Positions 1 through 33,416 of a DNA stretch of 33,416 bases are shown here, in pieces (the stretch's first letter is position 1; each line of letters starts with the position of its first letter). The position numbers were made by a program, and so were the translations under genes. Origin of the DNA: an uncultured Pseudomonadota bacterium (GTDB lineage Bacteria; Myxococcota_A; UBA9042; CAIXZC01); the NCBI GenBank assembly GCA_937884235.1, contig CALGBT010000575.1, positions 1-33,416 on the forward strand. Reading direction: 5' to 3'. The notes beneath the pieces were generated by a model. It saw only the letters and a program-made list of their open reading frames with translations. It was not told where the DNA came from and made no database searches.

Positions 1-547
1 CCCTGGCCAACTGAGCCAATCGCTCCACGTGACCTTCGTTGGCCGGCGAAATCGACATGTTGATGCGGGTTGGTAGACCGTAGCGCGCGGCTAGGGCCAG
101 CCCGTCTACGGCAGCCTGATAAAGCCCCGGCAGACCTCTCACAAAGTCGTGGGTCTCATCAGCATAGTCCAGGGAAACTGTGAGGCCATCGAGGTATGGA
201 GCCAGGGCGGGGAGGCGTCTGGCGAGCATACTTCCGTTGGTGGTCAAGGAGATGTTGTAGCCGCAAGTGCGGGCCGCAGCCAGGGCCGCCTCAGCCTGCC
301 GATAGATGGTCGGCTCACCCCCGGAGAAATAGAGGAAACGGCAGCCCAATTCCCAGGCTTCGCAGAGCAGTCGGCGGATCTCGTCGAGGGTCAGTTCAGA
401 GGTCTCTTCTTCCTGCCAGTGGTAGCAGAAGGGGCACTTCGCATTGCATTTCTGTGATGGCTCCAGCAGGAGCATGAGTGGACGGGGTCGTCCCAGTATG
501 CCGTTGTCGATGGCCGCCTTGACCATCGCCGGGAAAAACCCACTCAA
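1..547 (-). CDS. Radical SAM protein, C-terminus beyond the window edge
   Basis: This is the N-terminal ~182 residues of a radical SAM enzyme, which would use a [4Fe-4S] cluster to cleave S-adenosylmethionine. Residues 34-41 read CNAKCPFC, the CX3CX2C cluster motif, and SGGEP follows at 75-79. The phrase LLLEPSQKCN before the cluster resembles SPASM/PqqE/HpnH-like proteins, but the substrate cannot be told from this half. I chose the TTG at 547-545 as start. It overlaps the rnj stop codon (TTGA) and has GGAG five bases upstream, whereas the next ATG (526-524) has no visible ribosome-binding site. The overlap suggests translational coupling to rnj. The frame stays open to base 1, so the C-terminal part, including any SPASM domain with extra clusters, lies outside the window. 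Confidence 0.9.
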   Translation of the reverse strand, partial: MSGFFPAMVKAAIDNGILGRPRPLMLLLEPSQKCNAKCPFCYHWQEEETSELTLDEIRRLLCEAWELGCRFLYFSGGEPTIYRQAEAALAAARTCGYNISLTTNGSMLARRLPALAPYLDGLTVSLDYADETHDFVRGLPGLYQAAVDGLALAARYGLPTRINMSISPANEGHVERLAQLAR

Positions 548-2202
548 CGCTTCTCCTTGCCGCTACTCAGGAAGACGTGGACCAGGGGCCGGCGGTTCTG
601 AAGCTTCTTCAGTGCCCGGCGCACCAGAATACTGATCTCTTCCTCTATTGAGCGCTCCGAAAGGCCCTTCTTGCGAGCTTCGAAATCGGACCAAATGAGC
701 TCCTGAAGAGTCTCTACCAGGGTTTCATCCGGGTCGGGCACTCCGTACAGCGTAATTTCAGTGTTAACGGAAATCCCTTTGCCACGCTTCTTCACCACGG
801 CGTGGACGTTGACGAGGCCATTATGGAAGAGCTTCTTGCGATCTTTCAGCCGCAACTCATACGCATTGCCGATGATCGGTCGCTCCACATAGTAGTGTTC
901 GAGGTCGTTGTGGTCGGCGTATTCAACACCGTCCCTGGTCACCTCGATAACATCCCCCCAGTCGGCGATGAGCGTCTTGGCCCCGATGACTTCTCGGGCC
1001 AAAGTCGCGTGCTCATGGAGGAACCGGTACTCGCCGTGGACGGGAATGAAGTGTTTTGGTCGCAGCAACTCCAACATCTCAATGACTTCTTCTCGCCGAC
1101 CGTGGCCAGAGGTGTGGACATCGGCGTTGCGCTCGTGCAGAACCCGGGCTCCGGCCTTGACCAGGTCGTTGGTAACCCTTTGAATGGCCTTCTCGTTGCC
1201 AGGAATAACCTTGCTTGAGTAAATGACCAGATCGTTTGACTTGATCCTGACGTCAGGATGTTCACCATTAGCAATTCTGGTCAAAGCGGCTCTCGGCTCC
1301 CCCTGGGACCCGGCAATAAGCAGGAAGACCTCCTCATCGGGCACCTCTTCGATGAATCTAGGGTCCACCAGCCGATTGGGGTCGAGGGGGGCGAAGCCAG
1401 TCTCGATGGCGGCCCGCGTGTACGTGTTTAGGGAACGTCCCACGAGGCAAAGGCGACGCTTCAATTTCCGGGCCACTTCGGCAAAGAGGCTGATGCGTTC
1501 AATGTTCGATGAGAAGAGAGTGACCAGCACTCGCCCACGATGCGCAGAGGCCAGCTCCACCAGGTTGGCGGCCACTTGCGATTCTGGTCCGGTCCTCCCC
1601 GGGACCTCTGCATTGGTGGAATCCGAGAGGAGCAGAAAGACTCCGTCATCTCCCAACCGGGCGAAGCCTTCACGGTCAAATGGCTCCCCCAGACTCGGCA
1701 CCAGGTCGATACGGAAATCGCCGGTGTGGACGATGCGGCCAAAGGGCGTCAAAATGGCCAACGCCAACGCATCGGGAATAGAATGGGTGACCCGGTAGAA
1801 CTCAAACTCCATGCCGGCCAGCGTCAGCTGGTCGCCAGGTTTGATGTTGTGCAGCACGAAGGCCGGAGAGGAGTTATACTCCGGAGTCTTCTCTCGAATA
1901 ATCGCGGCAGCAAAGGGCGGTGCGTAAACCGGTATGTGCAAATCACCAAAGATAATGGGAATTGCACCAATGTGGTCTTCGTGGCCGTGGGTCACGACCA
2001 CCGCCAGGATGCGGTCTTTGTTGGCGGCGAAGTAGCGGAGGTCAGGGATGATCAGATCGGGACCGGCAAAACGATTGTCCGGGAACATGACTCCGCAGTC
2101 GATGATGACGATTCCTTGCGGTGTTTCCAGGGCGAGGCAGTTCATGCCGATTTCGCCTACTCCCCCGAGGAAGTTCAGGCGTAGTTCTTGGGAATTGCTC
2201 AA
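544..2202 (-). CDS. rnj: Ribonuclease J family protein
   Basis: This 552-residue protein has the normal length for RNase J, a cytoplasmic endo- and 5'-3' exoribonuclease used in mRNA decay and rRNA maturation. The metallo-beta-lactamase signature THGHEDH lies at residues 71-77 (zinc ligands H72, H74, D76, H77). HTGDFRID lies near residue 160, and the beta-CASP region carries SGHG and PVHGEY. The N-terminus LNFLGGVGEIGMN is typical of RNase J. ATG 2202 is followed by a full-length domain, and an A/G-rich stretch with AGGAGA lies just upstream. The gene diverges from the aldolase gene and overlaps the downstream radical SAM gene by four bases. The family assignment is secure; whether it acts mainly as exo- or endonuclease is not visible. 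Confidence 0.97.
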   Translation of the reverse strand: MSNSQELRLNFLGGVGEIGMNCLALETPQGIVIIDCGVMFPDNRFAGPDLIIPDLRYFAANKDRILAVVVTHGHEDHIGAIPIIFGDLHIPVYAPPFAAAIIREKTPEYNSSPAFVLHNIKPGDQLTLAGMEFEFYRVTHSIPDALALAILTPFGRIVHTGDFRIDLVPSLGEPFDREGFARLGDDGVFLLLSDSTNAEVPGRTGPESQVAANLVELASAHRGRVLVTLFSSNIERISLFAEVARKLKRRLCLVGRSLNTYTRAAIETGFAPLDPNRLVDPRFIEEVPDEEVFLLIAGSQGEPRAALTRIANGEHPDVRIKSNDLVIYSSKVIPGNEKAIQRVTNDLVKAGARVLHERNADVHTSGHGRREEVIEMLELLRPKHFIPVHGEYRFLHEHATLAREVIGAKTLIADWGDVIEVTRDGVEYADHNDLEHYYVERPIIGNAYELRLKDRKKLFHNGLVNVHAVVKKRGKGISVNTEITLYGVPDPDETLVETLQELIWSDFEARKKGLSERSIEEEISILVRRALKKLQNRRPLVHVFLSSGKEKR

Positions 2203-2275
2203 AAGGTGGTTCTCCTACAGGTAGTGGGGTGACCGGAGCGGTGAAAAACCAGGCCGGCCAGCGTCTTCGAGCGCC

Positions 2276-2304
2276 AGTATAGCAGAAGTTACGCCGAGTT
2301 GGAA
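2276..2304 (-). promoter_or_regulatory. Putative sigma-70-type promoter for rnj
   Basis: Read on the minus strand, TATACT (2281-2276) is a good -10 hexamer. It is preceded by a 17-bp spacer and TTCCAA (2304-2299) as a weak -35. Predicted transcription starts about 65 bases before the rnj ATG. The promoter is back to back with the aldolase promoter at 2323-2352. Confidence 0.45.
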
Positions 2305-2322
2305 CGATTGAGTCCCTCGTCC

Positions 2323-2352
2323 TTGACCTGCGTTGCCCTGCTCGGCTATAAC
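2323..2352 (+). promoter_or_regulatory. Putative sigma-70-type promoter for the class II aldolase gene
   Basis: TTGACC (2323-2328) and TATAAC (2347-2352) each match five of six consensus bases and are separated by 18 bp. The predicted start near 2359 gives a short leader that still contains the AAGGAG ribosome-binding site at 2371-2376. Confidence 0.55.
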
Positions 2353-2380
2353 ATGAGCGGTTTTGACGGGAAGGAGCACC

Positions 2381-3127
2381 ATGTACGAAGCCAACGCATT
2401 ACGCCGTGACCTTGTGAAGTACTCCCAGCGCATTTGGGAGCGGGGCTGGGTTGCCAACCATGATGGCAACCTTTCGGTCCGCGTTGACAAGAGCCGGATA
2501 CTGGCAACTCCCACAGCCTTTTCCAAAGGGGAGGTGCGGGAAGACGATCTGCTTCTCATCGAAATCTGGACGGGTAAGGTCCTCAGCGGTCGGCACCGCC
2601 CCTTCTCTGAGTTGCCACTGCACCTGGAGTATTATCAGGTGCGTCCAGACGTGCAGGCGGTTATCCATGCGCACCCGCCCGTAGCTTGTGGTTTTGCCAT
2701 CGCGGGGCTAGAGGTTGACCCGCGTATTACTCCCGAGGCGGTGGTGAGCATTGGCGACCGCATCCCGCTGGCTCCAACGGTGAAGCCTGGCTCCCTCGCC
2801 GCCAGACAGCAGATTCGTAGCCTGGGCACTCTCTACGATGCGGTGATGCTGGGCAATCACGGTACCGTGGTTTGTGGAAGTGACCTGGAGATGGCCTATC
2901 TGCGTACGGAACTGGTGGAACACCTGGCGAAAATGCAACAGCAGGCGATGCTCCTTGGCAATCTCCGGCTCATTCAGGATGAGTGGGTGGCGGAGTTGAT
3001 GAAGAAGCGCAAGTCCGCAGGTCTTGGACCCGAGGCGCGTGGGGCTCAGACCCCCCCGGCGCGGGTGTTGGCCGACCTGCCCGTCGAAGAGATTATTTCA
3101 TCCATGGTGGAGCAATTGAAAGCGTAG
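2381..3127 (+). CDS. Class II aldolase/adducin family protein
   Basis: This 248-residue protein belongs to the zinc-dependent class II aldolase family (L-fuculose-1-phosphate aldolase, L-ribulose-5-phosphate 4-epimerase, MtnB dehydratase and relatives). Visible motifs are HDGNLSVR at 27-34 (phosphate-binding loop), the likely catalytic Glu77 in PFSELP, the zinc pair HAH at 96-98, NHG at 159-161 and the third zinc ligand His181. The start is the ATG at 2381 with AAGGAG four bases upstream; an in-frame TTG at 2363 lies upstream of that Shine-Dalgarno and is unlikely. The gene has its own promoter and no sugar-catabolism neighbours, so the substrate is unknown. It converges on the MscS-like gene with only four bases between the stop codons. 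Confidence 0.92.
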   Translation: MYEANALRRDLVKYSQRIWERGWVANHDGNLSVRVDKSRILATPTAFSKGEVREDDLLLIEIWTGKVLSGRHRPFSELPLHLEYYQVRPDVQAVIHAHPPVACGFAIAGLEVDPRITPEAVVSIGDRIPLAPTVKPGSLAARQQIRSLGTLYDAVMLGNHGTVVCGSDLEMAYLRTELVEHLAKMQQQAMLLGNLRLIQDEWVAELMKKRKSAGLGPEARGAQTPPARVLADLPVEEIISSMVEQLKA

Positions 3128-3131
3128 TCCT

Positions 3132-5252
<2,121 letters not shown>

Positions 5253-5396
5253 GGTCACCATGCGCCGGGGCGAAGGCCCAGGCCATGCTCTTCACCCACA
5301 TCCACCACTTAGGACAAGAAGAAGCGAAGACGCAGGGAGAGGGGGAGGAGGGATGGATGGTCGGCAAGGCGCCCGCCTCTCCCCGCGTGAAGTGGG
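5253..5396. other. Convergent intergenic region, serS / MopE lipoprotein
   Basis: These 144 bases lie between two convergent stop codons. They are purine-rich in the middle. I see no clear stem-loop followed by a T tract on either strand, and no credible small gene. Confidence 0.5.
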
Positions 5397-8300
5397 CTAT
5401 GGAATCGATACCGTGTTGGCCTTCTTGCCAGGCAGGCCGTTGGTGCCGTTGACCGGATAGCCCTGTGATGTGAGCCCGCCGTTTCCGCCCTGGCCCGGTG
5501 CGCCCAGAGCGTAGGTCGTGGCCTGCACTTTTGGTGCCTTCGCCTTATCGTAGAGAAGCGCGGCACTGTTGCCTCCGGAGCCGCCTCCGCCGACTCCCCC
5601 GTTGCCGCCGTCGCCACCCGCACCACCGAAACCTCCCTTCCCAGACCCCGCGTAACCTTTGCCGCCCAATCCACCGGCTCCACCCTGGCCTCCTTTGCCG
5701 GCCTTACCGCCGTTGCCGCCCTTGCCGCCCTTGGCTGTGGTGAGTTCACAGCCGATGATAGCGATGGGGGATTTGTGGAGAACTATGGCCATGGAACCGC
5801 CGCCAGCTTTGCCTCCTTTGCCTCCTGTGCCGGAGGTTCCGCCAGCCCCGCCGCCGCCCCCGCCGCCCCCCTTGGAGTCACACCACAGGTAGGCGTCGTT
5901 CTTGTGCTTGCCCATGCCGCCGCCACCACCGCCGCAGCCATCGACGCCGTTGCCACCGTCATTGCCGGCGTCCCCAATCCAGCCAGATTTGGTCAGCGCG
6001 CCCTTGGTGAAACCACCCTTGCCCTGACTGCCACCCGGGCCGTCGATGCCGTCGCCGCCATTGCTGCCGTTGTTGCCGTCACCAGCGTAGATGCCGCCGT
6101 CGCCACCCATTTCCTTGCCCCACTTCTTGTAGCAGCACGATGGCTCCCCGACGTCGATTCCGGTCCACGTCACCTTTGCCCCCGGGCTCCAGGGCCCGGC
6201 TGTGGGGATATCGCCGATGCCGTCGCCGCGGCCGCCACAGGTGAACTCCATTCCTAGTGCCCCGGCGGCAAACCCGGGACAGGTGTTGTCGGTGTTGGGG
6301 TTATTGCAGATGGGCGAAGAGCTGCTGAAGCAACCGCTTGTGGCGTTGGCTCCAGCCTTGCCATTCATGCCGTTGACACCGTCCATGCCGTTAGCTCCAT
6401 CAGCGCCGTTACCAGCCTTGATGGCCACCATGGTGAGGCTCAGTCCAGGGCTCTCAGAGGCAAAGAGACCAACTGAACTTTGCCCTGCGGCGATGGCCTT
6501 GGCAGCCTGAATGGTGAGGCGGCCGACGCTGGTTTGACCGATCAACTTGAAGCCCTCCACGGCTGTTGGGCCACCGACTACCAGGCTCTTGGCCGCGGGG
6601 CTGGAAGACCAGTTCTTCGCTGCCATGTAGCCTCCCCAGACATGGACCCCCGGGCGCAGCTTGATGCTTCCGGGATAGGTGCCAGTGTCCACCAGCACAG
6701 AGTCCTTGTACGAGTTGCCGTGCACCGAATCGATGGCCGACTGGATCGTCTTCTTGGGTTTTTGCATGGTGCCCGGATTCGTGTCTGCCCCTTTCGCTAC
6801 TGAAACGAATACCGAGCGCTCGATATTGCCATCGATGCCGTCGCAGTTCTGGTCCACGCCCAGGAGGTCAGGGAGGTCGTCGGCCCCCGGGTTGATGGCC
6901 GAGTAGGCGTCGTTGCAGTCAGCCGCGGCGCTCGGCAGGCAGTAGATACAGCCTGGTGTTATCACGGCATCCGCAGCACAGTAGCCATCCTGGTCGACGT
7001 CATATCCTTCGTCGATCTGCGAGTCACAGTTATCGTCCAGGTTATTGCAGATCTCCGGGGCTCCAGGGTGGACCGTGTAGTTTTTGTCATCGCAATCGAA
7101 GAATCCCTTGGGACAGCTTTTCTCTACAGCATCGCACTGAGCTTCAGTGGCCATGGGAGTGCCCAGGTAACAGTTGGCCACGCTGTCTGGGGGAGCGTTC
7201 ACGCAGTAGCCGTCAGCATCGCCGTCGCAGCCGTCGTCCACCTGCAGGTTGCAGTTCTGGTTGATACCGTCGCAAAGCTCGATCGCACCAGGATGGACGG
7301 ATGCGTCGTCGTCATCGCAATCCACCTCCGGCGAAATGCAGAGGAGGCCGACTCCCCACTTGAGTACCGGGGCATGGCAGTAGCCGTCGCCGTCTTGATC
7401 GCACCCCTCGTCGGGAATCTGGTCACAGTCGTTGTCCAGTCCGTCGCACCATTCCTGGTGGCCCGGATGGATGTTGTCCGAAAGGTCGTTGCAGTCCATT
7501 AGCGGGTATCGACAGACCATGTCCGGGCCGTAGGCCAGCGGTTCCTGGGAGCAGTACCCGTCACCGTCGAAATCGCACTGTTCATCGACCTGTCCGTCGC
7601 AGTTGTTGTCGATGTTGTCGCACAGTTCAGGGGCGGCCAGGTAGATGGCAGGGTTATCGTCATTGCAGTCCAGGCTGTTGTCGACGGCGCCTGGGCCAGG
7701 CTGACAGGCGCACCTGATATTCTGGCTGCCGTAGCCATCGCCGTCGGCATCGACGAAGAAGGCGATGCAGTCGGCGGCCTCGGCCTCATCCACTTCGCCG
7801 TCGCAATCGTTGTCCAGCCCGTCACAGACTTCGGCCTCTGCTGCGGGAGCATTGCACACCGGTATTCCGGACAGGCACTTCTCCACGCCCGGGCATGTGC
7901 CGTTGTTGTTGGTGATCTGACAGGGCTTGTCCGGAATCTCGTCGTCAGCTTTGCCGTTGCAATTGTCGTCCAGTCCGTTGCAGACCTCATCCAGTGGTGG
8001 TGGTGCGTCGCATTTGCCCAGGCCATCTTCGGTGCAGTACCGCTCTCCCACGCACATGCCCTCCGCGTGGTCGACACATGCGGTTGAATGGCCAAAGTTG
8101 GTCTCGGCCCACGCACAATCGCACTCGCCCTCCCAAGCTACGCATCTCTCTTCGTGGCACTGGAAGCCGTGGGGACAGGCTGAATCCTCGTTGCACGAGG
8201 TGGTGCAATAGGCCCCGATCTCTTTCTCCGCCAGGCCGCAGAAGGAAGCATCATCGCCGGGGAAGCGTGCGCAATCGCCAGAGTCATGACAGGGTCGGCA

Positions 8301-8693
8301 ATAGGGCAGGAATTGGCCAATGCAGACGTTGGTGATGCTGTCCCGCTTAGCCCCCACCGCGCGGCAATCATATCCCAGGGGACACTCTTCCACACAGGGG
8401 GTAGCGCAAAAGTAGCCTGAACCTTCGTCCACGCACGGTAGTCCCGCACAGTCGGCGCTGGTCAGGCAGCTCTGGCCGGCATGCTCAGCGGCGGTTGTGA
8501 GATCCCCTTCGTCCCAGTCCTCAAAGGTCAGGCCGGAGTCTGGGGTGCCGCCGGGCTCGTCGGCTAGAAAGGCCGGCAAGTCCGGGTCTGGGTCTGTCCA
8601 CGTATCGAAGGCCACGGGGTCAAAGTTCGCAGGATCGCTGCCGCAGGCGGACAGCAGGGCCAGGAAGAAGATAATGCTTGAGAATTGCTTCAT
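5397..8693 (-). CDS. Large Cys-rich/MopE-repeat/glycine-rich lipoprotein
   Basis: This 1098-residue predicted lipoprotein starts MKQFSSIIFFLALLSAC with Cys17 as the lipidation site. The ATG at 8693 has GGAGG six bases upstream; upstream in-frame starts would destroy the signal peptide. The architecture, in order, is an acidic linker, a Cys-rich region (about 70-230, repeated C-x5-C types such as CLTSADCAGLPC) and six MopE-type motifs of the form E-x-C-D/N-x-x-D/N-x-N/D-C-D/N (about 235-560). A parallel-beta-helix/DUF1565-like segment follows (GTMQKPKKTIQSAID, about 625-700), then a long Gly-rich tail (about 760-1060). MopE motifs are annotated as putative metal-binding; DxDxDG-like acidic loops suggest calcium. 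It is probably surface-exposed. The function is unknown; adhesion or a structural role is an inference. Confidence 0.88.
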   Translation of the reverse strand: MKQFSSIIFFLALLSACGSDPANFDPVAFDTWTDPDPDLPAFLADEPGGTPDSGLTFEDWDEGDLTTAAEHAGQSCLTSADCAGLPCVDEGSGYFCATPCVEECPLGYDCRAVGAKRDSITNVCIGQFLPYCRPCHDSGDCARFPGDDASFCGLAEKEIGAYCTTSCNEDSACPHGFQCHEERCVAWEGECDCAWAETNFGHSTACVDHAEGMCVGERYCTEDGLGKCDAPPPLDEVCNGLDDNCNGKADDEIPDKPCQITNNNGTCPGVEKCLSGIPVCNAPAAEAEVCDGLDNDCDGEVDEAEAADCIAFFVDADGDGYGSQNIRCACQPGPGAVDNSLDCNDDNPAIYLAAPELCDNIDNNCDGQVDEQCDFDGDGYCSQEPLAYGPDMVCRYPLMDCNDLSDNIHPGHQEWCDGLDNDCDQIPDEGCDQDGDGYCHAPVLKWGVGLLCISPEVDCDDDDASVHPGAIELCDGINQNCNLQVDDGCDGDADGYCVNAPPDSVANCYLGTPMATEAQCDAVEKSCPKGFFDCDDKNYTVHPGAPEICNNLDDNCDSQIDEGYDVDQDGYCAADAVITPGCIYCLPSAAADCNDAYSAINPGADDLPDLLGVDQNCDGIDGNIERSVFVSVAKGADTNPGTMQKPKKTIQSAIDSVHGNSYKDSVLVDTGTYPGSIKLRPGVHVWGGYMAAKNWSSSPAAKSLVVGGPTAVEGFKLIGQTSVGRLTIQAAKAIAAGQSSVGLFASESPGLSLTMVAIKAGNGADGANGMDGVNGMNGKAGANATSGCFSSSSPICNNPNTDNTCPGFAAGALGMEFTCGGRGDGIGDIPTAGPWSPGAKVTWTGIDVGEPSCCYKKWGKEMGGDGGIYAGDGNNGSNGGDGIDGPGGSQGKGGFTKGALTKSGWIGDAGNDGGNGVDGCGGGGGGMGKHKNDAYLWCDSKGGGGGGGGAGGTSGTGGKGGKAGGGSMAIVLHKSPIAIIGCELTTAKGGKGGNGGKAGKGGQGGAGGLGGKGYAGSGKGGFGGAGGDGGNGGVGGGGSGGNSAALLYDKAKAPKVQATTYALGAPGQGGNGGLTSQGYPVNGTNGLPGKKANTVSIP
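5510..6415 (-). repeat. Glycine-rich, collagen-like then GGxGG repeat region
   Basis: This is a coding repeat inside the large lipoprotein (about residues 760-1060). It begins with G-x-y triplets such as GADGANGMDGVNGMNGKAG. It has a short Cys-containing interruption and continues as GGNGG, GGKGG and GGAGG runs. On the plus strand the same DNA appears as GCCGCC/ACCGCC-rich sequence. Confidence 0.85.
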
Positions 8694-8923
8694 GGTGCAC
8701 CTCCAGGTTTGTTTGGGCATTGTGCCGTTCCTCACTCCTCACCCTCTTTATCGGGAGGAGCGATACCAAAGACCTGAAATTTCTTGTTTCACCTGTTATT
8801 TTAGTGGGTTACGTTTTTTGGTCTCGGGGAAGTGAATAGTCGTGCGCCCGCCGGCGTCTGTCTGCCCCAGTTGCCAAAGCGCAGCGGCCACCAGCACGGT
8901 CCGCTGAAAACTAGGAGGAAACC
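8694..8923. other. Divergent intergenic region between MopE lipoprotein and beta-barrel gene
   Basis: This 230-base region must hold the promoters of two divergent genes. The stretch 8770-8822 is AT-rich compared with the surroundings and ends in a run of six T. TAAAAT on the minus strand (near 8797-8802) could be a -10 element, but I found no convincing -35 partner for either direction. Confidence 0.4.
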
Positions 8924-9820
8924 ATGAAACGGATATCGACATACGCGACTCTTTTGATGCTGGCCCTGGCCCCGGCGGCAGGGAGTGCCGGTGAGTTGGC
9001 GACTTCCTCCAGCGAAGTGCAGGTCGACAGTGATGCTGCAGCGAAGGGGAAGTACAAGGGCAAGAACCAGAAGAAGTACAAGAAGCAGAAGAAGGTGGTG
9101 ATTCGAAGCCGCAACCGTGGCCCCAGGGTCGTAGTGGCGCCGGTGATTCACCAGCACCGACGCGTCGTAGTTCACAGTGGCCCGCCAGTTGTCGAGACGG
9201 TCCGCTACGTGCCGGCTCGCCGCACAGCGGTGACGCATAAGCAGTATGCGCGCCGTCCCGTTGAGGATCGGATGTTGGGAATTGGCATACGTTTCAGTGG
9301 AGTCGCCGTGGACGGTGAGAAGCTTAATCTGGGGTCGGTGGAGAATCCTACCATGGGCGGCCTGGGCCTGCAGATTCGGGGCAAAGTCTCTCCCAATGTC
9401 GGCCTGGAACTGGCGACAGACGTGCTCTATGGGGAGACCGATGTCATGGACCAGACGACGGTCCCCATCACACTCTCCGCAATGTACTACCTGATCCCCC
9501 GCGGCAAGTTCAAGCTCTATGGGTTGCTGGGGGGCGGTGTGCATCTGACCAAGCTGGAGTACCACAATGGTTTTCGTCACGATCTCGTTGAGATCGCCGG
9601 CCAGGCCGGAGCGGGCATGGAATTGCGCTTCACCCCAGACTTCGGCCTCAGCGCCGACCTGCGATTCATCGGGCTCTACAAGAACATCGAGTCGGAGTCG
9701 AGCATCGAGTCCAAGTGCATGGGCCTCTCCGGCGTGACCATCAACTGCAGTGGCGTGAAGCAGGCTGACAAGTTCAATGCCGGTGCCCAATTCATGGTTG
9801 GCGCCAATATGTACTTCTAG
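8924..9820 (+). CDS. Predicted outer-membrane beta-barrel protein with Lys-rich N-terminal segment
   Basis: This 298-residue exported protein has a signal peptide over about residues 1-23 (MKRISTYATLLMLALAPAAG). A very basic linker (about 44-85) rich in KGK, KKYKK and RSRNR follows. The C-terminal ~190 residues carry alternating hydrophobic strands (GLGLQIRGKVSPNVGLELA, KFKLYGLLGGGVHL, AGAGMELRFTP) and end in MYF, a terminal aromatic as expected for Bam-dependent barrels. It resembles the OmpA-barrel/OMP_b-brl type of about eight strands. The start ATG is set by TAGGAGGAAACC just upstream. No enzymatic motif is seen. The basic linker could bind lipopolysaccharide, peptidoglycan or the acidic repeat protein encoded next door, which is inference only. 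Confidence 0.75.
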   Translation: MKRISTYATLLMLALAPAAGSAGELATSSSEVQVDSDAAAKGKYKGKNQKKYKKQKKVVIRSRNRGPRVVVAPVIHQHRRVVVHSGPPVVETVRYVPARRTAVTHKQYARRPVEDRMLGIGIRFSGVAVDGEKLNLGSVENPTMGGLGLQIRGKVSPNVGLELATDVLYGETDVMDQTTVPITLSAMYYLIPRGKFKLYGLLGGGVHLTKLEYHNGFRHDLVEIAGQAGAGMELRFTPDFGLSADLRFIGLYKNIESESSIESKCMGLSGVTINCSGVKQADKFNAGAQFMVGANMYF

Positions 9821-9864
9821 CCATCCCCCCTTTTCGACCGCATACCAAATAGTACTCCGCACAC

Positions 9865-9949
9865 CGCCTGGCGCCAGCCAGGCGCCGTTGCTGGGCATCG
9901 CTACATGCGTGGGTGGTGCGTACGGCGGCGCCGTCATGACTGACGGCGC
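9865..9949 (+). terminator. Two stem-loops after the beta-barrel gene
   Basis: The first stem-loop pairs CGCCTGG (9865-9871) with CCAGGCG (9878-9884). The second pairs GCGCCGTCA (9928-9936) with TGACGGCGC (9941-9949), a perfect 9-bp stem with a TGAC loop. Neither is followed by a T tract, so they may act as Rho-independent-like barriers, 3'-end stabilisers or protein sites. They separate the beta-barrel gene from the rnpB promoter. Confidence 0.4.
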
Positions 9950-10000
9950 TGAGTAGGGATACGGGCGGTGCTCCACCGACCATCCCGACCAAAGCTCAAC

Positions 10001-10029
10001 TGGACGTCAGCACGAAATTCGCGTATGCT
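10001..10029 (+). promoter_or_regulatory. Putative rnpB promoter
   Basis: TGGACG (10001-10006) and TATGCT (10024-10029) are separated by 17 bp. The predicted start six or seven bases after the -10 element is at about 10036, exactly where the P1 helix of the RNase P RNA begins. Confidence 0.6.
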
Positions 10030-10035
10030 CCGGCC

Positions 10036-10441
10036 CGGACAGGGCCAGAGGGTGAGAAGGTCGCCGGTGCGTTTGTCGCACGGGAGGAAAGTCCGGGCTC
10101 CGCAGGGCAGGGTGGTCGGTAACGCCGACCGGGGGTGACCCCAGGGCCAGTGCCGCAGAGAGTAGACCGCCCGCCAGTCTTCGGGCTGTGCGTGGTAAGG
10201 GTGAAAGCGTGAGGTAAGAGCTCACGGGCTGTGACGGTGACGTCGCAGTCGGTAAACCCCACCTGGAGCAAGAGGAATATGGAAACGCCGGGGTTCGCCC
10301 CGTACGGGTTGCCCGCCCCAAGTTTCCGGGTACTCGCTTGAGGCATGTGGCAACGCATGTCCTAGACGAATGACCTTCGCCTGTGTTGGGGTGACCCGGC
10401 ACGGGAACAGAACCCGGCTTACTACCCTCTGGTCCTGTCCG
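10036..10441 (+). ncRNA. rnpB: RNase P RNA, bacterial type A
   Basis: This is the catalytic RNA of ribonuclease P, which removes 5' leaders from tRNA precursors. The conserved P4 5' half and its surroundings read GAGGAAAGTCCGGGCTCC near 10084-10101. The 3' counterpart reads ACAGAACCCGGCTTAC near 10407-10422. The ends are defined by helix P1: 10036-10052 pairs over 17 positions with 10425-10441, with one G-U pair. The length of about 406 nt and the presence of P16/P17-like sequence between them fit the ancestral type A fold. The mature ends could differ by a few bases. It converges on the phosphodiesterase gene, whose stop codon is about 36 bases downstream. I see no T-tract terminator in that gap. 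Confidence 0.96.
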
Positions 10442-10476
10442 CCCGTCCCCTCGCCAGTGCGGTGAGCTTCGCAACC

Positions 10477-10971
10477 CTAAAGATTGATGATCTTCGGTGT
10501 ACCGACGCCGGCCCCGGTCACCTCGACCTCTGCGTAGGTGTGATGTGGTGAGAAGCGCTTCTCAGTGGGGCTACCGGGATTGAGGAAGAGAGTTCCTGCG
10601 TAGCTGCGGATTTCGGGAAAGTGGGAGTGACCGAAGACGACCAGCGAGTATCTTGAGCAGTCGATTCGCTGGGCGATTCGTTCCAGAAGATCCCGGGCCG
10701 CCCCCCAGCCGTGGATGACGGCGATGCGATGCCCCTGCACTACGCGCTCGCCGATCTCCGGAATACGGGCCCGCAGCGCGGCGTTGTCGGAGTTGCCGAG
10801 GGCGCAAAGGAGGGGCTTGCGGTGAAGCAGCGAGTCGTAAAACTCCGGGGCCACGAAGTCCCCGGCGTGGACCACCAGATTGGCCCCATCGATAGCTGTC
10901 TCCAGCGGCTCGGGGAGCCGGGCGGACTCTTTGAAGTGAGTGTCGGAAAGAATGACGAGCTTCTCGGGCAT
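10477..10971 (-). CDS. YfcE/MJ0936-type metallophosphoesterase
   Basis: This 164-residue cytoplasmic phosphodiesterase is of the calcineurin-like YfcE family, which uses a dinuclear Mn/Zn centre. The full metal-ligand set is present: SDTH (D10, H12), AGD (D38), GNSD (N60), HGW (H87) and GHSH (H115, H117). LNPGSPTEKR, the usual C-terminal family signature, follows. I chose the ATG at 10971, which has GGAGG five bases upstream. An in-frame TTG at 10983 overlaps that Shine-Dalgarno and is rejected. The physiological substrate is unknown for most of this family. It is the last gene of the long minus-strand run, 57 bases after the NlpC/P60-like gene. Confidence 0.93.
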   Translation of the reverse strand: MPEKLVILSDTHFKESARLPEPLETAIDGANLVVHAGDFVAPEFYDSLLHRKPLLCALGNSDNAALRARIPEIGERVVQGHRIAVIHGWGAARDLLERIAQRIDCSRYSLVVFGHSHFPEIRSYAGTLFLNPGSPTEKRFSPHHTYAEVEVTGAGVGTPKIINL

Positions 10972-11028
10972 GTCGGCCTCCAAGCTGGAACCCAGCTACT
11001 ATGGCATCGGCAGTTGCCCTAGGTCAAT

Positions 11029-12102
11029 CTACCTTTTCAAGCGCAGTACTTCTTTGCCATCGATGTTGCCCCAGCGGGCATCTTTAATGGGCACCGTTTC
11101 CGGTTCGCGAAAGAGGGTGTGCATGAGGAAGTCGCTGGTATCCAGGAAACCGTTGCCGTTGTCTCGTACGAGTACGCCGACGTGGCCGTCCGGGAGGTTC
11201 AGCAGGTCCCCGGGACGGACGGCCCCATCCGCGCCAAAGGTCAACCGCCGGTTCCTGGCGTCAACGTAATAAGCTTCGTCATCGAGGTGGACTTTCGTGC
11301 GCTTTGACGCCAGCTTGTAGAGCCCTCCGGTATAGGTGTAATCGAACTTCTTGCGGGAGCTTTGGCGGCGCTTTCCATAGACGGCGAAGTCGGCACAGTC
11401 GGAACCCACGAGGAGGTCACTCTGATGGCCTCCCTGAATACGTTTGGAGCCGTAGATATAGGGCACGTTCATGAGTTCGTGGAGGTAGCCGAGGTAGGTA
11501 TCGTCCGGGCGATAGGAGAGGGTGAAGACGGCGGGGCAGAGAGCCCCCGAGCGGCGGCACTCCTGGCCCGGGGAGGAGACTTGGCCGGCGGCTGTGGTGG
11601 CTGTCACTTTGAAGCGCATGGTGCCATAGCCGGTGGCAACCTGCGGGTATTCGTCATGCATTCTGGTGGGGTGGACGTCGGCGGTCACGGTCCAGCCCTC
11701 AGTCCACTCGGTCTCGGTGATTTCGATCTCTGCCGGAGGGGCCGAGTAGGCGTTGTTATATGCCACGGGCAGGGCCTCAACCTTGGCCCAGCGAAGGGTA
11801 ACGGGGCACTCAGCAGGCCAGGCGCTCGGGGCCGAGATGCCCATGGCGTCCGGCGGGGCGCCGTAGCTTACCTTGCGGCCGCTTAGCGTTCCCTTGATTA
11901 CCGCATGGAGTTGCACAACCTGGTCGCCTCGGGCATAGAGGATACCACCTTCCTTGACCGCTTTGCCTTCTCTTGAGGTGCGGATGGTGACTTCCTTCAT
12001 GGTGGGGCAAGACTTGGGGTCGCCTTGAGCTTGAGCGGGGGCATGGCCCGCCAGGGCAGCCAGCGAGAGCGCGAGCGCAACGATGCGGAGCCTGCCGTGC
12101 AT
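11029..12102 (-). CDS. Exported protein with NlpC/P60-like C-terminal region
   Basis: This 357-residue exported protein has a signal peptide ending near APAQAQG (residue 27). Residues ~30-200 form a beta-rich region with four cysteines and no family I recognise. The C-terminal part reads VPYIYGSK, then GSDCADF with Cys236, then PGDLLNLPDGHVGVL with His307. That order (Tyr/Gly motif, DC, then GD-x-n-GHVGV) is the layout of NlpC/P60 cysteine peptidases, which cleave peptidoglycan stem peptides. The spacing between Cys and His is within the family range, but overall similarity looks remote, so the enzyme call is tentative. The start ATG is three bases after the stop codon of the small upstream gene and has no strong Shine-Dalgarno, which implies translational coupling. 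Confidence 0.7.
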   Translation of the reverse strand: MHGRLRIVALALSLAALAGHAPAQAQGDPKSCPTMKEVTIRTSREGKAVKEGGILYARGDQVVQLHAVIKGTLSGRKVSYGAPPDAMGISAPSAWPAECPVTLRWAKVEALPVAYNNAYSAPPAEIEITETEWTEGWTVTADVHPTRMHDEYPQVATGYGTMRFKVTATTAAGQVSSPGQECRRSGALCPAVFTLSYRPDDTYLGYLHELMNVPYIYGSKRIQGGHQSDLLVGSDCADFAVYGKRRQSSRKKFDYTYTGGLYKLASKRTKVHLDDEAYYVDARNRRLTFGADGAVRPGDLLNLPDGHVGVLVRDNGNGFLDTSDFLMHTLFREPETVPIKDARWGNIDGKEVLRLKR

Positions 12103-12105
12103 GGG

Positions 12106-12330
12106 CTATGAGAAGAAGCGGTAGAGAGCCGCCGCACCAAGCAGTCCTGCGGCGATCCAGAAGAGGACATCCCAGAACGAGACGGTCTTCTTCTGGGGCG
12201 CTTTCTTCTTGCCCGTGCCCACCATGTTCTTCATGCCGCCGCGCAGAGACGAGAAGATGCCACCGCTACTCTTGCTGGAGGCGTTTCTGGAGGAGCCGTG
12301 TTGCTTACGCTTCTTCTTGGTCTTGGCCAT
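12106..12330 (-). CDS. Small basic single-pass membrane protein
   Basis: This 74-residue protein has a Lys/Ser/Gly-rich N-terminal half (MAKTKKKRKQHGSSRN, then SLRGGMKNM and GKKKAPQKK). One hydrophobic helix at the C-terminus (about 52-72, VLFWIAAGLLGAAALYRFF) makes it look like a tail-anchored or N-in membrane protein. GGGAGG sits five bases before the ATG. The strong ribosome-binding site and tight spacing (three bases to the next gene, 41 bases after the substrate-binding protein) support it as a real gene. I do not recognise a family. It could be a membrane adaptor for a neighbouring product. Confidence 0.75.
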   Translation of the reverse strand: MAKTKKKRKQHGSSRNASSKSSGGIFSSLRGGMKNMVGTGKKKAPQKKTVSFWDVLFWIAAGLLGAAALYRFFS

Positions 12331-12371
12331 TGAATCCTCCCTTTGTCGGGCATTCTAGCCCACCTGAGATG

Positions 12372-13964
12372 TTATCGCAACGACCGGTAGATAACGTATC
12401 CTTCAGCTGTCGGATGGAACTTCTCCCGCAGGTGTTCCCGCACCAGATAGACCTGGGTGGAGAAGTAGACCGGAATGGCGGGAAGCTCTTGGCAGAGCAG
12501 GTCGTGGGCCTTTTGCATGATGGTGGCACGCTCTTCGGGATCGCCGGTGGTGCGGATGGCGCGGACTAGCTGATCGTATTCATCATTGGCGAAGTGGCCG
12601 AAGTTGTTGGAGCTTGCGCGGGTGAAGTTCTCGAAGAAATCGAGGGGGTCGGGGCCGCCGCTAAGGGACATGCGTGCAATCTGGAAGTCGCCCTGCTTGA
12701 GGCTTGCGAGGAAACTGCCCCACTCGAGCATGCGGATGGCCAGAAAGAGGTCCAGTTGCCGGCTGAATCCCTGTTGGACGTACTCCATGATAGTGCGCAA
12801 AGTCTCGGAGGCATTGCAGATCATCTCGGTGCCGACCAGCGCATCCCGGGCCGCATCGATACGTTGTCGGGCCGCGGTCGGCGAAAGGGCCTTGCAGGGT
12901 TCGGCATCGAAGCCCGTGGCCGTGGCGTAGGTGGGGGGAAGAAAGGCCCGGGCCGGCAGTTGCCCGCCGCCCAGGATATTGTCCACCAATCCTTCCCGAT
13001 CGATGGCGCCAAAGAGCGCGCGGCGGACCTCCAGGTCGGCCAGCGCTGCGGCCTGTCCATTGAAGAAGAGGTAGAAGACCGAGTGCATGGGCTGACTGAC
13101 GACGGCCCCGGGGTATTTGCCACGCAGGTAGAGGAGTTTCTGGAACGGCACCAGTCCCTGGACGAAATCCACTCTTCCGGCATCCCACCAGGTCAGCGCG
13201 GTCTCCTCACTGTCGCTGAAGCGTAAGGTAATTCGTGGAAAGGGAGTCTGGCCATCGAGGAACTCGTAGTGTGGGTTGGGCTCAAGAGTCATGGATTCGC
13301 GTGCCTTCCACTCCACCACATGGTAGGGCCCGGAGGCGAGGTCGAGGCCCTGCACGAAGAGGTCCCCTGTACTCTGCGGAATGGTCTTTGTGGGAAGGGG
13401 GGCGAAGCGCGGTGAAGCGAGGATTTCGGGAAGATATGGCTGGGGGGATTCCAATTCGACCCGGAGCAGGTCCTCGCCGATGACGGTGACGGCCAGTCTG
13501 GTCTCCTCCCCGGCGGCGAGGCTGCGGCCGTGGCGGAGGATGAAGAGGGCATCCGCCCCGGGTGAGGCGGTGGCCGGGCTGAGGATGCGTTGCCAGGCAG
13601 TGAGAAAGTCGGCGGCTTTGATGGGCTCACCATTGGCATAGCGGGCTGACGGTTTGATGCGAAACTGCCAGACGAGATGCTCGTCATCGGTTTCGTGGAG
13701 GGTGGCGAGGGCGGGTTCAGCACGGCCATGGACCGGGTTGGGGCGATAGAGCCCTTCGTAGATGTTCACGGCAACCTGGAAATCGTTGCTGCCATCTAGA
13801 AAGGCGGGGTCGATGGAGCCGGGTTCCCGCATGGCAACGGCCAATTCACGACTGGCCGGATTGGTGTTGCCACCAGTGACGCCCGGGGCTTTCGGGTCGG
13901 CCTTGCAGGATGAGAGCAGCGTCACCAGGGCAAGGAGGATGAGCAGTGATTGCCGGCAATTCAA
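12372..13964 (-). CDS. ABC transporter substrate-binding lipoprotein, peptide/nickel (SBP_bac_5) type
   Basis: This 530-residue lipoprotein has the size and pattern of OppA/DppA-like periplasmic binding proteins. The signal peptide ends with the lipobox LLSSC (Cys20). REPGSIDPAF, NIYEGLYRP, YANGEPIKAADFLTAWQRIL and RRALFGAIDREGLVDNIL are standard family phrases. It starts at TTG 13964, which overlaps the stop codon of the glycosyltransferase gene (TTGA); AGGG lies six bases upstream. No permease or ATPase gene is beside it. Its position inside a glycan-type gene run suggests an orphan binding protein, perhaps for muropeptides or cell-wall peptides, which is inference. Confidence 0.92.
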   Translation of the reverse strand: MNCRQSLLILLALVTLLSSCKADPKAPGVTGGNTNPASRELAVAMREPGSIDPAFLDGSNDFQVAVNIYEGLYRPNPVHGRAEPALATLHETDDEHLVWQFRIKPSARYANGEPIKAADFLTAWQRILSPATASPGADALFILRHGRSLAAGEETRLAVTVIGEDLLRVELESPQPYLPEILASPRFAPLPTKTIPQSTGDLFVQGLDLASGPYHVVEWKARESMTLEPNPHYEFLDGQTPFPRITLRFSDSEETALTWWDAGRVDFVQGLVPFQKLLYLRGKYPGAVVSQPMHSVFYLFFNGQAAALADLEVRRALFGAIDREGLVDNILGGGQLPARAFLPPTYATATGFDAEPCKALSPTAARQRIDAARDALVGTEMICNASETLRTIMEYVQQGFSRQLDLFLAIRMLEWGSFLASLKQGDFQIARMSLSGGPDPLDFFENFTRASSNNFGHFANDEYDQLVRAIRTTGDPEERATIMQKAHDLLCQELPAIPVYFSTQVYLVREHLREKFHPTAEGYVIYRSLR

Positions 13965-14662
13965 GAACGGCCCTGTCGCCGACGGAGCTTCTGGAGGCTT
14001 TTGCGTGCCACCAGAGCGAAGAACTGCAACGAATCCTTGACCGGATTGTAGTGGCTCGTTTCGTCGGCGTATATGCAGGATATCGGCACCTCGCAGAAGC
14101 GCAGTCCATTCCAGACTGCATCGATGATCATCTCCGACTCAAAATCGAAGCCATCGCCACCCATCTTCTGGAGTTGCTCCAGGAGCTGGGCCGAGAGCAT
14201 CCGAAAGCCCGACTGACTGTCGGTGACTCTGGTGCCGGCGAGGCCGGAGACGAGGAGGGAACTGAAGCGGTTGGAGACTTTTCGCACGAGGGGCATTTGC
14301 TGGTTAGCGTGCATGCGCGTGCCGAGAATGAGGTCTGCCCGGGTGGCCGCATAGCACTGGGCGAAGCGGGGTATTTCCTCGGCTGCATGCTGTCCGTCAG
14401 CATCCATGAAGAGGGCAGCTTCGTAACCATGCTCAAGGACCCAGGCTATGGCCGTGCGGATGGCTGCGCCTTTGCCCTGGTTGGTCTTGTGGACAATGAG
14501 GTGGACGTCGAATTGGCTGGCGACCGCAGCGGTGTCGTCTGTTGACCCATCGTCCACCACCAGGATGTCGAGGTCGAAGGTGGTGGCGGCCACGAGGACC
14601 CGGCCGATGGCCCGGCCTTCGTTATACGCGGGGATCACTACGCAGACCTTAGGTTCTAGCAT
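13961..14662 (-). CDS. Family 2 glycosyltransferase, dolichol-phosphate mannose synthase-like
   Basis: This 233-residue GT-A fold enzyme would transfer a sugar from a nucleotide sugar to a polyprenyl phosphate. Motifs are PAYNEGRAIGRVL near 11-23, LVVDDGSTDDT near 35-45, NQGKGAAIR near 61-69 and FMDADGQH near 85-92 (the DxD-type metal site). QSGFRMLSAQLL follows later. The protein has no C-terminal membrane helices, unlike GtrB, so it is more like soluble DPM1-type enzymes. It overlaps the GtrA gene upstream by seven bases and the binding-protein gene downstream by four. The GtrA neighbour suggests the lipid-linked sugar is then flipped across the inner membrane. Confidence 0.94.
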   Translation of the reverse strand: MLEPKVCVVIPAYNEGRAIGRVLVAATTFDLDILVVDDGSTDDTAAVASQFDVHLIVHKTNQGKGAAIRTAIAWVLEHGYEAALFMDADGQHAAEEIPRFAQCYAATRADLILGTRMHANQQMPLVRKVSNRFSSLLVSGLAGTRVTDSQSGFRMLSAQLLEQLQKMGGDGFDFESEMIIDAVWNGLRFCEVPISCIYADETSHYNPVKDSLQFFALVARKSLQKLRRRQGRS

Positions 14663-15147
14663 GGCTTCTCACTGTTAGGGGGGCGCGGTTTCATGACCCA
14701 GTATTTCATTACGGTGTAGTTGAAGAGGAAAACGGTGCATTCGGCAACGACTTTGCCAGGTACCGGTGCCATGTGTGCGGTTTTGACAGCTCCATAGACG
14801 AGCACTGACGAGAGGGCAAACGAGGCGGCATACAGGACCAGGAAGCGGAGCAGGTCTTCCCAGAATCCGCGGCTGTCCGCTGAGCGAAAGGTGACATAGC
14901 GATTGAGCACGAAGCAGGAAACGCCCCCGATGGTTCGAGAGATGAAGTGAGCGTAAAGGAACCAGGAGTCGAAGAAGCGAATGAAGATCCAGTAGGCAGT
15001 CAGATCGAGGAGGAAGACAAAGGCGCCCACCAGAGTATAGACATGCAGTTGTCGGGACCAGGCCCTGGCGACGTTGCGCAGTTTAGACAGCGTGCTGCTG
15101 TCGGATTCTGCGCGCAGGAAGTAGGTGCGGCCTTTGGCTGTTGGCAT
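14656..15147 (-). CDS. GtrA family membrane protein
   Basis: This 163-residue membrane protein has four predicted helices (about 36-56, 63-83, 102-122 and 128-150) in the GtrA-like arrangement. Typical phrases are LVGAFVFLLDLTAYWI and FVLNRYVTFR. The N-terminal 35 residues are polar and probably cytoplasmic. GtrA proteins are proposed to flip polyprenyl-phosphate-linked sugars. GAGG stands five bases before ATG 15147. The gene lies 25 bases after the phosphodiester-glycosidase-like gene and overlaps the GT2 gene, so the three are very likely co-transcribed. No gtrC-like third gene is visible in the window. Confidence 0.92.
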   Translation of the reverse strand: MPTAKGRTYFLRAESDSSTLSKLRNVARAWSRQLHVYTLVGAFVFLLDLTAYWIFIRFFDSWFLYAHFISRTIGGVSCFVLNRYVTFRSADSRGFWEDLLRFLVLYAASFALSSVLVYGAVKTAHMAPVPGKVVAECTVFLFNYTVMKYWVMKPRPPNSEKPC

Positions 15148-15172
15148 ATAGACCTCAGCGTCCGGCTCGAGA

Positions 15173-16423
15173 TTATTTCACTTTGGGTGGTGCTTTGCCA
15201 CCGCTTTTTTTGCTCCTGACAATGGCGATGGCATTGGCCATGGAGCGGGCCGAGTGGTTCTTCCCCTGGTGTGGTTTGTTGTAGAAACCGTCGGGACCAA
15301 TTAGGGCCACGGAGCCGCCACCGTCGAAGAGCATGGCATCGCTGGCGCCAGTGGCCTTGAAGAGGTTGGCCGCATCGTCTGCCGAGAGTCCGCTGGAGCG
15401 CTTCACCCGGCCCTCTCCAGCCAGCAGGTAGAGGGTCTTACCATCACTGGAGATGCCCACGGCCGCGCGGGGGTGGGGTTGCGGGATATAGAGGCGCAGC
15501 GGCAGGGTGAACCCTTCCTGGCTCATCTCTTTGACGATCTGGCCATCCCGCAGGACACGAGGACCGCCGGAAATGGCTTCGAGCATCACACCGGCAAAGC
15601 CTGGGACAGTGGTCTTGATGGTCAACTCCGTCCCTTCAGGCAGCACTTTGGCTGCTGGGCGGGCATCGCCGCAGACCACCAGGGCCAGCTCGAGGGGCTT
15701 GAGGGGCTGGGCAGCTCGGGAGGGGAAGACCTTGGCAACCTTGACCTCAATGTCGGAATTGAGCATGGGGCCGAGTGTCTCCCGTTGCAGGAGCAGCCCG
15801 GTACAACTGCCCTGGGGAATCGTCTTCTGCAGGTAGTAGCCGGAGTAGAGGACTGATTCCTGCTTGTTGGCTTTGCGATTGGCCCCGGAGATCTGGACCT
15901 TGAGGCCATCGCCGCTGACGGTCTGATTGACGGTGTAACGATCGATGGCGATGTGGTTGTTCGCATCGACAGTGATACTTGTGGTGTTGGCGGGGAACCA
16001 GAGCAGCTGTCCCCCCGACACGTGCAGGCCCAGGGGGTTCTTCTCGGCCTGGGCGAAGCTGAAGTAGTCGCCGTTGAGGGCGGCCCTGACATCGACGCCG
16101 CCGGTGCGGAAGATCTCGACGATTTTCTCGAGTCTCTCGCTGTGTCCCAGGGGGCGCAGGGAGCGGAAGGAGAGTCCGGTATCATTCAGGTCGACCCTTA
16201 GCAGATGGGCGAAGGCGGGGGCCACCTGCCATGTTGGGTCGCCCTCCTTGGCCTTGCGATTCTTGACCCCGGCGAAGGACCAGGTGGTGTACTCGATGCC
16301 GGCCTCAACGGCTTGCCATTGCAGATCCTCCGGCTGAGGATTGTAGGGGGATTCGGCCCAGGCGGGCAGCCCGGCGGCAACAAGCAGGAGCAGAAGGGTG
16401 CTGAAGAGGGCGTGGCGGGCCAT
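15173..16423 (-). CDS. Exported phosphodiester glycosidase (NAGPA domain) family protein
   Basis: This 416-residue exported protein has a signal peptide MARHALFSTLLLLLVAAGLPAWA. The second half matches the NAGPA domain (phosphodiester alpha-GlcNAcase-like, also annotated as exopolysaccharide biosynthesis protein). Visible landmarks are ALNGDYFSF near 120, a SGGPRVL stretch, RAAVGISSDGKTLYLLAGEGR and the conserved DAMLFDGGGSVAL. The domain hydrolyses sugar-1-phosphodiesters in characterised members. Substrates here could be phosphodiester-linked sugars on envelope polymers, in line with the adjacent GtrA/GT2 genes. I set the start at ATG 16423, preceded by GAGG and the signal peptide. Longer in-frame extensions (to 16549) overlap the DUF218 gene and have no signal peptide. 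Confidence 0.9.
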   Translation of the reverse strand: MARHALFSTLLLLLVAAGLPAWAESPYNPQPEDLQWQAVEAGIEYTTWSFAGVKNRKAKEGDPTWQVAPAFAHLLRVDLNDTGLSFRSLRPLGHSERLEKIVEIFRTGGVDVRAALNGDYFSFAQAEKNPLGLHVSGGQLLWFPANTTSITVDANNHIAIDRYTVNQTVSGDGLKVQISGANRKANKQESVLYSGYYLQKTIPQGSCTGLLLQRETLGPMLNSDIEVKVAKVFPSRAAQPLKPLELALVVCGDARPAAKVLPEGTELTIKTTVPGFAGVMLEAISGGPRVLRDGQIVKEMSQEGFTLPLRLYIPQPHPRAAVGISSDGKTLYLLAGEGRVKRSSGLSADDAANLFKATGASDAMLFDGGGSVALIGPDGFYNKPHQGKNHSARSMANAIAIVRSKKSGGKAPPKVK

Positions 16424-16526
16424 GGTTTCCTCGCGACGGTGGTGCCGGGACACTGTAGACAAAGGGGCCGCTGGCTGCAATGAAAAAGGATCTGGCCGGG
16501 GGCCTGGAGCACCCGGCAGCGACTGC

Positions 16527-17525
16527 CTAGAGCGGGGCCTCGGGGGCAACGATGACGTGGGCGCTGAGACCTCGCTCCCGATACTGATGCTCCATCATCT
16601 CGACCTCATCTTCCCGCCCCGGTGCGAGGATGGCCAGCACCCTGGTCCAGCCGCTCTGCGTGCAACGCTCGAAGAGGGCGGTGGTGCCGGTGGAATTGCG
16701 TCGGGCTGGCGAGAGCACGATCTTGCGGGCAGGCAGTCCCAGGGCCACTGCCCCCAGGGCGATGACCTCGGCTCGGGTGATGTGGCCCACCGCGTAGGCT
16801 CCATGCCAGACGAAGTAGGGAATGTCGGTGACGCCATTCTGGTAGAGATAGACCATGGTCCGGGCGAGGGCGCGCTGGGTGCGATCGAGGACAACTGTGT
16901 CACCCAGAAAATCGACAGGTCTCGACTGTCCGTGAATGACCACTGCCTGGAAATCATCCATCTTCGGCAGCGGCGGGTCGAACTCCAGTTCGACCTTGCT
17001 CGGGGCGTAGTCATCGGCGTAGAGCCGCTGGATACGGCGGAGCCGGGGGATCTTCTTGCGGAACTCTTTCAAGGCCCTCGCCATATGGCTCTTGTGGGTT
17101 ACCAGGAGGGCTGAACGGAAGCGTTTGCGGGCCACCATCCGGCCTGCGTTGCGGGCGTTTTGGCCGGTGGAGATGGAGCCATTCTCGGTGAGAATGGCCC
17201 GGGCTGGGACGCCCATGGCCTGGGCCATGATCTTCATCTCATCGGCCTCGGCGATATGGCCCGTGGTGTGGCCACCGCAGAAGAGAATGTACTTCGCCCG
17301 TTGCTGTCGGTAGGCGCTGACTGCGGCGGTAACACGTTGGAGCATCTTGTAGGTCGGCGTGGCCTCGAGCTGATGACCGACGCCGAGGGCGATAATGACG
17401 CCCACCCGGTGCGGCTCCAGGGGCTCGGTACGAGGACTGTCGGCGGCCTCTACCCGGCCAGCGGCAGCGGCCACGAGGCAGGGAACCAGGAGCAGTGCGC
17501 AGAGAGTTGCTAAGGACCTTGTCAT
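16527..17525 (-). CDS. Exported protein with two tandem DUF218/YdcF-like domains
   Basis: This 332-residue exported protein has a signal peptide over about residues 1-27. It contains two similar halves. The first (42-155) has VGVIIALG, GGHTTGHIAEADEM, MGVPARAILTENGSISTGQNA and ALLVTHKSHMARAL. The second (193-320) has AVVIHGQS, HGAYAVGHITRAEVI, LGLPARKIVLSPARRNSTGTTA and VLAILAPGREDEVEM. Both follow the DUF218 (SanA/YdcF/ElyC) plan, whose members affect envelope integrity and undecaprenyl-phosphate metabolism. The first copy keeps the E-x5-T-x2-NA motif (ENGSISTGQNA), while the second is degenerate. No clear Shine-Dalgarno precedes ATG 17525. It lies 56 bases after the thioredoxin-fold gene. 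Confidence 0.85.
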   Translation of the reverse strand: MTRSLATLCALLLVPCLVAAAAGRVEAADSPRTEPLEPHRVGVIIALGVGHQLEATPTYKMLQRVTAAVSAYRQQRAKYILFCGGHTTGHIAEADEMKIMAQAMGVPARAILTENGSISTGQNARNAGRMVARKRFRSALLVTHKSHMARALKEFRKKIPRLRRIQRLYADDYAPSKVELEFDPPLPKMDDFQAVVIHGQSRPVDFLGDTVVLDRTQRALARTMVYLYQNGVTDIPYFVWHGAYAVGHITRAEVIALGAVALGLPARKIVLSPARRNSTGTTALFERCTQSGWTRVLAILAPGREDEVEMMEHQYRERGLSAHVIVAPEAPL

Positions 17526-17581
17526 GGAGTCAGTCTAGCAGGAGAGTGGCGACCTGGCAAAGGCCACCGGAGAGGATGTTG

Positions 17582-19381
17582 CTAATTACCGCAGGAAGGT
17601 GCCGGGCCGCCGCGTTCTTCAGCGGCGAGTTGCTTCTTGCAGCCTTCGAAGGTGGGGTTGTGCTGGCAGATGTTCTTCTGCACGGTAGCGGCGTCGATAC
17701 CGGAGAACTGGTGGCGTCCATCAGCAATCCAGGTCGGGGAGCCGGAGATGCCAAGCTGCTTGGCAAGCTTCATGTCGTCGAGGAGCATCTTCGTTCCGTC
17801 GCCCTTGAAGCATTCTTCGATGACCGCAGCATCGATACCGTCGGTGGCGCATGCCTGCCAGTTGGTATCTTTGATATTCTTGTTGCGGCAGAGGATGTAG
17901 GTCATGTACTTCGCGGGGTACTTGGTGATGGCGCAGAGTTCACGGATGTTTTCGTCAACTTCGCTCTGGCCGTGCATGGAGGTAGGCTTGCCGTCCTGCT
18001 CGTCGCCGATGAAGTGGACGGAGAACTTGATTTCGTCGCCAAAGGCGGCGAGGACTTCTTCCATGGCATTGAGAGCTTTCAGGCCGAAGGGGCATTCTGA
18101 CATGACGAAGACTTCGAGCTGTCCTTTGACCTCGGCGCGGCAGAGGAGGTTGTTGGCGCAGGTTTCGTCGTCGCAGTCAACCTTGCCGTTGCCGGTGTCG
18201 TCGACTTTGTTGTCGCAGATCTCGGCGTTGGGGTCGTGCTGGGCACGGCCGGCGAAGACCTTCCAGGTGCCAGTCTTGGAGGGCTTGAGGAAGCGCTGCA
18301 GGCGGGCGTAGCCGTCGCCTTTCTCCACGTCGTTGCCAAAGAGAATGACGGGGAGGAAGGTGATGCCTTCGTCAGCGTAGAGCTTCTTGGCTTCTTCTTC
18401 GGCCCAGTCGAGTTTCCGTATTTTCATGCCGGGGAACATGGAGCCAAAGCTGCTCTGCAGCCGTGCGGTGTCGCAGCTACGGTCGGTGCAGCGCTTGTCT
18501 TCGAGGATGATGGCTTCGAATTCCACGGGCGGCGGAATGTCGGAGCAGGCCTGGGGCTTGGAGCCTTCGGGCAGACCACCGCAGATGGCGCGCATGTAGT
18601 CCGCTTCGCCACGGCCACCACGGTAGGGCTGGTCGTTGAGGAACATGGTGGGGCTGCCACGGGCGCCGGCCTTCTGGGAGAGCTCGTAGGAGGCCTTGAG
18701 CAGGCCCTTGCCTTCTTCGCCTTCGTAGCATTCTTTCAGCTTCGGAATCTCGGCTTCAAAGCCGGCTTCCTTGGCGCATCCTTCCCAGTTACCGGGGATG
18801 GCGCGCATGTTCTTGTTCATGCAGTCGAGGATGCCGAAGTACTTGTAGTTCTCGGCGAGGTGCAGCTGGGCGCACATCTGGATGATGTTGCCCTGGACTT
18901 CTGCTTCACCGTGCATGGAGGTGAGCTGGTCGCCCTGGACGTTGCCGATGTATTCGAGGCGGAAGTCAACATAGTCGCCGACCTTCTTGAGGACTGGGCT
19001 GATGCCATTCATGACCTGGGTACCAAAGGGGCATTGGGACATGACGTGGAAGGTGAACTTGACTTTGGCGCCGGAAGCGTTGGCTTCGGGCTTGGCTTCT
19101 TCGGGCTTGGCTTCAGCAGGCTTGGCCTCTTCGGGCTTGGCTTCTGCAGGCTTGGCTTCTTCGGGTTTGGCTTCTTCCGGTTTGGCCTCAGCAGGCTTGG
19201 CCTCTTCGGGCTTGGCTTCCGCTGGCTTGGCTTCTTCGGGCTTGGCCTCTGCGGGCTTGGCCTCTTCCTTCTTGGCCTCTTCCTTCTTGGCCTCTTCCTT
19301 CTTTCCTTCGTCAGCAGCCTTGGGTTGGCAGGCGACTGCAAAGGCGAGCAGCACGGACAGCACCAACAGTTTCACTCTCAT
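17582..19381 (-). CDS. Exported protein with three thioredoxin-like domains and an EAKP-repeat linker
   Basis: This 599-residue protein has an N-terminal signal, probably of lipoprotein type (LLAFAVAC, Cys18, an atypical lipobox). A Glu/Ala/Lys/Pro repeat spans 26-100. Domain A (about 106-270) begins HVMSQCPFG with Cys117 and has a cis-Pro-like GSPTMFLND near 242-250. Domain B (about 286-375) has CTDRSC (Cys298, Cys303) and FLPVILFG. A MopE-like spacer (388-414, ICDNKVDDTGNG) follows. Domain C (about 422-575) repeats FVMSECPFG with Cys430 and GSPTWIADG. A and C resemble each other and the DsbA/GILT class, but the usual CxxC is replaced by C-P-F-G. It is probably periplasmic; a disulfide role is inferred. 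ATG 19381 has GAGGAG six bases upstream. Confidence 0.87.
   Translation of the reverse strand: MRVKLLVLSVLLAFAVACQPKAADEGKKEEAKKEEAKKEEAKPAEAKPEEAKPAEAKPEEAKPAEAKPEEAKPEEAKPAEAKPEEAKPAEAKPEEAKPEANASGAKVKFTFHVMSQCPFGTQVMNGISPVLKKVGDYVDFRLEYIGNVQGDQLTSMHGEAEVQGNIIQMCAQLHLAENYKYFGILDCMNKNMRAIPGNWEGCAKEAGFEAEIPKLKECYEGEEGKGLLKASYELSQKAGARGSPTMFLNDQPYRGGRGEADYMRAICGGLPEGSKPQACSDIPPPVEFEAIILEDKRCTDRSCDTARLQSSFGSMFPGMKIRKLDWAEEEAKKLYADEGITFLPVILFGNDVEKGDGYARLQRFLKPSKTGTWKVFAGRAQHDPNAEICDNKVDDTGNGKVDCDDETCANNLLCRAEVKGQLEVFVMSECPFGLKALNAMEEVLAAFGDEIKFSVHFIGDEQDGKPTSMHGQSEVDENIRELCAITKYPAKYMTYILCRNKNIKDTNWQACATDGIDAAVIEECFKGDGTKMLLDDMKLAKQLGISGSPTWIADGRHQFSGIDAATVQKNICQHNPTFEGCKKQLAAEERGGPAPSCGN
19082..19306 (-). 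repeat. Coding tandem repeat, EEAKPAEAKP linker
   Basis: About 15-base units (GAGGCCAAGCCG-like, five-residue E-A-K-P-x blocks) repeat across 225 bases and encode residues 26-100 of the triple thioredoxin-fold protein. Third-position differences between units show that it is not a very recent expansion. The encoded linker should be an extended, charged spacer between membrane anchor and domains. Confidence 0.85.
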
Positions 19382-19460
19382 TTGATTCTCCTCTACTGGT
19401 TATCCAAAAAAAAGTCTCGATTACGCGTTTCAAGTGTGGCCATTGGCCAACTGCCGAGGG

Positions 19461-19489
19461 ATGATAATCGACGCCTAATGGCAATGCAA
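19461..19489 (-). promoter_or_regulatory. Putative promoter of the nine-gene minus-strand run
   Basis: On the minus strand TTGCAT (19489-19484), a 17-bp spacer and TATCAT (19466-19461) form a plausible promoter with a good -10. Just past it, where the start site should fall, two TGGCCA palindromes (19437-19442 and 19444-19449) stand one base apart and could be an operator. Confidence 0.45.
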
Positions 19490-19570
19490 CCCCTTTCTTT
19501 AACAGAGAAGTGTGCGGCTTATTTCTGGAAATTGATGGCGGGTCCTGTTAGGATGGCAACGAGGTAGACG

Positions 19571-20014
19571 ATGCGGATTCTCGTCCTCAACGGTCCGAAC
19601 TTGAACCTACTGGGGGAGAGAGAGCGGGCGCTGTATGGTTCTACGACGCTGGATGGGGTCGAGGCGATGCTCTCTGCTCAAGCATCGCGGCGCTCCGTTG
19701 AGTTGTTGTTTTTCCAAAGCAACCACGAAGGCGCGCTGATCGATCGGCTGCATCAGGCGCGAGGGCAGGTGGACGGAGTTGTTTTTAACCCAGGGGCTTA
19801 TGCACACACCTCTGTTGCACTGTTGGACGCGCTACTGGCCGTGGCTCTGCCGGTGGTCGAAGTGCACGTGACCAATCTGGACCGCCGGGAGGACTTTCGG
19901 CGACGCTCCATCACGGCTGCAGGGGCCCTGGCTCGCATTGATGGCTTTGGCGCAGACGGTTATCGTCTGGCTTTGGATGGGCTGGTCAATTACCTGCAAC
20001 TAGACAAGAGTTGA
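19571..20014 (+). CDS. aroQ: 3-dehydroquinate dehydratase, type II
   Basis: This 147-residue cytoplasmic enzyme of the shikimate pathway dehydrates 3-dehydroquinate to 3-dehydroshikimate. It has the typical type II length and motifs: LNGPNLNLLG at 6-15, catalytic Tyr22 in ALYGSTT, QSNHEG at 49-54, NPGAYAHTS at 73-81 (Asn73, His79), EVHVTN at 97-102 with the catalytic His99, and FRRRSITAAG near 109-118. GAGG lies six bases before the ATG. The gene heads a plus-strand run: the TPR gene follows after nine bases. Its presence at the head of an apparently envelope or motility-related operon is probably incidental co-transcription. Confidence 0.97.
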   Translation: MRILVLNGPNLNLLGERERALYGSTTLDGVEAMLSAQASRRSVELLFFQSNHEGALIDRLHQARGQVDGVVFNPGAYAHTSVALLDALLAVALPVVEVHVTNLDRREDFRRRSITAAGALARIDGFGADGYRLALDGLVNYLQLDKS

Positions 20015-20023
20015 CGGGAGACA

Positions 20024-21334
20024 ATGGCAGGAAAGAAACAGAAGCTGCTGCAGAAGGCTGACTCTTTCGCCCGGGACAAGAAGCTGAAGAAGGCGATCGC
20101 TCTCTACAAACAGGTCATTGAGGACGATGCTGCGGACATTCGGACGCGTTTGCGTCTCTCGGAGTTGCTCTATCAAGCCGGGCGTATGGCTGAAGCCCTC
20201 GATGTTTTGCAGTTTGTCGGCGACTACTACCGGGAGCATGGCTTTCTGCTCAAGAGCGTTGCGGTCTACAAGAAGATGCTGGAGGTGGAGCCGTCGCGTA
20301 CCGACCTGCATGGTACTCTGGCCCAACTCTATTTCCAGCTGGGGATGGCCCCTGACGCCATTCGGCAGTTCAAGGCGCATATCCGGGCATTGCTCAAGCA
20401 GGGCAGAGTCCTCGACAGTCTCTTTGTGGTCCGCAGTATGTTGGAGTTGGATCCTGGCAACGTTTCGGATCGCCTGCGGCTGGCTGAGGGCTTCTCCTTC
20501 CATGAGATGATCGATGAAGCGGCCGTGGAATACCGGCGCGTACTCTCCCTCCTGGAGAAGGCTGACCGACAGTCGGAGTGGGGGCGGGTCGCCATGCGCT
20601 ACCTGCACCACAACCCTGAGGACGATAATATTCGGCGGCGGGTGGTGGAGTTCTTGATGCGGGAAGGGGATTATCACCGCTCGCTCCAGCACCTTTCAGT
20701 CTGCCTGGAGAAAGACCCCCGCGACACCCAGCTTCTGGACATCGCGGCCAATTGCTTCGAGATGCTGGGGCAGCCGGAGAAGGCAATCGTGGCCCTCAAG
20801 AGCATGGTTTCGGTCTTTCGACAGAAGGGGCTCTCCCATGAGGAGGTCAACATTCTGGCCAGAGTATTGGAGCTTGATCCCAAGGATGAACAGGCGCTGC
20901 GTGCATTGGGTGGCGAAGAGCCGGTTCCGGAAGAAGCCGGCGAAGAAGGATTCGTCGAGCTGGAGTGGGATATGCCGGCGGGCCATGGCGACCCCCCCCC
21001 AGTTACTGAGTTCGCAGCGACGGTTTACGAACCGGAGCCCCCCTCTTTCGCTGACGATTGGGCGGATGAGGCAACTATTGTTGAGCCGGTCAGTGAGGAT
21101 CTTTTGCGACAACTGATGCTTTATGCTGACGATGATCAGGTGCCCATGGCGGTGGACGTGCTACGTCTGCAGCGGGCTCTGGATGCTGGTGAGCCCATGT
21201 CACCGGCCGAGTTGGAGGCGGCGGGGGTGACCCTTTCGCCCAACGACCGCGAAGAACTGGAGTTCTTCCTCTCTTCCGGTCTGCGGGACGAAGCTCTGGC
21301 CATCTTGCAGGAACTGCACCTGCGCCTGAACTAG
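20024..21334 (+). CDS. Tetratricopeptide repeat protein
   Basis: This 436-residue soluble protein has no signal peptide. Residues ~1-290 are helical TPR-like units, for example FARDKKLKKAIALYKQVIEDD, LLYQAGRMAEALDVL, LYFQLGMAPDAIRQF and CFEMLGQPEKAIVALKSM. Residues ~295-365 form an acidic linker rich in E, P and D. The C-terminal ~70 residues end with REELEFFLSSGLRDEALAIL, a phrase type familiar from C-terminal TPRs of deltaproteobacterial scaffold proteins. GGGAG precedes the ATG by a few bases. It sits between aroQ (nine bases upstream) and the PilZ gene (14 bases downstream), so it may be a scaffold working with the PilZ protein. Partners are unknown. Confidence 0.9.
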   Translation: MAGKKQKLLQKADSFARDKKLKKAIALYKQVIEDDAADIRTRLRLSELLYQAGRMAEALDVLQFVGDYYREHGFLLKSVAVYKKMLEVEPSRTDLHGTLAQLYFQLGMAPDAIRQFKAHIRALLKQGRVLDSLFVVRSMLELDPGNVSDRLRLAEGFSFHEMIDEAAVEYRRVLSLLEKADRQSEWGRVAMRYLHHNPEDDNIRRRVVEFLMREGDYHRSLQHLSVCLEKDPRDTQLLDIAANCFEMLGQPEKAIVALKSMVSVFRQKGLSHEEVNILARVLELDPKDEQALRALGGEEPVPEEAGEEGFVELEWDMPAGHGDPPPVTEFAATVYEPEPPSFADDWADEATIVEPVSEDLLRQLMLYADDDQVPMAVDVLRLQRALDAGEPMSPAELEAAGVTLSPNDREELEFFLSSGLRDEALAILQELHLRLN

Positions 21335-21348
21335 CAGAGGAGAAGTGA

Positions 21349-22170
21349 ATGGGGGAGTCCAGGACAGGACCGTTGGCTTCAGTGGAGCGGCTGCTGCAGG
21401 ACCTGAGTGGGCGCGTGGAAGCGCTCCACGTGATGGTGGACCGGTTGGCCGATACCTCCGAATGGGAGGCATCAATCGCCAATGAAGAGGATGAAGTCAG
21501 CGCACTTCTGTCCGAGGCGGAGATGACTCAGGACCTCACCACCATGGCCGATGCGCGGGCTCATTCGAGTCAGGTGAGGGGTGAGGTGGTTGGTTCCTTC
21601 GATACTTTGGTGGAGGGGTTGCGGGGGGCTTTGGAGCAAGCCCTTGCGGAGGCAACTGGGGCACATCGGGCCCTGGAGGCTGAGCTGAATGAGGCAACCT
21701 CAGCGCTGGTCCAGCGCAAGACCGCGCTGGATGTTGCCGCAGAGAGGGCCCGCGGAGTACTAGCAGACCGGGTCGCACTGGAGCAGACCGCGGCCGCTGA
21801 CGAAGATGCGGTATCCTATGAGGAGACCCGCGTTTTTGACGAATCCTGGAGTGGTCAGGATGAGCGACGCCGCCATCGCCGCGACGCAGTGGCGGTGGAG
21901 GTCCGACTCCAGGATGGCGGTACGAGTGTGGCCGGCAGCACCGAGAATCTGAGTGCGGGTGGACTCTTCATCTCGACCTCTGCAGAGTTTGAATTGGGAG
22001 CCCTCCTCCACGTCTCGTGCACCCTTCCCGATGGACGGGTGGTGCGCGCCGATGGTCTTGTTTCCTGGACCCGGGGCGAGGATGTCGACGTTGAGTCGGG
22101 GATTGGCGTTGAGTTTCTGGCCATGTCTGAAGAGGACCGTAAGTTGTTGGAAGGCCTCGACGAAGACTAG
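21349..22170 (+). CDS. PilZ domain protein with N-terminal coiled coil
   Basis: This is a 273-residue cytoplasmic protein. Residues ~5-160 are rich in Leu, Ala and Glu with heptad-like spacing, so a long coiled coil is likely. The C-terminal PilZ domain (about 170-270) keeps both c-di-GMP-binding motifs: RRRHRR (RxxxR) near 174-179 and NLSAGG (N-x-S-x-x-G) near 201-206. Myxobacterial-type PilZ phrases GALLHVSCTLPDGR and SGIGVEFLAMS follow. It should therefore bind cyclic di-GMP. GAGGAG precedes the ATG. It is co-directional with the TPR gene and the MBL/HhH pair, which points to second-messenger control of a surface or DNA-related function, as an inference. Confidence 0.94.
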   Translation: MGESRTGPLASVERLLQDLSGRVEALHVMVDRLADTSEWEASIANEEDEVSALLSEAEMTQDLTTMADARAHSSQVRGEVVGSFDTLVEGLRGALEQALAEATGAHRALEAELNEATSALVQRKTALDVAAERARGVLADRVALEQTAAADEDAVSYEETRVFDESWSGQDERRRHRRDAVAVEVRLQDGGTSVAGSTENLSAGGLFISTSAEFELGALLHVSCTLPDGRVVRADGLVSWTRGEDVDVESGIGVEFLAMSEEDRKLLEGLDED

Positions 22171-22233
22171 TTTCAAGCCAGTGTTTTGTCCCGCGTGGTG
22201 TCAGGTTTGCCCCCGGGCCAGGAGAAACCGGCA

Positions 22234-23211
22234 GTGCGAAGCAGAATCTGGTTTGTAGCAGTCCTTCTTGTTTTTTCGCAGCTTGCTGCGCTCTCTGCTC
22301 AGGAGCTGAGCACCGGTCGCCAGCGACTTGTCGCCAACGAGTTGGAGGGGCCTCTTCTGGAAGTCCACTTTCTGGATGTTGGGCAAGGCGATTCAATCTA
22401 TGTCCGTACTCCCGGGAAGAAGCACTACCTGATCGATACCGGCACCCGGTCGGCTCGCAAGCAGATTATTCCCTATCTGCAGTACCTGGACGTCAAGGCC
22501 CTTGATGGTGTTCTGTTGACACACAGTCACCTCGACCATATCGGGGCTCTTTACTACATTGCTGATGCTTTTCCCATCAAGCGTCTCTACTACAGCGGTC
22601 ACGTTCATCCCAGCAGTCATAATCGCAAAACAGTGCAGCGGCTGAAAGACAAGAATGTGGCGTTGCGGCGAGTGCGGGCCGGGGATACCTTCGAATTGGA
22701 AGAGGGGGTCAAGGTTCAGGTGCTCCATCCGGGCAAGGACTGGAATGGCGACGTCGAGGACCCGAACAATATGTCCGTGGTGGTCCGGTTGACCTATGGT
22801 GACATTGATTTTCTCCTCACGGGTGATGCCGAAAAGCAGAGCGAAAAGCAGATCCTCAAGGATAAACTGGAATTGAAGTCGGAGTTTCTCAAGGTCGGTC
22901 ATCACGGTAGCGAAACTTCCAGCACTGAGGAGTTTCTTGATACCGTGGAGCCGCTCTACGCAATAGTTTCATGTGGGGAGGGCAACAAGTTCAACCATCC
23001 CCACGCCTCGACCATGGAGAAACTGCGTGCTCGAGACATAACGATTCTGCGAACAGATCAAAACGGGACCATCGGCATTTACACCAATGGTAAGCGGGTG
23101 ATGATCAAGATTAAGGGCAAGGACTGGCAGCCAGTTTCATTCCTGGTGAGACCACCGGTGAACGGGGCTGGCTGGATTGTAGTTCATAACCGAGGGGGTT
23201 CATATGCGTAG
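22234..23211 (+). CDS. Exported ComEC-type metallo-beta-lactamase-fold hydrolase
   Basis: This 325-residue protein has a signal peptide MRSRIWFVAVLLVFSQLAALSA and a metallo-beta-lactamase domain of the ComEC/Rec2 C-terminal kind. Motifs are LDVGQGDSI near 47-55, THSHLDH at 96-102 (H97, H99, D101, H102), NMSVVVRL, FLLTGD, VGHHGS near 220 and FNHPH near 255. ComEC's membrane channel domain is missing. I prefer GTG 22234 as start, because it gives a clean signal peptide and has GGAG nine bases upstream; an in-frame TTG at 22186 would bury the signal behind 16 residues. It overlaps the HhH gene by eight bases. It is probably a periplasmic or secreted nuclease or phosphodiesterase. Confidence 0.9.
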   Translation: MRSRIWFVAVLLVFSQLAALSAQELSTGRQRLVANELEGPLLEVHFLDVGQGDSIYVRTPGKKHYLIDTGTRSARKQIIPYLQYLDVKALDGVLLTHSHLDHIGALYYIADAFPIKRLYYSGHVHPSSHNRKTVQRLKDKNVALRRVRAGDTFELEEGVKVQVLHPGKDWNGDVEDPNNMSVVVRLTYGDIDFLLTGDAEKQSEKQILKDKLELKSEFLKVGHHGSETSSTEEFLDTVEPLYAIVSCGEGNKFNHPHASTMEKLRARDITILRTDQNGTIGIYTNGKRVMIKIKGKDWQPVSFLVRPPVNGAGWIVVHNRGGSYA

Positions 23212-23926
23212 AAGTGTTCTAACCATCATTGCTGCTTTGAGTTTGCTCCTGGTTGTTCCCGCATTGGCCGGTCCCACCGGCCCTGAGGGGTCACCGGTGC
23301 GCAAGGACATCAACGAGGCTTCGGCCAAGGATCTGATGAAGATCAATGGCATTGGCAAGAAGACCGCAGCCAAGATTATTGAGAAGCGCACGGAACTTGG
23401 CAAGTTCACTTCCATGCACCAGATCAAGACGATCAAGGGATTTGGTCGGGCAACCCTGGTCAAGCTCATCTGTGGTTTTTACGTCAAGGAAGAAGGCGAA
23501 CTTCCCTGCACTGTGGAGAAAGGCCCCGTTGGTCCCACGGAGAAGATCAATATCAACACTGCGGACCTCAAGGAACTCACGAAGATCAAGGGGATGGGCA
23601 AGAAGAAGGGCACCCTGATCATGGAATATCGTCGGGACAAAGGTTGGTTCCGCTCTCCGCACGAGTTGACCAACATCAAGGGCATCGGCAAGAAGACCGT
23701 GGAGAATATGCTCCCCTACGTGGAGGTTCGCCTGGACATCAATCTGGCTCGTGCGGCGCAGTTCGAGGCCCTGGGATTTGCCAACGGTGACACAATTGTT
23801 GAGGCCCGGAAGGCCGCCGGTGGATTCAAGTCTCTGGATGACTTCGCCAAGACTGCCGGTGTAGCTGCCGATGCTTTTGAGAAGGCTAAGGATGTGCTGA
23901 CCTGGACTGAACCTGCAGGGAAGTAA
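23204..23926 (+). CDS. Exported ComEA-like helix-hairpin-helix protein
   Basis: This 240-residue protein has a signal peptide (MRRSVLTIIAALSLLLVVPALA) and three consecutive ComEA-type units. Unit 1 (35-90) has DINEAS, GIGKKTA at 49-55 and GFGRATL at 79-85. Unit 2 (115-172) has ININTAD, GMGKKKG at 130-136 and GIGKKTV at 160-166. Unit 3 (178-232) begins DINLAR but has lost the Gly-rich hairpins. These motifs bind the DNA backbone without sequence specificity; ComEA is the DNA receptor in natural transformation. Cys90 and Cys102 could form a disulfide. The ATG lies inside the end of the MBL gene, after GAGGGGG, so the two are translationally coupled. Confidence 0.93.
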   Translation: MRRSVLTIIAALSLLLVVPALAGPTGPEGSPVRKDINEASAKDLMKINGIGKKTAAKIIEKRTELGKFTSMHQIKTIKGFGRATLVKLICGFYVKEEGELPCTVEKGPVGPTEKININTADLKELTKIKGMGKKKGTLIMEYRRDKGWFRSPHELTNIKGIGKKTVENMLPYVEVRLDINLARAAQFEALGFANGDTIVEARKAAGGFKSLDDFAKTAGVAADAFEKAKDVLTWTEPAGK

Positions 23927-23938
23927 CTAGCTGGCGCT

Positions 23939-24805
23939 TCACCACTTCATCTTGTCGAACCAATCCCGCTGCAGCAGTGACGCAAAATCCATGGACCATG
24001 CCACGGCCACGTGGATGGTCACCCCACCCCAGATATTCTTGGTCCGTAGTGCCAGAATGCCCAGGACGCTGCCGGCGATGATCGCCCCGAGGGCTTCCAA
24101 TCCCGGTTTGGAGAAGTGAATCATGCAGTAGGGGGTCATCATGAAGAGAACGGCACGCCAGCCCCATTTGTGTTTCAACTCGTTGAGCATGAAGCCTCTG
24201 AAGAAGACCTCCAGAGAGAAGAACTGCAGTGCATAGAAGGCTTCCCACAGGAGCAGCGATTGGATTGAGTCGGGGTAGCGATAGAAGGGGTAGGTCTTCT
24301 GGAAGGCTTCCTGGTACGAAACGACCCAGACGCAGCCGGCGACGGGGAGGAAGAGCAGGGCGTATATCCACAGGTGCTTGAAGAAACCGCGGGGCGAAAG
24401 GCCCAGACCGGTCAGGGGCCGTTTGAGCAGGAAGAGATGGACGATTCCCGGAATGACCAGATAGAAGAACATGCACCCCAGAGACCAGGAGATGCGCATG
24501 GTGAGGGAGACCTTCCAGGGCTCCAATGTCTGCAGGGAATCGCCGGTCACGGGCCCCCAGATACCGAGAGTATCAATGAGCAAGCGGGCGGCCCAGACCT
24601 GATAGTCGTGGCTCAGGACCAGATAGTTGAGCAAGAAGAGCACCATGCAGGAGACGTAGACGACCGTCAGCACGCGGCCGTCGGTAGTGGCGCCGGGTTT
24701 GACGTATTCCTCGTCAATCGCCCGCAAATGCGAGAGCAGGGCCCAATCCAGGAGCCGCATAATCGGACCGCTCGGGGCGACTTTCACCTCTTTCTTCCTT
24801 CCCAT
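23939..24805 (-). CDS. CPBP family intramembrane protease-like protein
   Basis: This 288-residue polytopic membrane protein has about seven hydrophobic helices and the CPBP (Rce1-like, CAAX protease and bacteriocin processing) motifs. These are SLEVFFRG with Glu199 and Arg203, MIHFSKP with His230, and TIHVAVAW with His265. The classical first motif is EExxxR; here the first Glu is replaced by Leu198, a variant I have seen described in other bacterial members but one that leaves proteolytic activity uncertain. The start ATG 24805 is followed by a polar N-terminus (MGRKKEVKVAPSG). It converges with the HhH gene, 12 bases apart, and diverges from the ABC operon. No sortase or exosortase-like partner is nearby. 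Confidence 0.88.
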   Translation of the reverse strand: MGRKKEVKVAPSGPIMRLLDWALLSHLRAIDEEYVKPGATTDGRVLTVVYVSCMVLFLLNYLVLSHDYQVWAARLLIDTLGIWGPVTGDSLQTLEPWKVSLTMRISWSLGCMFFYLVIPGIVHLFLLKRPLTGLGLSPRGFFKHLWIYALLFLPVAGCVWVVSYQEAFQKTYPFYRYPDSIQSLLLWEAFYALQFFSLEVFFRGFMLNELKHKWGWRAVLFMMTPYCMIHFSKPGLEALGAIIAGSVLGILALRTKNIWGGVTIHVAVAWSMDFASLLQRDWFDKMKW

Positions 24806-24841
24806 CCATGCCTCGCAGTCTACGGGAGCAGATGCTCGGCA

Positions 24842-24870
24842 TCATGCCAGACCCCCAAACCTCGCGCAAG
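24842..24870 (-). promoter_or_regulatory. Possible promoter of the CPBP gene
   Basis: On the minus strand TTGCGC (24870-24865) and CATGAT (24847-24842) are 17 bp apart. Matches are modest (three and four of six), and the predicted start is about 30 bases before the ATG. Confidence 0.3.
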
Positions 24871-24925
24871 CGGTACGTAGTCGCCAGGCAGGGGGACTGT
24901 CGGTGCGACGTGGTGCCGTTACCAA

Positions 24926-24954
24926 TTGACAGCGACTCGCTGCCGGCCTAGGCT
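24926..24954 (+). promoter_or_regulatory. Strong promoter that appears to give a leaderless transcript
   Basis: TTGACA (24926-24931) is a perfect -35. A 17-bp spacer is followed by TAGGCT (24949-24954). A start site seven bases after the -10 falls at 24961 or 24962, that is, at the ATG of the lipoprotein gene. No Shine-Dalgarno sequence precedes that ATG, which agrees with a leaderless mRNA. Confidence 0.6.
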
Positions 24955-24961
24955 TGGCGGC

Positions 24962-26497
24962 ATGTTGCGTTGGTGCGGACCCATTACTTTGGTGGTAATC
25001 GTTCTACTGGCTGGTTGCCAGGGGGAGCGGGGGCAGCAGTATGCCCATCCTGGGGCACGATATGGGCTGGAGGGAATGGCCTTTGCGGTGCAGACGCCGC
25101 CGCTGGAGACGGTGCGGGACGACCTCCTAGGCCTGGTGGTCAACATGGAGGGCGTGGAAGGGGTTCTGGCGCTCATTGAGGGGGCCGTGGGACTCGATTT
25201 TGCCAACCTGGAATTGTTGGCGGAGGCGGGCTTGGATGAATCTATGCCGGGGCTCCTGTTCGGGTATCGGGGCGGTTTGGTCGCGGTTATTGGACTGGGT
25301 GATGTGAGCCGTTTCGAAGATTTTCTGGTGGGACTTGCAAAGCGGGAAGCGTGGAGCTTTCGGCGGACCCCCACTGAAGGAGCCGTGCTCTATGACATGG
25401 CTGGATTTGCCCTCGCGGTACAGGGCAACCTGCTGACTCTCTTCTGGGGGGGGCAGGGCGAGTCCCTGGGCAATTTGGCGGCCCTTCTGCTGGAGCCGAC
25501 ACCGGAGGTCGCGGCCCCACTGCCTGACCATGGCTATGCCATCAGGTTGAACGGTTTTGCCGGGCAACTGGAGGAAGGACTGGCTGAGGAGTTTTCACAG
25601 GTTGGTCCGTTGGCCGGAGTGGCGCGGTCTCTGGCGCGCTATCTGGATGGCTGCGGCGACGTCGCCGGGGGGCTGGACTTTGGCGATCGGGTGGTTTTCA
25701 CCGCCACAGCTGAAGGGTGCCCCACTGGCCTGACTGCGGTGCCCGTGCTGGCCCCTGAGCAGCTGGTTCCTGACGATACTATTGTGCTGGTGCATGCTCG
25801 CCTCCCGGTGGGTTCGTTGTGGCATGCGGTGCCCCCGGTGGCCCGCTACCTGTTGTCTGATTGGTGGCAGGAGATGCCCGGGAAGCGGCCCGAGACCTTG
25901 ACTGATCTGGGGGCGGTGCTGGGGCGGTTTGATGGCGAGTTCGCGGTGGCGTTGCTCGGTCTTGGTGCCGATGTCAATCTCGATTCCTTACTCGGCACCA
26001 AGGACGCGCTGGCTCCGCTCTTTGGAATCCATTGGCAGGTTGTGGCGTTGCTGCGTGAAGGCGAGGTTCTTGACGAGGTCTTTGACCCGGAGGCGATGAA
26101 GCTGTTGTTGCCGCAGTATCAGCCTCGGGGCCTGGGGGCTGGTGACCTGTTGGCAACCGAGTATTGTCGACCCAAGACTGCCCAGGCGGACCAGCGATGT
26201 TTCACGGTCATGCGCCAGGGGCAGACTGTGTCGGTGGTGACGGGGGTTGGCGAGGGGGACCGTTTGCTACGCACTTTGCGGGGGCAGCGTAAGGCGCTGG
26301 CCGAATCCATGTTTGCGGGGCAGCAGCGCGGCCCGCTGACTGTGACCTTGAAGACACGGCGATTAGTGAAGGAGCTTATCAGCAAGGGTTTTCCTCCCTA
26401 CTTCCTGAAGATCCTCTCGTCGATTCTTGAGGTGCGGCTGACAGTGGGGACTGGTGAGGCCGGGACCAGTCTGGCCGCGGAGGTGGTGCTGCGATGA
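24962..26497 (+). CDS. Lipoprotein of unknown function, first gene of an ABC operon
   Basis: This 511-residue lipoprotein has a signal peptide MLRWCGPITLVVIVLLAGC with Cys19 as anchor. The mature part is hydrophobic and rich in Gly, Leu and acidic residues. It has phrases such as LLFGYRGGLVAVIGLGDVSRFEDFLVGLA and FDGEFAVALLGLGADV that suggest repeated alpha/beta units, reminiscent of DUF3352-type proteins, but I cannot assign a family with confidence. There is a Cys pair near CGDV and EGCPTG. The start at ATG 24962 is set by the lipobox and by the promoter directly upstream. The stop codon overlaps the ATPase start (ATGA), so it probably works with the ABC transporter, perhaps as a periplasmic cargo or partner protein. 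Confidence 0.8.
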   Translation: MLRWCGPITLVVIVLLAGCQGERGQQYAHPGARYGLEGMAFAVQTPPLETVRDDLLGLVVNMEGVEGVLALIEGAVGLDFANLELLAEAGLDESMPGLLFGYRGGLVAVIGLGDVSRFEDFLVGLAKREAWSFRRTPTEGAVLYDMAGFALAVQGNLLTLFWGGQGESLGNLAALLLEPTPEVAAPLPDHGYAIRLNGFAGQLEEGLAEEFSQVGPLAGVARSLARYLDGCGDVAGGLDFGDRVVFTATAEGCPTGLTAVPVLAPEQLVPDDTIVLVHARLPVGSLWHAVPPVARYLLSDWWQEMPGKRPETLTDLGAVLGRFDGEFAVALLGLGADVNLDSLLGTKDALAPLFGIHWQVVALLREGEVLDEVFDPEAMKLLLPQYQPRGLGAGDLLATEYCRPKTAQADQRCFTVMRQGQTVSVVTGVGEGDRLLRTLRGQRKALAESMFAGQQRGPLTVTLKTRRLVKELISKGFPPYFLKILSSILEVRLTVGTGEAGTSLAAEVVLR

Positions 26498-27180
26498 TCG
26501 TTGAGCTGCGCCACATCCAGAAGAGCTACGAGGCGGCCTCGGGCATCCCGGTGTTGAAGGACGGGAACGTGGCCATCGAGGAGGGGGAGTTCGTTGCCAT
26601 TCTGGGCAAGAGCGGGTCCGGCAAGACGACGTTGCTCAATATCATCGGCGGTCTTGACCGGGACTTCAAGGGGGAGGCCATCGTGGCGGGCCGCAACCTT
26701 CAGAAGATGGGCGATCGGGCTCTCTCCCGATTTCGCAATGAGACCATTGCCTTCATCTTCCAGACCTTCAATCTGTTGCCCCACCTGACCTGCCGCGAGA
26801 ACGTCGCCTTTCCGGCCTACTTCGCCGGCAATGCCGCGAACCGCGCGGAGGTGGCACAGCGCGCTCAGGAAGCGATGGAACGGGTTGGCATTGAGCACAA
26901 GGCGGCCAGTGTGCCGGGGCGGTTGTCAGGCGGCGAACGCCAGCGGGTGGCCATTGCCCGGGCGATCTTCCAGAAGCCGAGGATTCTGCTTGCCGATGAA
27001 CCCACGGGAAATCTTGACTCGGTCTCTGGTCGGCACGTTCTGGATCTATTTATGGAGTTGAATCGAGAAGATGGCATGACCTGCATGTTGGTGACCCACG
27101 ACGAGCAGCTGGCGAAGATGGCCAGCCGCATCGTCCGCATTGCGGACGGTCAGGTCGTGGGGGAGGAGAGGCCGGCATGA
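26494..27180 (+). CDS. ABC transporter ATP-binding protein, LolD/MacB type
   Basis: This 228-residue cytoplasmic ATPase is of the LolD/MacB/FtsE class. Walker A is GKSGSGKTT at 38-46. The Q-loop is FQTFNLLP, the signature is LSGGERQRVAIARA near 144-157, and Walker B with D-loop is ILLADEPTGNLDS near 164-176. The switch His lies in VTHDE. The TFNLLPHLT phrase and the length are typical of ATPases that pair with FtsX-domain permeases and drive lipoprotein release, antibiotic or peptide export, or other periplasmic work by mechanotransmission. It overlaps the genes on both sides by four bases (ATGA each time), which makes a three-gene operon very likely. Confidence 0.96.
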   Translation: MIVELRHIQKSYEAASGIPVLKDGNVAIEEGEFVAILGKSGSGKTTLLNIIGGLDRDFKGEAIVAGRNLQKMGDRALSRFRNETIAFIFQTFNLLPHLTCRENVAFPAYFAGNAANRAEVAQRAQEAMERVGIEHKAASVPGRLSGGERQRVAIARAIFQKPRILLADEPTGNLDSVSGRHVLDLFMELNREDGMTCMLVTHDEQLAKMASRIVRIADGQVVGEERPA

Positions 27181-29141
27181 AGGCGAGTCGTCTGGTGGCG
27201 GTGGTGCTCCAAAATGTGCGGCGAAATCGCAAGAATTTCGTTTTTTCGGCCATTGGAATCACCGTTGGCGTCTGTGTTTTCTCGTTTTTCACTGCCTTGA
27301 CCATGGGAGTCAGGGTGGAAGTACTCAATCGTATCTACCCCGTCGATTTGATCGAGGTTGAGCCGGCTTCTGTAAACATCGCCGGGACCAAAAGTAGCAT
27401 TGAGAAGGTGCCCTTTCGTGAAGAAGGCGTGACCATGCTCCTCAAGGAGCCGGGAGTCGGCCGCATCTTCCCGAAGCTGCGCTCCCGCTTTCAGGCTACC
27501 TACCGCATGGGGGGGCAGCTCTTCGGGCAGGATGGCATCACCTTTGAGGCCTACTTTGACGGGCTGGACGGTGGTCTCTTGCGGCGTGAACTGAAAGAGG
27601 GCGAAGAGCTGCGGGCCGGGAAGTCCGTGAAGGACAGGTTGGAGGCCCGCTACGGCCGCGAGCACCGCTGTTACGATGCTGAGGACTGTTCTCCTGGAGA
27701 GGAGTGCCGCGAGGGGCTCTGCCAGAAGGTCGAATACTGGTCGCTCTTCCGGGATTGGCGAGAGTATATCCCCTGTCGTGACGAGAGTATCTGCGCGGCC
27801 GGCTACGGTTGCCGCTATGAGCAGTGCCGGGCACTGTGCAAAGCCGATGATGAATGCCTGGCCGAGGAGACCTGTCTCAGGTCGCCCTGTACGAAGGATG
27901 AAGATTGTGGCCCCGGCGGCTGTGTCGCCGGGCGTTGCTCTACCGGGGCTTGTTTCTTTCCGTGTGAAGGCGGTTGTCCGGCCGGTCAGGAGTGCATTCC
28001 TGCGGTTTGTTTGACGGCTGCAGATTGCTCGGACGGTCCTTGTTACGAGGGACAATGCGCGCTGGGTGGAACCTGTACTTTCATGTCCTGTGTGCAGCGC
28101 CGGAAGGAGCGGGAAGTGCTGGGCAATCCGGACATGATTCGAGGCGAGCGACCGGGGCTGTGTGACGACGGCACTCCGGTTCCTGAGGGGGGAACCTGCG
28201 TGCTGGCACGTTGCCCCGTGGGCAGCTACTGTTCTGTCCATACCTACTTCAAGCCCGGCAGTCTGTGGCGGGACAAGCGGGGCGAGGGCCGGTGCGAGCA
28301 ACCGATCCCCGTGGTCTTGAATCCCATTGTCATGGAGATCTTCAACATGGTGCTGGGGTCGACGTTGGACCGGGCACAATTGGGCACCGTGGACACGTTG
28401 TTGGGATATGGTGCCTATGTCACCTTCGGGCATTCCTTCTACAAGGACCCGGTCAAGGACCGCACCCCGGTGCAGAAGCACATGCTGGTGGTGGGTTTCT
28501 CAAACAAAGCACTGGAGGCCGGCGTGACCATGCCCATGGCCTACGTGGACCGGGCCAATTCGCGGTACAAGGGCAAGGGCGCCAGTCAGGAATATGATTC
28601 CATGATCATCCAATTGGCGGCGGCGGAGCATCTGCCGGCGGTGATGGCGATGCTGGACCGCCTGAATATTCAGCTCTCCAGGCGCAGTTCTGAGGCCGAG
28701 AAGTTCAGGACCATTCTCCTCGTGGCCATCGCCATCTTCTTCATCATGGCGTCAATTATTCTGGCCATCGCCGCGGTGAACATCACGCATACCTTCCTGA
28801 TGGTCATCTACGAGCGGAACAAAGAGATCGGCATTCAGCGGGCGCTGGGTGCGACCAAGATGGACATCCGCCTGATCTTCCTGGGCGAATCGGTGCTTAT
28901 CGGTCTGGCCGGAGGGGCCATGGGCAACGGACTGGCCTATGGCTTGAGCCAGATCGCAGACTTCCTGGCTAATCGGTACATCGGAGATTTTCCTTTCCAA
29001 CCTGATACGTTCTTTCATTTTGAACTGTTGTGGGTTTTTGCCTCCACTGGTTTCGCCATCTTCTTCTCGCTGGTTGGTGCCTTCTTCCCCGCCAACCGGG
29101 CGGCGCGCATGGATCCAGCCAGGACTCTGACCGTAGGCTGA
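27177..29141 (+). CDS. FtsX/MacB-type ABC permease with a Cys-rich extracytoplasmic insertion
   Basis: This 654-residue inner-membrane protein has the four-helix MacB/LolCE plan: TM1 at about 19-40, then a large periplasmic region, then TM2 (about 510-537), TM3 (about 565-590) and TM4 (about 615-640). The typical ERNKEIGIQRALGATKMDI and FPANRAARMDPARTL phrases are present. Unusually, the periplasmic region holds a segment at about 160-375 with 30 cysteines. They occur in short spacings such as CYDAEDCSPGEEC and CTKDEDCGPGGC, like the Cys-rich segments of the MopE lipoproteins in this window. Normal FtsX-domain permeases lack this. The reading frame is unbroken and the flanking halves are normal, so it is an insertion rather than an assembly artefact of two genes. 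Confidence 0.92.
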   Translation: MKASRLVAVVLQNVRRNRKNFVFSAIGITVGVCVFSFFTALTMGVRVEVLNRIYPVDLIEVEPASVNIAGTKSSIEKVPFREEGVTMLLKEPGVGRIFPKLRSRFQATYRMGGQLFGQDGITFEAYFDGLDGGLLRRELKEGEELRAGKSVKDRLEARYGREHRCYDAEDCSPGEECREGLCQKVEYWSLFRDWREYIPCRDESICAAGYGCRYEQCRALCKADDECLAEETCLRSPCTKDEDCGPGGCVAGRCSTGACFFPCEGGCPAGQECIPAVCLTAADCSDGPCYEGQCALGGTCTFMSCVQRRKEREVLGNPDMIRGERPGLCDDGTPVPEGGTCVLARCPVGSYCSVHTYFKPGSLWRDKRGEGRCEQPIPVVLNPIVMEIFNMVLGSTLDRAQLGTVDTLLGYGAYVTFGHSFYKDPVKDRTPVQKHMLVVGFSNKALEAGVTMPMAYVDRANSRYKGKGASQEYDSMIIQLAAAEHLPAVMAMLDRLNIQLSRRSSEAEKFRTILLVAIAIFFIMASIILAIAAVNITHTFLMVIYERNKEIGIQRALGATKMDIRLIFLGESVLIGLAGGAMGNGLAYGLSQIADFLANRYIGDFPFQPDTFFHFELLWVFASTGFAIFFSLVGAFFPANRAARMDPARTLTVG

Positions 29142-29190
29142 GTTGGCCTCGTCGGGCGGTTGGTTCGTCATCCCCCGGTGTTTCTCGCGT

Positions 29191-29206
29191 GGGCGCTCGC
29201 GCGCCC
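29191..29206 (+). terminator. GC-rich stem-loop after the ABC operon
   Basis: GGGCGC (29191-29196) and GCGCCC (29201-29206) form a 6-bp stem with a TCGC loop, 50 bases after the permease stop codon. There is no T tract, so termination is uncertain. Confidence 0.35.
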
Positions 29207-29232
29207 TGCGTCGCATCCTGATATTAAAACTT

Positions 29233-29261
29233 TTGATTTGAGAGCTTTCGCGTGCCAAGAT
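29233..29261 (+). promoter_or_regulatory. Possible promoter of the giant lipoprotein gene
   Basis: TTGATT (29233-29238) and CAAGAT (29256-29261) are 17 bp apart in the most AT-rich part of the intergenic region. The -10 match is weak (three of six). Confidence 0.3.
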
Positions 29262-29313
29262 GTACTGGAACAAGGCAGTGATTGCACAGTAATCGAACTT
29301 CCGAGGTACCGTT

Positions 29314-32300
29314 ATGAAGAAAACGTACAAGCTTTGGCAGATCCTAGCGCTGGGTATGGCCGTCGCATCTCTGGCCTGTTCCGGGATAATCCCCGGCGAC
29401 GACGCGGTTGAACCGACTGATGTGGTCACCCCTCAGGATGTACCGGATGATCAGGGAACCAGTCACACCTTCGATCTAATGCCTGTTGATACTTTCAGCA
29501 AGGACGTCGTTGAAGATCTGACGGATGTCTTCATTCTGGATACCTACCTGCCGGACGTGCCGGTCCTTGAAGATGCCTTCCAATGGGACTGGCTACAAGA
29601 TTGTGACGTCCCCTACCTGGACCCTCTGGATGTTGAGGATACGTATGGGTGGGATTGGCAGATGGACTGTGACGTGCCCTACCTCAACGGTCCCTATCTC
29701 AACGATGTCAAAGGCTGGTACTGGGACGGCCATGGCGAGCCGCCCGAGCCACCTTGCAAATGGCAGGGGCCTTGCGCTTGTGATACCGACGAGGATTGTG
29801 TGCCCGGTTGGCAGTGTGAGCATCTGCCGACTCCCCCCTTCATTCCCAATGCCTGGGTCTGTGTCTACTTCGTGGATACCATGTGCATGCCGTGCAACGA
29901 GGATTCTGACTGCGTCAACAGCTTCGAGATCGAAGTGGGGCAGTGCCGCGACCTGGGCGGTCCAGGCAAATCCTGCGTCGTGAGTTGCGACGAGGACGAG
30001 GATTGTCCGCTGACTTCGGCATGCGTGGAAGACCCGCTTAACGAGGGTCAGACCATCTGCATGCCGCAGGATGAGTGCTGGTGTTCGAATCTGGCCAAGG
30101 AGTTTGGTTCCTGGAGTCTGTGCGCTGGCGAGTTGCCCGCCGACGGCTGCTCCGAGATTGTGGAGTGCACTGAGGATGGTCTTAGCGATTGCTATCAACC
30201 GGACCTTTCCGCCGAGGTTTGTGACGGCTTGGACAACGATTGTGACGGCCAGATTGACGAAGCGGGAGCCCTGGAATGTCAGGCCTGGTTTGCCGATGGA
30301 GACGTGGACGGGTATGGCGGGAATGAGATTGCCTGCCTTTGTGACGGCGCTGATGGTTACGTTCCGGCGGGCGGCGATTGCGACGACGAGAACGACCAAG
30401 TCTATCCTGGTGCAGAGGAAGATTGCAACGGGCTGGATGACGACTGTGATGGTGCGGCCGACGAGGACTTTGAGGATTTGGACCAGGACGGCGTAGCGGA
30501 TTGCGTCGACGATGACATCGACGGCGACGGCATCCCCAATGATGAAGCCCCGTGTCCCTTCGATGCTGAGTTTGGCCTGGGCGCACCGGATACTGACGGG
30601 GACGGTATCGCTGATTGCCTTGACCCCGACGACGACAACGACGGTTTTGGCGACGAGATTGATTGCGATCCCCTCAATGGCGACATCTTCCCCGAGGCCG
30701 GGGAAGTGTGCGACGGCGTTGATAATGACTGCGACGGTGACGTTGATGAAGAGGGAGCCGAGCTGTGCTTGCCCTATTATCCTGACGGCGACAACGATGG
30801 TTTCGGCATCGGTCTGGACAGCCCCTGTCTCTGCGCACCGGATTGGCCGTACACGGCTCCGGTCAATGGCGATTGCAATGACTCTGACCCCAAGGTGAAC
30901 CCCGAAGCTACCGAGACCTGCGATGGAGTTGACAACGACTGCGACGGTATTGTGGATCAGGAGGACACGCAGGGTTGTACCAACTGGTTCATCGATGAGG
31001 ACAGTGACGGTCTGGGTGGTGACGAATCCAAGTGCCTTTGCGGTCCCAGTCACCCCTACAAGACGAAGGTCGCGGGCGACTGTGATGACAGTGACCCCGA
31101 CGTCAACGTGTTGGCTGCGGAGGTCTGCAACGGCAAGGATGATAACTGTGACGGTGGGGTGGACGAGGCTGGTGCCGTGGGCTGCCAGCAGTACAAGATG
31201 GACAAGGACGGCGATGGCTGGGGCGTGAGCTTCCCCATCAAGTGTCTCTGTGAACCGACCGCCCCCTTCACTGCGACCCAGTCTGGCGACTGTGATGACA
31301 GTGACGGTGACGTCAATCCGGACGCCACCGAAGTCTGTAACGGTAAGGATGACGATTGTGACTTCGCCACCGACGAGGCCGGTGCTGAGGGTTGCAAGAT
31401 CTACTTCCTTGATGGAGACAAGGATGGCTATGGAACCGAGGCCATGTTCAAGTGCGTTTGCGGTCCAAAGGGATACTACTCGAGCGAGAATGCGCTTGAC
31501 TGCGACGACAATAGTGCTGCGGTTAATCCGGATGGCATAGAAGTTTGTGATGGCGTCGACAATGACTGCAATGGACTGCTGGACATGTTCCCAGACAAGC
31601 CCTGCTATGCGTTTGGTAGCGGTATTGAGTGCAAGGGCATGTTGATGTGTGACAATGGCGGCATGAAGTGCAGTGCCGAAGACCCCGGCGACGAGACCTG
31701 CGATGGCCTCGATAACGACTGTAATGGACTCATCGATGATGGCCCCGATGGCGGCGAATTGAACGGTTCCTGTTACACCGGTTCCTTCGGCACCCAGGGT
31801 GTAGGGCTGTGCGCAGACGGACACCGGGTCTGTGGTAATGGTGTCTGGGGTGTATGCGAGGACCAGGTTCTCCCCACCACTGAATTGTGCGATGGACTGG
31901 ACAATGACTGCGATGGCTTTGACGACGATGGATTTGTCATCAACGAAGGCTGTGTCAGCGGTCTGGGCCTTTGCGCTACTCCGGGTATGTACATCTGTGC
32001 CGAAGATGGCCTGGATGTGCTCTGTGAGACCTTGCCCCTGCCGGAGCCCCAGGAGGAACTCTGCGATGGACTGGACAATGACTGCGATGGCGTGGTCGAC
32101 GAGGAGTTCCTTGATTCCGATTTGGACGGGCAGGCCGATTGCACGGACAAGGACGATGACAATGATGGTATCGCCGACAAGTATGACAACTGCGTCCTGA
32201 CCCCCAACCCGCTCCAGCTGGACTTTGATGGTGATGGCTTGGGCGACAAATGTGACGACGACGATGACAATGATGGCACTGCCGATGGTGACGACTGCGC

Positions 32301-33416
32301 GCCCAAGAATGGCAATGTCTTCCCGGGGGCAGAGGAAGTCTGCAACGGAATCGACGACAACTGCTCTGGTGCAAAGGACGAAGGCTTCCCGGATACTGAC
32401 CTTGATGGAATCAGCGACTGCGAAGACCTCGACGATGACGGTGACGGTGTTCCAGACAAGGACGACAACTGTCCGCTGGTGCCCAATTTTACGCAATCTG
32501 ACTTCGATGCCGATGGCATGGGCGATGATTGTGACGCAGACGATGACAACGACGGCTCGCTGGATGTGGATGACTGTAAGCCGCTGAATCCCGCGGTCTA
32601 TCCCGGAGCTCAGGAACTTTGCGATGGCCTGGACAACGATTGCAACAAGATCATCGATGATCCGTGGCCCGATACTGATGGCGATGGCACCCATGACTGT
32701 GCGGATGTCGATGACGACAACGACGGAGTTATCGATGCTGTCGACAACTGTCCGCTGATCAAGAATGCCGACCAGGGCGATGCCGACGGCGACAAGATTG
32801 GCAATGCCTGCGAAGACGATGACGATGACGATGGCATACTTGACGGTGCGGACAACTGTCCGCTGGATGCCAACCCCGGTCAGGCTGACCAGGATGGCGA
32901 CGGCATTGGTGATGCCTGCGATGCTGATCTTGACGGTGATGGCGTGAACAATCCCGCGGATACCTGTCCGCTGCTGCCCAACCCGCAGCAAACTGACACT
33001 GACCAGGATGGTGCTGGCGATGCCTGCGATGACGACGACGACAACGACGGAATCGCTGACGGTGCGGACAATTGTCCGCTTGTGGCCAATGCGGATCAGG
33101 ATGACCTGGACGGAGATGGCATTGGCAATGGGTGCGATCCGGACATGGATGGCGACGGTGTGCAGAACAAGGACGATAACTGCCCCGGCATCGTCAATCC
33201 TGCCCAGGAGGACTCGGATGGCGACGGCAAGGGCAATGCCTGCGTCGGGGACGATGATGGCGATGGCATCAAGGACGAAGCTGACAACTGCCCCGATGAC
33301 TACAACCCGGGCCAGGAGAATGCTGACAACGATTTCCCCGGCAATGTTTGCGATCCGGACGCCGACAACGACACGGTCCCAGACGTCTCGGACAACTGCC
33401 CCTACACGGCCAACCC
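29314..33416 (+). CDS. Giant MopE/thrombospondin type 3 repeat lipoprotein, C-terminus beyond the window
   Basis: At least 1367 residues are visible, and the frame is open at the window end. The start ATG 29314 has GAGG seven bases upstream. The signal peptide ends in the lipobox SLAC (Cys20). An acidic Asp/Val/Pro-rich linker with repeated DVPYL follows (about 22-140), then a Cys-rich region (about 145-290). Twelve MopE-type motifs such as EVCDGLDNDCDG lie at about 298-1105. From about 949 there are nine thrombospondin type 3 units ending in DNCP-like motifs, for example DGDGIGDACD and ADNCPL. TSP3 units bind calcium cooperatively in characterised proteins, while the MopE motif is labelled putative metal-binding. 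It is probably a long calcium-stiffened surface rod, by inference. Confidence 0.92.
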   Translation, partial: MKKTYKLWQILALGMAVASLACSGIIPGDDAVEPTDVVTPQDVPDDQGTSHTFDLMPVDTFSKDVVEDLTDVFILDTYLPDVPVLEDAFQWDWLQDCDVPYLDPLDVEDTYGWDWQMDCDVPYLNGPYLNDVKGWYWDGHGEPPEPPCKWQGPCACDTDEDCVPGWQCEHLPTPPFIPNAWVCVYFVDTMCMPCNEDSDCVNSFEIEVGQCRDLGGPGKSCVVSCDEDEDCPLTSACVEDPLNEGQTICMPQDECWCSNLAKEFGSWSLCAGELPADGCSEIVECTEDGLSDCYQPDLSAEVCDGLDNDCDGQIDEAGALECQAWFADGDVDGYGGNEIACLCDGADGYVPAGGDCDDENDQVYPGAEEDCNGLDDDCDGAADEDFEDLDQDGVADCVDDDIDGDGIPNDEAPCPFDAEFGLGAPDTDGDGIADCLDPDDDNDGFGDEIDCDPLNGDIFPEAGEVCDGVDNDCDGDVDEEGAELCLPYYPDGDNDGFGIGLDSPCLCAPDWPYTAPVNGDCNDSDPKVNPEATETCDGVDNDCDGIVDQEDTQGCTNWFIDEDSDGLGGDESKCLCGPSHPYKTKVAGDCDDSDPDVNVLAAEVCNGKDDNCDGGVDEAGAVGCQQYKMDKDGDGWGVSFPIKCLCEPTAPFTATQSGDCDDSDGDVNPDATEVCNGKDDDCDFATDEAGAEGCKIYFLDGDKDGYGTEAMFKCVCGPKGYYSSENALDCDDNSAAVNPDGIEVCDGVDNDCNGLLDMFPDKPCYAFGSGIECKGMLMCDNGGMKCSAEDPGDETCDGLDNDCNGLIDDGPDGGELNGSCYTGSFGTQGVGLCADGHRVCGNGVWGVCEDQVLPTTELCDGLDNDCDGFDDDGFVINEGCVSGLGLCATPGMYICAEDGLDVLCETLPLPEPQEELCDGLDNDCDGVVDEEFLDSDLDGQADCTDKDDDNDGIADKYDNCVLTPNPLQLDFDGDGLGDKCDDDDDNDGTADGDDCAPKNGNVFPGAEEVCNGIDDNCSGAKDEGFPDTDLDGISDCEDLDDDGDGVPDKDDNCPLVPNFTQSDFDADGMGDDCDADDDNDGSLDVDDCKPLNPAVYPGAQELCDGLDNDCNKIIDDPWPDTDGDGTHDCADVDDDNDGVIDAVDNCPLIKNADQGDADGDKIGNACEDDDDDDGILDGADNCPLDANPGQADQDGDGIGDACDADLDGDGVNNPADTCPLLPNPQQTDTDQDGAGDACDDDDDNDGIADGADNCPLVANADQDDLDGDGIGNGCDPDMDGDGVQNKDDNCPGIVNPAQEDSDGDGKGNACVGDDDGDGIKDEADNCPDDYNPGQENADNDFPGNVCDPDADNDTVPDVSDNCPYTAN
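30205..33416 (+). repeat. Coding repeats: 12 MopE motifs passing into 9 TSP3 units
   Basis: The DNA is a mosaic of GAC, GAT, AAC, TGC and GGC codons. MopE units are spaced about 60-75 residues apart at first. TSP3 units appear from about 32160, at first interleaved with MopE units 11 and 12 and then alone, about 40 residues apart. Because Asp codons reverse-complement to Val/Ile codons, the opposite strand is also free of stop codons for over 3 kb. Confidence 0.88.

Follow-up and report, generated by a model that had tools for sequence, protein, structure and literature searches.

The nuclease domain at the C-terminus of ComEC is Mn-dependent (PMC8579336), and joining the helix-hairpin-helix (HhH) domain of ComEA to it raises its activity by increasing the local substrate concentration (PMC12455585). 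In DNaseTA, an HhH domain keeps the DNase active in high salt, and fusions of a metallo-beta-lactamase (MBL) domain with HhH units, described in Bacillales in 2016, were proposed to be nucleases that act like DNaseTA (PMC4777378). In the open-access literature that we searched, we found no account of an MBL and an HhH protein encoded as a split pair, or of the spread of such a pair in the phylum studied here. The fusions and the proposal that they are nucleases are already known (PMC4777378); what appears to be new is the split pair and its distribution through the phylum.

The window, that is, the whole stretch of 33,416 nt that was analyzed, is one entire contig of a metagenome-assembled genome (MAG; G000 below) of 5.57 Mb in 958 contigs, which is 87% complete. 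On its forward strand lies a gene for a 325-aa ComEC-type MBL (22234..23211), which starts with a GTG at 22234, approximately 12 nt downstream of an AGGAG, and stops with a TAG at 23209-23211. It is followed by a gene for a 240-aa protein with three ComEA-type (HhH)2 units (23204..23926; ATG at 23204, stop at 23924-23926). The two reading frames overlap by 8 nt (23204..23211), and similar overlaps of 8 nt and about 11 nt are found in two members of the same family, G003 and G001, respectively; this arrangement probably couples the translation of the two genes. By eye, Sec-type signal sequences are present at the N-termini of both the MBL and the HhH protein (MRSRIWFVAVLLVFSQLAALSAQ and MRRSVLTIIAALSLLLVVPALAG, respectively), the former encoded by 22234..22308 (end approximate), and both proteins are therefore predicted to be exported. 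A preliminary description of this DNA had reported two overlapping genes, each with a signal peptide, and this layout was borne out.

Lactamase_B (1.6e-25) is the sole Pfam domain of the MBL protein; the competence channel domain (PF03772) is absent from it. When compared with the NCBIfam ComEC/Rec2 model (TIGR00361), the protein aligned only to C-terminal profile positions 438-663 (E 9.8e-51), with a score of 172.7 bits that falls under the family cut-off of 190.05. For its predicted model (pLDDT 88.7) the best match in the PDB was the ComEC nuclease domain 9ic4 (E 2e-26; TM 0.90 when normalised to the target, with 30% identity across 264 aligned columns), with the phosphorylcholine esterase Pce well behind in second place and other MBLs following; a profile search also put the ComEC nuclease domain first. 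By sequence and by predicted structure, the protein thus groups with the ComEC nuclease domain and not with lactonases or glyoxalases, in agreement with its initial identification as the MBL part of ComEC without the membrane channel. Its metal ligands are predicted to be D68, H97-x-H99-x-D101-H102, D198 and H223, alongside S226 of an HHGS motif. Among 62 aligned MBL sequences, H97, D101, H102, D198 and H223 are invariant, D68, H99 and S226 are conserved in over 90%, and the ComEC-like asparagine N178 is also one of the conserved active-site positions. The fold, most metal ligands, the HHGS serine and the asparagine before motif IV are shared with the ComEC C-terminal nuclease domain (9ic4; PMC8579336, PMC12455585), as is a location outside the cytoplasmic membrane, which for the window MBL is predicted. 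Unlike the ComEC domain, the window MBL has no channel or OB fold, carries its own signal peptide and leaves the putative DNA-binding role to a separate HhH protein. It also differs in motif II, which reads HxHxDH rather than the HxDxDH of the assayed ComEC domains: in the alignment with the assayed ComEC protein (PMC12455585), D101 pairs with D602, its proposed general base, and S226 with S728, whereas H99 occupies the place of an aspartate (D600). The metal and the substrate of the MBL could accordingly differ from those of the assayed ComEC. The motif does not serve as a marker to tell stand-alone MBLs from ComEC, since both forms occur in both groups and many ComEC-length proteins have the HxH form. 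The same genome encodes another MBL of this type (locus L051, 7079-7885, on contig C848), which begins with a lipobox-like sequence; the contig end cuts it off, so that any HhH neighbor would lie beyond the contig.

The HhH protein matched Pfam HHH_3 in three stretches (5.7e-45) and the NCBIfam ComEA model TIGR01259 at 1.4e-37, under its cut-off, and the best fold match of its predicted model was ComEA (8dss). With ComEA and the comEA-comEC operon it shares the (HhH)2 units, (predicted) export and an adjoining ComEC-type domain; it differs from ComEA in having three units and no ComEA oligomerisation domain, and from the operon in that the gene order is reversed and no channel gene is attached. 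The mature protein has a pI of about 9.5. The GhG hairpins of ComEA-type (HhH)2 are intact in unit 1 (23303..23488), which is strongly basic with a net charge of +9, and in unit 2 (23540..23728), which is basic with a net charge of +6. In unit 3 (23729..23908), which is slightly acidic, the sequence GFAN stands in place of a GxG hairpin. The preliminary description had counted two intact units and one decayed unit; the first two are indeed intact, but the third is not decaying, since it is folded with an AlphaFold pLDDT above 90 and its altered form is conserved, the GFxN variant being kept in G001, G003 (two copies), G009 and an HhH paralogue in the same genome as the window. By pattern search, 39 of 45 multi-unit HhH proteins contain a Cys pair, which in most families lies in the last unit and in the window's family has its own position after unit 1; these pairs probably form disulphides, consistent with export, and some relatives have lipobox-like N-termini. 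Sequence-search matches of the HhH protein included the HhH region of EEPD1, a protein named for its endonuclease/exonuclease/phosphatase domain. The paralogue mentioned above (locus L052, 3343-4950, on contig C695) is a second exported three-unit HhH protein, encoded directly upstream of an Exo_endo_phos gene whose product appears to be secreted and lipoprotein-like, with a DNase I fold. Homologues of the latter in seven other genomes have no HhH, either fused or within approximately 1.5 kb, so this arrangement is a single case and not a second general pairing.

To what extent the MBL and the HhH protein belong together was read from their relatives. A phylum-wide search of 379 genomes gave 148 genomes above a strict score, a count that includes many full-length ComEC proteins, and the loci that were read were 80 of the best stand-alone MBL loci together with 11 from the window's class. 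In 33 of these 91 loci the MBL is fused to HhH units, and a same-strand HhH gene lies downstream in 53, of which 15 also have the fusion. Six loci were too near a contig edge to score; among the remaining 85, HhH linkage is found in 71 (33 fused, 38 with a downstream gene only) and the other 14, although of this MBL type, lack an HhH neighbor, but because the ranking profile was built mostly from HhH-linked members, the resulting 84% is an upper estimate and not an unbiased rate. No HhH match was found at any of 41 ComEC-type control loci from the same class as the window (147 kb, with overlap between some of them), and the contrast in HhH linkage between the MBL loci and these controls is not in doubt. 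A scan across phyla gave HhH matches at 2 of 80 loci, one being a member of the phylum found again. A scan of contigs with a single peptide pattern, judged from the matches listed, has little to say on the frequency of HhH linkage in other phyla. Within the family, G001 and G003 carry the pair with overlapping frames and in G002 it is interrupted by a contig end; in more distant relatives, the two genes are adjacent (G009) or form one open frame (G005, G011 and G022). The pair is thus kept far beyond close relatives, often as one polypeptide, as a module spread through the phylum, which appears to be Myxococcota, since a locus named 'Myxococcales bacterium' nests among its members in the tree described below. 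The Bacillales lactamase-beta-H3TH fusions (PMC4777378) likewise combine an MBL with ComEA-type (HhH)2, but in the window the two parts are on two chains encoded by overlapping genes (adjacent or fused in relatives), there are two to three HhH units, and the phylum is another. DNaseTA of Thioalkalivibrio (a DNase I fold plus HhH; PMC4777378, PMC4486849) has in common with the pair a nuclease aided by a ComEA-derived HhH, which is here a prediction, yet it is a single chain and its catalytic fold is unrelated to that of the window MBL. Since the two proteins are encoded side by side or fused in relatives across the phylum, they probably act jointly, degrading DNA outside the cytoplasm. From these sequence comparisons and predicted structures, we put at roughly 70% the probability that the pair is a DNase, secreted or periplasmic, in which the HhH protein holds the DNA.

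Upstream of the pair, on the same strand, are aroQ, encoding a type II dehydroquinase (19571..20014), a gene for a TPR protein with an N-terminal resemblance to SgmX (20024..21334) and a gene for a PilZ protein (PF07238; 21349..22170) in which, by eye, the RxxxR and NxSxxG motifs are kept. The PilZ and TPR genes noted at the outset were both recovered by Pfam. The suggestion that c-di-GMP regulation through PilZ and a TPR scaffold are part of the module was not supported: in the flanks read at the 91 loci, a PilZ gene accompanies the pair in G000, G001 and G003 only, and aroQ and TPR are beside it only in the family (for TPR, in G001, G002 and G003 besides the window) and in G005 (both) and G009 (TPR), which rules out PilZ or TPR as module components beyond the family and these two genomes. 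With PilZ beside the pair in no family but that of the window, c-di-GMP control does not belong to the conserved module and is family-specific at most. Further along the window, an FtsX-type permease (27177-29141), whose periplasmic part has by eye a long Cys-rich stretch, adjoins an ABC ATPase (26494-27180) and a 523-aa protein without a Pfam match (24926-26497); this neighborhood is similar in G001 and partial in G003. On the reverse strand are a lipoprotein-like protein in which two GILT/DsbA-like thioredoxin-fold domains are combined with a long EEAKPAEAKP repeat (17582-19381) and, far from the pair, an RNase J (MBL plus beta-CASP), which is another nuclease of the MBL fold (544-2202). Two very large proteins (5397-8735 on the reverse strand and 29314-33414 on the forward strand) contain Cu-binding MopE-type motifs, and one of them also has thrombospondin type 3 repeats.

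The relationship to ComEC itself was considered with a quick tree of 114 rows, in which deep forks are weakly supported and the order of HhH gains is not resolved. The window MBL falls in a clade of its family (98*) that lies with other stand-alone MBLs, away from most of the ComEC domains found in its class; with the reservation that some deep forks are weak, this placement disfavors the idea that it arose by decay of a ComEC of the host itself. The HhH-linked label changes 12 times on the tree, at least 7 of these on well-supported branches, and we conclude that gain or loss of the linkage took place on several occasions. The ComEC channel domain is present in 342 of the 379 genomes of the phylum. 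Most module genomes retain a full ComEC, and the module is thus usually present in addition to it; the channel is missing in 14 of 86 module genomes and in 23 of 293 others by hand tally, a difference (Fisher p 0.036) that is uncorrected for completeness or relatedness and is not relied on. The preliminary view of an MBL freed from the channel is correct in that the protein stands alone and too simple in that it groups with stand-alone MBLs in genomes most of which keep ComEC. Of the four genomes of the window's family, three show no sign of the ComEC channel: neither PF03772 nor DUF4131 was found in the fragmented draft MAGs G000, G001 and G003, and both are present in G002. At completeness values of 87, 78 and 94%, respectively, these absences suggest loss of the channel. 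It is conceivable, if doubtful, that the family lost the ComEC channel and kept its nuclease chemistry in the form of two exported proteins that together destroy DNA in the envelope, for feeding or for the exclusion of foreign DNA.

These observations also bear on whether the pair could act in natural transformation, with the HhH protein in the role of ComEA, drawing DNA into the periplasm as a ratchet, and the MBL trimming the non-transported strand beside ComEC. The resemblance of the parts to ComEA and the ComEC C-terminal domain, and the channel domain in most module genomes, are as this would predict; nevertheless we consider it unlikely, given that no channel domain or DUF4131 was found in three pair-carrying (though fragmented) MAGs, that most ComEC proteins of the class already include their own MBL domain, and that the order MBL then HhH is unlike that of comEA-comEC. 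A DNase acting outside the cytoplasm is the reading we prefer, and the ComEC-nuclease grouping of the MBL together with the wide and often fused occurrence of the pair agrees with the exported DNA-processing function first proposed, an activity that is predicted. In this model, both proteins would be exported via the Sec pathway, and the MBL would cut DNA as a two-metal phosphodiesterase of the ComEC nuclease type, as its homology and conserved active site suggest. The HhH partner would tether DNA by its two basic ComEA-type units and so bring more substrate to the enzyme. For unit 3, binding to the MBL or to some other partner may be the role instead. A point against the model is that HhH folds can also serve protein contacts (GspK, PsbU). 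Overlapping frames would keep the two proteins in step, a role taken in many relatives by a single chain.

Alternatively, the MBL might be exported to hydrolyse a phosphoester other than DNA, with the HhH protein as its structural or adhesive anchor. Pce as second-best fold match points in this direction, HhH proteins can bind fibronectin (PMC2601033), and some relatives have another C-terminal domain replacing the HhH, such as the Ada-like metal-binding tail seen by eye in G032. We regard this alternative as quite improbable, because the ComEC nuclease match is far stronger and because the basic HhH hairpins and the repeated fusion to HhH indicate DNA. A periplasmic barrier to incoming phage or plasmid DNA, serving defence or preventing transformation, is very improbable: ComEC is undetected in three of the four family genomes and the MBL has weak similarity to the MBL parts of NCBIfam defence models, but at scores far under cut-off (AVAST Avs1a, 49.9 of 420 bits; 6A-MBL, 23 of 220 bits), and the locus lies in conserved synteny within the family among ordinary neighbors (aroQ, TPR, CAAX protease), with no defence genes seen around the pair.

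The most likely use of such an extracytoplasmic DNase would be the breakdown of periplasmic or extracellular DNA, as a nutrient or for clearance, working besides ComEC and not through it. The pair supplies soluble, separable parts with which to study how DNA is fed to a ComEC-type nuclease. If it is a nuclease, the laboratory-made fusion of ComEA to the ComEC nuclease (PMC12455585) would have a natural counterpart across a phylum, and a common class of exported MBLs whose name comes from competence would acquire a role separate from DNA import. In the window's family, the module may be the only ComEC-type nuclease left.
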